Shown here: positions 1 through 64,000 of the stretch, one piece after another
Layout: each line of letters opens with the position of its first letter
Numbering within the stretch: the stretch's first letter is position 1
Source: Oscillospiraceae bacterium
Lineage (GTDB): Bacteria > Bacillota > Clostridia > Oscillospirales > Ruminococcaceae
DNA: 64,000 bases
Assembly: GCA_021199795.1 (NCBI GenBank)
Contig: JAJQHJ010000016.1
Location: 1 to 64,000, forward strand
Direction of reading: 5' to 3'
The notes under the pieces: model-generated
Told to the model about the DNA's origin: nothing
Seen by the model: only the letters and a program-made list of their open reading frames with translations
Database searches by the model: none
Program-made: the position numbers and the translations under genes

Positions 1-179
1 ACTACGAGTAATAGATAGGATTGAAGATTCTGGCGTGATGAGACGTGCGGGCGGACGGCTTGGAGTGTGCCGGTTTCTTGGAGATAGAGGAGAGAGGTTC
101 TTGCAAATGAACTTGGAGTGTAGATGATGCGGGAGGAGGAGACGTAGGAGTTGGTGAAGAGGGTATTTGACTTATTCAT
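1..179 (-). CDS. AraC-type transcriptional regulator, N-terminal fragment (runs off left edge)
   Basis: From the ATG at 177-179 the reverse strand stays open for 59 codons to the window edge. The visible residues include SFARTSLLYLQETGTL followed by RPHVSSRQNLQSY, which resemble the N-terminal sensor part of clostridial AraC-family regulators. The DNA-binding HTH region would lie outside the window. The ATG overlaps the TGA of the preceding gene as ATGA, so translation is probably coupled. No strong Shine-Dalgarno sequence is visible. The family call rests on a short stretch from memory of the family and is an inference. Confidence 0.55.
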   Translation of the reverse strand, partial: MNKSNTLFTNSYVSSSRIIYTPSSFARTSLLYLQETGTLQAVRPHVSSRQNLQSYLLLV

Positions 180-658
180 TGGATATCAAAATCATCCCAA
201 CTATGCGACATCTGTGCAAGTGTGGCGAGTGCATACTGTATATTCTTTTTTAAGTTGCTATCTATTCCTTTAGGCATAAGGAGATTACCGTGATATCTAT
301 TATCCTGATACTCGTTGTCTTCTCGTGCTTCTTCTGGTCTTCTTTCATATTTCATCTTGCCAGTCTTAATATAACAGTTCATATACTGTTCCATGTATAC
401 CCTGTTAACAACGCAATAGCCTGCCTTAAACTGTCGATCCTCACAACCCACTTTGTGCCTGCTTCCGAGGTTGTATAACGCACCCTCGTCGTCATTCCAA
501 TTAATCGACAATTCAAGAAGATCCTCATCACGTTCCTTATTTTCCCGGAAGAGAAAAGCAGCAGCTGTAACAAAACCCTCATCAGTAATACAATTTGAGC
601 TTGACAATCCTCTATAGAATTCGTTCGGATACTCTACTACCGATTCATCTTCTACCAC
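176..658 (-). CDS. hypothetical protein (160 aa)
   Basis: An open frame with a GTG start preceded by AAGGTGGG at a normal distance. The protein is acidic and charged, with no signal peptide or membrane segment, and ends in SHSWDDFDIQ. I do not recognise a family. It follows another unknown gene by 37 bp on the same strand and overlaps the AraC-like start by 4 bp, so it sits in the same transcription unit downstream of the polysaccharide genes. Function unknown. Confidence 0.65.
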   Translation of the reverse strand: MVEDESVVEYPNEFYRGLSSSNCITDEGFVTAAAFLFRENKERDEDLLELSINWNDDEGALYNLGSRHKVGCEDRQFKAGYCVVNRVYMEQYMNCYIKTGKMKYERRPEEAREDNEYQDNRYHGNLLMPKGIDSNLKKNIQYALATLAQMSHSWDDFDIQ

Positions 659-695
659 CTATAACCCACCTTTTTATGTAACAATAAATCGCACC

Positions 696-1265
696 TTATC
701 TTATCAGCATTACTGCGGTATTCAAAATAAGATTTGCTTGTTCGGTCAACTTTTCTGGTCTAATTTTTATAACGCTGTTTCCAAATTCGCCTTCTTCATT
801 GTTTACCATAACCATACCCCAGTAATTTCCGTCTTTCTTACTGAATGAAAAGTACATCTGGAAGTAATTAAAAACCCAATCAATTACAACCTCTGTTTCT
901 GAACATTCACTAACAATAAGTTTTGATAAAATCAAGTTTTCAAGCTTTGACTGACGATAAGCATGAATCATTACTGTCTTTAATGCGCTTAAAAAACTGC
1001 CAACTTCACTATTTTCATAAACGGCTCGTGGAAGCTTACAGAAAATATCCAGTTCTGCTGGCAGGCTTGGGCTATACTCTGGAATCAATCCATTAACGGT
1101 ATCAGCAACCTTGCCGTAACTCAAAGATGTATATGTGCTTTCTACAATTTTTTTGGTATAGTTCTTTATAGCTGGCATTAAGTCATCTTGCGTACTTGAT
1201 GCGGGAAGTACATCATCAGAACCACAGAATGACGTTCCACAATAAGTTTGTCCAGTTTTCGGCAT
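696..1265 (-). CDS. hypothetical protein (189 aa)
   Basis: The ATG start has GAGG about 8 nt upstream. The predicted protein is soluble, with a low-complexity N-terminus and a C-terminal half (VIDWVFNYFQMYFSFSKKDG, then VIKIRPEKLTEQANLIL) that looks like a mixed alpha/beta domain. I do not recognise the family. It lies 34 bp downstream of the TIGR04255-type gene, and the two look like a functional pair of accessory genes. It could be a partner of that protein, but nothing in the sequence proves this. Confidence 0.65.
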   Translation of the reverse strand: MPKTGQTYCGTSFCGSDDVLPASSTQDDLMPAIKNYTKKIVESTYTSLSYGKVADTVNGLIPEYSPSLPAELDIFCKLPRAVYENSEVGSFLSALKTVMIHAYRQSKLENLILSKLIVSECSETEVVIDWVFNYFQMYFSFSKKDGNYWGMVMVNNEEGEFGNSVIKIRPEKLTEQANLILNTAVMLIR

Positions 1266-1299
1266 ATTGCAATCCTCACTTCTCTACCTGTAACCGCCT

Positions 1300-2070
1300 T
1301 TATTGCTCCAGCTTTATTTCTTCAGGTTCCATAGCTTCATGTAAGACTTCCGTAATTGCACTCATGATAAAATTAGTAGATTTTTCGTGGAGCTTATTCG
1401 CGACATCCATCATCTCGCCCTTTTCGATCTTTGCAAGCGTGAAGTAATCACAATCGATAAGGAAAGATACCTCGTCTTCACCATTAACACGAACCAGCTC
1501 AAAATGCGTTTTTATTCGAGTATTATCTCCATTATCAAATTCTGCTGCACTCGCAAAAGACTGCGTCTTATCCTCATCATAAGAAGTCATTACTCCAAGA
1601 ATATGTGGCTGAATCAGTTCATTCCACTTCTTATCTTCCAGTCCTAAATGGCTCTTTGTTATAGCATCTTCATATCTCAGCCCTACGCGAGAATAAAAAG
1701 TTGGGCGGTATACTTCTTCAAACGCTTTAACAATAAATGTAATACGATCTCTAAAATCTTCCCACTGAGTATAACTCGCTGTGGAAAGAGCAATGAAATT
1801 CGGAGTCAGATTTATTTTATAGTTTTCATCCGCTGACGTGAAAGAATAGTTTTTATTTTGTCTGCTAATCGGGGTTGGCTTACCATTTGCGAAAACTACA
1901 TCTCCTACCGATTCTATCGCCTCTTCATAATAGGGATAGACTTCTCTAATTTTTTCCTGAAACTCTTCAGGCGGATTAGCTCCAACTTTCAATATAGTAG
2001 GAAACCTCAGCTGAAAAATCACTTCAATCAAGGGGCTTTTCTTGTACCTTACTCTTTTTGTTTTATCCAT
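1300..2070 (-). CDS. TIGR04255 family protein
   Basis: The 256-aa protein begins MDKTKRVRYKKSPLIEVIFQ, the opening typical of the sporadically distributed TIGR04255 family (RYxxPPIxEAxxxxRF-like). It continues with the family's length and strand-rich layout. I prefer the ATG at 2070 over the longer frame to 2091 because AAGGAG lies 9 nt before it. The family's biochemical role is not established. Such genes occur patchily and in accessory regions, which fits the position at the downstream end of a capsule locus. Confidence 0.7.
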   Translation of the reverse strand: MDKTKRVRYKKSPLIEVIFQLRFPTILKVGANPPEEFQEKIREVYPYYEEAIESVGDVVFANGKPTPISRQNKNYSFTSADENYKINLTPNFIALSTASYTQWEDFRDRITFIVKAFEEVYRPTFYSRVGLRYEDAITKSHLGLEDKKWNELIQPHILGVMTSYDEDKTQSFASAAEFDNGDNTRIKTHFELVRVNGEDEVSFLIDCDYFTLAKIEKGEMMDVANKLHEKSTNFIMSAITEVLHEAMEPEEIKLEQ

Positions 2071-2112
2071 GATCATTATCTCCTTACACAAGTAAGCATT
2101 ATGTAGTGTATC

Positions 2113-3336
2113 CTATACGATATTGTACTTTTTAAGCAATTCTAATCTACGCTCTGCAGTATTCCAGCTTTCTGTATAGCGAACCTTATCTTTCTTTTTC
2201 AGATACCTTCCTACTCTCTTAAACCATTCAACGGGAAGTAGATAGGGCTTATCTGCCAAATACGGTCGCAAAGTAAGCCATGTTTTCCACGAAAGAAATA
2301 CCATGTGTAACATATCTACTGCCCTATTTCTCTTCATACTCTTCAAATTTCCGTCATTAACTGCCATGCTCATGAAAGCACCTGCGCCTGAATCCTCTTT
2401 AGTTGAGTTTCCAAATACTCCCATCTGAAACATATCGTCAAGCAAGTCATCCGGACACGTTGGATGCCCCGTCTCTGTTAGCTTGAAGCCAAGGTACAGA
2501 TTGCCAACAACAATCATATCTGAGAAAAATGACTCTGCTCCAACATTTCTCAGTCCGTTGCGAATATACTCCCAGTCAATAGAATCATAGTATTTTTCCG
2601 CATAAAGCAGAGCATCAAGCATCAATCTGATTCCAAATCCTCTACTTATAAAATGTTTGAACGCATGAAAAATAAGGAACAGAAGATTATCTGTAGGTGC
2701 CATCGTTCTGAGCAAAACTCCATCGACCAAAATCTCTTCTGTTCTTGAGAACACATCAAGAAACCAATTATTCATATTCAAACGAATATTGTCACTGGTG
2801 CCAAAAGGGTTGATATGCAGTTCAATCACCAAACCAGTATCAGGATTCGTAAAAGTAACCTCCTGCATATGACTTAAGGAAGCATCAAACTTCTTATCCT
2901 CTTTTATATATCCAGCATTCGTAAGAATTTCTTCAGCTATATCGTAGTTCTCCTTTTCTATCAGCAAATCCTCATCACCAGAGGCTCGAAAATCTTGACC
3001 ATCTTTGTAAAGAGAACGACACACAATACCTTTCATCACAATCGGTGGTTCACCTACTTTGATGAAAGCTCGGTATAGGTCTAGGAAAGCATCCGTCTTC
3101 TGAATCTGTAGAGACATTGCGGCTGTTGCTCTGACAAATAAATCAGGGCGGGCTTCATCATATTCAGCAAAAGTGTCATACCGTGCTGCTGCATTATATA
3201 CAAGAGGAAAGAGATTCTGCTTGGAAGCAATTGATAATATTTCAGACCAATTGGGAGTGACTAAAGATGACATATGCAACGTCGGGTGCATGGTGTCTTT
3301 TAAAATTGTTATAAAATTCTGTTCCTGAGTATTCAT
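2113..3336 (-). CDS. nucleotidyltransferase-fold protein (PF14907 type)
   Basis: This 407-aa protein carries the motif MKGIVCRSLYKDGQDFRAS followed by GDEDLLI (around residues 100-125). It matches the LKG...YxxxxxRxxxDxDLL pattern of the uncharacterised nucleotidyltransferase family PF14907. The rest is alpha-helical, as usual for the family. Relatives often sit in polysaccharide or peptide-modification loci, and here the gene is the last clear member of the capsule operon. It may transfer a nucleotide or phosphosugar group, but the substrate cannot be read from sequence. No signal peptide is seen, so it is probably cytoplasmic. Confidence 0.7.
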   Translation of the reverse strand: MNTQEQNFITILKDTMHPTLHMSSLVTPNWSEILSIASKQNLFPLVYNAAARYDTFAEYDEARPDLFVRATAAMSLQIQKTDAFLDLYRAFIKVGEPPIVMKGIVCRSLYKDGQDFRASGDEDLLIEKENYDIAEEILTNAGYIKEDKKFDASLSHMQEVTFTNPDTGLVIELHINPFGTSDNIRLNMNNWFLDVFSRTEEILVDGVLLRTMAPTDNLLFLIFHAFKHFISRGFGIRLMLDALLYAEKYYDSIDWEYIRNGLRNVGAESFFSDMIVVGNLYLGFKLTETGHPTCPDDLLDDMFQMGVFGNSTKEDSGAGAFMSMAVNDGNLKSMKRNRAVDMLHMVFLSWKTWLTLRPYLADKPYLLPVEWFKRVGRYLKKKDKVRYTESWNTAERRLELLKKYNIV

Positions 3337-3442
3337 ACGGTTCTTTTTATTCGATTAGCTTATTATTCTACCTGAATCATCAGCAAGCAATATTATTAAA
3401 GGCAAATAGTGACCAATCTATATCTAATTTTTAAAAGTTTTA

Positions 3443-4205
3443 TTAGCTTTCATAAAAGCCGAACTCGTCAGCAAGACCTTCGCTAATATTTATCTTAGGG
3501 CGTAGTGTCAATTCAACTTTCCTTTTCCAATTCAAATCTCCACCATTCAGCATAGAATGATTGTCACCAGTATTTCTCACGTAAATTGTAGTAGGAAAAG
3601 GCATACGTGCTAAAGACCGCCCATGTTCTTTAAGATAGTTAGGGATCATTCTATGTGACTTCCTACAAATCCATATATCATCGGGCTGTCATCCCACAGA
3701 TTTTCAGGCATTCTGTCAGGCAAATCTTCCACTGAATAATTGACTATCGAGCACGAACCACAAATTCTATGTAATGCTGCTAACTTTTTCACATAGTCAA
3801 AGCCGTCATTGTACGCATAGCCATATGAACTAAGGAAGCCGTTTTCGTTCGGATGATAATTGACATATTCTGCGATTCGATTTGAAATCAAATCGTCAGA
3901 ATCGACCATCATCGTGTACCCCCCTCATACTCACGAATCCTGTTTGCAATCATGGATACTTTCCACCCCTTATCAAGTAACATTTCTTTGCGATTTGTAG
4001 GTGTTGGGGCATCAGAAATTAAGAATTCGACTCTGTTATCATACTCGTGCGCTAATTTTGGTTTATCGTGACAAGCCACGAATATTCTGAAGTCAGGATC
4101 TGTCTGACTGTACACAGAGTTCAAAGTTCTGTTAAAAACTCTCTCGACATTTTTCCAGTCGTTTGATGCAGCTTTTGATCTTAAAGGTATTCCGAAATAA
4201 ATCAT
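3443..4205 (-). pseudogene. GT-A (family 2-like) glycosyltransferase, split by two frameshifts
   Basis: Three consecutive open frames (3909-4205, 3646-3912, 3443-3649) read together as one GT-A glycosyltransferase. The parts are an N-terminal half with NRTLNSVYSQTDPDFRIFVA, a middle piece starting MMVDSDDLIS (the DxD metal/nucleotide-sugar site), and a C-terminal piece with TTIYVRNTGDNHS typical of this group. Each junction is a +1 shift at an ATGA stop-start overlap. At the first, one extra G in the G6 run (C6 at 3919-3924 on the plus strand) would restore EGGYTMMVDSDD. The second lies near 3650. It may be a decayed gene, a sequence error, or a switchable gene. As given, it cannot make a normal enzyme. 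Confidence 0.75.
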
Positions 4206-4275
4206 AATTTTCTCCTTTTTCAGTATAGTATTTTATGTGTAAAATACTCTCCTTTATAACAAATTCCCACTATGT

Positions 4276-5677
4276 CTACTTGCGCCTATGCAACATTCTG
4301 TTTAGTATTTCTTTTATCATATCACGATTTGCAATTAAGAAAACTACTCCTGCAAAAAGCAAATTGAGAATGTCTGTTAGTAACGAATAGTTCACGTAAG
4401 TTACACACACAACAATAATATAAGCAAATATAAGTGGAATCAAAGATCTGCTAAACCTAAAAGATACTTCCTTTCTCAAAAGATACATTCTTGAGAAAGT
4501 AATAACTACATTAGAAATAAAAGTTGAACATACAGCCGCATAAAGTCCTATAAAGTGCACAAGACCAAGGTGAATTACGATATTAACAACAGCCCCAATC
4601 ATTGTTGTTGCGCCATTAGCTTTCGGATGCTTCATACTAATCTGAATGCCGCCAAAAAACTGTGATAAACTTGAAAAAATAACTGATGTTACTAGGATCG
4701 GAACATATGAATAACCTGAACTATATTTGGAATCAAATATCCAATTGAAAAAGATAAAATTACACGAAATAATCCCGCCGCAAAGGGGTATCAATAGAAA
4801 ACACATTTTATTCAGTATTTTATTGTAATACGTATCTCTTTCGGCTGAATTTACCATATCAGTTGCAGATTCCTGCCATGATATACTGAATACGCTAAAA
4901 ATTGCTGAAGCAAAGTTTGGTATCTTGCAAGCCAAAGCATAAATTCCATTATAGGTCGCACCTAAGAACAGATTTATAATAGATCTGTCAGAAACATTAA
5001 TTATCCACCAAGATATACTGTTAGGGATCAACCCGTACGAATATGAAATCAGTTCTTTTACACCAGCAAAGCTAATACTTTTAAACTTAAAGTACTGTTT
5101 GAAGTTTGTGAACAGAATTACAGCAAGATCGCCAGCCAAAAAGCCAACAGCATAGCCCCAAATGAGACCTGCCAAACCCATTTTTAAAAAGAATACAAAT
5201 ATTGTCGAGGCGGCAAATATGCAAAGTGTCGAAAATGCTGTACAAAATGAATAAATATTAAGTCTACGCGTAGCCCGCATATAGCCTTGTAAATAATTAT
5301 TTAAAATCTCTCCAAATGCCATAAAGAAGAAAGGGATTGCAAGGGTCCAGCCAGTAATGAATCTTATTGCGACAAGAATGATAGCCAAAATTATGGAGTT
5401 TGTTAAAACAATAGCTAGACCATTAGAGATATATGGACTCTTTTCACCAGGACTATCCCTATCGACTCCATATCTGAACACTGCTTCACTGCACGCCAGT
5501 GTAACAATAGGAACCATCAATGTAACATACGTAGCAAAAAGATCGTATCTTCCGTAATCCTCTGTAGTTAACCATCGGCTGAACAGAGGAATCATCACAA
5601 ATTGTAAACCTTTGTTTATAAACGTTCCTATCGCCAAAAGTATTGTATTATTTGCCAAATTGCTTTTTTTTGTTCAT
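4276..5677 (-). CDS. Wzx-type polysaccharide flippase, start shifted at an A8 tract
   Basis: A polytopic membrane protein (about 12-14 hydrophobic segments) of the MATE/MVF-type oligosaccharide flippase family, with the usual motif order near the N-terminus (PLFSRWLTTEDYGRYDLF). It would move lipid-linked repeat units across the membrane. The frame that continues through the gene begins only at a TTG (5658). The well-placed ATG at 5677, behind GAGGAGAGG, is out of frame by one base across a run of eight A (T8 at 5664-5671). With seven A it would read MNKKSNLANNTILLAIGTF, the normal opening of this family, for 466 aa. As written the ATG frame stops after 9 codons. Confidence 0.85.
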
Positions 5678-5717
5678 ATGTCCTCTCCTCACTGATGTGT
5701 ACTTTTAAATGGAACTA

Positions 5718-6842
5718 TTATAACAATGCCCGGATATATTCATACAATCTTGCATCCAGGGTTGTTGGATCCTCAGTATTTCGGCAGAAAGAGTTTAAAT
5801 TCGCATCAAATGTCAAATCGATCTGCAAATCTAAAAGCTTATTTATCTCGTTCGTAAACGAGGCATTTCCAAATTCCTTAACGATAAAAGGTATTTCAAA
5901 AGCTGGTGAGTTATAGCTAAACCCATATATGTTGCACTCCGACTTAAATTCAGACGCCAAACCAGTAGCGTCATATTCAGGATCATTATTTTGCAGTGCA
6001 AATGAATGTTCCATGTCAAGACTATATGATAAAGCCTGTCTAAATTTCAAAGTGTTAAAAAAGAGGTGCTCAGGGTATCTCATATGAATTAAAGCAAATG
6101 CATAAATACTAAAATTATGATATCCTTCTTCCTTGTATTTACAACTTGGCTTACGACAAGCTCTTAGCAGAACCTGCTTCCAGTATATAATTTCAGATTT
6201 TCCCCTCGCTTTTATTGATCCATTTACGATTGCAAAATGATGTATTAACCCACCTTTGTACAGCCGAAAACTCGTTGAACAATGATCCAGAAAAGAGAGA
6301 ACCTCCTTTTCAATTTGAGTATTATTTTTGTAGGAACAAATCTGAGCACCAGAAGCCGCAAACCAAAGCTGGTGATTAAAAGTATTATCAACGCCCAAAA
6401 TACTTCCGTCAACCTCTTGTCTGATCCAAAGTCCAGCATTATAATCGAACTTCTGCGAATTAAAAGCCTTGACAGCTGCGTTATAGTATTGTTCGTCTTT
6501 TAATATCTTAGTTGCTTCAATCAAGCCCTCAATTGCCCATGAAATTCCTATAGTTCCATTAATTTTGTCTTTACCATTTTTATTTCTGCATAAAAAAGTT
6601 CCATTTTCTAGCTGAAGAGCAACTAAGTTATTTGCAAGAATTTCTATTGCTTTGATGTAGTCCAAATTTCCAGTTTGCCGAAATTCATACTCAAATATAA
6701 AAATCCAATGGGAAGAAACCCGTATCTCCGTTTCAGGATCATAATAGGGTCCGTTATGCCCACCTTTAATGCTTTTATCCCTTAGTACTACTTGACATTT
6801 TTCTGAAGCAATAGATTCAATTATAGGCAGTATCTTATTCAT
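5718..6842 (-). CDS. alpha/alpha-toroid (six-hairpin glycosidase-like) protein in capsule locus
   Basis: The 374-aa protein has no signal peptide. It is built from repeated helical hairpins with aromatic/glycine turns (HWIFIFEYEFRQTGNLDYI, GISWAIEGLIEATKIL, NHQLWFAASGAQICSY), the look of (alpha/alpha)6 toroids such as six-hairpin glycosidases or uronyl hydrolases/epimerases. No exact family or catalytic residue is assigned. Its place between the polymerase and flippase genes suggests it acts on the same glycan or its precursor. A role in uronic-acid chemistry would fit the UDP-glucose dehydrogenase in the operon, but this is inference. Confidence 0.55.
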   Translation of the reverse strand: MNKILPIIESIASEKCQVVLRDKSIKGGHNGPYYDPETEIRVSSHWIFIFEYEFRQTGNLDYIKAIEILANNLVALQLENGTFLCRNKNGKDKINGTIGISWAIEGLIEATKILKDEQYYNAAVKAFNSQKFDYNAGLWIRQEVDGSILGVDNTFNHQLWFAASGAQICSYKNNTQIEKEVLSFLDHCSTSFRLYKGGLIHHFAIVNGSIKARGKSEIIYWKQVLLRACRKPSCKYKEEGYHNFSIYAFALIHMRYPEHLFFNTLKFRQALSYSLDMEHSFALQNNDPEYDATGLASEFKSECNIYGFSYNSPAFEIPFIVKEFGNASFTNEINKLLDLQIDLTFDANLNSFCRNTEDPTTLDARLYEYIRALL

Positions 6843-6912
6843 TGTACTTCCTCCTTGTTTTACAAATAAAGGCTTTCATCTTTTTGAGTGCAATATCAAT
6901 AAGATTTAGCCT

Positions 6913-8116
6913 TTAATACTCATGTAATTTCGGCAAATACTCGTAAGAATCTATTTTATAAATTGAATTTAAGCCGGATGATATTAGCATTAACAATAGC
7001 ATATCCAAGTATCCAGTATTAACAAACGGTTCAAAACTCCACATTATAAAATAGCCAATAAAAACAATGGTTAGTGCATTGCTCAAACGATTCTTTTGCC
7101 TATCCATTCTCTTTATATCAACGGCAACAATCACCAATTGTATAAGTAGCTGGACAATGCCACCTCTGAAAAGCAAATCAAGATAGTAATTATGAGCACT
7201 CGAAGGCTCCAAATTTCCCATAGAAGCATAAGACCATATATCAACATCATATCCATATCCAAATATAGGCTTATTGACGATATTTATAAGCACAGCATTC
7301 CAGATTGTAGTCCGACCGGTGAACGTCATGTCTTTATGGAACACATTGACAATGATAGCCTCAAAGATGCCAAAACTGTTTCCTAACACAAGCACAAGGG
7401 TGATAACCAGAGACAGTATGAACACATTTCTCATATTAAAAAAAGTTGGAAGATTTCTTTTAGAAAAAACAAATAATAGTACCAGTACAACGCCAATTCC
7501 GACCATTGATGTGTTCGACCACGTTAGGCATACAGTAATAAAAGCTAAAATGCCGGATATATACGTTCTCCAACCTAAGTGACCTTTTTCTTTAATATCA
7601 ACAATGACTGCATATGCAATTGTTGGTAATAGAAATCGTCCAGCAGCGTTATTATGTCCAATAAAGAAATACAGTTCATCTTTGTAAGTATAAAGACCAG
7701 ATGGGAAGAAAACAACTGTAGCAAAGTTTATTATTGCGAAAATATAGTGAATCCAAAATAATGCCTTTATAATTTTATATCTGCCTTCCGAATCACTCAC
7801 TTCGTAATATGCACACACAGCAATTACAGGTGCTGAATATCGAACTGCACTCATCATGCTTCCATCAGATACAGCAGTTACAGCTATCAATTCTATGTAC
7901 AGTAACACAATAAGAATAAAGACTAAACTTGGACGTCGTTTTATTTTAGATAACGAAAATAACAGAAGTACTCCTGCAAACAAATAAGTAGCAAAGCTGA
8001 TTAGAGTTTTGATGCTTTGGAACTCAGAAAAATACCCAGGAGAAAAAAAACACCCACAATGTACAAACCAAAAAGAATACTTTTTTATCTATTAACAATT
8101 TTTTTGTATAACTCAT
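6913..8116 (-). CDS. Wzy-type polysaccharide polymerase / O-antigen ligase family, frameshifted near start
   Basis: The open frame 6913-7983 encodes a multi-membrane protein with the Wzy_C signature (GRTTIWNAVL, PIFGYGYD, SAHNYYLDLLFRGG), so it probably polymerises the repeat unit at the outer face of the membrane. The frame lacks a good start. A proper ATG with AGGAG lies at 8114-8116 and encodes MSYTKKLLIDKKVFFLVCTL, but stops after about 30 codons. Removing one base from a run of eight T (A8 at 8043-8050 on the plus strand) joins it in frame through FFSPGYFSEFQSIKTLISF to the rest, giving 400 aa. As written the gene is off unless slippage occurs. Confidence 0.8.
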
Positions 8117-8235
8117 GGTGCTTCTCCTAGCTATCAATCTATCAATCAATATTATTTTTAAATAATCAGAGTCCTTTGACATCATCCTCAGATATCGTAG
8201 AGCCTCATCTTTCTCATTACGATTTCTGCGATAAT

Positions 8236-9423
8236 TTACGACAACCTTGCTAATAATTCAGGATCAATATTGTTTTCGATAAGGCTCATATAATGTTCTG
8301 AAGCTTTTTCTTCGGTATAATAACTCATTGTTTCTTTTGCAGCACTCACGTATCTTTCCCTTTCCTCTAAACTCATATTTGCAATTTTCAGGATAGCATT
8401 TGATATTTCATCAATGCTATCAGGAGAAACCAAAATCCCGTTTACCCCATCTTTAACGATACCGTCGATGCCTTCTCCCCGACTTCCTACAACAATACAT
8501 CCACATGCCATGGCTTCTAAATATACTAGTCCCAAAGTCTCGTTCACACTTGTCATGCAAAAGACATCTGCCTGATACATTGCATCAAATATTTCATTTC
8601 TCGGTCTTGTCCCATAGAAAGTATATTGGTCGTCATTCAAGCATGAATTACAAAGCTCTTTCAAACTTTCTTCAAAATCACCTTCTCCATATATCTCCAA
8701 TTTGAAGTTTACAGAAGAGCTAACTTTGCTAAGTGCGCGAATCAAATAATCAAGTCTCTTTCTCTTAATTAGTTTGCCCACATAGAGAATAACAAGCTTG
8801 TCATCGTTTCTGCTCATCCTTGTCTTTTCAGGAATATCAACCCCTGAGTATACAATCTCATCCTTAACAGATGTGAAATTTCTCGCTCTATCACGAATAG
8901 ATGACGAACGAGCATATAAAGATGAATATGTTGATTCCATCATTCCTACAACATTTCTATGTTTGCTCATTATTTGAACATCTGATTCATGCAAAACTCC
9001 AATCATTGGAACATCAAGTTTTAAGTACTTCCATATATCCACTGTTGCTGATGGAACATGAGACACACAAACATCGGGAGTAAAATCGCTCTCTTTTAAA
9101 TATCTATCTATAAAATTTGCAACTTTTTTGGAGGTACCAGACCCAATATTCCAGAGACTTTTTAAATATAAAATCACCTTACACAAGGCAACATCTACTC
9201 CATCACAGTTATAAAAATATTCATTTGAAGATACCTCATCTCCCTTATATCGAATTTGTGCAGTTAATTTTTTTAATATGTTCTGCCTGTATATGAAAAT
9301 CACCTTAACCTGATGTCCGAAGTCAACTAGTGGTTTCACCAGATAATGTACTGCCTCCGTATCATGAAACAATTCCGGGTGTCCATCTATTTTATATATA
9401 GTTGTTACGATTAATATCTTCAT
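8236..9423 (-). CDS. glycosyltransferase family 4 (GT-B)
   Basis: A 395-aa GT-B enzyme. The N-terminal Rossmann half starts MKILIVTTIYKIDGHPELF. The C-terminal half has KLVILYVGKLIKRKRLDYLI and the donor-binding stretch NETLGLVYLEAMACGCIVVG with the EX7E-like pattern of GT4. It adds a sugar from a nucleotide-sugar donor to the lipid-linked repeat unit in the cytoplasm. I chose the ATG at 9423 because AGGAGG lies 6 nt upstream; the longer frame to 9444 has no such site. It lies within the capsule operon. Confidence 0.88.
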   Translation of the reverse strand: MKILIVTTIYKIDGHPELFHDTEAVHYLVKPLVDFGHQVKVIFIYRQNILKKLTAQIRYKGDEVSSNEYFYNCDGVDVALCKVILYLKSLWNIGSGTSKKVANFIDRYLKESDFTPDVCVSHVPSATVDIWKYLKLDVPMIGVLHESDVQIMSKHRNVVGMMESTYSSLYARSSSIRDRARNFTSVKDEIVYSGVDIPEKTRMSRNDDKLVILYVGKLIKRKRLDYLIRALSKVSSSVNFKLEIYGEGDFEESLKELCNSCLNDDQYTFYGTRPRNEIFDAMYQADVFCMTSVNETLGLVYLEAMACGCIVVGSRGEGIDGIVKDGVNGILVSPDSIDEISNAILKIANMSLEERERYVSAAKETMSYYTEEKASEHYMSLIENNIDPELLARLS

Positions 9424-9529
9424 TACTATCCTCCTCAGCTTCATCTTATCTATAATATTATAACTTCTATATTACCATAACCGCATTTGAGCAATACTCC
9501 TACAAAAGCGAAAGCTGATAATAATGCTC

Positions 9530-10711
9530 TTATGGAGCAGCTTCTTCGATGACATCCAGAAATTTATGAATATATGAAGCGGTGCTGTAATTGTCTTTTA
9601 CCGCTTGAATACACTCCATCCTCATCGCATACAAGTCGCTATCACTTAAAGCATACATTTTTTCTATTCTATTTTTCAGACCTTCTACGTCAGATTGTTG
9701 AAAAATATATCCTGTGACATTTTCTTTAACAAGTTCCTTAAGTCCACCAACAGCACTTGCAATCACAGGAGTTCCCACTTCATATGCTTCAATTACTATT
9801 CGCCCGAATGGCTCCTCCCACTCCGAGGGCGCAACCAACGCAATGGCATTGCCTACTATGTAATCTTTTTCCTCGCCGCTCTTATAACCAAGCATCTCAA
9901 TATTATCTATATCTTTACTTTCAATAAATTCTCGTATTTCTGCCTCACAATCTCCACTACCCATTATCTTTAATCTCACTTTTGGTAACTCTCTTACTGC
10001 TTTCACTAGAGTCATGATGCCTTTTTCCCTGGATAGTCTTCCCATATATACGATATAGCGATCAGCAGAAATAAAACGTTCCTTGTCGGCAAGCAAGCTG
10101 GGTTCATGTTCACAAAAGTGGTATAAAACATGGATTTTTTCATCAGGTATACCTGCACACACATGTATTCTTTTGACAAAATCTGAGATAGCGAAAAATC
10201 CAGAAATGTTTTCCAGATACCTGCTCCATAATAGTTTTTTTGTGATATATTTCTGTAAAGAATATATTTTGCTGTTTTTATAACAACTATTTCTGACCCC
10301 AATTAAAGAATTTTTCTGGCAGCGGGCACAATAATCTCCCATGTCCATTGCTCCATTCAAACACAGGATATTATAATTTTGCAAATACTTATATATTGGA
10401 ATTTTGTGTTTTAATAAAACTGCATATATACTGTTGGAAATCACAGGAGAAACATTATGTATGAGTGCAAAATCTACATGATTTGTGTTTAAAATCTCTT
10501 CTATCTCCTTTATAGTATTTTTATTATATATGGATTGAACCCCAATAGACACCTTTTCTCTCAACCCCGCAGTCTTCAATTCATCATTACTTCTATAATA
10601 CCTTATGACCCGGATTCCGTTATCTTCCAAGGCTTTGGCAATTAGCTTGGTTGACTTCGTCTCACCGCCCTGAATCAAATAATCATTATGTACTTGTAGG
10701 CAAGTCAACAT
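9530..10711 (-). CDS. glycosyltransferase family 4 (GT-B)
   Basis: The 393-aa protein starts MLTCLQVHNDYLIQGGETKS after AGGAGGG. The C-terminal GT4 domain has YIVYMGRLSREKGIMTLVKA and SEWEEPFGRIVIEAYEVGTP, holding the two conserved glutamates of the donor site. A cysteine-rich insert (GDYCARCQKNSL, about residues 125-145) is common in this subfamily. It probably builds the capsule repeat unit with its neighbour at 8236. The reading frame is intact, unlike several neighbours. Confidence 0.88.
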   Translation of the reverse strand: MLTCLQVHNDYLIQGGETKSTKLIAKALEDNGIRVIRYYRSNDELKTAGLREKVSIGVQSIYNKNTIKEIEEILNTNHVDFALIHNVSPVISNSIYAVLLKHKIPIYKYLQNYNILCLNGAMDMGDYCARCQKNSLIGVRNSCYKNSKIYSLQKYITKKLLWSRYLENISGFFAISDFVKRIHVCAGIPDEKIHVLYHFCEHEPSLLADKERFISADRYIVYMGRLSREKGIMTLVKAVRELPKVRLKIMGSGDCEAEIREFIESKDIDNIEMLGYKSGEEKDYIVGNAIALVAPSEWEEPFGRIVIEAYEVGTPVIASAVGGLKELVKENVTGYIFQQSDVEGLKNRIEKMYALSDSDLYAMRMECIQAVKDNYSTASYIHKFLDVIEEAAP

Positions 10712-10767
10712 GCTTATTTCCCTCCTCGTTTCCTAAAGATAAACTCCTATCCTATATGTTTCTTTTT

Positions 10768-12015
10768 CTAATCTCTGCGGAACAAATCCCTCGTATAAAC
10801 CTTATCCTTCACATCATCCAGACAACTATCATACCTATTCGCAATAATTGCCTGCGACTGTTCCTTGAACTTTGCAAGGTCATTCACAACAACGCTTCCA
10901 AAGAATGTACTTCCGTCTTCAAGCGTAGGCTCGTAGATGATGACCGTTGCGCCCTTAGCCTTGATACGCTTCATAACGCCCTGAATGGATGACTGGCGGA
11001 AGTTATCGCTGTTGCTCTTCATAGTGAGGCGATAAACACCAATGACACATGTCTTTTCCTCTTCTGCGCTGTAATCGCCACGATTGTAATAATCGTAATA
11101 ACCGGCGATATTGAGAACTCGGTCGGCAATGAAATCTTTTCTCGTGCGGTTGGATTCAACTATCGCCTGAATCAAGTTTTCAGGGACGTCTTCATAGTTT
11201 GCGAGGAGCTGCTTAGTGTCTTTTGGAAGACAATATCCGCCATATCCGAAGCTTGGGTTGTTGTAATGACTGCCAATTCTCGGATCGAGGCAGACACCCT
11301 CGATGATTTGCTGGGTGTTCAAACCTTTCATCTCGGCGTAGGTGTCGAGCTCATTGAAGTAGCTGACACGGAGAGCAAGATAAGTGTTGGCGAAAAGCTT
11401 AACCGCCTCTGCTTCCGTGAAGCCCATGATGAGGGTGTCGATATCCTCCTTGATTGCGCCCTCTTGAAGAAGTCCGGCGAATGTATTTGCGGCTTTTACA
11501 AGACGTTCATCTTCCAAATCTGTACCGACAATGATTCTAGACGGATAAAGATTATCGTAAAGAGCCTTGGATTCTCTCAAAAATTCAGGGCTGAAAATGA
11601 TGTTATCGCAGTGGAACTTTTCTCTTACAGAAACTGTGTAACCGACCGGAATCGTACTCTTGATGACCATAATGGCGTTCGGATTATTTTCGATGACGAG
11701 TTTGATTACGTCCTCAACTGCGCTCGTATCGAAGTAATTCTTCTTGCTGTCATAGTTTGTGGGTGCGGCTATAACGACAAAATCTGCATCTTTATAAGCG
11801 GATGCTCCATCCAATGTTGCCGTCAGATCGAGATCTTTTTCTGCCAAGTATTTCTCTATGTACTCATCCTGAATTGGGCTCTTTCTCTGATTTATAAGGT
11901 CAACCTTTTCGGGGATGATGTCAACGGCTGTTACCTTATTATGTTGTGACAGAAGTGTAGCTATAGAAAGTCCAACATATCCTGTTCCAGCAACTGCAAT
12001 ATTCAAACCACTCAT
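10768..12015 (-). CDS. ugd: UDP-glucose 6-dehydrogenase
   Basis: Oxidises UDP-glucose to UDP-glucuronate with two NAD+. The 415-aa protein has the N-terminal GxGYVGL nucleotide fold ([20 protein letters not shown]), the FSPEFLRES segment, the conserved lysine region and the catalytic-cysteine motif [14 protein letters not shown] near residue 255. The start at 12015 is favoured over the longer frame to 12033 because GGAGATATACAC precedes it. In the capsule operon it would supply glucuronic acid, so the polymer is probably acidic. Confidence 0.95.
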
Positions 12016-12072
12016 GTGTATATCTCCTATCATTTTTATATTTTAGTCTGCCTGTGGTTTCTCACGGGCAGA

Positions 12073-12867
12073 TCACTTCCCTCTAACCATAGCATTCCAA
12101 ATAAACGGTATATTCGTATGCCAATACTTCATGAACAGCCTCCTCGGCTCCTGAATCAGCCTATAGACCCATTCGAGATTATGCTTCTGCATCCACTCGG
12201 GTGCACGGCTGATATTGCCGGCGTAGTAATCGAAACCGGCACCCACACCAACCATAAGACCATTTACTCTTCCCAAATGCTCGTACATCCAGCGTTCCTG
12301 TTTTGGGCAGGAAAGTCCGACCCAAACGAAGTCCGGCTGAAGCTCGTCGATTCGGTCAACTATGAGCTTGTCCTCTTCTTCTGTCACTGCTCTGAACGGT
12401 GGGCTGTACATGCCGGCAATATCGAGATTCGGATAGGCATCCAGGAGCTTTGTACGGAGTTTTTCGAGAGTCTCGTCGGTCGAGCCGTAGAAGTAGTGCT
12501 TCCAACCTCGCTCGGCACTCATTTTGAGAATCTCGCCCATATAACTCGGTCCCGTGGTGCGCTGCATCTGCTTGTAGCCACGATGTCTACCAACCGATGC
12601 AAGCGGACCGCCGTCGGGCATACAGAGTGCGGAGCTGTTCAGGATTTTGCAGAATTCCGGGTCGTTGTAAGCGGTGACGCCCGAATAGACATTCACCACG
12701 CTGAAGTAGTCGCCCTTTAAGTTTTCGAGATTCTCGTCGGTGTACTTCAATAGCCAATCCATGTCGATGGTCGCAATGTCTACACCTAAGATTTTGCAGG
12801 TGGGGATTTGCGATTTGTCTATCTTCCTCTTGAATGATGTGCTTTCTTTACTTGTCTCGTTCGTCAT
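12073..12867 (-). CDS. WecG/TagA/CpsF family glycosyltransferase
   Basis: The 264-aa protein has the GT26 hallmarks: NVYSGVTAYNDPEF, MPDGGPLASVGRHRG, then DFVWVGLSCPKQERWMYEH and GVGAGFDYYAGNISRAPEWM. These enzymes transfer N-acetylmannosaminuronic acid or related sugars onto a lipid-linked primer, an early step. It is the first gene of the capsule operon in transcription order, and its upstream flank is occupied by the recombinase operon. The Shine-Dalgarno (GGGATAG) is weak. Confidence 0.9.
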   Translation of the reverse strand: MTNETSKESTSFKRKIDKSQIPTCKILGVDIATIDMDWLLKYTDENLENLKGDYFSVVNVYSGVTAYNDPEFCKILNSSALCMPDGGPLASVGRHRGYKQMQRTTGPSYMGEILKMSAERGWKHYFYGSTDETLEKLRTKLLDAYPNLDIAGMYSPPFRAVTEEEDKLIVDRIDELQPDFVWVGLSCPKQERWMYEHLGRVNGLMVGVGAGFDYYAGNISRAPEWMQKHNLEWVYRLIQEPRRLFMKYWHTNIPFIWNAMVRGK

Positions 12868-13041
12868 ATCTATCCCACATTTTTTTACTTTTTACTCATC
12901 TCAATGGCAATCCGTCTGTACAAATTTTTTGTTCTAACGACAAGAACTCGAGCCCTCCCACACCAACAAACCAAACCCCTCATCTGATTAGCTCAAATGA
13001 GGGGGTTGTCGGTATTCAGTTTTGGCTGGAAGAATCCGGTT
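12868..13041. other. intergenic stretch between recombinase operon and capsule operon
   Basis: No gene is seen. It holds a hairpin at 12977-13009 (see terminator entry) and an A/T-rich stretch ahead of the capsule operon. A weak promoter candidate for the capsule operon, TTGTCG-N17-TACAGA reading leftward, is possible but poor. If the recombinase block was inserted here, the original capsule promoter may have been displaced. Confidence 0.5.
12977..13009 (-). terminator. hairpin, probable terminator of recombinase operon
   Basis: An inverted repeat, ACCCCTCAT and ATGAGGGGGT, with a 13-nt loop lies just past the last recombinase stop codon. On the minus strand it is followed by TTGGTTTGTTGG, only moderately U-rich. 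It may equally be part of an element end. Confidence 0.5.
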
Positions 13042-14619
13042 TCAGCATTCTTTTGCCAGGCTTTCCTCTTTCCACTCGATTTCTATCTGCCATTTATTAT
13101 GGACGGTGACGCGGGAGACGAAAGCTTCTGCCATTTTGCAGGTCAGTCTTGTCTCGTTTTCAAACAGCCGAACGCTTTCCATCAGGTCGTCAAGCTCCGG
13201 CTTGCGGCGGTTGCGGAGGGCGTGGAGGGTTGACTCTTTTATGTGGAGCAAAGAAAGCTCGGCTTTTATTGAGTCCGATTCTTGGGACAGTTTCTTCTTT
13301 TCAACCGACAGGGTTTCCCGGGAAATCTCGCCATCGGTGTAGGATTCATAGAGCTCAAGTTTCTTCGATTCGAGGCTTTCAAGCTCTGAGCGGAGCTCTG
13401 CCTGCTCTTCTCCCAGAAGTCTCAGGCACTCCTGGCGGTTTTTCTCAGCCTCCTCAGCTTTTCCGTAAGCGGTCTTCAGGAAAACCATCCACCGCCTGAG
13501 CCTTTGGAAAACACGCTCATTAAGCAACTCCTCCGGGAATCTTTCGGTCGGGCAGCCGGTCGGGATTCCGGTTTCTCTTGAGTGAGAGCAATGAAAGAAG
13601 CACTCGTCGCGTACGTTATCCTGATAGGTCATCGCATAGCCGCAATTGCCGCAGAAAACCTTGGACTTGAGCTGATAACGCCTGTTTTCGGCAGGTCTCT
13701 TAACTCTTTTGAAGATTTTCTGCGCGCATTCAAACGTTTCATAATCCACAATTTTGGGATGATTATCAGGGATTTTCTTTGGACAACTGACCGGAACAGT
13801 CCTCCTTGAGCCCGTTGCAACACGCCTACGCTTTTGCGAAATATAGGTGCCGGCATAGACCTCATTTTTGAGAATACTCGCAACCTTTGTGCCCGTCCAC
13901 GCTGCAAATTCGCTCTTTTCGGAGGAAATTGCCTTGCCGCTGACCCTGTGTTCACGATTATAAGCCGCCACCGTCGGGATATTCTCACGGTTTAATAGCT
14001 TTGCGATCCCGCAGGTCGTCATGCCCTCTTCACAGGCAAGGGAGAAGATGTGCCGGACAATTTCCGCCGCATTATCATCAACAAGAATACTGCCGGGGCG
14101 GGTCTCGTCCTTTAGATATCCGAACGGCGCACAGAAGAAAAATTCGCCGTTTTCGCGCTTCAAATCGAATGTCGAAGTCACTTTCCGGGAGAGATCCTGC
14201 GAGTAGTAGGAGTTGACTATGTTCTTCATCGCCATGTCGATTCCGCAGTCCTCCCGGCGTCCGCTGTCATAGTTGTCCGAAACAGAGATAAAGCGCGTAC
14301 CGAGGAACGGGAAGAGCTTTTCGATATAGTCCGCACACTCGATATAGTTTCTGCCAAAGCGTGAGAAATCCTTTACGATAACGGTATCAATCGTCCGCTT
14401 TTTGATGAGACCAAGCATCTTCTGGAATGCCGGTCGCCTGAAATTTGTCCCACTGTAGCCGTCGTCGATAAATTCGCAGGCATCCTCCGTTCTCAGGTCG
14501 GGCGACTCATCGAAGTATTCTGTCAGAAGCTTCCGCTGGTTCTCGACGCTGTTACTCAGCTGTTTCCGCTCATCGAGATCGTCATCAAGGCAGGAAAGCC
14601 GGATGTAAAACGCAACCAT
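13042..14619 (-). CDS. large serine recombinase (third gene of operon)
   Basis: A 525-aa recombinase. The resolvase domain starts MVAFYIRLSCLDDD with catalytic Ser9 and the DFSRFGRNYIEC arginine motif. A recombinase domain, a zinc ribbon (KVFCGNCGYAMTY and later cysteines) and a long coiled coil (about residues 370-450) follow. The ATG overlaps the TGA of the preceding recombinase by one base (TGATG at 14617-14621), with GGGGAGGGAG as ribosome-binding site. Tight coupling suggests fixed stoichiometry of the three recombinases. Confidence 0.9.
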   Translation of the reverse strand: MVAFYIRLSCLDDDLDERKQLSNSVENQRKLLTEYFDESPDLRTEDACEFIDDGYSGTNFRRPAFQKMLGLIKKRTIDTVIVKDFSRFGRNYIECADYIEKLFPFLGTRFISVSDNYDSGRREDCGIDMAMKNIVNSYYSQDLSRKVTSTFDLKRENGEFFFCAPFGYLKDETRPGSILVDDNAAEIVRHIFSLACEEGMTTCGIAKLLNRENIPTVAAYNREHRVSGKAISSEKSEFAAWTGTKVASILKNEVYAGTYISQKRRRVATGSRRTVPVSCPKKIPDNHPKIVDYETFECAQKIFKRVKRPAENRRYQLKSKVFCGNCGYAMTYQDNVRDECFFHCSHSRETGIPTGCPTERFPEELLNERVFQRLRRWMVFLKTAYGKAEEAEKNRQECLRLLGEEQAELRSELESLESKKLELYESYTDGEISRETLSVEKKKLSQESDSIKAELSLLHIKESTLHALRNRRKPELDDLMESVRLFENETRLTCKMAEAFVSRVTVHNKWQIEIEWKEESLAKEC

Positions 14620-16025
14620 CAATCTCCCTCCCCTTTGAATTCTATTTCCAGGCTGCCGTCTGAATAATACCAAAGCTTTTCGACATAATCCGACAAAAGC
14701 TCCGGTGTCAAGCCTTTCCGCAGAAGTCGCTCAGTTCTGTCCGGGCTGTCAACGGCGATGATTTCGACGCTTGAAGTGCTGCTGAGCCTGATTGTTCCGG
14801 TTGCTTCGCCGGGAACCTCTTCAATCGGAATATTACTTTCATAAGTACGCTCTCTCATCCTGTCAAAAATAAATCTGTGAACCACATACTCGGGAACGCC
14901 GGAGATTTTCACAGAGCATGGAGGAGCGGCAGGGTCGGTCTTCCGGAAATTACTGTAGCCGCTGCAGCGGTATCTGGAATTTTTGAATTCATAAAGCATT
15001 GCACGCCCGCAGTCTCCGCAGAAAAATTTGCCCTTGAGAATATTCGGATGCTTCTCCCCATTGATTGCGGCTTTTTTGAGCGATTCCGACCTGCGTCTGC
15101 CCCTGTCCTGCATTTCCCGGGAAATCCTATCGAATGTATCCGTCTCCACAAGTGGCTCATGGGTGTTCGGGATGACCATGTAATCTCCCTTTCCCACCGT
15201 ATTGTAGACGGTTGAGCCGGTGTAAGTGCGGTTTCCGAGAATCTTCTGAACGCTGATATAGTCCCACCTGCCGGAGCTCGGGACATTTTTGAACTTTCCC
15301 TTGGATTTGAGATAGCAAAGAGGTGTCGGTGCGCCGATTTCATTCAGCTTATCTGCAATCGCAGTCATTCGGCAGCCATCGGCTTTCATTCTGAAAATCA
15401 GCCGGACATAATCGGCTGTATTCTTGTCGGGAAGCAGATGATAATTGCACGCAGGGTCAACAATATAGCCATAGGGCACCATTGTGAACGGTCGCTCGCC
15501 TTTCTTTTCCTTGGCTCTTAGGACTGCAAGCACCTTTCTCTGTGTTTCACGGGCGTACAATTCGTTGATCATGTTCTTGAGTGGCAGAATGAGGCTGTCG
15601 CTGTCCTCCTCGCCCAGGCTGTCGAAGCCATCATTTACGGCTATAAAGCGCACTCCCAGCTCAGGGAAAATAGTTTCGAGATAATATCCCGCTTCGATGT
15701 GATTTCTTCCGAAGCGGGACAGGTCTTTGACAAGAATGCAGTTAATCCTGCCTGTTTTCACATCCTCAAGCATTCGCCTGAACTCAGTTCTGTCGAAGCT
15801 CAGTCCGCTTTGCCCGTTGTCGGAATAGATATCTATAAGCTCAAGCTCCGGGTGTTTGGCGACATATGCCTCAAGGTATTTAATCTGGTTGCGAAGCGAA
15901 CGGTCATCCTCAAAGCCGTTATTTTCATCTGAGAGCCTGGCATAGATTGCCGTCTGCCAGATGGTGATTGTCTTTCGCTTAAGATACTTTTCCGTTGATT
16001 TAGCTATTCTATTCCGTCTGCCCAT
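14619..16025 (-). CDS. large serine recombinase (second full-length gene of operon)
   Basis: A 468-aa serine recombinase. It has a basic N-terminal extension, then QTAIYARLSDENNG with catalytic Ser32, DLSRFGRNHIEAGYYL, a recombinase domain and a zinc ribbon (KFFCGDCGRAMLYEF, then CSGYSNF). The C-terminus is shorter than in its neighbours and lacks the long coiled coil. The ATG at 16025 is chosen over the frame to 16052 because AGGAGGAGG lies 8 nt before it. It overlaps the inactive resolvase-like gene by 22 bp. Confidence 0.9.
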   Translation of the reverse strand: MGRRNRIAKSTEKYLKRKTITIWQTAIYARLSDENNGFEDDRSLRNQIKYLEAYVAKHPELELIDIYSDNGQSGLSFDRTEFRRMLEDVKTGRINCILVKDLSRFGRNHIEAGYYLETIFPELGVRFIAVNDGFDSLGEEDSDSLILPLKNMINELYARETQRKVLAVLRAKEKKGERPFTMVPYGYIVDPACNYHLLPDKNTADYVRLIFRMKADGCRMTAIADKLNEIGAPTPLCYLKSKGKFKNVPSSGRWDYISVQKILGNRTYTGSTVYNTVGKGDYMVIPNTHEPLVETDTFDRISREMQDRGRRRSESLKKAAINGEKHPNILKGKFFCGDCGRAMLYEFKNSRYRCSGYSNFRKTDPAAPPCSVKISGVPEYVVHRFIFDRMRERTYESNIPIEEVPGEATGTIRLSSTSSVEIIAVDSPDRTERLLRKGLTPELLSDYVEKLWYYSDGSLEIEFKGEGD

Positions 16026-16498
16026 GATGTCGACCTCCTCCTGACATAGCACCTGTATTCGCTCGTTTTCTGCCTGAGATATGCACTCGCGTCCCCTGAT
16101 TCGGTGTCGAAACCGGCTTCAACGTCGATAAACCTTACTCCACACTTTAGAAAGTAATTACTTATAGCATTTGCCAGCCCGGAAATGCTCGGCGCAACGG
16201 TTCTTGCGGCATAGACCAGAACAACTTCTATTAGGGATGTCTCTGTGTCCCTAAGAAGCCTTTTCCAGGCGTCGTTGCCGGTAACGCCCAGCGGGGTGCG
16301 CTTGCCGTTATGCTCGGGGACTCTTATAATCTCGACTTCATCGTCACGATAGATTCTCATGAGTCTGAGCTCCTGCATGTCTGCAAGATATTCCTTGCAC
16401 CTTTCAAGTGCCTGCTCAATATCAATCGCTTCACCATATGCAGCAGGGGCTAAATAAATGGCGGCTCTATATTGCGGCTTCAAGCCCTGATTCTTCAT
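16004..16498 (-). CDS. catalytically dead resolvase-like protein inside recombinase operon
   Basis: The 164-aa protein aligns by eye with the catalytic domain of the adjacent recombinases along its whole length (YRAAIYLAPAAYG against YRTAIYLRLSQED; GVRFIDVEAGFDT against GVRLIAPGDGFDT). The catalytic serine is Ala19 here, the nearby arginine is Ala17, and the DLSRFGRN motif is replaced by YAARTVAP. The recombinase domain and zinc ribbon are absent. It starts within the end of the first recombinase gene (32-bp overlap) and overlaps the next. The frame is intact and the overlaps are preserved, which argues against simple decay. A regulatory or architectural subunit is likely but unproven. Confidence 0.8.
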   Translation of the reverse strand: MKNQGLKPQYRAAIYLAPAAYGEAIDIEQALERCKEYLADMQELRLMRIYRDDEVEIIRVPEHNGKRTPLGVTGNDAWKRLLRDTETSLIEVVLVYAARTVAPSISGLANAISNYFLKCGVRFIDVEAGFDTESGDASAYLRQKTSEYRCYVRRRSTSWADGIE

Positions 16499-18107
16499 AT
16501 TTTGCAGCCTCCTTTCTTGCCCTGATCGCGCTGTCGCCACGGAACTTTATGTCCATCTTCCCGCCCCTGCTGACATAGATTTTGTCGACAAGCTCGCTCA
16601 TGACTTTTCTTTGGAGAGTTTCAATATCTCTGTACTTTCTGAAAGTCCCTATCCATTCTGCATCGGATATCTCGGAAATGAGTCTGCTTCTCTTCTCGCT
16701 GGCAGCCTTGCTGTCCCTCTTCGCCTGCTCGATTTTATCCGAATAGTGCTTCGAGTAGTCCATATACTCCTCGCGGCTGAGGATTCCGGAGGAATAGTCG
16801 TCATAGAGGCAGTTTTTAAGCCTGAGACAGCGATCCATCTCCTCCTGGAGAGACAAAAGCTCTCTGTCGAGGTTTTTTACCTCACTCGAGTCCTCTGGCG
16901 AGAAATCGAGGCATTCAATACAGGACGCCGAAGCAGCCATATTGCGAATCTCCTGCAAGATTTCGGCTATAGCTTTCTTCTCGCTGATTCTGACTGAGCC
17001 TCTTCCCGCACTTTCGCAGTCCTTACAGACATAGTAACGGTAGATTTTGTTTGAACGGTAGGTTGATTTGATGGTCATCTGCCTGCCGCATTCATGACAG
17101 AATAAAAAGCCGGAGAGCGTTGGCGCACACTCTCCGCCTGTCGTCTTGATTTCTCTTTTCATTACCTCCTGCACCTGCTGAAATAAATTCCGCTCAACTA
17201 TCGCCTCGTGTGTGCCCTCAACCCTCGTCCACTCGTCTTTTGGAAGAAGCACCATTTCATCCGAGCGAAAGCTCAGCTTTTTCATCTTTCCCTGCACCAT
17301 TGTTCCGGTGTAGCATTCGTTGTGAAGTATTGAATAGATGCTCCCCGCCGCCCATCGCGCCTTTTCGTACTTCTTGAAATTGCTTCCCATCCTCTCGCCG
17401 TTTGATATCCGGTATTCATACGGTGAAAGGACTCCGTTTTCATTGAGGCGGTCTGCAATTGTCCGGTTGCCGTAGCCCTCGAGCTTCCAGTCGAAAATCT
17501 GGCGGACTGTCGGGGCGGCACTCTCGTCCACAATCAGTTTTGAATGGTCAAGAGGATTCTTCTTATAGCCATATGGCACAAAGGATGTCACGCACTCGCC
17601 CCGCTTCCTCATTGCCTGAAGCTGGGTCGAGACCTTGCGCGAAATTTCCCGGCAATAGTAGTCGTTGATGAGGTTCTTCATCGGAACTGTCAAAAAGTCT
17701 GCACTGCGCCTGTCCTCCGCCGTGTCGAAGCCGTCGCCCGGTGCTATCAGTCTGACTCCAAGAACCGGGAATGTCATTTCAAGATACCGCCCGACCTCGA
17801 TATAGTTCCTGCCGAATCTCGAAAGATCCTTGACGATGATGCAGTTGACAAGCCCCTTTTCCAGATCCGCATATAGCCGCTTCCAGGCGGGTCTATCGAA
17901 ATTTGAGCCTGAGTAGCCGTCGTCGACATACTCGCCTACAAGCCTGAACTCGCTTTTATTTCTGATGTAGTCAAGTGCGAGCTTACGCTGATTCGAGATT
18001 GAATCGCTCTCAAACTTGTCGCCGTCCTCCTGAGACAGTCTCAGATAGATCGCTGTGCGGTAGACAGCAGCCGGGGGTTCTCCCCAAAAACCATTTTTTT
18101 GTGTCAT
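16467..18107 (-). CDS. large serine recombinase (first gene of operon)
   Basis: A 546-aa serine recombinase. It has YRTAIYLRLSQEDGDKFES with catalytic Ser25, KDLSRFGRNYIEVGRYLE, a recombinase domain to about residue 290, a zinc ribbon (FLFCHECGRQMT and YYVCKDC) and a coiled coil (about 380-460). It would catalyse strand exchange at att-like sites through a 5'-phosphoserine link. AAGGAG lies 7 nt before the ATG. It heads the four-gene operon. Confidence 0.92.
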   Translation of the reverse strand: MTQKNGFWGEPPAAVYRTAIYLRLSQEDGDKFESDSISNQRKLALDYIRNKSEFRLVGEYVDDGYSGSNFDRPAWKRLYADLEKGLVNCIIVKDLSRFGRNYIEVGRYLEMTFPVLGVRLIAPGDGFDTAEDRRSADFLTVPMKNLINDYYCREISRKVSTQLQAMRKRGECVTSFVPYGYKKNPLDHSKLIVDESAAPTVRQIFDWKLEGYGNRTIADRLNENGVLSPYEYRISNGERMGSNFKKYEKARWAAGSIYSILHNECYTGTMVQGKMKKLSFRSDEMVLLPKDEWTRVEGTHEAIVERNLFQQVQEVMKREIKTTGGECAPTLSGFLFCHECGRQMTIKSTYRSNKIYRYYVCKDCESAGRGSVRISEKKAIAEILQEIRNMAASASCIECLDFSPEDSSEVKNLDRELLSLQEEMDRCLRLKNCLYDDYSSGILSREEYMDYSKHYSDKIEQAKRDSKAASEKRSRLISEISDAEWIGTFRKYRDIETLQRKVMSELVDKIYVSRGGKMDIKFRGDSAIRARKEAAKYEESGLEAAI

Positions 18108-18130
18108 TATAATACTCCTTTCGTGCTTGC

Positions 18131-18190
18131 AAGCATTAATATTTGCTTGCTTAATGCTTGGATTTTAGCATAATGAAAAGAAGTTTGCAA
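18131..18190 (-). promoter_or_regulatory. promoter and operator-like dyad of recombinase operon
   Basis: TTGCAA at 18185-18190 and TAAAAT (minus strand, 18162-18167) are separated by 17 bp. An inverted repeat, AAGCATTAA (18131-18139) and TTAATGCTT (18151-18159), covers the expected start of transcription, next to the palindrome GCTTGCAAGC. The position suits autorepression by one of the recombinase proteins, or a recombination site. Confidence 0.6.
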
Positions 18191-18209
18191 CATCCGGATT
18201 TTTGGGCAT

Positions 18210-18275
18210 AAAAAAAGACCGGCAAAGCACATTTCCATCCGTGATAATCTTCACAGGAAAAGTGCCCGCCGGGCT
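18210..18275 (-). terminator. Rho-independent terminator after the Rpn-family gene
   Basis: On the minus strand a long imperfect stem (GCCCGGCGGGCAC paired with GTGCTTTGCCGGTC) is followed by a run of seven T. It ends transcription from 18301-19113 before the recombinase promoter. Confidence 0.75.
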
Positions 18276-18300
18276 TCAAGAATTCCTTATGTTTTCAGAA

Positions 18301-19113
18301 TCAAGCTGAGGCTAAACCAAGCCACTTTCTGACAAGCTCGACACTGACGTTTGCTGCCTTAGCAATCAAATCCTCAGACACACCGGACTCATGCAAACTG
18401 ATTGCCATAGCTTTGGCGTTTTCGAGCTGTCCTTGCTCCTTACCTTGATTATAAAGATTTTCTGCTGCTTTGCACATTTCGTCATTGCCTCCTTTTTCGC
18501 ATTTCAAATAATGAATTCGTTCCGACAGAGCACCTTGGCTCATGTCATCCGGATCTGCTGTCTCAAAATACTTCATTAACTTTGCAGTGTCACTGCCATC
18601 ATCGATGGCGGCGTTTACAAATATAACGTGATTGCCGTCGTCATATGAAATTTCCGTGTTCCCAAGAATCTTTTTTACCGGATACACTGTCTTGCCAGCA
18701 TTCCATATATCTGTCTCACTGATATAAATTATATACACATCCGGCAGTTCGTCATAATACGCTCCCTTGTCGAGAATACTTTTATCTATCATTGAACCAT
18801 AGTATCTGATTCTTCTTGCGTGATCAACAGTGTCTCTGCGCTGAATCTCGATATTTATCTGTCTCCCTGCACTATCTTGTGCATAAGCATCCAATATAGT
18901 ATCTTTAGATGTGATGTTCAGGAGCCTATACTGGCTTTTGACACTCTTGATTTCAATATCGTCCCTGCCAAGAATTGTACGAACAACATGCTGGCAAGCA
19001 CTGATATCTTCAAGCGCAATCGACGCCAGTGTGTCGCTGAACAGATTCTGCTTTAAGATTTCTTCCGCACCTTTTTTGATTACTTCCAAATAATTATGTC
19101 CGATATCGTCCAT
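18301..19113 (-). CDS. Rpn family PD-(D/E)XK nuclease / putative transposase
   Basis: The 270-aa protein has the Rpn/PDDEXK_2 core: an aspartate strand (TILDAYAQDSAGRQINIEIQ), the IEIQ-R catalytic strand, then ARRIRYYGSMIDKSILDKG and DVYIIYIS. The tail is helical. Rpn nucleases promote RecA-independent recombination in E. coli; the many Firmicutes copies are of unknown use. It stands alone between a promoter (19146-19174) and a terminator, next to the recombinase block. Confidence 0.88.
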   Translation of the reverse strand: MDDIGHNYLEVIKKGAEEILKQNLFSDTLASIALEDISACQHVVRTILGRDDIEIKSVKSQYRLLNITSKDTILDAYAQDSAGRQINIEIQRRDTVDHARRIRYYGSMIDKSILDKGAYYDELPDVYIIYISETDIWNAGKTVYPVKKILGNTEISYDDGNHVIFVNAAIDDGSDTAKLMKYFETADPDDMSQGALSERIHYLKCEKGGNDEMCKAAENLYNQGKEQGQLENAKAMAISLHESGVSEDLIAKAANVSVELVRKWLGLASA

Positions 19114-19145
19114 TTTACCGCCTCAATTCTTCCACTACATTTATA

Positions 19146-19174
19146 TAATACCACAAACACAGCTATAAATCAAG
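19146..19174 (-). promoter_or_regulatory. sigma-A promoter for the Rpn-family gene
   Basis: TTGATT (19169-19174, minus strand), a 17-bp spacer and TATTAT (19146-19151) lie about 30 bp upstream of the ATG at 19113. Confidence 0.6.
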
Positions 19175-19226
19175 TCTTCTTTTTGCCAGCTGTTCTCCCT
19201 TTTCCACCTTTCCCCGAATTTGTCCC

Positions 19227-19255
19227 TTGACGTTTTCTGAAAAGTCTACTATAAT
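19227..19255 (+). promoter_or_regulatory. sigma-A promoter for acyl-ACP thioesterase gene
   Basis: TTGACG at 19227-19232, a 17-bp spacer and a perfect TATAAT at 19250-19255, followed about 30 bp later by the gene start. Confidence 0.75.
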
Positions 19256-19285
19256 ATTAAAAGCTACTGTTTGGGAGGAATTATT

Positions 19286-19990
19286 ATGTATCGGATGAGC
19301 GGGCAGGTTAGGTTCAGCGAGACGGACGAGCAGGGTAGAATCAAGCTTGGAAGCCTCATGAACTACATGCAGGACTGCGTAATGCTTCACTGCGAATCTA
19401 TTGGCGTCGGGCTTAAATATCTTAATGCAAATCACAGGGTGTGGCTTCTTTCCAGCTGGCAGGTGGTTATCGAGGACTATCCGAAGCTTTATGACGAAAT
19501 CACAGTTGAGACAAGACCGTATGAATTCTCGAACTGCTATGGTCACCGCAACTTTCTTATTTCTGATAAGTCGGGGAAAACTCTTGTCAAGGCAAATTCC
19601 ATCTGGGTTTATGCCAACACCGAAACCGGGCGTCCGGCAAGACCTCCTGAGGAGGAAAAAGCTGCCTACAGCCTTGATGAAAAGCTTGATATGGACTACG
19701 CTCCGAGAAAGCTTTCTCTTCCTGATGACATGACAGCTGTCGCTCCTATTCCCGTGAGAGCGGACGACATCGACCTCAATCACCATGTCAACAATGCAAG
19801 GTATATCGAAATTGCCCTCGGGCTGATGCCGGATATTTCTGATATCAGGGAGCTGAGGGTCGAATACAAACGCCAGGCACACCTCGGTGACACCATCTAT
19901 CCGAAGATTGCTACTGTAGCTGGAAGCTGCTTTGTTGATCTTATGGATGCGGGCGGGAAAACGTATACTTCTGTACAGGTTATTGGATGA
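19286..19990 (+). CDS. acyl-ACP thioesterase
   Basis: A 234-aa double hot-dog protein of the FatA/FatB-like family (PF01643). It has RFSETDEQGRIKLGSLMNYM and VWLLSSWQVVIEDYP in the first hot-dog, then VRADDIDLNHHVNNARYIE in the second, with the N/H catalytic region of the family. It releases fatty acids from acyl carrier protein and so sets chain length. The ATG at 19286 follows GGGAGG by 7 nt; the longer frame begins at a TTG inside the ribosome-binding site. It is monocistronic with its own promoter. Confidence 0.9.
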   Translation: MYRMSGQVRFSETDEQGRIKLGSLMNYMQDCVMLHCESIGVGLKYLNANHRVWLLSSWQVVIEDYPKLYDEITVETRPYEFSNCYGHRNFLISDKSGKTLVKANSIWVYANTETGRPARPPEEEKAAYSLDEKLDMDYAPRKLSLPDDMTAVAPIPVRADDIDLNHHVNNARYIEIALGLMPDISDIRELRVEYKRQAHLGDTIYPKIATVAGSCFVDLMDAGGKTYTSVQVIG

Positions 19991-19991
19991 A

Positions 19992-20034
19992 CCCCTCAGT
20001 CGCTTCGCGACAGCTCCCCTTGACACGGGAGCCA
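19992..20034 (+). repeat. dispersed two-hairpin repeat, copy 1
   Basis: A small stem-loop (GTCGC-TTC-GCGAC) is followed by AGCTCCCCTTGACACGGGAGC. The order CTCAGTC, short hairpin, AGCTCCCCTT, GGGAGCC is shared with 31353-31407 and, inverted, 38053-38104. This copy has no T-run after it. Confidence 0.55.
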
Positions 20035-20064
20035 TTAGTGCCACATACACACTTTCAGAATGAC

Positions 20065-20097
20065 AAAAAAAGAACTCCCGGGTGGGAGCTCTTTTTT
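20065..20097. terminator. bidirectional terminator
   Basis: The stem GAACTCCC / GGGAGCTC is flanked by A7 and T6, serving both the thioesterase gene and the convergent ferredoxin gene. Confidence 0.85.
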
Positions 20098-20113
20098 GGT
20101 TATTAAGTAAGGA

Positions 20114-20284
20114 TTATTCCTCTACAGGTGCGCCAACGGGGCAGACTGCCTGGCAGTTGCCGCAGGAGATGCAGGTATCGGGATCGATAACGTAGGTCTC
20201 GTCGCCCTCGGTGATAGCCTCAACGGGGCACTCTGCTGCGCAAGCACCGCACTTAACACACTCTTCAGTGATTCTATAAGCCAT
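20114..20284 (-). CDS. 2[4Fe-4S] ferredoxin
   Basis: The 56-aa protein has two CxxCxxCxxxCP clusters: CVKCGACAAECP and CISCGNCQAVCP. This is the clostridial low-potential electron carrier that would accept electrons from pyruvate:ferredoxin oxidoreductase (gene at 52633). AGGAGG lies 7 nt before the ATG at 20284, so the longer frame to 20338 is not used. It is monocistronic, between its own promoter (20352-20379) and the terminator at 20065. Confidence 0.95.
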   Translation of the reverse strand: MAYRITEECVKCGACAAECPVEAITEGDETYVIDPDTCISCGNCQAVCPVGAPVEE

Positions 20285-20351
20285 TGTAGTTCCTCCTTGA
20301 TTATTTTTTGGAAGTGACCGAGTGCCGAATAGCGACATCGCTCATACATAT

Positions 20352-20379
20352 ATCATAGCACATTTTCAGAAAAATACAA
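20352..20379 (-). promoter_or_regulatory. promoter for ferredoxin gene
   Basis: TTGTAT (20374-20379, minus strand) and TATGAT (20352-20357) with a 16-bp spacer. Confidence 0.5.
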
Positions 20380-20410
20380 GATTAAATTTTGTCAGTTTTG
20401 CGATTTCGAG

Positions 20411-20439
20411 TTGAAAAAGTGAGGCTGATATGCTACAAT
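20411..20439 (+). promoter_or_regulatory. sigma-A promoter for rodA-galK-trmB operon
   Basis: TTGAAA at 20411-20416, a 17-bp spacer and TACAAT at 20434-20439, 33 bp before the rodA start. Confidence 0.7.
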
Positions 20440-20471
20440 AATCTCAGTTAAACCTGAAAGAAGGAGGTCGT

Positions 20472-21635
20472 ATGCTCAAAAATGCTCTTTCCGCAGTGTT
20501 AAGATACCTGCGGAGGCTTGATAAGCTGGTTTTATTGCTCGTTGTGGCATGTTGCTCTTTGGGAATTCTCCTCCTCTATTCACTGATGGTGAACAGCGAA
20601 ACCCAGGCAATCACCAACGCCACTATCAGCTCGTCAACCGTTAAAACTCAATTTTTCGCCGCATTGATCGGCATAATTATATCGCTCTTCCTGGCGGCAT
20701 TTGACTATAGAAAATTCTCGAAGCTCTGGTTCTTATACCTGCCGCTTACTATAGGACTTACACTTCTCACATTCACAAGCCTCGGTTCATCCGGGCTTGA
20801 GGGATCGGACGACCAGGCGTGGATAATAATTGGCTCGTTCAGCCTGCAGCCGTCAGAATTCCTGAAGATAGCTTTCATACTGTCGCTGTCATACCACTGC
20901 TACAAGACAAAGGACTTCTTCAATAATCCGCTGAATATACTTGCACTCTGCGTCCATGCAGCTGTTCCGATTGCACTGATCATGCTCCAGGGCGACGATG
21001 GAACGGCTATCGTATTCGTTGTGATATTCCTGGCGATTGTGTTTGCCGCCGGAATCTCTTGGAAATATATCCTGGGAGCGTGTGTTGCTGCGCCTGTGGC
21101 ATTCTATTTCCTCTGGAACTACTACCTACAATCGGTACATAAAAACCGGATTCTCGCAATTATAAATCCGGCTGAATATGCAACCGAGGATTCCTTGTAT
21201 CAGGTCAACAAGTCCTTGATTGCCATCGGCTCAGGGCAGCTCACAGGAAAAGGGCTTTTCGGAGGGGACTATTCCTATGTTCCTGTCTGCCACAGCGACT
21301 TCATGTTTTCCTATGCCGGGCAGACACTCGGATATATCGGCTGTCTTACTATTGTGATTCTTCTTGGCGTTCTCTGCCTGAGAATCCTTTGGAACAGCCT
21401 GAGGGCTTCCGACACCTTGGGCAGGTGCATCTGCATGGGAGTGTTTGCCTACCTGTTTATCCACAGCGTCCTGAACATCGGAATGTGCGTCGGAGTGACG
21501 CCCGTCATCGGAATTCCGCTTCCGTTCTTCTCGGCAGGAGGCTCTTCAATGCTATCGATAACCGTTGCGATGGGGCTTGTGATGAGCGTACACTTCCACA
21601 GTGCTAAATTTGACACTCTTTTTAAAAAGAAATAA
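20472..21635 (+). CDS. RodA/FtsW/SpoVE family peptidoglycan glycosyltransferase
   Basis: A 387-aa SEDS protein with about ten membrane segments. The family motifs are LQPSEFLKIAFIL (SEDS signature), GDDGTAIVFVVIF with the conserved aspartate region, and VIGIPLPFFSAGGSSM near the C-terminus. It polymerises lipid II glycan strands at the membrane. AAGGAGG precedes the ATG. RodA (elongation) is more likely than FtsW by neighbourhood, but SpoVE cannot be excluded. It heads an operon with galactokinase 18 bp downstream. Confidence 0.88.
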   Translation: MLKNALSAVLRYLRRLDKLVLLLVVACCSLGILLLYSLMVNSETQAITNATISSSTVKTQFFAALIGIIISLFLAAFDYRKFSKLWFLYLPLTIGLTLLTFTSLGSSGLEGSDDQAWIIIGSFSLQPSEFLKIAFILSLSYHCYKTKDFFNNPLNILALCVHAAVPIALIMLQGDDGTAIVFVVIFLAIVFAAGISWKYILGACVAAPVAFYFLWNYYLQSVHKNRILAIINPAEYATEDSLYQVNKSLIAIGSGQLTGKGLFGGDYSYVPVCHSDFMFSYAGQTLGYIGCLTIVILLGVLCLRILWNSLRASDTLGRCICMGVFAYLFIHSVLNIGMCVGVTPVIGIPLPFFSAGGSSMLSITVAMGLVMSVHFHSAKFDTLFKKK

Positions 21636-21653
21636 AGAAACGAGGAAACAAAC

Positions 21654-22886
21654 ATGAGTAAAACTTCTTTTGACCAGCTCTACCAGTCAGCTGACGCAAA
21701 ATCGCGCTTCGAGCATATCTCGGGCGAATTCGAGGCACTTTTCAAGTATCCGGCTACCCGGTTCTTCTCAGCTCCCGGGCGCACTGAAATCTGCGGAAAC
21801 CACACCGACCACAACCGTGGACGGGTTGTTGCTGCGGCGGTGAATCTCGACGTATTCGCAGCAGTAAAGCCTCAGACAGACGGCGTCATCACCATCAAAT
21901 CGGAGGGCTTCCCTATCGACACTGTTGACACCCGCAATCTCGATGTCCACGAAAGTGAGAAGAACACCTCTGCTTCGCTCATCCGCGGAGTCTGCATGGG
22001 TTTAAAGAACCGTGGCTACAAGATCGGCGGATTCACGGCTTACACCCACTCGAACGTTCTCAAGGGCTCGGGGCTTTCGTCCTCGGCGGCATTTGAAGTT
22101 CTTCTCGTCACTATCTTAAGCCACCTTTACAATGACGGCTCTGTTTCAGACATAGAGGCGGCGCAGATTGCTCAGTATGCAGAGAACGTCTACTTTGGCA
22201 AGCCGTCGGGGCTCATGGATCAGATGGCTTCGTCTGTCGGCGGAGTTGTCGGGATCGACTTTGAAGACCTGGAAAAGCCGGTTGTAAAAGCGTTGCAGTT
22301 AGATCTCGGAAAGTACGGCTACAGCGTCTGCATAGTCGACACCAAGGGCAACCATGCTCACATGACTCCTGAATATGCAGCAGTTCCAGCTGAAATGAAA
22401 GCAGTCGCCAGTATGCTCGGCAAGGAAGTCCTAAGAGAGCTCACAATTGACGACATTATTGGTAATCTTCCCGCTTTAAGAAAGACTCTTGGCGACAGAG
22501 CAGTCTTACGTTCTCTTCACTTCTTTGACGAAAACGTCAGGGTTGATGAGCTCATCAAGGCTCTTGAGGACGGCGATTTCGACAAGTTCCTTGAAGTTAT
22601 CAAGGCTTCCGGAAACAGCTCCTATAAGTATCTTCAGAATGTCTATGCTTCGTCGGTTCCGACTGAGCAGGGTGTTTCCCTGGGGCTCTATATGAGCGAA
22701 AAGCTCTTGGCTGGAAAGGGTGCGACAAGAGTCCACGGCGGCGGATTTGCAGGAACCATTCAGGCGTTTGTCCCGGATGACATGCTCGAAAGCTACAAGA
22801 CCGGCATGGAGAAGATTTTTGGCGAGGGTAGCGTTTATGCCCTCAAGATTCGTCCCGTTGGCGGAACTGAGGTATTGCTCGGATGA
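21654..22886 (+). CDS. galK: galactokinase family protein (GHMP kinase)
   Basis: The 410-aa GHMP kinase has the substrate motif GRTEICGNHTDHNRGRVV (the histidine-aspartate of the galactokinase signature; usual form GRVNLIGEHTDY), the ATP-binding motif LKGSGLSSSAAFEV and the C-terminal GGGFAGTIQAF. It phosphorylates galactose at C1 in the Leloir pathway. The signature departs from the classical one (ICGNHTDHN for LIGEHTDYN), as in clostridial relatives, so the exact sugar is less certain. Its stop overlaps trmB. Confidence 0.85.
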   Translation: MSKTSFDQLYQSADAKSRFEHISGEFEALFKYPATRFFSAPGRTEICGNHTDHNRGRVVAAAVNLDVFAAVKPQTDGVITIKSEGFPIDTVDTRNLDVHESEKNTSASLIRGVCMGLKNRGYKIGGFTAYTHSNVLKGSGLSSSAAFEVLLVTILSHLYNDGSVSDIEAAQIAQYAENVYFGKPSGLMDQMASSVGGVVGIDFEDLEKPVVKALQLDLGKYGYSVCIVDTKGNHAHMTPEYAAVPAEMKAVASMLGKEVLRELTIDDIIGNLPALRKTLGDRAVLRSLHFFDENVRVDELIKALEDGDFDKFLEVIKASGNSSYKYLQNVYASSVPTEQGVSLGLYMSEKLLAGKGATRVHGGGFAGTIQAFVPDDMLESYKTGMEKIFGEGSVYALKIRPVGGTEVLLG

Positions 22887-23563
22887 GAATGAGAAAAAAG
22901 GCACATCTTGAGGAGCGGCTTGAGAGGTGCATTGAAACGGGCAAGCTCATAATCTTAAACTGCGAAGACAGGAACTTTGTCACGTCGGTTGAGAAAAAAG
23001 AGTATCTTGATCTCCCTGCCCTTTTCGGGAACGACAACCCCATCATCATGGAGATAGGCTGCGGCAAAGGGCAGTTTGCAAGGGAGCTCGCCAGGTGCGA
23101 GCCAGGGCTCAATATCCTTGCGATAGAAAAAACCTCGAACGTTATCGTCGAGGCTGCTGAGAAGACTATTGCAGAGGAGATTCCGAACCTGATTTTACTT
23201 CGGGCTGATGCCAATTATCTTGAGAAGTTCATCCCGGATGGCTCCATTTCCGGGCTATATCTCAATTTCAGCTGCCCTTATCCCAAGAAGAGCTACGCCG
23301 TCCACAGACTCACTCACCACAACTTCCTTAAGATTTATGACAATCTTCTGAAACCCGACGCCGGAATCTTCCAGAAGACCGACAACCGGGAGTTCTTTGA
23401 GTTCTCGATTCAGGAATTCTCGGAGTATGGCTTTGTCCTCCGGAACGTGAGCTTAGACCTCCATCACAGCGATTTTGAGGGAAACATCGTCACCGAGTAT
23501 GAGCAGAGATTCAGTGATATGGGAATGCCGATTTACAGGCTCGAGGCTTGGAAGAGGAACTAA
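22883..23563 (+). CDS. trmB: tRNA (guanine-N7-)-methyltransferase
   Basis: The 226-aa SAM-dependent enzyme has the GxGxG motif IMEIGCGKGQFARELA, acidic SAM-ribose and base contacts (AIEKTSN, LRADANYL), and the TrmB region LNFSCPYPKKSYAVHRLTH. It forms m7G46 in tRNA. In most TrmB proteins the motif reads FxDPWPKxRHxxRR; here Asp is Cys and Trp is Tyr. The start overlaps the galK stop as ATGA. A terminator follows at 23584. Confidence 0.85.
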   Translation: MRMRKKAHLEERLERCIETGKLIILNCEDRNFVTSVEKKEYLDLPALFGNDNPIIMEIGCGKGQFARELARCEPGLNILAIEKTSNVIVEAAEKTIAEEIPNLILLRADANYLEKFIPDGSISGLYLNFSCPYPKKSYAVHRLTHHNFLKIYDNLLKPDAGIFQKTDNREFFEFSIQEFSEYGFVLRNVSLDLHHSDFEGNIVTEYEQRFSDMGMPIYRLEAWKRN

Positions 23564-23583
23564 AATCGAATATAAAGGAGAAC

Positions 23584-23616
23584 GCCGACCGGTTTTTAAG
23601 GAACTGGTCGGCTTTT
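23584..23616. terminator. terminator between trmB and the small membrane-peptide gene
   Basis: The near-perfect stem GCCGACCGGTT / AACTGGTCGGC is followed by TTTTG on the plus strand. On the minus strand the same hairpin lies downstream of the 36-codon gene at 23657-23767. Confidence 0.75.
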
Positions 23617-23656
23617 GTGAAATGTGTATAAAAGGTGGAGTGGCAATCTGGATGGC

Positions 23657-23767
23657 TTACGCCGCGCGGCTCTTCGCAAGAGCTCCCCGGCAGAGCCGTT
23701 TTACTGAGCTTATTGCAACTAAAATTACAGTCGAAACAACTGCGGCGGACAGAATGGTTATGATCAT
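23657..23767 (-). CDS. 36-aa putative membrane peptide
   Basis: ATG at 23767 after AAGGAG, TAA at 23657-23659. The peptide starts MIITILSAAVVSTVILVAIS, one clear transmembrane helix, and ends in a basic tail with one cysteine (VKRLCRGALAKSRAA). It has its own near-perfect promoter, two leader hairpins and a downstream terminator hairpin, so it looks like a real monocistronic gene. The form (short, one helix, basic tail) resembles small regulatory membrane peptides and type I toxins; no family is recognised. An overlapping plus-strand frame has no such signals. Confidence 0.65.
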   Translation of the reverse strand: MIITILSAAVVSTVILVAISSVKRLCRGALAKSRAA

Positions 23768-23784
23768 TTTCGGCTCTCCTTTCG

Positions 23785-23886
23785 GTTAGCTTGAGCTAAC
23801 TTTATGACTTTATATTAGCAGAGGCTCAATTCGTGTTAGCCTCTGCTAACTGTCTATAGTATACACCATATCAGGGAGCTTGTCAA
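23785..23886 (-). promoter_or_regulatory. strong promoter with two leader hairpins
   Basis: TTGACA (23881-23886) and TATACT (23858-23863) are separated by 17 bp on the minus strand. The RNA would start near 23851, right at a perfect 11-bp stem (TTAGCAGAGGC / GCCTCTGCTAA, about 23814-23849). A second dyad, GTTAGC-TTGA-GCTAAC (23784-23799), lies just before the ribosome-binding site. Both stems share the core TTAGC, which also suits a DNA-binding operator. Confidence 0.75.
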
Positions 23887-23923
23887 GGGGGTTAGGAGAA
23901 ATTTTGAAAAAATATTTTCAAAT

Positions 23924-24349
23924 TTATTTGCCGAGAATCTTATACAACAATCTATAAAGCGTGAGTGCCTCTTCCTGCGTCAGGTTGATGCAACTTCCGA
24001 TTGCCATTGGTATAGAGATTGCTTTTTCCCGAAGCTCAATGCCCTCGTCGGTCGGAGTCACTATCACGTTGCGTTCGTCTTTATCAGAACGTTCCCTTTG
24101 AATCAATCCCTTTGACTCCAGCTTTTTTAAGAGAGGTGTGAGTGTTCCAGAGTCAAGATATAGCCTGTCCCCTAACTCACGTACATTCATCTGACCATAT
24201 TCCCATAATACCATCATCGTGATATACTGCGTATATGTCAAGTCAATCTGGTCGAGATATGGCTTATACTTTCTCACCACTTCTTTGGCACATACATACA
24301 GCGGAAAACATAGCTGATTTTCGATTTTCAAAACATCATACTTATCCAA
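23924..24349 (-). CDS. ohrR: MarR family regulator, OhrR type
   Basis: The 141-aa winged-helix regulator has the redox cysteine motif ENQLCFPLYVCAKEV (Cys14) of OhrR, which senses organic hydroperoxides. The recognition region reads LYLDSGTLTPLLKKLESKGL and the wing RSDKDERNVIVTPT. It lies 25 bp downstream of the glutathione peroxidase gene. An OhrR-type operator overlaps the promoter of that operon, so it most likely represses itself and the peroxidase until oxidised. Confidence 0.9.
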   Translation of the reverse strand: MDKYDVLKIENQLCFPLYVCAKEVVRKYKPYLDQIDLTYTQYITMMVLWEYGQMNVRELGDRLYLDSGTLTPLLKKLESKGLIQRERSDKDERNVIVTPTDEGIELREKAISIPMAIGSCINLTQEEALTLYRLLYKILGK

Positions 24350-24374
24350 CTTTTCAATCCTCCTGAAAGCCAGA

Positions 24375-24848
24375 TCACAGTAGCTTTTCTATTTCTTCTT
24401 CCAAGGACTTCGATGTTTTTGTGGGAGCATGGCGTGCAATAACGTTTCCGTTTCTGTCAACCAGGAATTTGGTGAAATTCCACTTGATATTCTTTCCGGC
24501 TACACCGCCGATTTGCGATTTCAGGAAAGTATAAAGCGGTTCCTCGTTTGCACCATTAACATCGATTTTGTGGAACTGCTTGAAAGTGACTCCGAATCTA
24601 CCAGTGCAGAAACTTGCAATCTCTTCATCAGTTCCTGGTGCCTGCCCTGCAAACTGGTTACACGGGAAGTCGAGAATTTCAAAGCCTTTTTCTGCGTATT
24701 TAGAGTAAAGCTCCTGCAAGCCGTCATACTGAGGAGTGAATCCACAGCCGGTGGCAGTGTTTACAATCAGGAGAACTTTGCCCTTATAGTTGGAGAGGGA
24801 GACATCGTTTCCGCTTCCGTCTTTTACTGTATAGTCGTATATGCTCAT
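24375..24848 (-). CDS. glutathione peroxidase family protein (thiol peroxidase)
   Basis: The 157-aa enzyme has NTATGCGFTPQYDGLQELY with the peroxidatic cysteine, LDFPCNQFAGQAPG (conserved Gln, resolving cysteine region) and WNFTKFLVDRNG (conserved Trp/Asn). In anaerobes such enzymes use thioredoxin rather than glutathione, and a thioredoxin gene is present at 28685. It is the first gene of an operon with ohrR. Confidence 0.92.
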   Translation of the reverse strand: MSIYDYTVKDGSGNDVSLSNYKGKVLLIVNTATGCGFTPQYDGLQELYSKYAEKGFEILDFPCNQFAGQAPGTDEEIASFCTGRFGVTFKQFHKIDVNGANEEPLYTFLKSQIGGVAGKNIKWNFTKFLVDRNGNVIARHAPTKTSKSLEEEIEKLL

Positions 24849-24883
24849 AGTTATTGTCCTTTCGTCTTGAGAATAGTATTAAG

Positions 24884-24926
24884 TTGTATACAATTGGATT
24901 GTATACAATTTTTCTTTTGCTGTCAA
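24884..24926 (-). promoter_or_regulatory. promoter with OhrR-type operator
   Basis: TTGACA (24921-24926) and TACAAT (24898-24903) are 17 bp apart on the minus strand. The -10 box lies inside TACAATTGGATTGTA, matching the known OhrR pattern TACAATT-x-AATTGTA. Two TTGTATACAA palindromes (24884-24893, 24899-24908) flank and overlap it. Confidence 0.8.
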
Positions 24927-25005
24927 GAACGCTTGCGACGAATTTCATTATATCTTCATAATTCTCACATCATATTCACGCAAAGCTAGCAAAAAAAGAG
25001 CGACC

Positions 25006-25410
25006 TCAGTGGTCGCTCAGCTCATCAAAATCCTCCGGCACGCAAATCAGGTATTCATATACGGTGAAACTCTTGTAGCCGCTGCCGTCAAGCTCTTCAT
25101 CATCACGGATAATATAACCACGCTCAACCATGCAGGGACAGATGTCTCCGCACACGTCTTTCACCATGACACCAGCTATCTTACCATCTTTCACAATGAT
25201 TGCCTTTACGTCCTCACTTTCGTCGATGGTGCAGCTGAAATCATATTCGCTTTTCCTGCGCTCGTTCAACGGATGATTGACATAAATTCCGCAGCCCATC
25301 CTGAAAAACTTAAGCTGTTCCGGAATGGAAAGCCCCTCGATAAGACTTTCAAAGCCATCGGGATAGTTGACAGAATCGAAGCTGTCCTGATATGTTACTA
25401 GCTCTTTCAT
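25006..25410 (-). CDS. hypothetical protein (134 aa)
   Basis: The ATG at 25410 has AGGAG 8 nt upstream. The protein is soluble and acidic, with a cysteine-bearing patch VCGDICPCMVERGYIIRDD about residues 87-106 that could bind metal, though the spacing is not a standard motif. I do not recognise a family. It lies 18 bp downstream of a GNAT gene and is probably co-transcribed with it. Confidence 0.65.
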   Translation of the reverse strand: MKELVTYQDSFDSVNYPDGFESLIEGLSIPEQLKFFRMGCGIYVNHPLNERRKSEYDFSCTIDESEDVKAIIVKDGKIAGVMVKDVCGDICPCMVERGYIIRDDEELDGSGYKSFTVYEYLICVPEDFDELSDH

Positions 25411-25428
25411 TATGTTCACTCCTCTCGC

Positions 25429-25992
25429 TCAAAGCACCTTAACCATCGAAATCTCGTCAAGAAGCCTGCCGTCGGCGAGTTTGACGGCGTTGGGGCGATG
25501 GGCGACTTCCTTGAAGCCCATTTTTGTGTAGAGACCGAGAGCTCGGGTATTGCCCTCGAGATAGTCAAGCTCTATCTGCATTATGCCACCACGCTCATAG
25601 GCATTCTGGATGAGTTCGTTGAACATTGCTGTTCCGATTCCCAAGCCCCAGTACTTTTTGATAAGACCGACGCCGACAGTGGCGCGATGGGCGGTTTTGA
25701 CACGGGTGTTGTAGCTGATAAAGCAGTTTCCGGCAAGTTCGCCGTCAACGAAGCAGCAGATCATCAGCTTGTCGGGGCTGGAGATATTGTTTCCGATAAT
25801 CTCCTGCTCTCGCCGTAAGCCCTCTTCGCCCTCCCATCTGCTCGACTCCCTCGGGTCGGACATGAGAAAATCGGTCTCGGCAGCGGTGGTGAGGAGATAG
25901 TTGATCAGAGCCGGACAATCGGAAAGCTCGGGACTGCGGAAAACGGCTTCGCGACCGTCCTTAAGGATTATTGTTTTGGGTGGGTAAATCAT
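25429..25992 (-). CDS. GNAT family N-acetyltransferase
   Basis: The 187-aa protein has the GNAT acetyl-CoA site VGVGLIKKYWGLGIGTAMF (Q/RxxGxG/A pattern), then LDYLEGNTRALGLYTKMGF typical of motif B. It transfers an acetyl group from acetyl-CoA to an unknown amine. Rim-like or antibiotic/toxin targets are possible and the sequence does not decide. Confidence 0.85.
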   Translation of the reverse strand: MIYPPKTIILKDGREAVFRSPELSDCPALINYLLTTAAETDFLMSDPRESSRWEGEEGLRREQEIIGNNISSPDKLMICCFVDGELAGNCFISYNTRVKTAHRATVGVGLIKKYWGLGIGTAMFNELIQNAYERGGIMQIELDYLEGNTRALGLYTKMGFKEVAHRPNAVKLADGRLLDEISMVKVL

Positions 25993-26014
25993 ATTTTTGT
26001 CCTTTCGTGCTGTA

Positions 26015-26133
26015 TGTAGGGGCGGATATCATCCGCCCGCATGTGTTGCCGTGTGACGTTGTTCGGGCTGGATGTAGAAGTTCGCTGTACGAACTTCGGA
26101 AGTTTGGCAAAGCCAAACTTCTCCGCCCATACA
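26015..26133. repeat. MITE-like palindromic element, copy A
   Basis: 119 bp bounded by 12-bp imperfect terminal inverted repeats (TGTAGGGGCGGA; TCCGCCCATACA, 11 of 12 matching). Inside are the palindrome GCGGATATCATCCGC and two perfect stem-loops (26077-26097 and 26099-26121). The left end is identical to the arms of 37975-38044. It has no coding capacity and fills the gap between the GNAT and araD genes. Confidence 0.6.
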
Positions 26134-26135
26134 AA

Positions 26136-26828
26136 TTATCTCTTCTGCCCATAATAGGCGTTCGCCCCATGCTTTCTAAGGTAATGCTTATCAAGAAGCT
26201 CCTGCTGCATAGGTTCAAGTCCTGGGTTGAGGGTATAAGCCCTTATCGCCATTTTGGCGCATTCCTCTAAGATTACGGCGTGGTGGACGGAGTCTACGGC
26301 ATTCTTGCCCCAGGTGAATGGTCCGTGGGAGTGGACGAGAACTGCCGGGATGGCGTCGGGGTCTTTGTCCTTGAACGTCTCAATGATGACAAGACCGGTA
26401 TTCTTTTCATATTCGCCGGCAATTTCCTCCGGGGTCATCTTCCTTGTGCAGGGGATTTCGCCATAGAAATAGTCACCATGGGTTGTTCCAAGTGCAGGGA
26501 TTCCCCTGCCTGCCTGTGCAAATGAAGTTGCATAGGACGAGTGGGTGTGGGTGACGCCGCCGATGTTCGGGAAAGCTTTGTAGAACTCAACGTGGGTGGG
26601 GGTGTCAGAAGACGGGTTCAGGTCGCCCTCAACAACCTTGCCATCGAGATTGACAACTACCATGTCCTCCGGCTTCATCGTGTCGTACTCAACTCCGGAC
26701 GGCTTGATAACGACGAGCCCGCTCTCACGATCGATTCCCGAGACGTTGCCCCAGGTGAACGTTACCAGTCCGTATTTCGGGAGGAGCATGTTTGCCTCCC
26801 AGACCTCTTTTTTCAGTTGTTCCAGCAT
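26136..26828 (-). CDS. araD: L-ribulose-5-phosphate 4-epimerase
   Basis: A 230-aa class II aldolase/adducin-fold enzyme. The motifs are [34 protein letters not shown], the zinc ligands in VTHTHSSYA and a C-terminal [12 protein letters not shown]. It converts L-ribulose 5-phosphate to D-xylulose 5-phosphate. AAAGGAAG precedes the ATG at 26828. It stands alone here, so its araA/araB partners must lie elsewhere; L-xylulose- or L-ascorbate-type relatives are a weaker alternative. Confidence 0.9.
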
Positions 26829-26889
26829 AACTAATCTTCCTTTCAATGGTTTTTATAAGTCAACATTTAGCTTTGATTCTCATATACTG

Positions 26890-27375
26890 TCAATAGTCAA
26901 CCGCTGCAACGAGTATGCCCTTTTCGTTCGGGAAGATATCAATAGTGGCATAGGACGGCGGAAGACCGTCTTTCGGGAGGGCCAGGCTTCCCGGATTGAC
27001 ATAGTAGATGCCGTTTATGTAGTCGACTGCCCGGCAATGGGTGTGACCATAGACGACGACATCGGCGCGGTTCTGGTAGGCGAGCTCCTGCAAGCTCTCG
27101 AGCCCATATTTCACATGGTGCAGGTGTCCGTGTGTCAGGATTATCTTCTTGTCGGCGGCATGAACAACCTGAATCGGCAGGTCACCGGAGGTATAGTCGC
27201 AGTTGCCGGGGACGGTGACGAGCTTCACGTCCGGGAACATCTCCGGAATATTACGGACATCTTTCAGTACGTCTCCGGCGAAAAGATAGATGTCGGTTGT
27301 GTCTTTGGTTTTCTTTATAAGATCCTCGACCCGGGCATGTAGACCATGGGAGTCGGAAAAAGCGATTATTCGCAT
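26890..27375 (-). CDS. YfcE/MJ0936 family phosphodiesterase
   Basis: A 161-aa metallophosphoesterase with the five motifs DSHG, GDVLKD, VPGNCDY, THGHLHHVKYG and YGHTHCRAVDYINGIYYVNPGS. It hydrolyses phosphodiesters in vitro; the natural substrate is unknown. The ATG at 27375 follows GAGAGGTG. The much longer frame reaching 27708 runs through another gene's region and is not real at its N-terminus. A promoter TTGCAC-N17-TATTAT lies just upstream. Confidence 0.88.
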   Translation of the reverse strand: MRIIAFSDSHGLHARVEDLIKKTKDTTDIYLFAGDVLKDVRNIPEMFPDVKLVTVPGNCDYTSGDLPIQVVHAADKKIILTHGHLHHVKYGLESLQELAYQNRADVVVYGHTHCRAVDYINGIYYVNPGSLALPKDGLPPSYATIDIFPNEKGILVAAVDY

Positions 27376-27466
27376 TACAACACCTCTCAAATTATTCTCA
27401 CATATAGATATAATAGCACAACATCGGGTTTTGTGCAACCTAAATTTTAGCACTTGGAGGTGCAAT

Positions 27467-27712
27467 ATGAATCTTAGTGACAGACAGATTGAATACCTTA
27501 TCAAAAACGCTTCGGCGAAATTGGGTGTCGGTGAAGAGCAGCTGAGAACTGAGCTCAAGAATGGGACTTTTGACAGGCTCTTGGGAACTCTTCCGAAAAA
27601 TGAAGCACAAAAGCTGACGGCGGCTCTTTCAAATCCGGCGACGGCGCAGGCGATTCTCTCAAGTCCGCAAGCTAAGGAGCTTATGAAAAAGCTCTTTCCG
27701 GACAACAAATAG
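27467..27712 (+). CDS. hypothetical small protein (81 aa)
   Basis: TTGGAGG precedes the ATG. The protein is small and helical (MNLSDRQIEYLIKNASAKLG, then KLTAALSNPATAQAILSSPQ). I do not recognise a named family. It starts a plus-strand group of three small genes (27467-28395) with tight spacing, the next beginning 31 bp on. The products look like helical, low-complexity cytoplasmic proteins. Function unknown. Confidence 0.65.
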   Translation: MNLSDRQIEYLIKNASAKLGVGEEQLRTELKNGTFDRLLGTLPKNEAQKLTAALSNPATAQAILSSPQAKELMKKLFPDNK

Positions 27713-27743
27713 CACTTGATTCAAGCCAGAGGAGGTGGCGGCG

Positions 27744-28097
27744 ATGGACGATTTTGCAGAGAAGATTAGCTCGATTCTTTCGGATGAAGAGAGCATGAAG
27801 CAGCTGGGCGATCTTGCCGCCATGCTCGGGCTGTCGCCGGACGGGAACACTCAGCAGGAAGCTCCAAAAGCTCCCGAAAACCTTGATATGAGTGCGATTA
27901 CGGGGCTTATGCAGAAGGTGAAAGGCTTCCAGCCGGACGACGACAACACCCGGTTTCTTCTGGCACTTCGTCCTCTTCTCGGCGAGGAAAAGCAGAATAA
28001 AATTGACCGTGCGGTGAAGATTCTGAGGCTATTGAATCTCCTGCCGCTGATAAGTGAAAGCGGTCTTCTGGGAGGCGATTTCTTTGCCGGACTCTGA
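27744..28097 (+). CDS. hypothetical protein (117 aa)
   Basis: ATG at 27744 after AGAGGAGGTGG. It is helical, with an N-terminal part resembling the preceding small protein in style, a linker rich in Pro/Gln/Glu, then a C-terminal helical domain (FLLALRPLLGEEKQNKIDRA) and a hydrophobic tail. No family is recognised. It overlaps the next gene by 14 bp, so the two are probably translated together. Confidence 0.65.
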   Translation: MDDFAEKISSILSDEESMKQLGDLAAMLGLSPDGNTQQEAPKAPENLDMSAITGLMQKVKGFQPDDDNTRFLLALRPLLGEEKQNKIDRAVKILRLLNLLPLISESGLLGGDFFAGL

Positions 28098-28395
28098 GTT
28101 CTCTAAGATGCAGCAGGAAGCATTAGAACGGATGAGAGAAATGCAGAGGCGTTCAAGAACGGTCGTGAATCAGCCTCCACCGGAGCCTGCTCCCGTGCCG
28201 AATCCCCTACCCTCTCCTCCGATAAATCAGCCAAGCAGACCAACACTGGACGTAAATAATCTTTTCAAGAACATATTAGGCGACGGTCTGAAGCTCGACT
28301 CGGAAAAGGCTCTGATACTTATGATGCTGTTTGTGCTGTATAAGAATAAGGCGGATATTAAGTTGCTTGTTGCGCTTGGGTATTTGCTGCTATAG
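28084..28395 (+). CDS. hypothetical protein with Pro-rich linker (103 aa)
   Basis: The likely start is the TTG at 28084 (GGGAGG 7 nt upstream); an in-frame GTG at 28054 is an alternative. It has an N-terminal charged helix, a proline-rich linker of about 30 residues (QPPPEPAPVPNPLPSPPINQ) and a C-terminal hydrophobic helix (ALILMMLFVLYKNKADIKLL). Third gene of an unknown three-gene cluster. Confidence 0.55.
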   Translation: MPDSEFSKMQQEALERMREMQRRSRTVVNQPPPEPAPVPNPLPSPPINQPSRPTLDVNNLFKNILGDGLKLDSEKALILMMLFVLYKNKADIKLLVALGYLLL

Positions 28396-28397
28396 GG

Positions 28398-28426
28398 TTG
28401 ACTTTTTCATGATTTGCATGTACAAT
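28398..28426 (+). promoter_or_regulatory. sigma-A promoter for FTR-like/thioredoxin pair
   Basis: TTGACT at 28398-28403, a 17-bp spacer and TACAAT at 28421-28426, 44 bp before the start at 28470. Confidence 0.7.
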
Positions 28427-28469
28427 ATCCTTGTGGGCAGAATAAATTGTGCCCGAAAGGATGAACAAA

Positions 28470-28667
28470 ATGAAGCTGTACTTTAATAAAGACGAAAAGA
28501 TTGTTGAGGCTATCAGGAAAGGGCTTCTCAAAAAAGAGGGTCATTGCCCCTGCAAGTTAGAGATGAGCGAGGACACTATGTGCATGTGCCGCGAGTTCCG
28601 CGAACAGGTCGCCGACCCGGAGTTTGAGGGCTACTGCCACTGCAGGCTCTACTATAAGGAAAAGTAA
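28470..28667 (+). CDS. ferredoxin-thioredoxin reductase catalytic-subunit-like protein
   Basis: A 65-aa protein with three Cys-x-Cys motifs: C26PC28, C38MC40 and C56HC58. This set (CPC...CxC...CHC) is the hallmark of the FTR catalytic subunit, which holds a [4Fe-4S] cluster beside a redox disulfide. The spacing (9 and 15 residues) differs from plant FTR (16 and 8), and no variable subunit is encoded nearby. Thioredoxin starts 17 bp downstream on the same transcript, so transfer of electrons from ferredoxin to thioredoxin is a reasonable inference. The ATG at 28470 is chosen for its AAAGG site. Confidence 0.75.
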   Translation: MKLYFNKDEKIVEAIRKGLLKKEGHCPCKLEMSEDTMCMCREFREQVADPEFEGYCHCRLYYKEK

Positions 28668-28684
28668 ACGAAAGGATGATTCAA

Positions 28685-28993
28685 ATGCTGACTGTTCTGA
28701 CTAATGAGAATTTTGACGCTGAGGTTATGAGCTCGGAGAAACCGGTTATTATCGACTTCTGGGCTGAATGGTGCGGACCGTGCAGGATGATGTCCCCTGT
28801 TGTCGACGAGATCGCCGAGGAGCATGAGGAATTCAAGGTCTGCAAGTGCAATGTCGACGAGGCAGGCGAGCTTGCAAATAAGTTCCACGTCACTGCCATT
28901 CCGACCATCGTCATGATCAAAAACGGCGAACTCGCCGCAACTTCGGTTGGTTATATGGAGAAAGAGGAGCTTCTTAAGGAGCTCACCAAGTAA
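28685..28993 (+). CDS. trxA: thioredoxin
   Basis: A 102-aa thioredoxin with the active site DFWAEWCGPCRMMSP, the buried aspartate region and the cis-proline motif FHVTAIPTIVMIKNG. It reduces cytoplasmic protein disulfides and can feed the peroxidase at 24375. The ATG at 28685 lies 11 nt after AAAGG. It is co-transcribed with the FTR-like gene; no NADPH thioredoxin reductase lies in the window. Confidence 0.95.
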   Translation: MLTVLTNENFDAEVMSSEKPVIIDFWAEWCGPCRMMSPVVDEIAEEHEEFKVCKCNVDEAGELANKFHVTAIPTIVMIKNGELAATSVGYMEKEELLKELTK

Positions 28994-29002
28994 AATCGAA
29001 AT

Positions 29003-29038
29003 AAAAAAGCCGCTCCGGTTGATGTCGGAACGGCTTTT
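29003..29038. terminator. bidirectional terminator between trxA and EF-G-like gene
   Basis: The stem AAAAAGCCGCTCCG / CGGAACGGCTTTT works for both convergent genes. Confidence 0.85.
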
Positions 29039-29052
29039 ATTATTGCTAAGAA

Positions 29053-31122
29053 TTATTCTTCATCCGTCTTGAACTCGGCGATGACTGCATCCACAAGGTT
29101 TGCGGGGAGTTGGTCGTAGCGGAGCTTTTCGAGGGTGAATTCACCCATGCCTCTGGTCATCTGGCGGACAACCATGGCGAAATCATGGGTTTCAGACTCG
29201 GGAATCTCGGCGGTGATGGTCGTGAGATCTTTCTTTCCTGCCGGGTTCATGCCCAAAACTCTGCCTCTGCGCTTGTTGAGCTCGCCCATCATGTCGCCGG
29301 TGTTGGCATCGGGAACAGTTACTTCGAGGCTGTCAATCGGTTCGAGGAGAACGGGGCTTGCCTGCTTCATGCCCTCCTTGAAAGCGATGGAAGCTGCCAT
29401 CTTGAATGACATTTCAGAGGAGTCAACCGGGTGATAGGAACCGTCCACAAGTGTAGCCTTGACGCCGACAACCGGGAATCCGGTGAGGACGCCTTTCTTC
29501 ATGCAATCCTGGAGACCCTTTTCGACTGCCGGGAAGAAGTTACGCGGAACTGCGCCGCCGAAAACGTTCTCTTCGAAGACAAGCTCGTCACTGTCGCAGG
29601 GTTCAAACTCGATCCATACGTCGCCATACTGACCGTGACCGCCCGACTGCTTCTTGTGTCTGCCCTGAACCTTGCACTTCTTACGGATGGTTTCCTTATA
29701 GGAGACCTTGGGGACAGAGGTGATGACATCTACGCCGAAGCCGGTCTTGAGCTTCGAGAGTGTTGAATCGATATGCTGCTCTCCGAGGCCGGAAAGAATC
29801 TGCTCGAATGTGGTGTCGTCCTGCTTGTAGGTGAGTGAGAGATCCTCTTCGAGGAGTCTCTGCATAGCTCCGGAAATCTTCGACTCGTCGCCCTGGGTCT
29901 TTGCCTTGACGCAGACGGAATAGCAGGGCTTCGGGAAGCTGATCTTCGGGAACGAAACGACTCTTGAAGCATCGCAGATGGTATCATTGGTGTTGATGGA
30001 CATCTTGGTTGCAACGACGATATCGCCGGCTGTTGCGAACGGAACTTCAACCTGCTTCTTGCCGACTAGGTTGAGGAGCTTGCCGATCTTTTCGGTTCCA
30101 CCGGTGGTGGCGTTGACAATTTCCTTGCCGCTTTCAAGCTTGCCACTGATTACCTTTATGAACGACATCTTTCCGACGAACGGGTCGGCAACCGTCTTGA
30201 AGACGAATGCAGACAAAGGTGCGTCGTTATCATGAGCTATCTTAACTTCGTTGCCGTCTGCATCTGTAGCCTTTACGTCGCCCAGCTCGTGAGGAGACGG
30301 GAGAAGCTTTGCGATATAGTCTATAAGAATATCCACGCCTGCCAGATCCAAAGAAGAAACGCAGGTAACGGGGGTGATCATTCCGCTTGCGATGCCATTG
30401 TGGATAGCATCCACGAGCTCTTCGTGGGTGAACTTTTCGCCCTCAAGGAACTTCATCATGAGCTCTTCGTCGGTTTCGGCGACTGCCTCGCTCATTGCCT
30501 CGATAAGACCGTCGATACGGTATGTAGGCTCAGGCTCACCGGCATCGAGGAGCTCACCCTTGGGTCCATACTTATAGTTCTTCATCGCAAGGAGATCATA
30601 ATAGGAAACGATCTTGTTATCCTTGATGAGCGGAACTACTATCGGGCAGACTGTCGAGCCGAACTCGGTCTTCAGATTAGTGAGGACATTAGAGAAGTTT
30701 GCATTCTCATCATCAATCTTGGTTACAACAAACATATGGGGAGTCTTATGAGCAGTTGCATTATCATAAGCCTTTTTTGTTCCGACATGGATACCCGACT
30801 TAGCGGATACAGTTATAAGCATACAATCAGCAGCATATGCACCCTCAACAACTCCTCCTGCATAGTCGAAAAGACCAGGGGTGTCGAGAATATTTACCTT
30901 TACGCCATCCTTTTCATAGTAGGAAAGTGAGGTATATATCGAGCACTTCTTGGAAATCTCAATGGGAGTATAGTCGGAAACGGTATTTCCGTCGGCGACC
31001 TTACCGAGTCTGTCGGTTACGCCTGCTTTGTAGAGAATTGCCTCACAAAGAGCAGTCTTACCGGAGCCGGAATGACCTGCCAAGGTGATATTTTTGATAT
31101 GTGCGCTGTCGTAGGTTTTCAA
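29053..31122 (-). CDS. EF-G-like translational GTPase (EF-G paralogue)
   Basis: A 689-aa protein with the five-domain layout of EF-G. The G1 motif reads GHSGSGKT (classical EF-G: GHVDAGKT), G3 reads DTPGLFDYAG and G4 TKIDDENA. Domain IV and V signatures (GQYGDVWIEFEP, SGGHG loop, MTRGMGEFTLE) are present. The divergent G1 and G3 place it in the EF-G-like (PRK12740-type) group, not the housekeeping factor. The start is probably TTG at 31122, because GGAGAG lies 6 nt upstream and MKTYDSAHIKNITLAGHSG is the usual opening. Its role is uncertain. Confidence 0.88.
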   Translation of the reverse strand: MKTYDSAHIKNITLAGHSGSGKTALCEAILYKAGVTDRLGKVADGNTVSDYTPIEISKKCSIYTSLSYYEKDGVKVNILDTPGLFDYAGGVVEGAYAADCMLITVSAKSGIHVGTKKAYDNATAHKTPHMFVVTKIDDENANFSNVLTNLKTEFGSTVCPIVVPLIKDNKIVSYYDLLAMKNYKYGPKGELLDAGEPEPTYRIDGLIEAMSEAVAETDEELMMKFLEGEKFTHEELVDAIHNGIASGMITPVTCVSSLDLAGVDILIDYIAKLLPSPHELGDVKATDADGNEVKIAHDNDAPLSAFVFKTVADPFVGKMSFIKVISGKLESGKEIVNATTGGTEKIGKLLNLVGKKQVEVPFATAGDIVVATKMSINTNDTICDASRVVSFPKISFPKPCYSVCVKAKTQGDESKISGAMQRLLEEDLSLTYKQDDTTFEQILSGLGEQHIDSTLSKLKTGFGVDVITSVPKVSYKETIRKKCKVQGRHKKQSGGHGQYGDVWIEFEPCDSDELVFEENVFGGAVPRNFFPAVEKGLQDCMKKGVLTGFPVVGVKATLVDGSYHPVDSSEMSFKMAASIAFKEGMKQASPVLLEPIDSLEVTVPDANTGDMMGELNKRRGRVLGMNPAGKKDLTTITAEIPESETHDFAMVVRQMTRGMGEFTLEKLRYDQLPANLVDAVIAEFKTDEE

Positions 31123-31226
31123 TTTAATCTCTCCATTCATATATACTGTCGGCTGCACACTGCTCATCCGGACAACATTCCTGCGAACATTGTTCGTGTT
31201 GAACAATAAAAACACGCTTCCCAACT

Positions 31227-31294
31227 ATTATATAACATTTTCGCACAAATAGCAATACCAAATTTCAGCTTTGTTTTTTGTGCAACTTGCACAA
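31227..31294 (-). promoter_or_regulatory. promoter of EF-G-like gene with upstream palindrome
   Basis: TTGCTA (31250-31255) and TATAAT (31227-31232) are 17 bp apart on the minus strand. About 23 bp further upstream lies the perfect dyad TTGTGCAACTTGCACAA (31278-31294), also found near two other promoters in the window. Confidence 0.7.
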
Positions 31295-31352
31295 CTTTGC
31301 AAACGACTTGGCTAATGCCAAGTCGGCGAGTTTCGCCCTCGGCAAAACTCGC

Positions 31353-31407
31353 ACCTCTCAGTCAGCCCTGCGGGCTGCCAGCTCCCCTTATCAGGGGAGC
31401 CTTTTTT
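31353..31407 (+). repeat. dispersed two-hairpin repeat, copy 2 (with T-run)
   Basis: Hairpin CAGCCCTGCGGGCTG is followed by GCTCCCCTTATCAGGGGAGC and six T. It has the form of a plus-strand terminator, although both neighbouring genes are on the minus strand. It resembles 19992-20034 and, inverted, 38053-38104. Confidence 0.6.
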
Positions 31408-31411
31408 CGTT

Positions 31412-34075
31412 CTACCTCAGCTTCTGCTTACTTGCAACAGCAGTTGCGACTGCTATTACCATCGGCAACATTGCCAGCACAATGCCGGTTGTCGGGTTGG
31501 TCTCTGCCGGGGTTTCAGTTTCTTCCGGCTCTTCATCCGGCTCGGGTTCGGTGTCGGTGTCTTCGACGGGTTCATCGATTACGACTTCCTCGATGGTTTC
31601 ATCGGTAGTGGTCTCTTCCTCAGTAGCTTCAGCTGTCATATACTCAGCGATATTTGCATCTACAGCCTCAACATACGTGTTGCCACATTCAGTGCAAACG
31701 ACCTTGACCGTAGCGGACTTGTAATCACTAGCCCAGGTGAAATCTGTGACCACATGATTATGACCAGTTGCCGCAGTCTCATCTGCCACATAGCTGTCGC
31801 CGCAGTTGGAGCAAGTATAAGTAGTGTACCCGCCCTCGGTACAAGTCGGCTCGGTTACTACTGCTTCGTATCTGTGACCAAGTGCTGCGGTCTCATCAGC
31901 AGTGTATGTATCACCACAAACAGAGCAAGTATAAGTTGTATACCCACCCTCTGTGCAGGTCGGCTCAGTTACGACTGCTTCGTAGGAGTGACCGGTTGCT
32001 GGGACAACTGTTGTTTCATTTGAAATCACTGCGCCACAGACTGTGCATCTGATGACGGTATCATAGGAACCGTCGGTGGTGCAGGTTACCGGAACTTCGT
32101 TTTCAATCGTGGGTTCACCGGGAGTGTGACCGGTGGCAGAAATCGCAACTTCCTGAATATCTGTGTAGGTCACATTTTCAAACACCGCTACTGCGGTATA
32201 TTTCGTGACCCCGTCACTCTCACATTCAGCATCAACGGTGGAGCTGGAAACCGTAGCCTCTATTCTCTGCTGGTCGTCGCCACTCTCGCAAGTAAACACC
32301 GCTGTTGCCGTGCTGTAATCCACCGCCCAAGTAAAGACAGGCTCGCCATAGGTATGACCGGTAGCAGCAACATAAGTGTCATCGTAGCTTTCGCCACAAT
32401 TTATACAAGTATGAGTAGTGTATCCCTGCTCGGTGCAAGTCGGGGCAGTTACTGTATCAACGTAACTATGTTCGATCATCGGGACTGTAAGCGTGCTTGT
32501 ATCTGTGATTTCTGTTGCAGCTTCTGAATCGCTATAGTATTTGCCACAGCCTGAGCAGTACCAATATTCCTCACTTCCGTCAGTAGTACAAGTCGCATCT
32601 ACGGCTGCATAATGAACGAGATTTGAGTGAGTGGTCTCATCGCCGGTATTATTATAGGATGACACCGTTCCGGTACATGTTGCGGTAGCATATACCAACA
32701 GATGAGTACTATCAAATATCGGATAGTCATCTGTGCCTAGAGTCTGATGCCAAGACGTCCCGCCGGAAACACTGTCATTCAGCAGGTATGCAACCTCACC
32801 GCTTGCAAATTCCTCAGCAGTCTTGAAAACAGGCTTGCCGGAACCAACATTATTGCCAACTCCTGCGCTTGCGGATGTAGAGAGATAATATGCGTTTGTT
32901 ATTGTTCCTCCGTTTTTCCCGGCAATTCCTCCGACATAGTTACTAGTTGTCCCGGAAACAGTGCCAACATTGTGGCAGTTCTGGATGGTATTCTTCGGGT
33001 AGTTGTAACCTACTAAACCGCCGATAAATGTAGACTTTGAAGTGCCGGAAACGGTACCTGCGTTGTAGCAATTGCTGATTGTAGCACCGGTTGCATTACT
33101 AACGCCAGCCAAGCCTCCAGCATAAACCGTACTCGTGGCTGTCGCAGTTACAACGCCTGCGTTGTAACACTCAGTGACAGTACATGAAGTGCCGACTTCA
33201 CCAAACAATCCACCTGCATATGCACTGCTTAATGTGCCTGACAAATCAGCAGTAACACTTCCGGTATTGTAGGAATCGCTGACGGTCGATTTAGAAGATA
33301 AATCTCCTACCAAACCGCCAACATATTCGGATTTGGCGTCATCATAAGAGACAGTTACGCTTCCGTTATTGCAGCTTGAGCTGATTGTGCCATTGCTGAG
33401 ACTTCCAGCCAGACCACCGGCATATAATTTGCCAATACCACTAGCAGTGACGGTAGCATTATTTACGCATCCAATCAAAGACGTATTATTTCCGTTTCCT
33501 GCAATTCCTCCAGCTATACATGCGCTGGTTGAAGATGTCTGCACACAAGAAACACTTCCGCTGACAGTGCAAGACTCAATAATAGTAGAACTTGATGAAT
33601 ATCCGACAATACCACCGGAATACGTAAAACCGGTAATATTACAACCAGACAGCGTTACATTTTTGATCGTTGCTGTGCTTACCATTCCAAACAAGCCGCC
33701 ATAGAGCGAAGTTGAGGACATATAAAGGTTGATGATGGTGTGTCCATCACCGTCAAATGTGCCCTTAAAATAACGTGGTGCGGCATTGCCAATTGGTGTC
33801 CAACTGATATTATTGAGATCTATGTCAGCTGTCAGGATATAATAACAGCTGCAATAGGTCGAGTTTGACGAGCCGTTGATGAGAGTTGCGAGATAGGCGA
33901 GCTGCGCACCTGTCGCAATCTGATATGGGTCGGTTTCAGTTCCCGAGCCTCCGGCAAAGGAGGTGGCTATTGTGCCATCCCAGGTATCGGCGGCTACGGT
34001 TGATATGGTGGTTATTGCTGTTGTGGTTATGAGCAAGCATAAGCTCAGAATCACTGCCAATAATTTTCTCTTCAT
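31412..34075 (-). CDS. secreted GLUG-repeat surface protein with NPTTG sorting-like tail
   Basis: An 887-aa protein. It has a signal peptide (MKRKLLAVILSLCLLITTTA, cleavage near VAA-D), then many GLUG-type repeats (YAGGLAGSLSNGTISS, YVGGLVGDLSSKSTVS and others, about residues 100-420) forming a beta-helix-like stalk. Next come cysteine-pair modules (TCTEGGYTTYTC-xx-CG, about 500-800), two of them near-identical 38-residue repeats. An acidic linker, NPTTG, a hydrophobic helix and KQKLR end the protein. It is probably exported and anchored to the wall, and adhesive or structural. Its mRNA leader has a stem that buries the ribosome-binding site. Confidence 0.85.
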   Translation of the reverse strand: MKRKLLAVILSLCLLITTTAITTISTVAADTWDGTIATSFAGGSGTETDPYQIATGAQLAYLATLINGSSNSTYCSCYYILTADIDLNNISWTPIGNAAPRYFKGTFDGDGHTIINLYMSSTSLYGGLFGMVSTATIKNVTLSGCNITGFTYSGGIVGYSSSSTIIESCTVSGSVSCVQTSSTSACIAGGIAGNGNNTSLIGCVNNATVTASGIGKLYAGGLAGSLSNGTISSSCNNGSVTVSYDDAKSEYVGGLVGDLSSKSTVSDSYNTGSVTADLSGTLSSAYAGGLFGEVGTSCTVTECYNAGVVTATATSTVYAGGLAGVSNATGATISNCYNAGTVSGTSKSTFIGGLVGYNYPKNTIQNCHNVGTVSGTTSNYVGGIAGKNGGTITNAYYLSTSASAGVGNNVGSGKPVFKTAEEFASGEVAYLLNDSVSGGTSWHQTLGTDDYPIFDSTHLLVYATATCTGTVSSYNNTGDETTHSNLVHYAAVDATCTTDGSEEYWYCSGCGKYYSDSEAATEITDTSTLTVPMIEHSYVDTVTAPTCTEQGYTTHTCINCGESYDDTYVAATGHTYGEPVFTWAVDYSTATAVFTCESGDDQQRIEATVSSSTVDAECESDGVTKYTAVAVFENVTYTDIQEVAISATGHTPGEPTIENEVPVTCTTDGSYDTVIRCTVCGAVISNETTVVPATGHSYEAVVTEPTCTEGGYTTYTCSVCGDTYTADETAALGHRYEAVVTEPTCTEGGYTTYTCSNCGDSYVADETAATGHNHVVTDFTWASDYKSATVKVVCTECGNTYVEAVDANIAEYMTAEATEEETTTDETIEEVVIDEPVEDTDTEPEPDEEPEETETPAETNPTTGIVLAMLPMVIAVATAVASKQKLR

Positions 34076-34187
34076 TAAAAACGCCTCCTTGTTATTTTCA
34101 TAGGAGGCTATATAGATATGACCTCCTATACTTTCGGTATGGAGGTTTTTACGGGTAAACGCGCGAAGCGCGTTACCCCCCCACAAA
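34076..34187 (-). promoter_or_regulatory. structured 5' leader with SD-sequestering stem (copy A)
   Basis: On the minus strand the ribosome-binding segment AGGAGGC (34083-34089) pairs perfectly with GCCTCCT (34102-34108). A second hairpin (CCTCCATAC / GTATAGGAGG, 34121-34146) and a third (GGGTAA...TTTACCC with a CGCG core, about 34152-34178) lie upstream. TTGTGGGGGGGTA (34174-34186), AAACCTCCATAC (34137-34148) and ATATCTAT also occur, in the same order, in the leader at 43313-43435. Confidence 0.7.
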
Positions 34188-34214
34188 AAATGGACTTTTT
34201 ATAAATTGGTTGTT

Positions 34215-34243
34215 GTGCGCCCTCTGTGTGGTGGAGGGCGCAC
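34215..34243 (-). terminator. strong hairpin after SGNH hydrolase gene
   Basis: A perfect 10-bp stem GTGCGCCCTC / GAGGGCGCAC with a 9-nt loop, 15 nt past the SGNH stop codon. No U-tract follows on the minus strand, so termination may be weak, or it may be a processing/stability stem. Confidence 0.5.
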
Positions 34244-34257
34244 AGGATGAAAAACCT

Positions 34258-35283
34258 TTACTTCTTCTTCGACAACCCAATACCAGCCAGGGCTATTGCC
34301 ATCGGGATGAGCGAGAGGACTATGCCGGTGGTCGGGTTTTCGGTGGTTTCAGTGGTGGCTTCGGTGGTCTCTGCTTCGGTTTCGGTCTCAGTCTCGGTGG
34401 AGGCTGTCGCGTTTTCATAGGCTGCTACCATAGCAGCGGCTATGGTCTCATGTCCTGTTGCATTCGGATGGAAGTCAAAGTTCATCGTGAGGATGTTGAC
34501 GTTTGTAGCAACTCCGGCAGAATAAACATCAACTACAATTACATTGTCACTCATGGCGTCAACCTGCGTGAGGAGCGCGTTGAATGCAGTTACAGCAGTG
34601 TCAAACATGGTACTGATTGCTGCATAGTCCTCAAGAGCCGCAAGCGAAGCATACGGGTTGTACTGATTCGCAAGGAGAATCACAACATCAGGATTGACGC
34701 TGAGAATACTTGTGATGATTGACTGGATGTTCGCGAGGGCTGATGTTGCGGCAGTGGAAACTGCGGTTGTGGCACCTGCAATGCCCTCCTCAGTCTGGAG
34801 AAATGCCATGACTGTGGCTATCTCTGTCTGATAGGAAGTGCCGTCGGTGAACCAGGTCTTGACGTCGTCGGCGGTGCAGCTCGTTCCATAGGCGGTGTTG
34901 TAAAGACTGAGAAGATACTCATAGAATGTCTGCATGAGATCATTGCCGCCGATGGTGAGGGTTACAACATCGACCATCGAAAGATAGGTGTCATACTCTC
35001 CGGTTGCCAGGGTTGCGGCTAAAGTTTCGGCAGTCAAGCCGGAAACGCCGTAGTTAAGTGTGGTTGCGCCAATTTCATTGCCGAACAGGGTTACAAAGCT
35101 CTCAGAGTCGGGGTCCGAAAGACCATATCCGGCGGTGATACTGTCGCCAAGGGCAAGATAGGTGGTTGTGTTCCGTGAAGCTATGAGCATGTTTGCGTCA
35201 GCAAAAGCTACATTAGTCAGCATACACACGGCAAGCACCATTGCCAGGGCTACGCTAAGGATTCTTCTTGTCATTTTTTTCAT
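34258..35283 (-). CDS. secreted SGNH/GDSL hydrolase with NPTTG sorting-like tail
   Basis: A 341-aa exported esterase-like protein. It has a signal peptide ending near VAFADA, block I YLALGDSITAGYG with the catalytic serine, block III LTIGGNDLMQ, and block V DFHPNATGHE with the Asp/His pair. A Thr/Glu-rich linker, NPTTG, a hydrophobic helix and SKKK end the protein. It probably removes acyl groups from a wall or dietary polysaccharide at the cell surface; the substrate is unknown. AAGGAGG precedes the ATG. Its promoter is at 35398-35426. Confidence 0.9.
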   Translation of the reverse strand: MKKMTRRILSVALAMVLAVCMLTNVAFADANMLIASRNTTTYLALGDSITAGYGLSDPDSESFVTLFGNEIGATTLNYGVSGLTAETLAATLATGEYDTYLSMVDVVTLTIGGNDLMQTFYEYLLSLYNTAYGTSCTADDVKTWFTDGTSYQTEIATVMAFLQTEEGIAGATTAVSTAATSALANIQSIITSILSVNPDVVILLANQYNPYASLAALEDYAAISTMFDTAVTAFNALLTQVDAMSDNVIVVDVYSAGVATNVNILTMNFDFHPNATGHETIAAAMVAAYENATASTETETETEAETTEATTETTENPTTGIVLSLIPMAIALAGIGLSKKK

Positions 35284-35397
35284 TTGGGTTTACCTCCTTG
35301 TTTTTACCAAGATATAGACTACTAATTTTACCGTGTTCACTAAAAATAAGTGCTCACTTATTAATTTCCTGTACTCTAATCTTATGTTTATGCAAAT

Positions 35398-35426
35398 ATT
35401 ATAGCATACATATATTGCTTTGTCAA
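35398..35426 (-). promoter_or_regulatory. sigma-A promoter for SGNH hydrolase gene
   Basis: Perfect TTGACA (35421-35426) and TATAAT (35398-35403), 17 bp apart on the minus strand. The leader is about 110 nt and contains the 8-bp dyad at 35345-35362. Confidence 0.85.
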
Positions 35427-35481
35427 TAGGTTTTTACGAAATATTGAGATTATTTTTTGAACAGCGTGATTTCAATAAAAA

Positions 35482-35535
35482 TTTATCGTTCCACGATAAA
35501 AAGTTATTGACAAACAATCTAAGATGTGCTATACT
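35482..35535 (+). promoter_or_regulatory. promoter and operator-like dyad of DUF2975/XRE operon
   Basis: TTGACA (35507-35512), a 17-bp spacer and TATACT (35530-35535). The dyad TTTATCG / CGATAAA (35482-35500) ends 6 bp before the -35 box and is a likely operator for the XRE repressor encoded in the operon. Confidence 0.75.
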
Positions 35536-35566
35536 GGTCTCACAAAAGATAAAAGGAGAGATAAAA

Positions 35567-36046
35567 ATGGATCTCAAAGTATTGGTAAGATGGCTTCGGG
35601 CGGTTATCGTCGGGGTCGGAATTTGTGGTTTGGTGGCTTATGGGGTGGTCTGTCCGCTCTGTGGGTTGAAAATTGTCGAGGATCACCCGGATGTGTCGGG
35701 GTGGTTTGTGCCGTGGCTGGTGTTCATACTGATTACGGCTGTTCCCTGCTATGCGGTGCTGGTTTTCTGCTGGAAGATTGTTGCTAAAATTGCGGATGGC
35801 AAAGCTTTCTCCTATGAGAACGCGAAATATTTCAGCGTGATGTCCTATCTCGCACTCGGGGATATTGCGTTCTTCTTCGTCGGAAATGTGGTGCTGCTGC
35901 TCATGAACATGAACCACCCGGCAGTGATTCTGGCTTCTCTTATAATAGTGTTCGTCGGGATTGCAGTTGCAGTGGTGTTTGCAACGCTTTCCCACCTCGT
36001 GAGAAAAGCCGCCGACTTGCAGCAAGAGAACGACCTGACGGTCTGA
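35567..36046 (+). CDS. DUF2975 domain membrane protein
   Basis: A 159-aa protein with four hydrophobic segments in the DUF2975 layout (VRWLRAVIVGVGICGLVAYG; WFVPWLVFILITAVPCYAVL; FSYENAKYFSVMSYLALGD; VILASLIIVFVGIAVAVVFA) and a short charged tail. The family usually sits immediately before a YozG-like XRE regulator, as here (9-bp gap). Its role is not established; such pairs may sense envelope conditions. AAAGGAGAG precedes the ATG at 35567. Confidence 0.85.
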   Translation: MDLKVLVRWLRAVIVGVGICGLVAYGVVCPLCGLKIVEDHPDVSGWFVPWLVFILITAVPCYAVLVFCWKIVAKIADGKAFSYENAKYFSVMSYLALGDIAFFFVGNVVLLLMNMNHPAVILASLIIVFVGIAVAVVFATLSHLVRKAADLQQENDLTV

Positions 36047-36055
36047 GGTGAAATT

Positions 36056-36283
36056 ATGGGCGAAATTATAATCAATATTGACGTCATGCTAGCCAAGCGC
36101 AAGATGAGTGTGACCGAGCTTGCCGAGAAAGTCGGCATCACAATTGCAAATATCTCTATCTTAAAGAACGGTCGTGCAAAGGCTATCAAGTTCTCAACCC
36201 TGGCGGCTCTCTGCGAAGCCCTTGACTGTCAGCCAGGAGATATTTTGGAGTATCGGAGGGTTGAAGATGAGGGTAATTCTTAG
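36056..36283 (+). CDS. XRE family HTH regulator (YozG-like)
   Basis: A 75-aa Cro/C1-type regulator consisting only of the helix-turn-helix domain (MSVTELAEKVGITIANISIL, KNGRAKAIKFSTLAALCEAL, CQPGDILEY). It probably controls its own operon through the dyad at 35482-35500. It overlaps the next gene by 17 bp. Confidence 0.9.
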   Translation: MGEIIINIDVMLAKRKMSVTELAEKVGITIANISILKNGRAKAIKFSTLAALCEALDCQPGDILEYRRVEDEGNS

Positions 36284-36707
36284 GTTTATTGCGCTGATAG
36301 TAGTCGTAACGGTGACCCTCTTCGGCGGATTTATTTCGTATATCTTCCCGCAAACCTACTGCGACGTTATCGAAATCAACTGGGGAATCGTCATCCCGAC
36401 CGATGGCGGATATTCTCTGGAAGTCTCTGCCGACTCGGGCGCAAGCTTTAACGGCGATGGGACGAGGTATCATGTCATGTACTTCGATGATGCCGAGAGA
36501 ATCAGTTATCTGCTTGGTTGGAGCAAAGAGATTCCAGAAAGCATTATCGACTACTCGGAGCAGCTCTTGGACGAGCTTGATATTTACTACAGACCTGATT
36601 ACGGAAGCTGCGTATTCTATACTCAAACCAAGAGTGATGGCAGCCAGATTCTGATTTTCTGGGATGAAAGCAGGCAGGAGATGTATGTTTTGGAGGAGTT
36701 CCTGTGA
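36267..36707 (+). CDS. hypothetical membrane-anchored protein (146 aa)
   Basis: ATG at 36267 after GGAGGG. An N-terminal membrane helix (MRVILRFIALIVVVTVTLFG) is followed by a soluble extracytoplasmic domain of about 120 residues rich in Tyr/Asp. No family is recognised. It is translationally linked to the XRE gene upstream and to the next gene (4-bp overlap), so it belongs to the DUF2975/XRE operon. Confidence 0.65.
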   Translation: MRVILRFIALIVVVTVTLFGGFISYIFPQTYCDVIEINWGIVIPTDGGYSLEVSADSGASFNGDGTRYHVMYFDDAERISYLLGWSKEIPESIIDYSEQLLDELDIYYRPDYGSCVFYTQTKSDGSQILIFWDESRQEMYVLEEFL

Positions 36708-37132
36708 CTAAGAGGAGAATTGTTGCAATTGTAGTTGCCGTAGTGTTTGCGGCACTGTGTCTGGCGGCAGTCAGGATTTGGTTTACGCCGAGGGCTCGGG
36801 CGGCGATTTTTGTCGCTATGTACGGAGACTATATTGAGGAGAAGTATGCAGATGGGATTATCGTCACCGAGGGAATTCTCTGCCGTCAGGCGACATGGTA
36901 CGGGAAGACTTATCGCTATCAGATGATAGAATATGACTTCTATGCCTTTGGCGACACCTACTATGGTTGCTACTACTCTCCTGACGACAAGCCGATGTCG
37001 TATGCCGAGACTAACTATCACCTCGTCAAGCAGAGCGATGGCTACTGGACCTGGGAAGAAAAAGGCGGAGATAATCACGGGGAGGTTGCAAAAATTCGTG
37101 AGGGGTGGTATTATTATAGTGTAAGCTTTTAA
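36704..37132 (+). CDS. hypothetical membrane-anchored protein (142 aa)
   Basis: The GTG start overlaps the previous stop (GTGA). It has the same build as its neighbour: an N-terminal helix (RRIVAIVVAVVFAALCLAAV) then an extracytoplasmic domain rich in Tyr/Trp (YGKTYRYQMIEYDFYAFGDT). No family is recognised. It ends 14 bp before the polysaccharide deacetylase. Confidence 0.65.
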   Translation: MTKRRIVAIVVAVVFAALCLAAVRIWFTPRARAAIFVAMYGDYIEEKYADGIIVTEGILCRQATWYGKTYRYQMIEYDFYAFGDTYYGCYYSPDDKPMSYAETNYHLVKQSDGYWTWEEKGGDNHGEVAKIREGWYYYSVSF

Positions 37133-37146
37133 TAGGAGGCATCACT

Positions 37147-37971
37147 ATGCAAAAAATGTTATTCCCGAATGGGTTGAAGAAAGCGTTTACGACCAGTTAT
37201 GATGACGGGTGTTATGATGACATCCGGCTGATGGAGCTGATGGAGGAGTATGGCATCAAGGGCACCTTTAATATCAGTTCTCAGATTTACCGCGAAGAGA
37301 GCACGAAGCCTTACGGCGTGTGGCCCAGAGTAACTTTGACCGAGGCTCTCGAAGAGTACCCGAAGCATGGGGTTGAGATTGCCGTTCATGGGCTTCACCA
37401 CAGAGACTTCACACAGCTCACCGAGCCGGAGCTCTACTGCGAAATTGCCGCAGACAAGGCGAATCTTGAAATGCAGTATGGCGGAGTTGTCCGGGGTGCT
37501 GCCTATCCCTATGGGTCATTCAACAACAGGGCGGTTGAGGCGTTAAGAAAATGCGGAATCAAGTATTGCAGGACGGTCTGCACACGCGACGATTTCGGCA
37601 TGCCTGAGGACTGGCTGAGGCTCTTTGCTACCTGCCACCACGGCGATCAGAGAATGCCCGAGCTTCTCGACAGGTTCGTCTCGACCGAATTTGACGACTG
37701 CCGGATGTTCTATCTTTGGGGACACACTGCCGAATTCAGGCGCGACGATAACTGGGACGTCATCGAGAACGCGTTCAAGAAAGTCAGCGGCAATCCGGAT
37801 ATTTGGTTCGCAACCAACATTGAAATATGCGAATACCACAAGGCATATCAATCTCTTGAATACTCCACCGACCCCCGCTCACACGCAATCTATAACCCGA
37901 CCGCCAAGGATGTCTGGGTTGAGGTTGACGGGAGGGCGGTTGTGGTCAAGAGTGGAGAAGTTCTGGGATAA
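37147..37971 (+). CDS. polysaccharide deacetylase family protein (NodB/CE4-like)
   Basis: A 274-aa protein with the NodB-fold motifs AFTTSYDDGCYDDIRLM (the second Asp as metal ligand), VEIAVHGLHHRDFTQL (His pair) and GAAYPYGSFNNRAVEAL (Arg/Pro-Tyr groove). It lacks a signal peptide, so it may act in the cytoplasm or on small sugars, unlike wall-acting relatives. GGAGG lies before the ATG. It is last in the DUF2975 operon or independently expressed. Confidence 0.85.
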   Translation: MQKMLFPNGLKKAFTTSYDDGCYDDIRLMELMEEYGIKGTFNISSQIYREESTKPYGVWPRVTLTEALEEYPKHGVEIAVHGLHHRDFTQLTEPELYCEIAADKANLEMQYGGVVRGAAYPYGSFNNRAVEALRKCGIKYCRTVCTRDDFGMPEDWLRLFATCHHGDQRMPELLDRFVSTEFDDCRMFYLWGHTAEFRRDDNWDVIENAFKKVSGNPDIWFATNIEICEYHKAYQSLEYSTDPRSHAIYNPTAKDVWVEVDGRAVVVKSGEVLG

Positions 37972-37974
37972 AAT

Positions 37975-38044
37975 TGTAGGGGCGGATATCATCCGCCCGC
38001 ATACCTCCAGTGACCCGCTCGGGCGGATGATATCCGCCCCTACA
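37975..38044. repeat. MITE-like palindromic element, copy B
   Basis: Two perfect 25-bp inverted arms (37975-37999 and 38020-38044) start TGTAGGGGCGGATATCATCC and flank a 20-bp loop. The left end matches copy A at 26015. It is non-coding and lies 3 bp after the deacetylase stop. Confidence 0.75.
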
Positions 38045-38052
38045 TATGGCGC

Positions 38053-38104
38053 AAAAAAAGCCTCCCCTGAAAGGGGAGGTGCCGGCATAGCCGGCGGAGG
38101 GGTT
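38053..38104 (-). repeat. dispersed two-hairpin repeat, copy 3, acting as terminator
   Basis: On the minus strand: CCCCTCC, hairpin GCCGGC-TAT-GCCGGC, hairpin CCTCCCC-TTTCA-GGGGAGG, then seven T. It has the same plan as 19992-20034 and 31353-31407. It lies just past the DUF4956 stop and would terminate that operon. Confidence 0.65.
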
Positions 38105-38110
38105 TCCAAA

Positions 38111-38773
38111 TTACTGACCGGTATATTCCACCATCACCGCGCTTATCACGCCATCCACTTCGTAGAGCTTATCTACGAGGCGGGTGTTTTTCTTTTTCAG
38201 GCGGATATTGGCAGTCAGTTCGGTTTCACCCTGGTATCTCGAACGTCCGAGAGTCTTGGCTTTCAGCGCGGTCATTATGTCGGAAATATTCTCCTCGGCG
38301 GAGGTTTCATATCTTATAACCAGGACATAAGTCCTCTTCCCTCTTGCAATCACTGTGAAGATGATGTAGACGAGGGCTATTCCAAGCGTCGCGATAAGTG
38401 CGAACGGATAGAGACCTGCTCCTGAGGTGATTCCGGAAGCTATTCCCCAGAAGAGAAAGCCCACATCGAGCGGGTCTTTCACGGCAGACCTAAATCTCAC
38501 AATCGACAGTGCGCCGACCATGCCTAATGACAAGACAAGATTCGAGCCTATAACCAAAACTATGAACGCCGTTATTACCGTAATCATGACGATGAGGACG
38601 GCGAAATTCTCGCTGTAGACGGCTCCTCTGTAGAAGACCTTATAGACGAAATAGATTATAATCCCGCACAGAAGTGCGCAGACAAGGGTTACGAGTATGT
38701 AAGAGACGGTCAGGTGCTCAACGAGACCCAGCTGCTCAATGCTTTCTTTCAGTACTGCCTTAATGCTGCTCAT
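38111..38773 (-). CDS. DUF4956 domain membrane protein
   Basis: The 220-aa protein has three to four membrane helices and the family signature SLGMVGALSIVRFRSAVKDP, then a cytoplasmic C-terminal domain (YVLVIRYETSAEENISDIMT). DUF4956 proteins are regularly encoded next to VTC-domain proteins, as here (24 bp apart). Their joint role, possibly in polyphosphate or surface-polymer handling, is not settled. Confidence 0.88.
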   Translation of the reverse strand: MSSIKAVLKESIEQLGLVEHLTVSYILVTLVCALLCGIIIYFVYKVFYRGAVYSENFAVLIVMITVITAFIVLVIGSNLVLSLGMVGALSIVRFRSAVKDPLDVGFLFWGIASGITSGAGLYPFALIATLGIALVYIIFTVIARGKRTYVLVIRYETSAEENISDIMTALKAKTLGRSRYQGETELTANIRLKKKNTRLVDKLYEVDGVISAVMVEYTGQ

Positions 38774-38797
38774 ATTTTAACTTCCTTTCACATGATT

Positions 38798-39535
38798 TTA
38801 AAGGCTGATAGCCTGCGGCTTGTAGCTGTTCACGGCGTCACGGCAGGTTGTGAACTTGGAGACGGCTATCTTCTCCCCTCCGACGCCTGAAACAAGCATC
38901 GAAAGATGTTTCGGGATGAAGTCGTCGTATTTGACCTCCATTATCACCATGCAATCCGGATATATGGGAACGGTGAGGAGGTCTTCATCGAACATATCTA
39001 CGCTTGATAAGCCAGCCCGAAGAGCCTTGTCAAAGGTGATTCTGACATTCCCTATCGGCTCAACATAGGCTTCCCTCACATAGTCGACCACAACCGACGG
39101 TCTCAAGCCCTTTCCTCCCCAGAGGGAGAGAAATTCGGCTGTTACGAAGCTGTCGTCAGGCTTTAGAAGCGAGTTGTCGCCATTTATGAGAGCCCTGGCG
39201 CAATCAAAGGTTATGTCTGTACCGGTCTTCCTTATCCGGTCGCCGTTTTTCTCCTTACATTCAAGCCTGATTACGTCTTGGGAGAAATTATATGTCCTGA
39301 TTCTGAACTTCTTGCGGTGAGATACTCCTGCTATTTTGTCCCAGTAGGATGACTTGTAGATATCGTCGAAATAGAGGCTCCGGATGAAGTAGTCGCCATT
39401 CTTAAGCGAGTGCGAATCACGCTTCATTATAGCAGAGATCCGGGTGCGCGCCGTGACATACTCCGCCTTTGACATGAGGAGCTTTATCTCATGACGGTAC
39501 TTCCCAGAGGTGGGCTCAGAGTATTTTGTCTTCAT
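38798..39535 (-). CDS. VTC domain (polyphosphate polymerase-like) protein
   Basis: The 245-aa protein has the tunnel-fold motifs RHEIKLLMSKAEYV, FIRSLYFDDIYKSSYWDK, KKFRIRTYN and IRLECKEKNGDRIRKTG, ending in ILEVKYDDFIPKHL-like basic/acidic strands. VTC4 in yeast makes polyphosphate from ATP; bacterial relatives next to DUF4956 are uncharacterised. It overlaps the YdbC-like gene by 20 bp. Confidence 0.85.
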   Translation of the reverse strand: MKTKYSEPTSGKYRHEIKLLMSKAEYVTARTRISAIMKRDSHSLKNGDYFIRSLYFDDIYKSSYWDKIAGVSHRKKFRIRTYNFSQDVIRLECKEKNGDRIRKTGTDITFDCARALINGDNSLLKPDDSFVTAEFLSLWGGKGLRPSVVVDYVREAYVEPIGNVRITFDKALRAGLSSVDMFDEDLLTVPIYPDCMVIMEVKYDDFIPKHLSMLVSGVGGEKIAVSKFTTCRDAVNSYKPQAISL

Positions 39536-39776
39536 CTACATCATCCCCGCCGAGGTCTACGGGTTCGCCCTTGATTATGTGGGCTAGGTTCTGGAACTCC
39601 TCTTCGGTCAAAGTCACACCCTTGCTCATACGGGTATGGTCGGGCGACCAGTCACGGATGTCATATTTCGGAACGCCCTCGTTCCAGCTGACCTTATTTA
39701 ATTCCTTTGTCCAGCCGCGGGCGGTCTCAGAAAGAATTCCAAAATGCTCCTTGATTTCATAAGTAAGTTCCGCCAT
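39516..39776 (-). CDS. PC4/YdbC family ssDNA-binding protein
   Basis: The 86-aa protein matches the YdbC pattern: IKEHFGILSETARGWTKELN, KVSWNEGVPKYDIRDWSPDH and MSKGVTLTEEEFQNL. PC4-fold dimers bind single-stranded DNA or RNA. An acidic tail (GGDDVDEDKIL) follows the domain. It lies between the flippase and VTC genes and is co-transcribed with them. Confidence 0.88.
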   Translation of the reverse strand: MAELTYEIKEHFGILSETARGWTKELNKVSWNEGVPKYDIRDWSPDHTRMSKGVTLTEEEFQNLAHIIKGEPVDLGGDDVDEDKIL

Positions 39777-39790
39777 AATAGTGTTCCTTT

Positions 39791-41233
39791 CTAGTTTCTT
39801 ATAAATTTAGCTTTTAATTTCTCCGGCATAAGCATCATCAAAGCCTGCCAGAGGTCTTTTATATTCAGCGCAAATGAGATTACGAACAGCACGCCGAGTA
39901 CGAGATAGAGCATCCATCCGTGCTCAAACGTAATCTGGTTTATGATGACCATTGCCGCCATTACTGCCGTATTAATCAGGATCTTCGGCATCGAGAAATC
40001 ATAGTGGATGAGTCTGCGGGTGTCGTAGAGCCTGTAGAAGAAGACTGCGAAATAGGCAACGAACGTTGCGAACGCCGCGCCATAGATTCCGAACGACGGA
40101 ATCAGTGCGAAGTTGAGGATGATATTTATAACCCCCGCAACAAGGGAGGTATAGAACGAATGCTTGGTCTTCTTCTCGGCTATGTAGACGGAGCCTAAGA
40201 AAGTGTTGAAGCAGGTGAAAACGGTCGCCAGAGTCAGGAGCGGCGAATAGAGATAGGACTCAAAGTACTGCTCATTGATCCAGACCTGCGTTATCGGCTT
40301 GATTAAGAGGAGGATTCCGCACGCCAGGACATACATGAACGCTGAACACATCCGGAAAACATCGGTGTAGAACTTCTCTCTTTCGGCGGAGCCGTTCTCG
40401 GTGATTGCGGACATGTTCCACGCCTGTGAGAACATCGTGAATATGGTCGTCAGGATTGTCGGGATCTTATATGCAATGGCGTTGATGCCTGTGAGGTATT
40501 CGCCATGGAAAATTCTGATTATGAATCTGTCGGATATGCTCGTTATCAGCCAGAGTAGGTTTGTCGACATCAGGGGTGCCGCATATTTTATCATGCTCTT
40601 GGCAGTCTCTTTGTCCATGCTCTTCGGCGAAATATATCTCCAGAGTCTGCCGGCAGTGAAGAGGAATATACTCGAAATAAGATCAGAAAGTATTATCGCG
40701 AGCAGGTATCCGGTGGTTCCCATGTCGAATCCGACAAGGAAGAGGATATCAAGAAGAAGCATCACAAGGGTGCAAATGATTCCGTCCACGGCGAACAGTG
40801 TGACCTTGCCGCGCCCTCGGGTGAAGAACATGTTTATCTGCCGCAAAGACGAGGTGCAGACGTATATATAGAGTATCACCGTGTAGCCGTCGACATAATC
40901 AAACAGCGATATTATCGGGAAGATGAGTGCCATCGCCGCCATTCCGACTACGTATACGCTCAGGCAGGTGGTGTAGACTTTCTTATAATCTGTTATCTCT
41001 TTTGAATCAAGACCAAATCTTAAAGCAGCCTCGGAAATTGAGATAGTGAAAATCGGGATGAGGATATTTGCAGTCTGGGCGATGAGATCGACCGTTCCAT
41101 ACTCCTCGGGTGTCAGACATGCAGTATAAAGTGGTACTAAAATAAGCACCAGGAGCTTTGAGCCGAATGAGCCTATGGCGAAGATAAATGTATTTGCCAT
41201 GAGTTTTTTGAAGTTTTTATTCTCGCTCGCCAA
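39791..41233 (-). CDS. polysaccharide flippase (Wzx/MVF superfamily)
   Basis: The 480-aa membrane protein has about 14 hydrophobic segments (FIFAIGSFGSKLLVLILVPL, YTACLTPEEYGTVDLIAQ). The frame is intact, unlike the homologue at 4276. The start is TTG with AAGGAAGG 7 nt upstream. A perfect TATAAT promoter lies at 41269-41297. It heads a four-gene unit with YdbC, VTC and DUF4956 genes, pointing to a second surface-polymer locus. Confidence 0.88.
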   Translation of the reverse strand: MASENKNFKKLMANTFIFAIGSFGSKLLVLILVPLYTACLTPEEYGTVDLIAQTANILIPIFTISISEAALRFGLDSKEITDYKKVYTTCLSVYVVGMAAMALIFPIISLFDYVDGYTVILYIYVCTSSLRQINMFFTRGRGKVTLFAVDGIICTLVMLLLDILFLVGFDMGTTGYLLAIILSDLISSIFLFTAGRLWRYISPKSMDKETAKSMIKYAAPLMSTNLLWLITSISDRFIIRIFHGEYLTGINAIAYKIPTILTTIFTMFSQAWNMSAITENGSAEREKFYTDVFRMCSAFMYVLACGILLLIKPITQVWINEQYFESYLYSPLLTLATVFTCFNTFLGSVYIAEKKTKHSFYTSLVAGVINIILNFALIPSFGIYGAAFATFVAYFAVFFYRLYDTRRLIHYDFSMPKILINTAVMAAMVIINQITFEHGWMLYLVLGVLFVISFALNIKDLWQALMMLMPEKLKAKFIRN

Positions 41234-41268
41234 AGGTGCGCCTTCCTTTCCTTAGAAACAATATCTCT

Positions 41269-41297
41269 ATTATAATAGCACCGTACAAAAAAATCAA
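41269..41297 (-). promoter_or_regulatory. sigma-A promoter for the flippase-ydbC-VTC-DUF4956 operon
   Basis: TTGATT (41292-41297) and TATAAT (41269-41274) with a 17-bp spacer on the minus strand. Confidence 0.75.
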
Positions 41298-41415
41298 GAA
41301 AAATTGCAAAAAGGGCTATGAAAATATCCCCGACTGTGATATACTTTAAGTATTAGTTGAAACAGGTATGATCAAAAGCCCTGTGTTGTTGATTTTATGA
41401 AAAGGAGTATTATGT

Positions 41416-41544
41416 ATGAATAAAGAAAACGTTTTGAGAATCCTAGTGATTCTGTCAGCCCTTACATGCATTTTGGGCATAGTCAAGCTTACAGCAGAAG
41501 CCCTGAGCCTTGGGACACATAAGTATTTTGATGTGAGCGAATAA
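41416..41544 (+). CDS. 42-aa putative membrane peptide
   Basis: ATG at 41416 with AGGAG 8 nt upstream; TAA at 41542-41544. It has a basic start (MNKENVLRI), one hydrophobic helix (LVILSALTCILGIVKLTAEA) and a polar tail. TATACT at about 41338 could be its -10 box, with a poor -35. A strong hairpin (41561-41592) follows. No family is recognised. Confidence 0.55.
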   Translation: MNKENVLRILVILSALTCILGIVKLTAEALSLGTHKYFDVSE

Positions 41545-41555
41545 CCTCTATACAA

Positions 41556-41592
41556 CAAAAGAATCTCCCCGCCGGTAAGGACGGGGAGATTC
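41556..41592. terminator. hairpin terminator
   Basis: A perfect 11-bp stem GAATCTCCCCG / CGGGGAGATTC. On the minus strand it is followed by TTTTGTTG, so it fits as terminator of the secreted protein gene at 41654; it also lies behind the 42-aa gene. Confidence 0.7.
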
Positions 41593-41653
41593 TCGCTTCT
41601 GTGCTATGTGGGAGCGCAGAATGACATTTGAAGAAAAAAGGAATTATCAGTAA

Positions 41654-43312
41654 TTAGTCTACAGGTACAAGAACCTGGATGCTGACGATATTGTAGGATG
41701 CAGAAGTGTTAGAGATAAACACAATTGCATTTCCTCCATCAGCATATCCGCCGTCTACCCAAGCCTGATAGATGGTTGCGCCGTCATAGATGATTGTGAT
41801 TCCATCATCGGATGTGCAGTCGATTACGTCGCTCTCGTCAGCGGAGGTGTGACCGGCTGTTCCAAGTGCCATAGGTGTGCTGTTATTTGACCACCAGGAA
41901 TCGATAAAGAGAAGCTTCTCATATCCGCCGTCGGCATAGGAAACGACAGTCTCAGTATCTCTGGTTACAACTAAGATTGCGCCATCTTCTGCAAGTGCAT
42001 CCATCAAAGATGTATCAGAATCAAGATTGACCTGTTCCCAGTTGCCACACTTAAGGCTTGTAGTGTTGGAATAAAGAACATTATACTCGGTATCACCAAG
42101 AGTTACGGTTCCGGGCTCTTCCTCGCCGCCGATGTACATACCACACAATGTGCAATATCCATCAGAATCGACATCATGAGGAATAGCAATAAAGTTCCTG
42201 CGACCGTTTCTGGTCATAATGATAGCATGATAGTCTTCATTGACATAGATAAAGCGAATGCCAGAAGTACCGTTGCCCGAATCACTTCCCGAGCCACTCA
42301 CGTCTGTGGTGATTTTGAGATAAGCATAATTAGTGTATTCAATTTTAGATGGCTGAGAGAGCGTTGCTGTTTCTTCATAGGTGCCATATACTGAGTTTTT
42401 ATCAGCACTTGAACCAACGAGAATTCCTAACGCTTCATCAGAGGGAGTGAGCGTCAGATAGCTATAGCTACTGTAGGCACTGTTAGCAGCACAGAAATCT
42501 ACGCCGCCGTCAGCTATAACGGTTGAATTTCCAATTACGTTCACACTTGTTGTCAAGATTGCAGGGCGATCTCCTCCAACCGTACACGTCAGGCTTGAAT
42601 TATCAACTGTGAGTAAAGTACTGTTGGTTTTTTTCTGAGAATAAAATCCATATCCCGCAGTGCAGTTAATATTAACGACTGAATTGGTAATAGTAGTTGC
42701 AGCACCTTTATAAGAATAAATGCCTTTTGCGGTGGTATTTGAAGCGGTATAATTGATATCAAGATTGACACCAGTGATTGCAAGAGTGCTTTGGACATAC
42801 AAGCCATTAAGAATGACGTTATCCATCGCAACTGTGCAGTTTGAGATGGTGGTTGCACTGGTATTACCTAAATATATGCCGTAGTTAACTTTGTCAATCG
42901 CAAGTGTGCCATCACCATCACTCGTGATGGTCAGTTTACAGGTGCCAGTCCCAACATAGATTCCGTAATAGGATGTATAGTTGTTTGCGTTAGTGGTAAT
43001 GGTATTGTTGCCCTCGAGTTTGATGGTTAGTCCCTTAGAGACACTTCCCGTACTGGCACAGATACCGGCATACCTGGTGCCTCCTTTCGCAATAGAAATG
43101 TTTGCGTTATGCAAGGTGAGTGTGTTGGTGGTTGAGTCAAACTGAGCATAACTGTCGGTGCCGTACTCAATTTTATAATCAGTCTGAGTCAAAATATCGG
43201 TACCGCCGACATAAAGGTTGGTAATGTTGTTTACTGCCGCAAAAGCACCCACCGGCAGGATTGACAGCACCATCAGTGCGCTGAGCATGACGCACAGCAG
43301 TTTTTTTAGCAT
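41654..43312 (-). CDS. secreted beta-helix-like protein
   Basis: The 552-aa protein has a signal peptide (MLKKLLCVMLSALMVLSILP, cleavage near AFA-A), then a repetitive, Thr/Asn-rich beta-helix region (YAGICASTGSVSKGLTIKLE, YYGIYVGTGTCKLTITSDG, YGIYLGNTSATTISNCTV). A module IRFIYVNEDYHAI...DVDSDGYCTLC is shared with the protein at 57677. Unlike its surface neighbours it ends in LVPVD with no NPTTG tail, so it is probably released. Binding or polysaccharide-lyase-like roles are possible; no catalytic residues are assigned. Confidence 0.75.
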   Translation of the reverse strand: MLKKLLCVMLSALMVLSILPVGAFAAVNNITNLYVGGTDILTQTDYKIEYGTDSYAQFDSTTNTLTLHNANISIAKGGTRYAGICASTGSVSKGLTIKLEGNNTITTNANNYTSYYGIYVGTGTCKLTITSDGDGTLAIDKVNYGIYLGNTSATTISNCTVAMDNVILNGLYVQSTLAITGVNLDINYTASNTTAKGIYSYKGAATTITNSVVNINCTAGYGFYSQKKTNSTLLTVDNSSLTCTVGGDRPAILTTSVNVIGNSTVIADGGVDFCAANSAYSSYSYLTLTPSDEALGILVGSSADKNSVYGTYEETATLSQPSKIEYTNYAYLKITTDVSGSGSDSGNGTSGIRFIYVNEDYHAIIMTRNGRRNFIAIPHDVDSDGYCTLCGMYIGGEEEPGTVTLGDTEYNVLYSNTTSLKCGNWEQVNLDSDTSLMDALAEDGAILVVTRDTETVVSYADGGYEKLLFIDSWWSNNSTPMALGTAGHTSADESDVIDCTSDDGITIIYDGATIYQAWVDGGYADGGNAIVFISNTSASYNIVSIQVLVPVD

Positions 43313-43514
43313 AAAAAGTTCCTCCTCAAAATATCAGTTGACCGGCTGAGGAGGATAGATATAAAAAATCCCCCAAGCACAAGTCGTGTATGGAGGTTTA
43401 AAAATGGGCACAAAAAAACGAGTACCCCCCCACAAGGCAAAGCCCTGTTAGAAGCGCAGGTATATACGCTTCTAAATACGTCTACATAATAACATATTAT
43501 TGTCTCAAATGCAA
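43313..43514 (-). promoter_or_regulatory. promoter and structured 5' leader with SD-sequestering stem (copy B)
   Basis: TTGCAT (43509-43514), 17 bp, TATTAT (43486-43491) on the minus strand. The leader of about 165 nt has a perfect 9-bp hairpin TTAGAAGCG / CGCTTCTAA (about 43447-43474), then TTGTGGGGGGGTA (43423-43435), AAACCTCCATAC (43388-43399) and ATATCTAT. Finally TCCTCCTCA (43347-43355 on the minus strand) pairs perfectly with the ribosome-binding segment TGAGGAGGA (43320-43328). Segment order matches copy A at 34076-34187. Confidence 0.72.
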
Positions 43515-43539
43515 GAGAAATTTTACACAGATTTTGCTT

Positions 43540-43615
43540 TTGTGTAGATTGCATAAAATCTGAGTGAAGTATTTGTGCAGGTTGCACAGAGAGCACCCTT
43601 GTGCAACTTCCACAA
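43540..43615. promoter_or_regulatory. cluster of TTGTGCA-N3-TGCACAA operator-like sites
   Basis: Sites at 43540-43556 (TTGTGTAGATTGCATAA, weaker), 43573-43589 (TTGTGCAGGTTGCACAG) and 43599-43615 (TTGTGCAACTTCCACAA) lie between the divergent promoters of the secreted protein (43486-43514) and the M23 peptidase (43653-43680). Confidence 0.6.
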
Positions 43616-43652
43616 AAAATCGGGGTTTCACTGCATCTCCAAGATTTTACGG

Positions 43653-43680
43653 TTGATTTTTTCATCTTCTCTGGTATAAT
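43653..43680 (+). promoter_or_regulatory. promoter for M23 peptidase gene
   Basis: TTGATT (43653-43658) and TATAAT (43675-43680) with a 16-bp spacer. Confidence 0.7.
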
Positions 43681-43729
43681 AGAATAGCAAGTTTGTAACC
43701 CTTTTGTAACTATTCAGAAAGGAGGAGCC

Positions 43730-45466
43730 ATGTTTTTAGCACATATCCGGGCAGGTCTCTGGGCAATATTCAACTTTTTGCAGTTTGTCGGTCGTACTGT
43801 ACTTAGCGTCATCAAAAAAATACTGACCACCGTGTTCGGATTCCTGTTTACGGTCTTATCAAGATTATTTAAAAGAATAGGCGGTTGGCTTTCAAGAAAA
43901 TTCAAACAGCCGCTTTATGATATATGGTGTTTCATTCTAACCCCGTTTGCCCATGCTTTCGGGCGGGTTGCTCATACAAAAATTCAGTTCCGCAAGGCAA
44001 AAAGAATCAGCTGGAAACATGCCGCAAGGGTGGCTCTCACGTCGGCTGGCATGTTCTTCAGGTGGCTCGGACGGTCTTTTGTCTGGCTCTTTAACTATGC
44101 AGCACCGGTTGTATGCATAGCGTTCTTCTTCTCACTTGTCGGATATGCAAATTCCCTCACCTATTCGGTTACAGTTGAGTATAACGGCAGCGAGCTTGGA
44201 GTCATTTCAAGCGAGGCTGACTACAGCGAGGCTCAGGCACTGGTGCAGGACAAGATAACCTACACCTCCTCCGACGAGGCGGTCATCGCGACGCCCACGT
44301 TCACCATCAAGGTTTCAAGCGAGGATGACGACACTGTCGATATAGACAGCCTGTCAGAGCTGATGCTTGAATCTGCGGATGTAAACGTCGTCGATGCATA
44401 TGGCTTCTATATAAATGATACCCTTATCGGCGTCTATAATGAGGAGGAAATGCTCAAAATCAAGACGGCTCTTGAAACCAAGCTGGCAGAATACTACACT
44501 GCCAATGCGGTTTCAACCGAGTTTGTCGACGATGTCGAGATTATCGAGGGAAGATATATCGAGGACAACCTGACTCTTTCGGACATAGCTGTCGCATATA
44601 TAAACGGAAGCGTAACCGTTGAGGCTTATTATATTGTTGAGGATGGCGACACACTTTCCTCTATTGCAGCTGCTCTGGGATATACGAAAGACGAGCTTCT
44701 TGAAGAGAACCCCTCTCTTTCAGGTAGAGTGAGCGTTGGCGACATAGTTACATACCACTATACGGAGCCGAATCTTTCGGTTGTCACCACCCACTATGAG
44801 ACCTACAATCAGGTTGTCGAACGTGAAACAAGATACATCTATGACAGCAGCATGGAGGAATATAACGAGATAATGACCCAGTCGGGCTCGGACGGATATG
44901 AAAACGTAACGGCACTTGTCACCGAGACTGACGGAGTTGAGACTGACAGAACCATCACCGCAAGCTACACCATTATCGAAATGGTTCCGAGGATCTTCCG
45001 GGTTGGAACTGCTGAGAATACCACCATCACCGACACAAGTATCATCGACCTGTTGGGAACATTCTGCTGGCCTGTTGGCGGCACCGGGGGCTACGTGAGC
45101 TCAGTTTACGGCTGGCGTTCATGGGACTCCTCAAGCCACTATGCCATTGATATTGCCGCGGATTATGGAACCGATATCTACGCCGCCTGCTCGGGAACGG
45201 TCACCTTTGCCGGAACCTATGGGGCGTATGGAAAGCTTGTAATTATCGACTGTGGCTATGGCTATGAAGCCTACTACGGGCACATGTCGTCAATAGATGT
45301 GAGCGAGGGAGACGTTGTTGAAAAGGGCGACGTCATCGGGCACGTCGGCATGACCGGCTCCGCCTCCGGCAATCATCTGCACTTTGAAATGCGCCATGAT
45401 GACGACCGCTTCAACCCCATCCTCGTGCTCGGCGGGTATAGTAATCATGAGATAAGGAATTGGTAG
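43730..45466 (+). CDS. membrane-anchored LysM-M23 peptidoglycan endopeptidase
   Basis: A 578-aa protein with an N-terminal cytoplasmic/amphipathic region and a membrane helix near residues 122-143 (AAPVVCIAFFFSLVGYANSL). An extracytoplasmic region contains LysM (YYIVEDGDTLSSIAAALGYT, about 303-345), a G5-like beta domain, and the C-terminal lysostaphin-type M23 domain with zinc ligands in HYAIDIAAD and HLHFEMR. It probably cleaves peptide cross-bridges during wall growth or sporulation. A promoter (43653) and terminator (45493) make it monocistronic. Confidence 0.9.
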   Translation: MFLAHIRAGLWAIFNFLQFVGRTVLSVIKKILTTVFGFLFTVLSRLFKRIGGWLSRKFKQPLYDIWCFILTPFAHAFGRVAHTKIQFRKAKRISWKHAARVALTSAGMFFRWLGRSFVWLFNYAAPVVCIAFFFSLVGYANSLTYSVTVEYNGSELGVISSEADYSEAQALVQDKITYTSSDEAVIATPTFTIKVSSEDDDTVDIDSLSELMLESADVNVVDAYGFYINDTLIGVYNEEEMLKIKTALETKLAEYYTANAVSTEFVDDVEIIEGRYIEDNLTLSDIAVAYINGSVTVEAYYIVEDGDTLSSIAAALGYTKDELLEENPSLSGRVSVGDIVTYHYTEPNLSVVTTHYETYNQVVERETRYIYDSSMEEYNEIMTQSGSDGYENVTALVTETDGVETDRTITASYTIIEMVPRIFRVGTAENTTITDTSIIDLLGTFCWPVGGTGGYVSSVYGWRSWDSSSHYAIDIAADYGTDIYAACSGTVTFAGTYGAYGKLVIIDCGYGYEAYYGHMSSIDVSEGDVVEKGDVIGHVGMTGSASGNHLHFEMRHDDDRFNPILVLGGYSNHEIRNW

Positions 45467-45492
45467 GCATCCCTAATTGTTGCTAGCATAAT

Positions 45493-45524
45493 ACTCCCCA
45501 AGCCATACGGTTTGGGGAGTTTTT
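45493..45524 (+). terminator. terminator after M23 peptidase
   Basis: Stem ACTCCCCAAGCC / GGTTTGGGGAGT followed by TTTTT. It closely resembles the hairpin at 46162-46196 on the other side of the toxin-antitoxin pair. Confidence 0.85.
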
Positions 45525-45569
45525 AACAAAGTATGCACATAAATTGCACTGCAATTGCACAAAATAGTC

Positions 45570-45598
45570 TTGACAAAATGCATGCACATGTGTATAAT
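45570..45598 (+). promoter_or_regulatory. sigma-A promoter of toxin-antitoxin pair
   Basis: Perfect TTGACA (45570-45575) and TATAAT (45593-45598), 17 bp apart. The spacer holds GCATGC and the palindrome CACATGTG, a likely site for autorepression by the antitoxin-toxin complex. Confidence 0.85.
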
Positions 45599-45618
45599 AT
45601 ACTCAGGAGGCGATTAGC

Positions 45619-45888
45619 ATGAGTCAAAGCGTAAATGTTACTTTCAGAGTCGACAGTAATCTCAAAAAGCAAGCTGACATCCTCTTCAGCGACCTTGGCA
45701 TGAATCTTTCGACCGCTTTCACCGTATTTTTGAAGCAATCGGTGCGGGAACAGGGTATTCCGTTTGAGATTAGCAAGAACACGCCTAATGCAGTCACGCT
45801 TGCGGCAATGGAATCTGCTGAAACCGGCGAAGATGTTTACGGACCTTATGAATCCATAGATGACGTTATGGAGGCTCTGAATGCTTAA
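45619..45888 (+). CDS. RelB/DinJ family antitoxin
   Basis: The 89-aa protein opens MSQSVNVTFRVDSNLKKQAD and continues LGMNLSTAFTVFLKQSVREQ, the ribbon-helix-helix pattern of RelB/DinJ. It should bind operator DNA with the N-terminus and neutralise the toxin with the C-terminus. It overlaps the toxin gene by 8 bp. AGGAGG precedes the ATG. Confidence 0.92.
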   Translation: MSQSVNVTFRVDSNLKKQADILFSDLGMNLSTAFTVFLKQSVREQGIPFEISKNTPNAVTLAAMESAETGEDVYGPYESIDDVMEALNA

Positions 45889-46159
45889 AGTAGAGTTCAC
45901 CGGACAGTTTAAAAGAGATTATAAGCTTTGTATCAAAAGAGGCTGTAATCCAAACGAATTACAAGCAGTAATCACCGCTCTAGCAAATGAGCAACCGTTA
46001 CAAGCGAAGTATAGAGACCATGCGTTGACTAATTCAGGCGGTTATAAAAATATGCGTGAATGTCATATTCAGCCGGATTGGTTACTGGTATATCAGATTC
46101 AGAGTGATGTATTGGTATTGAAACTGATTCGCACAGGCTCGCACAGCGATCTGTTCTGA
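45881..46159 (+). CDS. YafQ family type II toxin (RelE superfamily)
   Basis: A 92-aa RelE-fold toxin: EFTGQFKRDYKLCIKRGCNP, the YafQ-specific HALTNSGGYKNMRECHIQPDWLL-like segment (here DHALTNSGG and ECHIQPDWLLVY) with catalytic His/Asp residues, and a LKLIRTGSHSDLF end. YafQ cleaves mRNA on the ribosome. A terminator follows immediately. Confidence 0.92.
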   Translation: MLKVEFTGQFKRDYKLCIKRGCNPNELQAVITALANEQPLQAKYRDHALTNSGGYKNMRECHIQPDWLLVYQIQSDVLVLKLIRTGSHSDLF

Positions 46160-46161
46160 TC

Positions 46162-46196
46162 AAAAAGTCCTCAAGCCACATAGCTTGGGGACTTTA
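46162..46196. terminator. bidirectional terminator after toxin gene
   Basis: The stem AAAGTCCTCAAGC / GCTTGGGGACTTT with flanking A and T runs serves the toxin gene and the convergent metallophosphoesterase. Confidence 0.8.
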
Positions 46197-46213
46197 CTTA
46201 TCGCTGGAGTCGA

Positions 46214-47047
46214 CTATTTACTCTTCAATTCCACCACAACCAATTCCGGCGGATTATTGATTCTTGTTGGGATGAGGCTGTTGCCGAGTCCTCGGCTGAT
46301 TACTGTGGCACTGTCGCCGAAACAGTGGACGCCCTCGGTGTATTTCGGGAAGAAGCCCTGGTCGGGGGATATGAGACCTCCGAGGCTTCCAAGCCGCATC
46401 TGTCCGCCATGGGCATGACCGGAAAATGTGAGGTCGGCTCCACATTCAGTATAAATCTCTCCATACTGCGGGCGATGGGAGATAAGAAGCGTAAGTGTAT
46501 CGCCAGTGTCTTTCATGAGGCTATTAAGATTTTCCTCAGTCAAAAGGCTGTCCGAAAGCCCGCACAGATATATCTTTTCATCGCCTATGGTTATGGTTAC
46601 GGTGTCGTGGGTGAGGACAACTGCTCCGGCTTCCTCGGCGGCTTCTAAAAATTCAGCTATCTCATCTTCCGGGAATCTGCCCTCGTGGTTGCCGGGCGTG
46701 TAGAATGTGGGAGCGATTTTCGCGGCTTCCCTTAGAAAATCGAGTGCGACTTCCTTGTCGGTATGCCTTGAGTCGACCAGATCTCCCGAAATCACGATGA
46801 TATCGGGGCTCTGGGCTTCTATCAGCTCCAGTAACCTTTCATTGCCCTTGCCGAACGACTTGTTGTGCAGGTCGGAAATATGGACTATCCTGAAACCATC
46901 GAAATTCGGAGTTACCTTGTCGCTCTCGTATACGTAGTTCGAGACGGTCAAGCGGTCATTTTCATGTATAAAGTACGCCGCAAATGCCGGAATAATTGCG
47001 GCGAGCATGGCGAGAATATGGCTTATCTTAAGCTTCGGTTTTTTCAT
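46214..47047 (-). CDS. membrane-anchored metallophosphoesterase (YkuE-like)
   Basis: The 277-aa protein has an N-terminal membrane helix (ISHILAMLAAIIPAFAAYFI) then the calcineurin-like motifs IVHISDLHNK, VISGDLVDSRH, YTPGNHEG, LISHRP and FSGHAHGGQMRLG. Such enzymes can act on lipid A-like or UDP-linked substrates or phosphodiesters; the substrate is unknown. It is probably oriented outside the membrane. Confidence 0.88.
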   Translation of the reverse strand: MKKPKLKISHILAMLAAIIPAFAAYFIHENDRLTVSNYVYESDKVTPNFDGFRIVHISDLHNKSFGKGNERLLELIEAQSPDIIVISGDLVDSRHTDKEVALDFLREAAKIAPTFYTPGNHEGRFPEDEIAEFLEAAEEAGAVVLTHDTVTITIGDEKIYLCGLSDSLLTEENLNSLMKDTGDTLTLLISHRPQYGEIYTECGADLTFSGHAHGGQMRLGSLGGLISPDQGFFPKYTEGVHCFGDSATVISRGLGNSLIPTRINNPPELVVVELKSK

Positions 47048-47127
47048 TTTGGGCTCCTCTCATAATGTCATAGAAAGATTGTAGCATAATCTTCCCCATT
47101 TTTCAACGATATTTTTTGGGTTCGGTA

Positions 47128-47156
47128 TTGTCTTTTCAGAAAAAAAGTGCTACAAT
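47128..47156 (+). promoter_or_regulatory. sigma-A promoter for upp
   Basis: TTGTCT (47128-47133), a 17-bp spacer and TACAAT (47151-47156), 34 bp before the ATG. Confidence 0.65.
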
Positions 47157-47189
47157 AGCTTTGAAAAATACTCATGGAGGAGAGATACC

Positions 47190-47819
47190 ATGGCAAATAT
47201 AACTATTTTCGATCATCCGCTTATCAAGCATAAGATCACACTTCTTCGGGACAAAGCAACCGGTACAAAGGATTTCAGAACCCTGATTGAAGAGATCGCA
47301 ATGCTCATGGGCTACGAGGCTTTAAGAGACCTCCCGCTTGAGGAAATCGAGGTTGAAACGCCTATCTGCAAGACTATGGCTCCGGTTGTTTCCGGAAAGA
47401 AGCTCGCCATCGTTCCTATCTTAAGAGCCGGTCTAGGAATGGTCAGTGGAATCCTGGCACTCGTTCCGTCGGCTAAGGTCGGTCACATCGGAATGTATAG
47501 AGACGAGGTCACCCACATTCCCCATGAATACTACTGCAAGCTCCCTGACAATATCGGCGACAGAACCATTATAGTTCTTGACCCGATGCTCGCAACCGGC
47601 GGCTCGGCTGTTGACGCCATCAATCTCGTAAAAGAGCGCGGCGGAAAGCACATCAAGTTCATGTCTATTATTGCCGCACCCGAGGGCTTGAAAGCACTTT
47701 CCGAGGCTCATCCGGACGTTGAGATATACTGCGGAAACCTTGATGAGAAGCTCAATGAGAACTGCTATATCGTTCCCGGTCTTGGCGACGCTGGCGACAG
47801 AATCTTCGGAACCAAGTAA
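47190..47819 (+). CDS. upp: uracil phosphoribosyltransferase
   Basis: The 209-aa enzyme makes UMP from uracil and PRPP. It has [20 protein letters not shown], the PRPP loop [19 protein letters not shown] and the C-terminal uracil-binding [15 protein letters not shown]. Length and motifs are standard. GGAGG lies before the ATG. It is monocistronic. Confidence 0.96.
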
Positions 47820-47834
47820 AATTTCAGAAAACTC

Positions 47835-47863
47835 TTGCAATCGTCACCATTTCGTGATATACT
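47835..47863 (+). promoter_or_regulatory. promoter of T-box-cysE-cysS unit
   Basis: TTGCAA (47835-47840), a 17-bp spacer and TATACT (47858-47863). Confidence 0.7.
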
Positions 47864-47879
47864 GCATACGATAAATAAA

Positions 47880-48116
47880 AAAGCGTTGAGCGGAAAGAGT
47901 AGCAAAGCCAGACCCGCAAAGAGAGGAGACAGCGGTGGAAAGTCTCCCGGGAAGATTTTGTGAAGTGCGTCCGTGAGCTTGACAGAGGAAAGAGGCTGAA
48001 GCCTTGGGTATTCTGTCACGTTTTGTCGCGTTAAGACATCAAGTTACAAATCGGAGTGGAACCGCGATTACTACCGCCTCCCGTTTAGCATTATGCTATT
48101 CGGCAGGCGGTTTTTG
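47880..48116 (+). ncRNA. T-box riboswitch, cysteine type
   Basis: The leader has the T-box landmarks: the stem I start GAGCGGAAAGAGTAG, AGAGAGGAGACAGCGG (AG bulge/distal loop region), a specifier loop GTGAAGTGCGTCCGTGAGC with TGC at 47966-47968 (a cysteine codon), and the T-box sequence GGAGTGGAACCGCG at 48053-48066. The competing terminator (ACCGCCT / AGGCGGT then TTTTT) is at 48073-48115. Uncharged tRNA-Cys should stabilise the antiterminator and switch on cysE-cysS, which agrees with the genes downstream. Confidence 0.93.
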
Positions 48117-48149
48117 TTTCCCCCATAAATAATATTTTGGAGTGATTTT

Positions 48150-48794
48150 ATGCACTATATTTTAAAAGCCCTGTCTGAGGACGTTCAGGCTATAAAGGAC
48201 AGAGACCCTGCGGCAAGGAACACCCTTGAGATTCTTCTCACCTCCTCCGGTCTTCACGCCATCACGGCTTACCGGATTGCCCACGCTTTTTACAAAAAGA
48301 AATACTACCTCTCAGCAAGGGTGATTTCTACACTTGCGAGATTTCTCACTGGAATTGAGATTCACCCAGGAGCAACCATCGGTCAAAGGCTCGTTATTGA
48401 CCATGGTTCGGGAGTTGTCATTGGCGAGACAACCGAAATCGGGGATGATTGCCTCCTCTATCAGGGCGTAACCCTCGGCGGTAACGGCAGAAGCAAAGGA
48501 AAGCGTCACCCGACACTTGGAAATAACGTCATGGTTGGCTGCGGAGCCAAGGTTTTGGGACCATTCAGGATTGGCGACAACGTCAAGGTTGCCGCAAATG
48601 CAGTTGTTCTATCAGAGATTCCTGACAACTGCACAGCGGTTGGAGCTCCTGCCAGGATTGCAAAGCGTAACGGCGTCAGAGTTACACAAGACCTCGACCA
48701 GGTTCACATTCCCGACCCTGTCGCAGCTGAATTTGCGAAGCAGAATGAACGCATTACAGAACTTGAACAGAAGCTCGAAGAAATAAAGAAATAG
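48150..48794 (+). CDS. cysE: serine O-acetyltransferase
   Basis: The 214-aa protein has an N-terminal helical domain and a left-handed beta-helix (IHPGATIGQRLVIDHGSGVV, GETTEIGDDCLLYQGVTLGG, HPTLGNNVMVGCGAKVLGPF). It makes O-acetylserine, the cysteine precursor. It is the first gene under the Cys T-box, with cysS 11 bp downstream. Confidence 0.96.
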   Translation: MHYILKALSEDVQAIKDRDPAARNTLEILLTSSGLHAITAYRIAHAFYKKKYYLSARVISTLARFLTGIEIHPGATIGQRLVIDHGSGVVIGETTEIGDDCLLYQGVTLGGNGRSKGKRHPTLGNNVMVGCGAKVLGPFRIGDNVKVAANAVVLSEIPDNCTAVGAPARIAKRNGVRVTQDLDQVHIPDPVAAEFAKQNERITELEQKLEEIKK

Positions 48795-48805
48795 GAGACT
48801 TTAAA

Positions 48806-50221
48806 ATGAAGCTGTACAATTCTCTCACGAGATCTAAAGACGAATTCGTAACTCACGAGCCCGGAAAGGTGGAAATGTACACCTGCGGTCCTACCGTTTA
48901 TCACTATGCACATATCGGCAACCTCCGCTCATATATCATGGAGGATGTCCTTGAAAAGTATCTTTCGTATTCCGGCTACAAGGTGAACAGGGTTATGAAC
49001 ATCACCGACGTCGGGCACCTGACGAGCGACGGTGACACCGGCGACGACAAGATGCTGAAAGGTGCAAAACGTGAACACAAGACGGTCATGGAGATAGCGA
49101 AATTCTATACCGGCGCTTTCTTCAATGACTGCCAGAAGCTCAACATCAAGATTCCCGACACCGTCGTGCCGGCTACATCCTGCATTGATGAATTCATCAG
49201 GGTTATAGGCGTCCTTATCGACAAGGGCTATGCCTATCTTTCCGGCGGGAACGTCTATTTTGACACCTCTAAGCTCGATAAATACTATGTTTTCAACGAT
49301 TTCGATGAGGAAGACCTCGCCGTCGGAGTACGCGAGGGAGTTGAGGCTGACCTTGCAAAGAGAAACAAGACCGACTTTGCACTCTGGTTCACGAAATCAA
49401 AGTTTGAGGATCAGGAGCTCAAGTGGGATTCGCCCTGGGGTGTCGGCTACCCCGGATGGCACATTGAGTGCTCCTGCATCAGTATGAAAAATAACGGCGA
49501 ATACCTTGACCTCCACTGCGGTGGAATCGACAATGCTTTCCCGCACCATACTAACGAGATTGCCCAGTCTGAATCTTATCTCGGTCACCCTTGGTGCCCG
49601 CAGTGGTTCCACGTCCGTCACCTTAATACCGAGGGCGGAAAGATGTCGAAATCGAAAGGCGAGTTCCTGACCGTTTCGCTTCTCGAAGAAAAGGGCTACG
49701 ATCCGATTGTGTACAGGTTCTATTGCCTCCAGTCGCACTATCGTAAGACTCTCGTGTTCTCATACTCGAATCTTGACAATGCCGCTTCAGCTTACACTAA
49801 ACTCGTTCAGAAAGTTGCTACTCTTCTTAACGCCACCGGCGAGGTTGACGAAAATGCATTCAGTGAGCTCAAGAAGTCGTTCACCGATGCCATGGACAAT
49901 GATCTGAACACTTCTCTCGGGGTTACCGCTCTCTATGATGTTCTGAAAGCAGACACAAATGACGCAACAAAGCTTGCACTTATAAAAGACTTCGACAGAG
50001 TTCTCTCCTTGGGACTCATAGAACATGCAGAAAAGCTTTCGGCTAAGAGCAATTCCGAAACTGAAGAGCTTCCCGCAGAGGTTACTGAGCTTTTAGAGCA
50101 GAGAAAGGCAGCAAGAAAAGAGAAGAACTTCGCGCTTGCTGATGAGCTGAGGTCTAAGATAACCGAGCTCGGATATTCGGTTGAAGAGACAAGGCAGGGT
50201 ACCGTCGTCAGGAAAATCTAG
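48806..50221 (+). CDS. cysS: cysteinyl-tRNA synthetase
   Basis: A 471-aa class I synthetase with TCGPTVYHYAHIGNLRS (HIGH motif and first zinc cysteine), GYPGWHIECSCISM, a zinc-binding HCGGIDNAFPHHTNE and GGKMSKSKGEF (KMSKS). The DALR-type C-terminal region is normal. It charges tRNA-Cys and so closes the T-box feedback loop. Confidence 0.97.
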   Translation: MKLYNSLTRSKDEFVTHEPGKVEMYTCGPTVYHYAHIGNLRSYIMEDVLEKYLSYSGYKVNRVMNITDVGHLTSDGDTGDDKMLKGAKREHKTVMEIAKFYTGAFFNDCQKLNIKIPDTVVPATSCIDEFIRVIGVLIDKGYAYLSGGNVYFDTSKLDKYYVFNDFDEEDLAVGVREGVEADLAKRNKTDFALWFTKSKFEDQELKWDSPWGVGYPGWHIECSCISMKNNGEYLDLHCGGIDNAFPHHTNEIAQSESYLGHPWCPQWFHVRHLNTEGGKMSKSKGEFLTVSLLEEKGYDPIVYRFYCLQSHYRKTLVFSYSNLDNAASAYTKLVQKVATLLNATGEVDENAFSELKKSFTDAMDNDLNTSLGVTALYDVLKADTNDATKLALIKDFDRVLSLGLIEHAEKLSAKSNSETEELPAEVTELLEQRKAARKEKNFALADELRSKITELGYSVEETRQGTVVRKI

Positions 50222-50260
50222 TGCAAGGGGCAAAGTTTGATGAAAATTTAGCCCCGGCAC

Positions 50261-50289
50261 TTGACTTTGACTCTCTTTCGGGGTAATAT
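50261..50289 (+). promoter_or_regulatory. promoter for cyclophilin gene
   Basis: TTGACT (50261-50266), 17 bp, TAATAT (50284-50289). Confidence 0.55.
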
Positions 50290-50338
50290 TTCTATTAGAA
50301 AATTTTCAGAATTTTACCCTTAAAGAAAGGAACGATAA

Positions 50339-51196
50339 ATGGAATCTGATTACGAAAACCCAAGAAAGAAAAATCCCCTGAACTCCCCTGCATTCCGGAA
50401 GTATTTCCGGGTGTCGCTGGTCGCTATAATCGTCATATTGGTGTTCGTGCTTCTTATCTGGCTTGCAGGAGCTAGACAGGCTGGAATCCCCGACGAGATT
50501 GACTTCATCCAGCTTGAGGAGCCGGAGGACGACAACCCGGTTGTAGTTTTTGAAACGAATATAGGCAATATTTCTGCTGTTTTGTACCCGGAAGAAGCTC
50601 CTGAGTACTACGAATATTTCACCGGTCTTGTTGAGTCGGGATATTACGACGGAACCTATGTCTGTGCAGTCGTCGATTCAGCCTATGCTCTGGGTGGAGC
50701 TATAGATGCTGATCCGAACGGCGACAATGATGGCGCAGATGAAACAGCAATAGAAGCGGAGATTTCCGACAAGCTGTGGGCAGTAAAGGGCTCGATGGCT
50801 TCGTTTGTGGGGACAACAGGAATGTGGCCGTTCCAGAAAAACTGCGCAGGCTCAACATTCTTCTTCATCAACGACATCGACGACGTCTATATGGACGAGG
50901 ATGCTCTGAAAAGAAGCTGTGGCGACGCTCTGGGTTCGGTTTACTACGAATACGGCGGAATTCCGAACTTCACCCAGAAGTACACGATTTTCGCCCAGGT
51001 TTACGACGGCTGGGACGTCTTTGACGAGATTATGAACGTTGAAATTCTCGACACCTACCAGCCGGCAAGCGACATTGTTATCGAGAGAGCCTATATCACC
51101 ACCTACGGTGAAGCTCCTGCCGAGGTTTACGGTATACCGGTTGACACATCTGTGGATGAAGAGTCATCTTATGATGAAGAAACCGATACAGAATAA
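50339..51196 (+). CDS. membrane-anchored cyclophilin-type peptidyl-prolyl isomerase
   Basis: A 285-aa protein with a short basic N-terminus, a membrane helix (VSLVAIIVILVFVLLIWLAG) and a cyclophilin domain (VVFETNIGNISAVLYPEEAP, then KGSMASFVGTTG, STFFFINDIDDVY). The acidic tail (SSYDEETDTE) would sit outside. Several canonical active-site residues are altered (e.g. the FxxQxG segment), so activity may be low. It is likely an extracytoplasmic folding factor beside the PrsA-like lipoprotein. Confidence 0.82.
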   Translation: MESDYENPRKKNPLNSPAFRKYFRVSLVAIIVILVFVLLIWLAGARQAGIPDEIDFIQLEEPEDDNPVVVFETNIGNISAVLYPEEAPEYYEYFTGLVESGYYDGTYVCAVVDSAYALGGAIDADPNGDNDGADETAIEAEISDKLWAVKGSMASFVGTTGMWPFQKNCAGSTFFFINDIDDVYMDEDALKRSCGDALGSVYYEYGGIPNFTQKYTIFAQVYDGWDVFDEIMNVEILDTYQPASDIVIERAYITTYGEAPAEVYGIPVDTSVDEESSYDEETDTE

Positions 51197-51208
51197 TGAA
51201 ATTTAGTA

Positions 51209-51237
51209 TGGACAAATCGGATGAAATGTTGTATACT
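51209..51237 (+). promoter_or_regulatory. promoter for PrsA-like lipoprotein gene
   Basis: TGGACA (51209-51214), a 17-bp spacer and TATACT (51232-51237). Confidence 0.65.
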
Positions 51238-51290
51238 ATATTAGTTATCGGCATTTCGCTGAATTTCCCATCTGAAAGGACATCTTTAAA

Positions 51291-52415
51291 ATGAACAAGT
51301 TGTTAAGAAAAGCACTCGTCATTCTGACGATTTTTGCGGTCGTTTTCTCTATGACCGGATGCGGCGACACCTCCTGGATAGTCAAGGTTGACGACGTTAC
51401 CGTCAACGCTGGCATGTATATCTACTATCAGGGTGCCGGCTACACTGCGGCTGTTTATGAGCTTGCTGAAGAGGATTCGACCTATTATTACTATTATCTC
51501 TTTGGATATTCCCTCCTGGACGAAACCATCGACGGTCAGTCTGTTTCCGACTACATGAGCGACTATGCCGTTGACATGTGCAAGCAGTATGTCGTTGTTT
51601 CAAAGCTCTTTGATGAGCTGGGGCTTGAACTCAGTGAAACTGAGCTTGCAAATATCGAGACCTCTGTTGCGAACACATGGGAGTCCTACAGCGACACCTA
51701 TGAGGCGGCTGGAATTTCAGAAGACACCGTGAAGAAAGTCGCAATAGCCACCATGATGGAAGAGGACGTCTTTAACGCCTACTATGAAGTCGGCGGTCTT
51801 AACGGCACCACCGAGGACGACATCAAGGACTACCTCGAAGAGAACTATGCCAGAATCAAGTACATCACTTTCGAGTTTTCCGAGAGTGCTGACGACGCTA
51901 TAGATGAAGATTACAAGGCCGAAATGCTTGAAGTTGCCAACTCCTACCTTGAAAGAGCTGAGGCTGGCGAGTCTATGGACGATCTTATAGCTGAGTATGC
52001 AGAAATCCTGGCAGCTGCTGAAGCTGAAGAATCCGAGGATGAAGACACCGAGGAAGAAGAGGCAGAGGAAGTAGCAGTTGAAGATGATGAGGAAGAGGAC
52101 GAATACGCCAACGAGTCCATTATCTCCATCGATGGCGATTCACCCAGTGAGAAGTTTATAAACTACGTCTTCACCACCTGCAATGTCGGTGAATACTCTG
52201 TTATTCAGGATGACACCTGCTTCTATCTCGTTGAAAGACTCGACATCCTTGAGCGTGACGACCTCTATGAAGCCAACAGAGATTCCTACCTCGAAGCACT
52301 CTTTGATGATGATTACACAACCCTCATCAACGAGAGGCTCGCTACCTATGAAGTTGAAGTCAACGAGAAGTCCATCAAGCGTTACACCGCTGAAAAAGCA
52401 CTTGGAATTGACTGA
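51291..52415 (+). CDS. PrsA/SurA-like foldase lipoprotein
   Basis: The 374-aa protein has a lipoprotein signal (ILTIFAVVFSMTGCGDTS; Cys about residue 25), a SurA-N-like helical domain (residues 30-190), an acidic stretch (SEDEDTEEEEAEEVAVEDDE, about 250-275) where a parvulin domain would normally run, and a C-terminal part resembling the end of a parvulin module (GEYSVIQDDTCFYLVERLDI). The parvulin core seems reduced or interrupted, so it may be a chaperone more than an isomerase. Confidence 0.75.
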   Translation: MNKLLRKALVILTIFAVVFSMTGCGDTSWIVKVDDVTVNAGMYIYYQGAGYTAAVYELAEEDSTYYYYYLFGYSLLDETIDGQSVSDYMSDYAVDMCKQYVVVSKLFDELGLELSETELANIETSVANTWESYSDTYEAAGISEDTVKKVAIATMMEEDVFNAYYEVGGLNGTTEDDIKDYLEENYARIKYITFEFSESADDAIDEDYKAEMLEVANSYLERAEAGESMDDLIAEYAEILAAAEAEESEDEDTEEEEAEEVAVEDDEEEDEYANESIISIDGDSPSEKFINYVFTTCNVGEYSVIQDDTCFYLVERLDILERDDLYEANRDSYLEALFDDDYTTLINERLATYEVEVNEKSIKRYTAEKALGID

Positions 52416-52439
52416 TCTTAATCTTAACCTGACATTAAG

Positions 52440-52470
52440 AGCGTTCACGGGAAACTGTGGACGCTTTTTT
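52440..52470 (+). terminator. terminator after foldase gene
   Basis: Stem AGCGTTCAC / GTGGACGCT followed by TTTTT. Confidence 0.85.
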
Positions 52471-52516
52471 AACATAAAGTTTTCAAAAAAATCTTTGGTG
52501 TTTGCTCAATTTCCTC

Positions 52517-52545
52517 TTTACTATTTCCCGAGATTATGATAAAAT
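52517..52545 (+). promoter_or_regulatory. promoter of pyruvate:ferredoxin oxidoreductase gene
   Basis: TTTACT (52517-52522), 17 bp, TAAAAT (52540-52545). The dyad CAAGCAT-AC-ATGCTTG (52569-52584) lies in the leader and could be an operator. Confidence 0.6.
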
Positions 52546-52632
52546 ATACAGTGTACAGTTGTGCTTACAAGCATACATGCTTGCACCATAACCCTTATTC
52601 AAAACTATCCTATCAATCAAGGAGGATTTTTA

Positions 52633-55600
52633 ATGGCAAGAAAAATGAAAACAATGGATGGCAATAATGCTGCCGCTTGGGCGTCATATCCGTTCACAGA
52701 AGTAGCTGCCATCTATCCCATCACCCCCTCGTCCGTTATGGCAGAGGTTACCGACTCATGGTCTGCTAAGGGACAGACTAACCTTTTCGGTACTCCTGTA
52801 AGAGTTGCCGAAATGCAATCTGAGGCAGGTGCCGCTGGTACAGTTCACGGCTCATTGACAGCCGGTGCACTCACCACCACCTACACTGCATCACAGGGTC
52901 TTCTTCTTATGATCCCGAACATGTACAAGATTGCCGGTGAGCTTCTCCCCTGCGTTATCCATGTTTCGGCAAGATGCGTTGCATCTCACGCTCTTAACAT
53001 CTTCGGCGACCACTCAGACATCTATGCCTGCCGTCAGACCGGATTTGCTATGCTCTGCTCCACCAACCCTCAGGAGGTTATGGATCTTGGAACAATCGCA
53101 CATTTAGCTACCATCAAGTCGAGAGTACCTTTCCTCCACTTCTTCGATGGCTTCAGAACCTCTCACGAGATTCAGAAGATCGAGACCTGGGACAAGGCTG
53201 ACGTCGCTGAAATGGTCGACTGGGACGCTCTTGAGGAATTCAGAAACCGTTCCATCAACCCTGAGCACCCAGTACTCAGAGGCTCCGCTCAGAACCCCGA
53301 CATCTTCTTCCAGGCAAGAGAAGCCTGCAACTCCTACTATGATGCTGTTCCCGGCGTTGTAGAAGAGTATATGGACAAGGTCAACGCTAAGATTGGCACC
53401 AACTACAAGCTCTTCAACTACTATGGCACACCTGACGCTGAAAAGGTCATCGTCGCTATGGGTTCAGTCTGCGACACTATCGAAGAGACTATTGATTACC
53501 TCAACGCTAAGGGCGAAAAGCTCGGTCTCGTCAAGGTAAGACTTTACAGACCGTTCGTAGCTGACAAGCTTGTTGAAGCTATTCCTGACACTGTCAAGAT
53601 GATCAGTGTTCTTGACAGAACCAAGGAGCCCGGCTCTTTGGGCGAGCCTCTTTATCTCGATGTTGTTGCAGCTCTTAAGAATTCTAAGTTTGCTTCCGTT
53701 CCTGTTGCAGGCGGCAGATATGGCTTAGGTTCCAAGGACACCACTCCTGACCAGATCAAGGCTGTTTATGACAACTGCGCTTGCTGCAGCGATTACAAGC
53801 CGAGATTCACAATCGGCATCGACGACGATGTTACTCATCTTTCGCTCAAGTCCGAGGGCAAGCTCGACTCTGCTCCTAAGGGAACTATCTCCTGCAAGTT
53901 CTGGGGTCTTGGCTCTGACGGTACCGTCGGCGCAAACAAGAACTCCATCAAGATCATCGGCGACCACACCGACAAGTATGTTCAGGCTTACTTCTCCTAT
54001 GACTCAAAGAAGTCAGGCGGTGTAACCGTTTCTCATCTTCGCTTCGGCGATACTCCGATAAAGTCAACATACCTCATCAACCAGGCTGACTTTGTTGCTT
54101 GCCATAACGAATCCTACATCAACAAGTACGATATAGTTCAGGACGTAAAGCCCGGCGGAACATTCCTCTTAAACTGCCAGTGGTCAGTTGACGAGCTCGA
54201 TGAGAAGCTCCCCGGACAGGTCAAGAGATATATCGCCGACAACAATATCAAGTTCTATATCATCAACGGTATCGAAATCGGCAAGAAGATTGGCTTGGGT
54301 TCAAGAATCAACACTGTTTTGCAGTCTGCATTCTTCAAGCTTGCTAACATCATCCCGATTGACCAGGCTATCCAGTATATGAAAGATGCCGCTACCGCTT
54401 CCTACTCCAAGAAGGGCGAAGCAATCGTCAAGATGAACCACGACGCTATCGACGCTGGCTGCGAGCAGATTGTTGAAGTCAACGTTCCTGAATCCTGGAA
54501 GTCAAGTGCTGACACTGAGATCGGTATGCCCAAGGCTACCGGCGAGAATGAGACTCTTGTCAACTTCGTCAACGACATCCTCATTCCTTGCAACGCTCAG
54601 CAGGGCGACAAGCTCCCCGTTTCCACATTCGTTAAGAATGCTGACGGCACATTCCCGCAGGGCTCCGCTGCTTATGAGAAGAGAGGAATCGCTATCGACG
54701 TTCCGTCATGGAACTCCGATAACTGCATCCAGTGTAACTTCTGCTCTTACGTCTGCCCGCACGCTGTTATCCGTCCCTCAATCATGACTGAGGAAGAGCT
54801 TAACAACGCTCCTGAGGCTGCTAAGGCAAAGGCTAAGCCCGCAACTGGTATGCCCGGCTACTACTTCGTAATGACAATGTCCGCTCTCGACTGCACAGGC
54901 TGTGGCTCATGCGTAAACGTTTGCCCCGGCAAGAAAGGCGAAAAGGCACTCTCTATGAAGTCGCTTGAAAGCCAGATGGCAGAGCAGGAAGTCTTCGACT
55001 ATGCTCGTTCACTTGCTGACAAGCCTGAGGTTCATGCTAAGTTCAAGGACACCACCGTCAAGGGCTCGCAGTTCAAGCAGCCTATGCTCGAATTCTCCGG
55101 CGCATGTGCTGGATGCGGCGAAACTCCTTATGCTAAGCTTGTCACTCAGCTCTTCGGCGACAGAATGTATATCGCCAACGCAACAGGATGCTCCTCTATC
55201 TGGGGCGGCTCCGCACCGTCTACACCGTATACCACCAGCAGAGCTGGCAAGGGTCCTGCTTGGGCTAACTCCCTCTTCGAGGACAACGCTGAGTTTGGCT
55301 ATGGTATGTATCTCGCTCAGAGCACCATCCGTGAGAGAAATATCGCTAAGCTCCAGAAGATTTCCGAGACTCTCGAGTGCCCCGAGTGCAAGGCTGTTGT
55401 AGATGAGTATCTCGCTACAGTAGACGACGGTCAGGCTAACAGCGTAGCTACCGACAAGCTCGTTGAAATTCTTCCGAAGATCGGAACTCCCGAGGCTTTG
55501 GAAGTTCTCAAGGAGAAAGACTTCCTTAGAAAGAAGTCAATGTGGATCTTCGGCGGCGACGGCTGGGCTTATGATATCGGCTTCGGCGGACTTGACCACG

Positions 55601-56181
55601 TAATCGCTCAGAACATCGACGTCAACATCTTCGTATTCGACACCGAGGTTTACTCCAACACCGGCGGACAGGCTTCCAAGGCTACACCTACTGGTGCTAT
55701 CGCTCAGTTCGCTGCAGCTGGTAAGGCTATCAAGAAGAAAGACTTGGCTGGCATTGCAATGACCTATGGCTATGTATATGTTGCTCACGTTGCAATGGGC
55801 GCAGACTACAACCAGTGCATCAAGGCTATTGCTGAGGCTGAGAGCTACCACGGACCGTCCATCATCATCGGTTATGCTCCTTGTATCAACCACGGTATCA
55901 AGGGCGGCATGAGCATTGCTCAGACCGAGGAGAAGAAAGCCGTTGACGCAGGCTACTGGCACCTTTACAGATACGATCCGAGACTCGCTGCTGAGGGCAA
56001 GAATCCGTTCCACCTCGACTCCAAGGCTCCGACCGCTGAGTATAAGGACTTCCTCATGGGTGAGGTCAGATACAACTCCCTCGCACGCTCTAACCCTGAG
56101 AGAGCCGAAAAGCTCTTCGACTCCGCTGTTGACAACGCTAAGAACAGATATGATTATCTGGTTGAGCTGTCTAATCAGTGA
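52633..56181 (+). CDS. nifJ: pyruvate:ferredoxin (flavodoxin) oxidoreductase
   Basis: A 1182-aa single-chain PFOR converting pyruvate and CoA to acetyl-CoA, CO2 and reduced ferredoxin. Domains in order: N-terminal pyrimidine-binding domain (YPITPSSVMAEVTDSWSAKG), transketolase-C-like and gamma domains (to about 630), a ferredoxin domain with CIQCNFCSYVCP and CTGCGSCVNVCP (about 690-770), and the TPP domain with the proximal-cluster cysteines (SGACAGCGETPYAKL, NATGCSSIWGGS) and GDGWAYDIGFGG. Codon use is strongly biased, as in a highly expressed gene. The ATG at 52633 follows AAGGAGG. Central to fermentation, with the ferredoxin at 20114 as likely acceptor. Confidence 0.97.
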   Translation: MARKMKTMDGNNAAAWASYPFTEVAAIYPITPSSVMAEVTDSWSAKGQTNLFGTPVRVAEMQSEAGAAGTVHGSLTAGALTTTYTASQGLLLMIPNMYKIAGELLPCVIHVSARCVASHALNIFGDHSDIYACRQTGFAMLCSTNPQEVMDLGTIAHLATIKSRVPFLHFFDGFRTSHEIQKIETWDKADVAEMVDWDALEEFRNRSINPEHPVLRGSAQNPDIFFQAREACNSYYDAVPGVVEEYMDKVNAKIGTNYKLFNYYGTPDAEKVIVAMGSVCDTIEETIDYLNAKGEKLGLVKVRLYRPFVADKLVEAIPDTVKMISVLDRTKEPGSLGEPLYLDVVAALKNSKFASVPVAGGRYGLGSKDTTPDQIKAVYDNCACCSDYKPRFTIGIDDDVTHLSLKSEGKLDSAPKGTISCKFWGLGSDGTVGANKNSIKIIGDHTDKYVQAYFSYDSKKSGGVTVSHLRFGDTPIKSTYLINQADFVACHNESYINKYDIVQDVKPGGTFLLNCQWSVDELDEKLPGQVKRYIADNNIKFYIINGIEIGKKIGLGSRINTVLQSAFFKLANIIPIDQAIQYMKDAATASYSKKGEAIVKMNHDAIDAGCEQIVEVNVPESWKSSADTEIGMPKATGENETLVNFVNDILIPCNAQQGDKLPVSTFVKNADGTFPQGSAAYEKRGIAIDVPSWNSDNCIQCNFCSYVCPHAVIRPSIMTEEELNNAPEAAKAKAKPATGMPGYYFVMTMSALDCTGCGSCVNVCPGKKGEKALSMKSLESQMAEQEVFDYARSLADKPEVHAKFKDTTVKGSQFKQPMLEFSGACAGCGETPYAKLVTQLFGDRMYIANATGCSSIWGGSAPSTPYTTSRAGKGPAWANSLFEDNAEFGYGMYLAQSTIRERNIAKLQKISETLECPECKAVVDEYLATVDDGQANSVATDKLVEILPKIGTPEALEVLKEKDFLRKKSMWIFGGDGWAYDIGFGGLDHVIAQNIDVNIFVFDTEVYSNTGGQASKATPTGAIAQFAAAGKAIKKKDLAGIAMTYGYVYVAHVAMGADYNQCIKAIAEAESYHGPSIIIGYAPCINHGIKGGMSIAQTEEKKAVDAGYWHLYRYDPRLAAEGKNPFHLDSKAPTAEYKDFLMGEVRYNSLARSNPERAEKLFDSAVDNAKNRYDYLVELSNQ

Positions 56182-56210
56182 TAGGCTGAAAGGTTAATTC
56201 AGGTATAATA

Positions 56211-56238
56211 AATCCCCCGGGAATTCTCCCGGGGGATT
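56211..56238. terminator. bidirectional terminator
   Basis: The palindrome AATCCCCCGGGA-ATTC-TCCCGGGGGATT, followed by TTTTG on the plus strand, lies between nifJ and the convergent ATPase gene. Confidence 0.85.
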
Positions 56239-56244
56239 TTTGAT

Positions 56245-57498
56245 TCAGAAATCAAGACTATTCTTATCCAAAAGAAAATCAAAAATGCTCATTGTCAGGA
56301 TTCCATTTTCGGAATAGAAAGGTGCCGGAGCATCTGAGGTTATTACTATCTTTTTGAATGAGTCATCGATAGCTTTCAGAGGTCTTATTTCCTGATTCAG
56401 CTTTACATCATCTGGAATTGCATAAGCAGATTGAATGTAATATCTCTTCGATCCCTTGTTCGCAACAAAATCCACTTCAAGCTGTTTTCTCGAAACACTC
56501 CCCCACTGATTCTTTACGGAGATTACCACAGTTCCTACATCGGCGTTAAATCCCCGATTTCGTAGTTCATTATATATGACATTCTCCATGCTATGCGGAA
56601 TTTCAATCTGCCTGAAATTGATCCGGGCATTTCTGAGTCCGAGGTCAGTAAAATAATATTTCAAAGGCGTCTCAATATAAGCCTTTCCCTTTATGTCATA
56701 ACGCTTTGCATATTCAATCAGGTAGCTGTCGGACAAGTAATTAAGATATTTTGTAATAGTTGTCGCGGTTATTTTCGACTTTTTGACTGACTTGAAAGTT
56801 GCCTGAAGCTTTGTTGGGCTTGTCAGTGTTCCGATATTTGATGCAATTATGTTCAAAAGGTCTTCCATTTCGCCAACATTGCGAATTTTATTTCGACCAA
56901 CTATATCCGAAATATAGGTCTCAGAAAAAAGAGAATCAAGCATTTCGATTTTATGCTCCGGCTCTTTTGCGAGAACCACCGGCGGCAAGCCGCCATAAAG
57001 TATATACTCATTCCATCCGCTCAGTTTGTCTCCCTGATACTGAGACATAAACTCGGAAAAGCTTAAAGGTTGCATATGAACCTCATCACCACGACCTCTG
57101 AATTCGGTTATAACATCGCGGGAAAGAAATCTGGCATTGCTTCCTGTTACATAAATATCGGCATTACTCCGTCTCAAAAGTCCATTAAGCACCGATTCAA
57201 AGCTGCCAAGCAGCTGCACCTCGTCCAGGAGAAAGTAATATATGCCATCCTCGACCATTTGCGACTTTGCAAAGCTATAGAACACGTCAGGGTCACGGTA
57301 TTTCAGATTCTCCCTGTCGTCAAACGCCATTTCAACTATATGATCCTCTGAAACACCATGAGAAAGAAGATAGTTCTTGAATATGTTGCAAAGAAGATAT
57401 GACTTTCCGCATCGTCTGATACCAGTGACAACCTTAATCAGACCATTATGCATTCTTGAAACAAGCTTTTGAAGATATGCATCCCTTGAAATTTCCAT
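56245..57498 (-). CDS. AAA_14/DUF4143 ATPase
   Basis: The 417-aa protein has an N-terminal P-loop (VVTGIRRCGKSYLL), Walker B (YYFLLDEVQLL), sensor VTGSNARFLSRD and the arginine-rich EFRGRGDEV. The C-terminal DUF4143 domain (KYYFTDLGLRNARIN, NVIYNELRNRG, LEVDFVA) resembles restriction-endonuclease folds. The family is very common in gut bacteria and its function is unknown. GGAGG lies 7 nt before the ATG at 57498. Confidence 0.92.
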   Translation of the reverse strand: MEISRDAYLQKLVSRMHNGLIKVVTGIRRCGKSYLLCNIFKNYLLSHGVSEDHIVEMAFDDRENLKYRDPDVFYSFAKSQMVEDGIYYFLLDEVQLLGSFESVLNGLLRRSNADIYVTGSNARFLSRDVITEFRGRGDEVHMQPLSFSEFMSQYQGDKLSGWNEYILYGGLPPVVLAKEPEHKIEMLDSLFSETYISDIVGRNKIRNVGEMEDLLNIIASNIGTLTSPTKLQATFKSVKKSKITATTITKYLNYLSDSYLIEYAKRYDIKGKAYIETPLKYYFTDLGLRNARINFRQIEIPHSMENVIYNELRNRGFNADVGTVVISVKNQWGSVSRKQLEVDFVANKGSKRYYIQSAYAIPDDVKLNQEIRPLKAIDDSFKKIVITSDAPAPFYSENGILTMSIFDFLLDKNSLDF

Positions 57499-57620
57499 AT
57501 TTCTGCCTCCATTCAATAATTATTATCTAATTTTAGCATAAGACTTTGGGATTGTCAACTAATCTAAAAGATATTTCCGCATATATATGCAAAAATATCT
57601 TTTATAATACGAGTATAGAA

Positions 57621-57650
57621 CCGCCCCGGGATGGATTGGTCTCGGGGCGG
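57621..57650 (-). terminator. hairpin after NPTTG surface protein gene
   Basis: Stem CCGCCCCG / CGGGGCGG about 27 nt beyond the stop at 57677, followed by TTCTATACTC, so the U-tract is poor. Confidence 0.5.
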
Positions 57651-57676
57651 AATATTTCTTATTAAACTATTTCAGA

Positions 57677-58951
57677 TTATCTTCTCTTGGAAGAAACTAC
57701 TGCGAAGCCTGCGATTGCCATAGGAACGAGGACAAGAACAACACCAGTAGTAGGGTTGGAATCGGTGGTTTCCTCAGCATCGCTGCCGGTATCGCCAACA
57801 TCGATATCCTCACCGTCTTCCTCGGTCTCAATATCAGTATCCTCAGCGGGCTGCTCAACCTCTACATCTTCCATAACGATGTCAGAAGACTCTTCCTCAT
57901 CAGCAGAGAAAGCCTGGTGGCAAAGATCGCAAACGCCATCACCATTGTCATCAGTATGAGCCAAAACGATAAAGTGACCATTGAGCTTGATTGCATGATA
58001 CTCATCGTTAACATAGATCAGACCGGACATGGTAGAAGTGGTGGAAGTGTTGTTATTATTGTTGTTATCGTCACCAGTGGACGGAACAAGAATCTTAACA
58101 TTGCTAGCAACCATGTTGTCGCCCATGTTCAGGATAATCTGTGAATCACCCGACAGGAAGTAAGAACTGGAAGTCAATCCGTAGCTTGCAACATTAATGG
58201 TCAATGTTGAAGAGCCAAAACTCTCACTCCACTCATTCAGATATTCCTGATCCCAGCTACCAGATGTCTGCTGAACTACGAGCTGTGCCCAAAGCCAGCT
58301 TACACTATCAGCAAAATCAACCTGAATGAGAGCACCACTAGTGCTCAAATATCCATAGACCTCATCAGTGACTGTAATGATGGTAGACCAACCAGTCAAG
58401 CTGTCAAGTTCATTGTCATAAACAACGTCATAAGTTACGCCGTCGATTGTGACAGTTTCATTTCCCTCAGTACCAGAAGAAGTAGTCTCCTGAGTGGTGA
58501 CTGTGACGTCGCTGAATGTGTAGGTCTCACCAGCAGTGCCCTGATACATAATAGCAATCTTTACAGTAGAAGCACTTGCCAAGGTGGTAACCTGGTCTTC
58601 TGTCAAAGTATAGGTGTTGCTATTGTACTTGGTAACAACAGCAGTGTTATTCTCATCATAGATCTTAAGGCAAAGATCAGATGCAGTACCGCTGGTAACG
58701 TTAACAGTAACGCTGGTAATAGTGCCAGTTACAGTAGACGGTACTACGAACCAAATTTCCTGATACTGACTGGTATAATCGACAGTCAAGCTACCATCAG
58801 AATTAGCAGGATAAGTGGTTGAGCTGCTCCATCTGCCAGTAACGGAAACGTCGGAGAAGCTAATCTGTACTTCATCATCCGCAAAAACAAACACGCAAAG
58901 TGAGCTTATTGCGAGGACGAGAGCCGTCGCAACAGCTAAAAATTTCTTCAT
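57677..58951 (-). CDS. secreted surface protein with NPTTG sorting-like tail
   Basis: The 424-aa protein has a signal peptide (MKKFLAVATALVLAISSLCV, cleavage near VFA-D), then two beta-sandwich-like domains rich in Thr/Ser (about 30-290) that resemble carbohydrate-binding modules. The module GLIYVNDEYHAI...HTDDNGDGVCDLC is shared with the protein at 41654. An acidic linker, NPTTG, a hydrophobic helix and SSKRR end the protein. It is probably wall-anchored, possibly binding polysaccharide. The ATG at 58951 follows GGAGG; the longer frame to 58966 is not needed. Confidence 0.78.
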   Translation of the reverse strand: MKKFLAVATALVLAISSLCVFVFADDEVQISFSDVSVTGRWSSSTTYPANSDGSLTVDYTSQYQEIWFVVPSTVTGTITSVTVNVTSGTASDLCLKIYDENNTAVVTKYNSNTYTLTEDQVTTLASASTVKIAIMYQGTAGETYTFSDVTVTTQETTSSGTEGNETVTIDGVTYDVVYDNELDSLTGWSTIITVTDEVYGYLSTSGALIQVDFADSVSWLWAQLVVQQTSGSWDQEYLNEWSESFGSSTLTINVASYGLTSSSYFLSGDSQIILNMGDNMVASNVKILVPSTGDDNNNNNNTSTTSTMSGLIYVNDEYHAIKLNGHFIVLAHTDDNGDGVCDLCHQAFSADEEESSDIVMEDVEVEQPAEDTDIETEEDGEDIDVGDTGSDAEETTDSNPTTGVVLVLVPMAIAGFAVVSSKRR

Positions 58952-59168
58952 GTTTTTTTCCTCCAAATATCAAAATAAATTGGACGTCTCAAGCCTGACC
59001 GGCGCACCTGACGGGTCATCCAATTCCGAAAGGTCAACTCCAGGCATCCTTGAATCGTCACTTTTGTCGCCCTCGTCGCAAAACAGGCTCTGAATTTGCT
59101 CCAGAAAACCATAAAAAGCGACTTAAGCTGTACATACATAGTATAACACATTCTTAAGCTAATGTCCA
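58952..59168 (-). promoter_or_regulatory. promoter and long structured leader of surface protein gene
   Basis: TGGACA (59163-59168), 17 bp, TATACT (59140-59145) on the minus strand, then a leader of about 180 nt. The repeat AGCTTAAG flanks the -10 box (59122-59129 and 59153-59160, 31 bp apart). The 3' part of the leader can fold as TTGGA / TCCAA enclosing TGACC / GGTCA, just before the ribosome-binding site. It does not match a riboswitch class I know. Confidence 0.55.
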
Positions 59169-59211
59169 ATAAAAATTTATCGGAATATTGCACAAAATTA
59201 TATGATGGATT

Positions 59212-59228
59212 TTGTGCAGGGTGCACAA
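59212..59228. promoter_or_regulatory. TTGTGCA-N3-TGCACAA operator-like site
   Basis: A perfect dyad TTGTGCAGGGTGCACAA about 45 bp upstream of the -35 box of the surface protein gene, with a half site TTGCACAAAA at 59188-59197. The same palindrome lies at 31278-31294 and 43573-43615. Confidence 0.6.
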
Positions 59229-59247
59229 CTCAAATAAATGCCGACAA

Positions 59248-59946
59248 CTATACCGTAGTCAACAGAGCATTTTCATCACTACTAACCGGCTTTGATAGAT
59301 AAGAAAACTCTTCAGGATATTTAATTTTGTCCCAATCAACCTTTGTGGCGGCGTAAACGCATTCGGAGTAATGATCGTCAGTCTTACCTTTTCTATATGT
59401 AGCAATAATCCTGACGGCATTAGTAATGTTCTTCCGTATATCATCCTTGATAACCGTATTGGGAACGTATTTTTGAGACATTGTATCGAAGATGAATCCT
59501 ATGTAGGCATTCTTTCCACCAGCAACTTTTTCTGTGTAGAGTTTTGGATGAGTTGAACTGAAATCCCCAATCATATTGGCAGATAAATTTTTACTGATCA
59601 ACAGCGGAAGAACATCAAGCTTCAGGTCAGTTGTGCCTTTATCAGAAAGTTCAAAATCGCTTTCTGTCAGTCTGTGATCCAGGCATTTCTCATAGAATCT
59701 GACTGCCGGAATACTTGTATGCACTATTCCCTCTTTAGATTCTCTCCTCATATCGTTCATGAACATTTCAGTTGTTCTTAACCCCGTCAGGTGCAAAAAA
59801 TTATAATCAAAGAATGAAAACTCGAAGAAAGAAGTCCTCCTGTGCTTGTCAATGCAAATAAATAGCATGGTTTTGCTCTCAAGCTCTGCATGATACTTTT
59901 CTGCGCAAGCCGTTACAATCGAAATTACTTCTTTCTTACTACGCAT
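59248..59946 (-). CDS. PBECR4 domain protein (phage-Barnase-EndoU-ColicinE5/D-RelE-like nuclease)
   Basis: The 232-aa protein has FFEFSFFDYNFLHLTGLRT (the FxxLTG motif of PBECR4), FYEKCLDHRLTESDF, then AYIGFIFDTMSQKYVPNTVI and a conserved final strand/arginine region (ATYRKGKTDDHY). The family is predicted to be an RNA-acting nuclease related to toxins; activity is not shown for this member. I prefer the ATG at 59946; a longer frame to 60057 runs through what looks like leader RNA. Confidence 0.72.
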   Translation of the reverse strand: MRSKKEVISIVTACAEKYHAELESKTMLFICIDKHRRTSFFEFSFFDYNFLHLTGLRTTEMFMNDMRRESKEGIVHTSIPAVRFYEKCLDHRLTESDFELSDKGTTDLKLDVLPLLISKNLSANMIGDFSSTHPKLYTEKVAGGKNAYIGFIFDTMSQKYVPNTVIKDDIRKNITNAVRIIATYRKGKTDDHYSECVYAATKVDWDKIKYPEEFSYLSKPVSSDENALLTTV

Positions 59947-60219
59947 ATTCAACAGTCCCTTGTCTTGATACGAAAAAGAAGTCTGCAATGCCGTAGCGTT
60001 ACTCGACTTCCTCTCAAATGACCGGTTTTTCTGTCGTCCGCCGACTTTCAGTTCCATCCGGTTACCCGTTCTACTGCATAGCTTTCAGGTTTTTCTGTTG
60101 CCTGCCAACGGTCCAGCCCAAAGTCTGGCTTAACTTTCGGATTTTAGGTGCCGGTCGCACCGGCGGGATGACGCCCACCTTCCTGTTTCAATTATAAGCG
60201 ATTTTCTTGCAAAAGTCAA
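59947..60219 (-). promoter_or_regulatory. promoter and long structured leader of PBECR4 gene
   Basis: TTGACT (60214-60219), a 17-bp spacer and a perfect TATAAT (60191-60196) on the minus strand. About 240 nt of leader follows with several stems, e.g. GGTGC-GACCG-GCACC and GTTGGCAGGCAAC near the 5' end. It matches no riboswitch I can name. It could be a cis-acting regulator or an RNA partner of the nuclease. Confidence 0.55.
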
Positions 60220-60243
60220 TACTTTTCCGGAAGAAATCAAAAT

Positions 60244-61782
60244 TTATTTGAACACCGCAAACGAATACACCGGCAAGGTCAGGACGCCGTTTTCGTAGGT
60301 GACGTTGCCGTCGACTGCAAGTTCTGCTTGAAGTTCGCCTAAGTCCATTTCTACTGTCTTCTCCTCGGTTGAGAAGTTCACAACTATTGTTATCGTGCTC
60401 TCTTCCCAGGTCTTCGAGAAGATGAGGACGTCCATGTCGCTGTAGTAGGTCATCTTCATTTCGCCGCGGGCTATCTCAGGGAATGCATTGCGGATGTTGT
60501 TGCAACGCTTGTAGTAGTTCAGGATTGAAGTCTCATCAGCATATTGCTCCTCTACCCCGTCGAAAGCATAGGATGAAGCCGTTGTTCCGGGAGGATTGTC
60601 GGTGAGGTTCTCGCCGGAGTTGTCCCAGAGCATAGCGATTCTCTTGTTCGGGTCGTCGCCAGAGCCGACCATTCCTATTTCATCGCCATAATACGTGAAC
60701 GTCGTGCCGTTGAGGAGCGAAAGCATTCCATAGGCGAATTTGATCTTGTTCTCATCCCGTCCTACGGAGCCGGCAATTCTTCCGGTATCGTGGTTGTCAA
60801 GGAACGGGCAGGCTATCGACTCGCCGCTGTTGGCGGTCTTATAGACGGTGTTCGCATAGGTCCAGAAGTAGTTGGCAGGATAGGCATTCGAGAATGTCAT
60901 GTTGATATAGCCCTCCTGCTGAGAGACGGAGAACGCGAAGAATGAGGTTTCGGGAGCGTTTTCATAGTAGGTCTTGACGATTGAGTCGGACTCCCACACC
61001 TCGCCTACGACAAATGCATCGGGATTATACTTCTGTGCGACGTCGGTGAGCCATGCGCAGAACTCTGCACTCTTGACATAGTCGCCGGTATAGAAGCTGG
61101 TGCAGGCGTCGAGGCGGAAGCCGTCTACTCCCTTGTCTATCCAGAATTCAATTATGTTTTCGATTTCTGCCCGGACGTTTTCGCTGTCAAGGTTCAGGTC
61201 AGGCATACTGTAGGTAAACCTGGCTTCATAATAGATGCCGTTGTAGTAGCTGTAGCCGTCGAGGGCGGTTTCGGAGAAGTTGTAGTAGTCATAGTATTCT
61301 CCGCTGGTATCGCCGTCCCAGGCACTCTGGATTGCGGATTTGGACCAGGGATGCTCGCTCGAGGTATGGTTGACAACCAGGTCGATTATAATCTTTATGC
61401 CCCTTGCGTGAGCCTCCTCGACCAGGTTCTCAAAGTCCTCCATCGTTCCGAACTGTGAGTCGACATTGTAATAGTCGGTGACGTCGTATTTATGGTATGA
61501 GTAGCCCTCGGTTATCGGCATAAACCAGATTCCGGTGTAGCCGAGGTCTTTGATATAGTCTAGCTTCGATGTGACTCCGTTGAAGTCGCCGATTCCGTCT
61601 CCGTCAGAATCACAGAACGAATAGACGAAAATTTCGTAGTAGTTTCCATAGTTGTCGTCGGGGATGTTCTCTTCAAGAAGAGTAACCTCCGCCGCAGTGT
61701 AGCCGCTGACAGTTTCCGCAGTGCTTCCGCAAGCAGTCAGCAGAATCATAAACCCGAGCAATAGCGCAATAAGTCTTTTCAT
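60244..61782 (-). CDS. alpha-amylase family (GH13) lipoprotein
   Basis: A 512-aa extracellular glycosidase with a lipoprotein signal (ALLLGFMILLTACGST). The GH13 regions are DLVVNHTS (I), GFRLDACTS with the Asp nucleophile (II), VVGEVWE with the Glu acid/base (III) and FLDNHDTGR (IV), and the calcium site CDSDGDGIGDFNG suggests oligosaccharide-type specificity. A C-terminal beta-sandwich follows. It cleaves alpha-1,4-glucans outside the cell for uptake by the ABC system encoded upstream. GGAGG lies 6 nt before the ATG at 61782. A stem-loop (GTGCAGC / GCTGCAC, 61804-61835) precedes the gene. Confidence 0.93.
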   Translation of the reverse strand: MKRLIALLLGFMILLTACGSTAETVSGYTAAEVTLLEENIPDDNYGNYYEIFVYSFCDSDGDGIGDFNGVTSKLDYIKDLGYTGIWFMPITEGYSYHKYDVTDYYNVDSQFGTMEDFENLVEEAHARGIKIIIDLVVNHTSSEHPWSKSAIQSAWDGDTSGEYYDYYNFSETALDGYSYYNGIYYEARFTYSMPDLNLDSENVRAEIENIIEFWIDKGVDGFRLDACTSFYTGDYVKSAEFCAWLTDVAQKYNPDAFVVGEVWESDSIVKTYYENAPETSFFAFSVSQQEGYINMTFSNAYPANYFWTYANTVYKTANSGESIACPFLDNHDTGRIAGSVGRDENKIKFAYGMLSLLNGTTFTYYGDEIGMVGSGDDPNKRIAMLWDNSGENLTDNPPGTTASSYAFDGVEEQYADETSILNYYKRCNNIRNAFPEIARGEMKMTYYSDMDVLIFSKTWEESTITIVVNFSTEEKTVEMDLGELQAELAVDGNVTYENGVLTLPVYSFAVFK

Positions 61783-61852
61783 AAATGCCTCCATGTCAGA
61801 AAAGTGCAGCCACGGCAATTCCGCCGCAGCTGCACCATTGCCGCTTTAAAAG

Positions 61853-62113
61853 TTAAAGTTCACCCTTTTTGTAGGTATGATATTCGAGGTCTCCCGAGTC
61901 TTCGCCGAAAGAGTCGATTCTTGCCATGATGAGCCCGTATTTGTCCTTGATCTGCTCATTCATCTTAAGTATCTTCTCCTCGCTTCCGCGGAAGCAGCAG
62001 CGGAGGCAGTAGTACTCCTCTTTATCGGCGTCATAGAACAAATCCATGTCTATGTCGCGCTGGAAGCACTGGGGACAGCGATAGTTCAGTCTGCCTTTTG
62101 TAGCTTGAGACAT
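61853..62113 (-). CDS. zinc-ribbon protein (86 aa)
   Basis: Two CxxC pairs (YRCPQCFQRD and YYCLRCCFRG) about 20 residues apart form a zinc ribbon, followed by a helical, charged tail. AAAGGAGG lies before the ATG. It overlaps the upstream gene by 28 bp, so it is part of the sugar operon. The role may be regulatory or in protein contacts; no named family is recognised. Confidence 0.7.
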   Translation of the reverse strand: MSQATKGRLNYRCPQCFQRDIDMDLFYDADKEEYYCLRCCFRGSEEKILKMNEQIKDKYGLIMARIDSFGEDSGDLEYHTYKKGEL

Positions 62114-63906
62114 GTTCTCATACCTCCTTTATTGAGCTTCTTCTTAAGTGAAAGCCGGTAGGACGGCGAGAAAGCGTGACCTTCCTCGAACTCTCCCATA
62201 TCGTTGTCGCCGGTCATTTCAACTATTGTTTCAACATCAGGAATTATGACCCTGACGGAAGTGGCGTTAGGTACATCCACTATCCTGCACTTGTAGTTGA
62301 AGTCGACAGTTTCACACTCGGTTTCGCTCTCGCAGATAAGCTTAAGCTTTGTCATATCCGACTGATATTCGGTTGTGCCGAACGCGCCGGTGAAGTACTC
62401 GTCAAACGTTACCTCGTGGTCGCCGACATCGTTCAAGATATTTCTCTCGATGATGATTTCGCCTGTTCCACGCTTGAATGTGAACTTGGACTGAAGCTCC
62501 ATCGTAAAGTCAGAGAACTTGATTTCAACCGGTGTTGTCGTGATGACTGTGTCCTCGCCCTCTTTTGACCAGGATGCCTTGCAGCGGGCGAGTGCCAGGT
62601 CAATCTCTTCACTTCCGCAGGAAACTTTCAGGGACTTGACGGTTCCTGCACCTGCATAGTGGGTGAAGTAGCCGGCGCGGTAGTTAGCCTGGATGAGATA
62701 GGGGTAGGATGCGTCGTAGACGTGGTCTGTTCCGATGCCACACTTCCAGTCGAGCTGGGCGACATACGGACGCAGGTCTATCATGGCTCCGCCCTGATTG
62801 AAGTCGAGGCAGGCTCTCATATACGGGTCGCAATACCAGAAGTACTGCTTCTGCGAACCGTAGAGAATGTCTTTCCAGAGAGCGACCTCCGGCTCATCGT
62901 AGCTCTTGACTGAGCGGTAGTAGTCGGCGAACTCAGCCATCGTCATGTCGTCGCACTTGCCCTCTTTTTTGAGCTTGCCATAATAAGCCATTCCGTCCTC
63001 ATAGGACTTCTTCAAGAGTTCATAAGGTGCTTCCCATCTTCCGGCTTTATTGAGCCATCCGGGTCCGACGAAGACCATGTTGTAAGCTAAGCCATTATTA
63101 TACTTTCCAAGGTGTCTGTACTGATCTACAAGATTGAAGAAGTACGGAAGCTCGTTGTCCTTATAAACCAAGCCTCTTAAGACATTCTGCGGATGGGTTC
63201 CGAAATTGGAGCCATTGCCATCGAAGCAGGCGATGAGGTCTCTTGACAAGTGAGGAATCGCAACGATTCCGCTGTCGTCCTCCTTACTCATTGCAGGGCA
63301 ATGGGTGTTGTGCTTCGAGGGAATCCAGGGTGTCCACGGTCCGCCATCCATGAATGTATACCAACTGTTATTGCAGGTATGATAGGCTTTCGGACCCTCT
63401 TCCCAGCAAGTGGCTACTGCACAGGTGACAGATGGGTACTTCTCCTTGATGTAGTTGATGCAGAATGCATCAAGATAGTAGGAGCCGGTCGACTGCGGAT
63501 AGAACCCAAATTTCTCATAGAATAAGGAGAAGCAGTCGTCGATTATCGCCATCTTGTCCTCTTCCGAGAACATCCAGATGCAGAAGTCCTTGGTCTTGTA
63601 CTTTTCCTTGAACTGCTTGCAGGGAAGACCCAGGAGGCTCAAGGCGATTTCGTCGCCATAAACCTCATGGTCATGCTTCGCCATGTCGACAATTATGTCG
63701 TTGAAGAGCGATGCATAGGTTATCTGAATTGTGGTTTTCAAACCGTTTGCGTGTGCGGTTTCCTGCTGGAAAACGAATATGTCAAGCGACTCATCGTGCA
63801 AATCATCCGCACCGACATTTTCTTTCTTTCCTCTGCCTGTAACTTTCTCCGCGTATTCGGGAGAAAGCTCAGGGCGGTGGATTATATTTACTATGAACTT
63901 ATCCAT
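62086..63906 (-). CDS. large hypothetical protein of sugar operon (possibly DUF3863/DUF3864 type)
   Basis: The 606-aa protein has no signal peptide. The N-terminal half (about 1-330) has a TIM-barrel/deacetylase-like look (ALSLLGLPCKQFKEKY, FGFYPQSTGSYYLDAFCINY, CWEEGPKAYHTCNNSWYTFM). The C-terminal half is beta-rich, like glycosidase accessory domains. It may be the DUF3863-DUF3864 pair, but I am not sure. Its place between an MsmK-type ABC ATPase and an amylase suggests a glycan-modifying enzyme. Confidence 0.6.
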   Translation of the reverse strand: MDKFIVNIIHRPELSPEYAEKVTGRGKKENVGADDLHDESLDIFVFQQETAHANGLKTTIQITYASLFNDIIVDMAKHDHEVYGDEIALSLLGLPCKQFKEKYKTKDFCIWMFSEEDKMAIIDDCFSLFYEKFGFYPQSTGSYYLDAFCINYIKEKYPSVTCAVATCWEEGPKAYHTCNNSWYTFMDGGPWTPWIPSKHNTHCPAMSKEDDSGIVAIPHLSRDLIACFDGNGSNFGTHPQNVLRGLVYKDNELPYFFNLVDQYRHLGKYNNGLAYNMVFVGPGWLNKAGRWEAPYELLKKSYEDGMAYYGKLKKEGKCDDMTMAEFADYYRSVKSYDEPEVALWKDILYGSQKQYFWYCDPYMRACLDFNQGGAMIDLRPYVAQLDWKCGIGTDHVYDASYPYLIQANYRAGYFTHYAGAGTVKSLKVSCGSEEIDLALARCKASWSKEGEDTVITTTPVEIKFSDFTMELQSKFTFKRGTGEIIIERNILNDVGDHEVTFDEYFTGAFGTTEYQSDMTKLKLICESETECETVDFNYKCRIVDVPNATSVRVIIPDVETIVEMTGDNDMGEFEEGHAFSPSYRLSLKKKLNKGGMRTCLKLQKAD

Positions 63907-63921
63907 CGATTACACTCCAGT

Positions 63922-64000
63922 TCAATCTGCCAAGAGATTTCTCTCGGTTTCAGGGTCGAATAGATGCATTGCGGCACCGCCAAATGTGAGGGTGACTTCA
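63922..64000 (-). CDS. ABC transporter ATP-binding protein (UgpC/MsmK type), C-terminal end
   Basis: Only the last 25 codons are inside the window. They read VTLTFGGAAMHLFDPETERN and end LLAD. The HLFDPETE pattern is the usual C-terminus of sugar-importer ATPases of the MsmK/UgpC group, which energise uptake of oligosaccharides. The gene precedes the 606-aa protein by 15 bp and would be the shared ATPase for the operon or a wider set of importers. Confidence 0.75.
   Translation of the reverse strand, partial: EVTLTFGGAAMHLFDPETERNLLAD

Follow-up and report, generated by a model that had tools for sequence, protein, structure and literature searches.

Several described systems resemble parts of the leader RNA analyzed here. 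Trp-type transcription attenuators control biosynthesis genes through mutually exclusive hairpins. Like them, the leader is a chain of short, alternately pairing strands ending in a hairpin that either terminates transcription or hides a ribosome-binding site, but it consists of five strands of repeated CCUCC and GGAGG, no leader peptide or upstream ORF is evident in it by eye, and the genes behind it are largely those of surface proteins, not of biosynthesis. In Bacillus subtilis pyrG, a 5' G-run pairs with the pyrimidine-rich 5' arm of a terminator and prevents the terminator, its Gs coming from stuttering of RNA polymerase at +1; a 5' G-run matched to a pyrimidine-rich 5' arm is found here too, but its Gs are templated. 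BglG/LicT antiterminator sites share with the leader a hairpin that overlaps the 5' arm of the one downstream of it, but the leader is longer, is closed by a G-run, and occurs in a genus with no CAT_RBD protein in 31 genomes. The c-di-GMP riboswitches, which passages of PMC6366702 and PMC4933901 describe as controlling Gram-positive surface genes, have the same kind of target, but the leader has neither an Rfam match at gathering score nor a conserved aptamer core. For bifidobacterial sortase-dependent pili, parts of PMC9187656 describe control by G-tract slippage, and gut commensal, pilus or surface genes and variable G-tract all recur here; their tract, however, is intragenic, and the one described here forms a pairing strand of a leader RNA. 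Finally, at Streptococcus pyogenes Spy1336/R28-Spy1337, the length of a non-coding, intergenic homopolymer tract alters surface-protein transcript levels, but this is a T-tract at a single locus, and the abstract describes no leader RNA switch (PMC7098570).

Two leaders in the window

The window, the whole stretch of 64,000 nt that was analyzed, contains two leaders with common sequence blocks, as the first-pass annotation had claimed without naming the strand; both lie on the minus strand. The block TGTGGGGGGGTA occurs exactly twice in the window (0.09 expected with up to one mismatch), and AAACCTCCATAC likewise occurs exactly twice, its count at two mismatches (4 found versus 4.6 expected) being at chance level. 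The stems at the two ribosome-binding sites can be read from the sequence as originally given, with 7 bp in leader 1 and 9 bp in leader 2, and both leaders fold better than their shuffles (z -4.6, 0/200 shuffles as good, and z -3.5, 1/200, respectively). The leader is real but larger than first described: a second CCUCC/GGAGG hairpin (P2), a G-run hairpin (P1), a 5' hairpin (P0) and alternative pairings had been missed. From 5' to 3', the layout comprises hairpin P0; strand S1, Y-G(5-9); the variable hairpin P1; S2, CCUCC-R; S3, GGAGG; S4, CCUCC; and S5, which is the Shine-Dalgarno (SD) sequence or a terminator arm. S2 and S3 form P2, and S4 and S5 form P3.

34120-34187, minus strand: leader 1, covariance-model match
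34176..34182, minus strand: leader 1 S1, G7 run, preceded by Y = T at 34183 (sequence, model match)
34153..34178, minus strand: leader 1 P1, GGGTA hairpin closed by TACCC, overlapping the 3' part of S1 (folding, covariation)
34141..34145, minus strand: leader 1 S2, CCUCC, then R = A at 34140 (sequence)
34122..34126, minus strand: leader 1 S3, GGAGG; P2 hairpin 34121-34146 (folding, covariation)
34103..34107, minus strand: leader 1 S4, CCUCC, 5' arm of P3 (sequence)
34084..34088, minus strand: leader 1 S5, GGAGG ribosome-binding site; P3 34083-34108; start codon 34075-34073 (sequence, folding)
31412..34075, minus strand: leader 1 gene, secreted protein with GLUG motifs (Pfam) and a C-terminal NPTTG-TM-basic tail (by eye), which we take to be sortase-type; start placed from the ribosome site
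43486..43514, minus strand: leader 2, possible promoter by eye only, TATTAT 43486-43491 and weak TTGCAT 43509-43514, 17-nt spacer
43448..43475, minus strand: leader 2 P0a, 5' hairpin (sequence)
43433..43447, minus strand: leader 2 P0b, small hairpin CAGGG...CCTTG adjoining S1 (sequence)
43368-43436, minus strand: leader 2, covariance-model match
43425..43431, minus strand: leader 2 S1, G7 run, Y = T at 43432 (sequence, model match)
43406..43427, minus strand: leader 2 P1 (folding)
43392..43396, minus strand: leader 2 S2, CCUCC, R = A at 43391 (sequence)
43370..43374, minus strand: leader 2 S3, GGGGG, 3' arm of P2, then a U-run (sequence, folding)
43350..43354, minus strand: leader 2 S4, CCUCC (sequence)
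43321..43325, minus strand: leader 2 S5, GGAGG ribosome-binding site; P3 43320-43355; start codon 43312-43310 (sequence, folding)
41654..43312, minus strand: leader 2 gene, secreted protein, no Pfam family; start placed from the ribosome site

The putative -35 of leader 2 lies under the limits of the promoter scans, one of which did not list the pair. Stems homologous to P0b in related copies vary in sequence and keep their pairing (by-eye comparison, no statistics).

Copies, target genes and expression platforms

The two ribosome-site stems had been presented as covariation-like evidence. Their pairing is kept, but the CCUCC/GGAGG core is identical in both, so that two copies offer little covariation, and the evidence comes instead from about 98 copies. 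A search of related genomes, already proposed in the first-pass annotation, was carried out with covariance models built here and identified 98 copies, 94 of them distinct, at E≤0.001, with compensatory changes in P1/P2, in 11 of 31 genomes from the genus to which the window belongs; sampling at family, order and class level yielded no copies outside the window's own genome. Pattern matches in other genera (L021, L032, L042) and in Gluconobacter (L066) were judged to be chance and excluded, as were two cut-off or poor matches, L033 and L077, the latter being the sole match of genome G019; the 11-genome sets of two model searches differ by G019/G030. Five flagged repeats were also excluded, whereas the second place of L100 and L107 were kept as A7 rows. 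Against Rfam 15, the whole window gave a T-box elsewhere and no leader match at gathering score, a permissive search of both leaders gave sub-threshold matches only (the best of them immediately upstream of leader 1, with E 0.016), and a search of 20 further loci gave only two tRNAs elsewhere. The earlier statement that the leaders match no known riboswitch class is borne out at gathering scores for all three sets, and the leader is an RNA class for which no Rfam family reaches its gathering score. The c-di-GMP-I model RF01051 gave no match in the genome of the window, G000, nor in control genomes. As regards phage carriage, two exact patterns matched 0 stretches in viral contigs. In the open-access literature, including passages of PMC8040213 and PMC2965389, no element was recognized as the same, though supplementary tables may list it.

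Signal-peptide-like starts were present in 77 of the 95 called genes behind leaders, versus 10/54 ORFs of the window. Domains among 20 scanned target proteins included BspA-type LRR, SpaA, pilin-backbone, InlB-type repeats, signal peptidase S26 and Wzz, together with FHA, PP2C and coupling-ATPase genes. Surface proteins with a signal peptide make up most of the targets, pilins, signal peptidase and Wzz being among them. The expression platforms of the 98 copies, whose minority classes were listed partly by hand, were SD in 69, terminator-like in 17, P2 with a U-run in 6, S3 as SD in 3 and other in 3 that fit no class; P3 was absent in 6 copies. The original description of a translation-controlling leader is upheld as to the hidden ribosome site and the secreted-protein genes, but control would not be solely translational, given the 17/98 terminator-like copies and the 6 with a U-run after P2.

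A promoter-like pair was found in 43 of 61 non-redundant upstream regions, compared with 4/61 in one dinucleotide shuffle (in a first scan that left out the last 20 nt before the G-run) and with 8.9 on average in mononucleotide shuffles; no promoter was recognized in the remaining 18/61, and none by eye for leader 1. These 43 pairs put +1 27-85 nt before the G-run, and where a promoter is recognizable the transcript would start upstream of the run, often by about 43-48 nt. P0 is more stable than expected over the 61 upstreams (mean z -2.1). Reiterative transcription with the G-run at +1, prompted by a TATAAT near the G-run of L007, was considered and rejected: a promoter-like pair that would start transcription no more than 4 nt from the run occurs in 0/61 upstreams, and a -10 alone that would do so in 4/61, as predicted from sequence.

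Pairing evidence and the proposed strand exchange

In P1 and P2, 90.8% of alignment cells were paired versus 80.8% in shuffles, in an alignment fitted to the same structure; 174 cells were changed on both sides versus 48 in shuffles, and in slid controls the paired share dropped to 38-56%. The outermost P2 pair fails in 51/94 rows. With S4 positions chosen by pattern, the S3:S4 duplex had a native energy of -14.07 versus -11.94 (sd 0.33) when permuted, the native value being reached in 0/5000 permutations (36 representatives of 87 copies); fewer representatives gave 0/5000 (21) and 5/5000 (12), and copies with CCTCC only gave 37/5000 (13). Control pairings of S3 with stretches just upstream or downstream of S4, and of S1:S3, S2:S4 and S1:S4, were null. 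P3 was also considered as a duplicate of P2, with no signal: the flanks of S2 and S4 are dissimilar, and hence P2/P3 are not a duplicated hairpin.

With no variation in the G-run and CCUCC cores, the case for S1:S2 depends on a single covarying pair, Y:R, which over 98 copies is C-G in 51, T-A in 28, T-G in 18, A-G in 1 and C-A in 0; L157 breaks it. A null based on the tree matched the observed association in 2/200, and of the columns tested R is the one with which Y associates most strongly, while three associations inside the P2 arms outscore Y:R and only 2 of the 5 changes in Y share a branch with a change in R. Duplex permutation for S1:S2 was weak (92/2000; 247/5000 with 36 representatives, 1666/5000 with 12). 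A sixth, upstream strand pairing with S1 showed no general signal (duplex z -0.33; 6/61 below -1.5). Mutually exclusive alternating pairings of the trp type are therefore found in that S2:S3 and S3:S4 co-vary, and S1:S2 is indicated by Y:R and weakly by energy.

Because of the P1/P2 covariation, the S3:S4 co-variation and the Y:R match, the leader is read as a cis-acting five-strand exchange attenuator of surface-protein genes, with a probability of about 0.62. In the resting OFF fold, the last Gs of S1 would close P1, S2:S3 would form P2, and S4:S5 would form P3, which would hide the ribosome site or terminate transcription. In the ON fold, S1:S2 would pair, freeing S3 to pair with S4 and releasing S5; in shorter variants, where S3 serves as the ribosome site or P2 resembles the terminator, S1:S2 would again be the ON state. 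We infer the direction of the switch, the formation of both folds in cells and what tips the balance between them. At computed equilibrium the OFF fold is stabler by a mean of 11.1 kcal/mol (range 2.3-25.8, 42 copies), and the ON fold must consequently be kinetic or factor-assisted. Before S3 is made, S1:S2 lies on average a computed 0.0-0.1 kcal/mol from the minimum in copies with at least 7 Gs, and 1.3 kcal/mol above it in those with G5-6 (68 copies in all). The balance would most likely be kinetic, set during transcription and tuned by G-run length through slippage, possibly with a trans factor.

What might tip the balance

A more specific form of the strand-exchange attenuator, and not a separate reading, would make the leader phase-variable: slippage in S1 would alter its hold on S2 and set each surface gene ON or OFF independently, with no ligand or dedicated regulator. 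We regard this as possible but less likely than not. S1 length differs in 28/55 near-identical pairs (≥90% over ≥180 nt), which overlap and are not independent, and since it does so slippage may set expression; in the same pairs, 6-8 nt T-runs differ in 8/41 and A-runs in 0/16 (8/57 together). More than one S1 length is present in 10/13 clusters of near-identical copies, and 27/57 G-runs of at least 5 nt, including ones other than S1, are variable. S1 thus changes length much faster than its surroundings, as a contingency tract does, with the same caveat on the pairs. Copies L034 and L027 have identical flanks and G7 and G6, respectively, the two prevailing lengths (G7 55/98, G6 32/98), which lie on either side of the length at which, by computation, S1:S2 becomes the minimum fold as long as S3 is still to be made. 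Also in favor, S1 consists of Gs only, even though CCUCC would be better matched by GGAGG. However, GGAGG-type S1 strands could be under-detected, the models having been trained on G-runs (in L161, S1 is GGGAGGG, below the A7 limit), a weak G-U pair in S1:S2 could instead be required for the displacement of S1 by S3, runs of G6-7 are short for classic slippage tracts, and the coherent target set suggests a common signal. The targets are, on the other hand, of a kind known for contingency tracts from parts of PMC9187656. Extended to the regulon, which we consider rather unlikely, the hypermutable unit would be one strand of an RNA switch, not a promoter spacer or reading frame, and each G gained or lost would shift co-transcriptional S1:S2 versus S2:S3, acting as a heritable RNA dimmer for each surface gene.

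A trans-acting regulator is a possible but doubtful alternative, in which an RNA-binding protein or small RNA would hold S1 or the S1:S2 hairpin, antiterminator-like, and switch the surface and secretion regulon together. It would account for the coherent targets among the 20 scanned proteins, and P1 plus an asymmetric 3' linker would lie inside the S1:S2 pairing, a layout reminiscent of protein-stabilised antiterminators; the linker and loops, however, are not strongly conserved, and searches for CsrA, CAT_RBD and LoaP gave no candidate factor. CsrA and BglG-type effectors were rejected on finding 0/31 genus genomes positive for either CsrA (3/14 control genomes positive) or CAT_RBD (4/14). 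LoaP over the curated cut-off was found in 0/31, but also in 0/14 controls, and the single sub-cut-off match per genome is probably ordinary NusG.

It is improbable that the leader is static, with P2/P3 merely lowering translation or stabilizing mRNA and the S3:S4 and S1:S2 complementarity incidental to repeated CCUCC/GGAGG. The far greater stability of the OFF fold and the weak S1:S2 energy test would fit, but the S3:S4 flanks co-vary beyond the common core, as control pairings do not and not through duplication, and the Y:R match and the 17 terminator-like ends also argue against it. It is very unlikely that the leader is a classical metabolite riboswitch whose aptamer, so far undescribed, would lie in P0/P1: platforms of both translational and terminator type, and surface genes as c-di-GMP riboswitch targets (passages of PMC6366702 and PMC4933901), would suit it, but no Rfam family matches at gathering score, P1 can be a minimal hairpin or carry insertions tens of nucleotides long, P0 differs between groups, and it is the exchanging strands that hold the conserved bases, which makes a ligand pocket, and with it the earlier suggestion of a ligand-responsive element, unlikely.

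The leader thus adds a structured RNA class of some 100 copies, absent from Rfam, in a gut Oscillospiraceae clade known here from MAGs, and it marks a surface-display gene set of LRR adhesins, pilins, signal peptidase and Wzz. Should the G-run be what sets the five-strand attenuator, contingency loci and RNA attenuation would be joined in one element.

The two leaders and their relatives

The first-pass annotation had proposed that two secreted-protein genes in the window share a structured leader that buries their ribosome-binding site. Both leaders are real and lie on the minus strand.

34076-34187 (-), leader 1, before the secreted-protein gene 31412-34075
43313-43435 (-), leader 2, before the secreted-protein gene 41654-43312
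34258-35283 (-), GDSL-type lipase with signal peptide (Pfam), the next gene on the upstream side of leader 1
47877-48084 (+), T-box leader (RF00230), the one place in the window where an Rfam family reaches gathering score

The G-run 12-mer occurs exactly twice in the window, where 0.09 occurrences are expected even with one mismatch, and both leaders fold far better than shuffled sequences (z of -4.6 for leader 1 and -3.5 for leader 2). The count of AAACCTCCATAC in the window, allowing two mismatches, was no higher than chance. The annotation's view that the leader fits none of the riboswitch classes known to it agrees with Rfam release 15, in which no family reached gathering score at the leaders; permissive scans returned weak matches alone, of which the strongest, at E 0.016, lies just 5' of leader 1. 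By eye, no clear promoter belongs to leader 1 itself, which the lipase gene precedes; for leader 2 a weak candidate can be made out by eye, though it is absent from the computed promoter listing. The lipase and the next gene share a C-terminal NPTTG-TM-basic tail, which we take to be a sortase-like signal.

A GGGGGG-TA...ACCTCC pattern occurred 8 times in the window's genome (reversed control pattern, 0). A longer pattern was present in 12 of 60 genomes, this one included; its matches outside the genus (loci L021, L032 and L042) look like chance. A stricter pattern recovered 16 stretches from a species-genome collection; Oscillospiraceae/Ruminococcus MAGs account for 15 of them, and the remaining stretch, from Gluconobacter, was judged chance. 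The covariance-model search of related genomes that the annotation had called for did yield further copies, in 11 of 31 genus genomes: 68 matches with a model built on 15 copies, and 102 (E<=0.01; each of these genomes carrying 2 to 17, that of the window 10) with a second model built on 67 aligned matches. Ten genomes were common to both searches; with the second model genome G019, which had a weak single match, dropped out and G030 was added. Overlapping samples of 247 genomes from the family, 295 from the order and 391 from the class were screened under stricter settings, at which weak matches are lost, and gave matches in the window's own genome alone. With 11 of 31 genus genomes matched and none added by the wider samples, the family seems restricted to a single clade within the genus. 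It is a genuine family of leader RNAs in that clade, absent from Rfam and apparently undescribed in the literature; no description of it was recognised in open-access publications.

Anatomy and alternative pairings

The anatomy was derived from an alignment of 98 copies, 94 of them distinct (E<=0.001 for 285 kb searched). Of 61 non-redundant upstream regions, 43 carried a TTGACA/TATAAT-like pair; a single dinucleotide shuffle gave 4, and mononucleotide shuffles a mean of 8.9. For 24 of the 43 the predicted start falls 43-48 nt ahead of the G-run, and in none of the 61 regions does such a pair put it at the run. A 5' hairpin, P0, follows the predicted start (mean z -2.1; below -1.5 in 39/61), succeeded by strand S1 (Y-G5-9), the hairpin P1 (highly variable, with a GGG-CCC closure), and strands S2 (CCUCC-R), S3 (GGAGG/GGGGG), S4 (CCUCC-like) and S5. 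S5 is the ribosome-binding site in 69 of the 98 copies; among the minority classes, assigned by hand, P3 (S4:S5) resembles an intrinsic terminator in 17, P2 (S2:S3) carries a U-run without P3 in 6, S3 itself is the ribosome site in 3, and 3 are unclassed. In ten copies (L003, L037, L086, L093, L101, L104, L116, L124, L141, L157) a second small hairpin, P0b, adjoins S1 on the upstream side; by eye, its stems vary yet stay complementary (CAAGG/CCTTG, CTGAG/CTCAG, CAGAG/CTCTG, CCAAG/CTTGG) and its loop is often TGARAA-like. P1 insertions of tens of nucleotides (L146, L147, L149, L155, L156, L160) are identical or nearly so between paralogues within one genome.

Two mutually exclusive sets of pairings would constitute a switch. 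In the OFF state, S2:S3 with S4:S5 would hide the ribosome site or terminate transcription; in the ON state, S1:S2 with S3:S4 would release S5. We infer that the shorter variants switch in the same direction, by the same logic. The OFF fold is computed to be more stable by a mean of 11.1 kcal/mol (42 copies), so the ON state would need to be trapped as the RNA is transcribed, or else stabilised by a factor. When 68 copies were folded as they would stand before S3 is made, with run length varied in silico, the mean distance of S1:S2 from the minimum fold was no more than 0.1 kcal/mol at >=7 Gs, and at 5-6 Gs S1:S2 lay 1.3 kcal/mol above that minimum.

For P1 and P2, 90.8% of cells were paired versus 80.8% in shuffles, and both sides had changed in 174 cells versus 48, in an alignment fitted to this structure and hence biased in its favour. 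Sliding the arms lowered pairing to 38-56%; in 51 of the 94 rows the outermost bases of P2 do not pair. The alternative pairings were assessed on flanks outside the constant cores. For S3:S4, the 87 copies with a recognised S4 were cut down to representatives, and the native duplex energy of 36 of these (-14.07) was reached in 0 of 5000 permutations (mean -11.94, sd 0.33), with 0/5000 for 21 representatives, 5/5000 for 12, and 37/5000 for 13 from CCTCC-only copies. Control pairings (S3 with stretches just upstream or downstream of S4, S1:S3, S2:S4, S1:S4) were null, and the notion that S4 is a copy of S2 was rejected. For S1:S2, the base before the G-run (Y) and that after the S2 CCUCC (R) combined as C-G in 51 copies, T-A in 28, T-G in 18, A-G in 1 and C-A in 0, an association equalled in 2 of 200 tree-based null sets. 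This was the strongest association of Y among the tested columns; higher scores were seen for three associations within the arms of P2. The S1:S2 duplex permutation was weak (247/5000 for 36 representatives, 1666/5000 for 12), and only two of five Y changes on the tree share a branch with an R change. Given the permutations and null controls on one side, and the Y:R match with a weak duplex test on the other, we regard the predicted S3:S4 pairing as well supported and S1:S2 as moderately supported. The strand-exchange anatomy is likely.

Target genes and candidate regulators

By a simple rule, a signal-peptide-like start was present in 77 of the 95 called genes (3 of 98 copies lack any), versus 10 of 54 window ORFs. 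The other 18 include at least two start-calling errors (L014, L112) and one wrong ORF (L039); L007, L023, L024 and L039 form one group with an N-terminal membrane segment. Fifteen of 20 chosen proteins matched Pfam, with hits that include BspA-type LRR, SpaA, Gram-positive pilin backbone, InlB-type repeats, signal peptidase S26, Wzz with adjacent ATPase, FHA, PP2C, Sel1, coupling-type ATPase and dynamin-like GTPase. Not all of these need be true targets, because for terminator-type copies the scanned protein can lie several hundred bases off. L106, L110, L120, L121 and L144 are copies of this type; Sel1, PP2C, FHA/DUF6382 and coupling-ATPase genes near all of them but L144 perhaps form a secretion or pilus cluster, and the Wzz and P-loop ATPase genes downstream of terminator-type L154 (G000:C26 14859, in the window's own genome) likely begin an exopolysaccharide operon.

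Among candidate regulators, CsrA and CAT_RBD proteins were found in 0 of the 31 genomes (control genomes, 3/14 and 4/14). LoaP exceeded the cut-off in 0/31 and 0/14 controls, and a c-di-GMP-I search matched neither the window's own genome nor the control genomes.

G-run length

Natural S1 lengths (n=98: G5 1, G6 32, G7 55, G8 8, G9 2) straddle the computed line between 5-6 and >=7 Gs for S1:S2. They differ in 28 of 55 near-identical pairs, which overlap; among runs of 6-8 nt within those pairs, length differs in 8/41 for T and 0/16 for A. Of 13 clusters, 10 are mixed in S1 length. Since S1 lengths straddle this line and vary between near-identical copies, slippage is a credible tuner of the switch, as judged from sequence. 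Separately, a 388-aa ORF that includes a membrane segment has a G9 run at its start (L006:1471-1520; G000:C20 near 35025). This run may be a coding-region contingency tract, because the reading frame of an upstream ATG, which opens with a short His-rich stretch, differs from that of the ORF at G9.

The proposed working resembles that of a classical attenuator. In pyrG, Gs are used against a pyrimidine arm; the leader would use its Gs likewise, but these come from the template and lie far from where transcription is predicted to begin. For the G-tract aspect, the nearest published parallel recognised is a slippage-controlled bifidobacterial pilus tract, which is intragenic (PMC9187656). Among the candidate steps of the proposed mechanism, tuning of the switch by the G-run is the most interesting.
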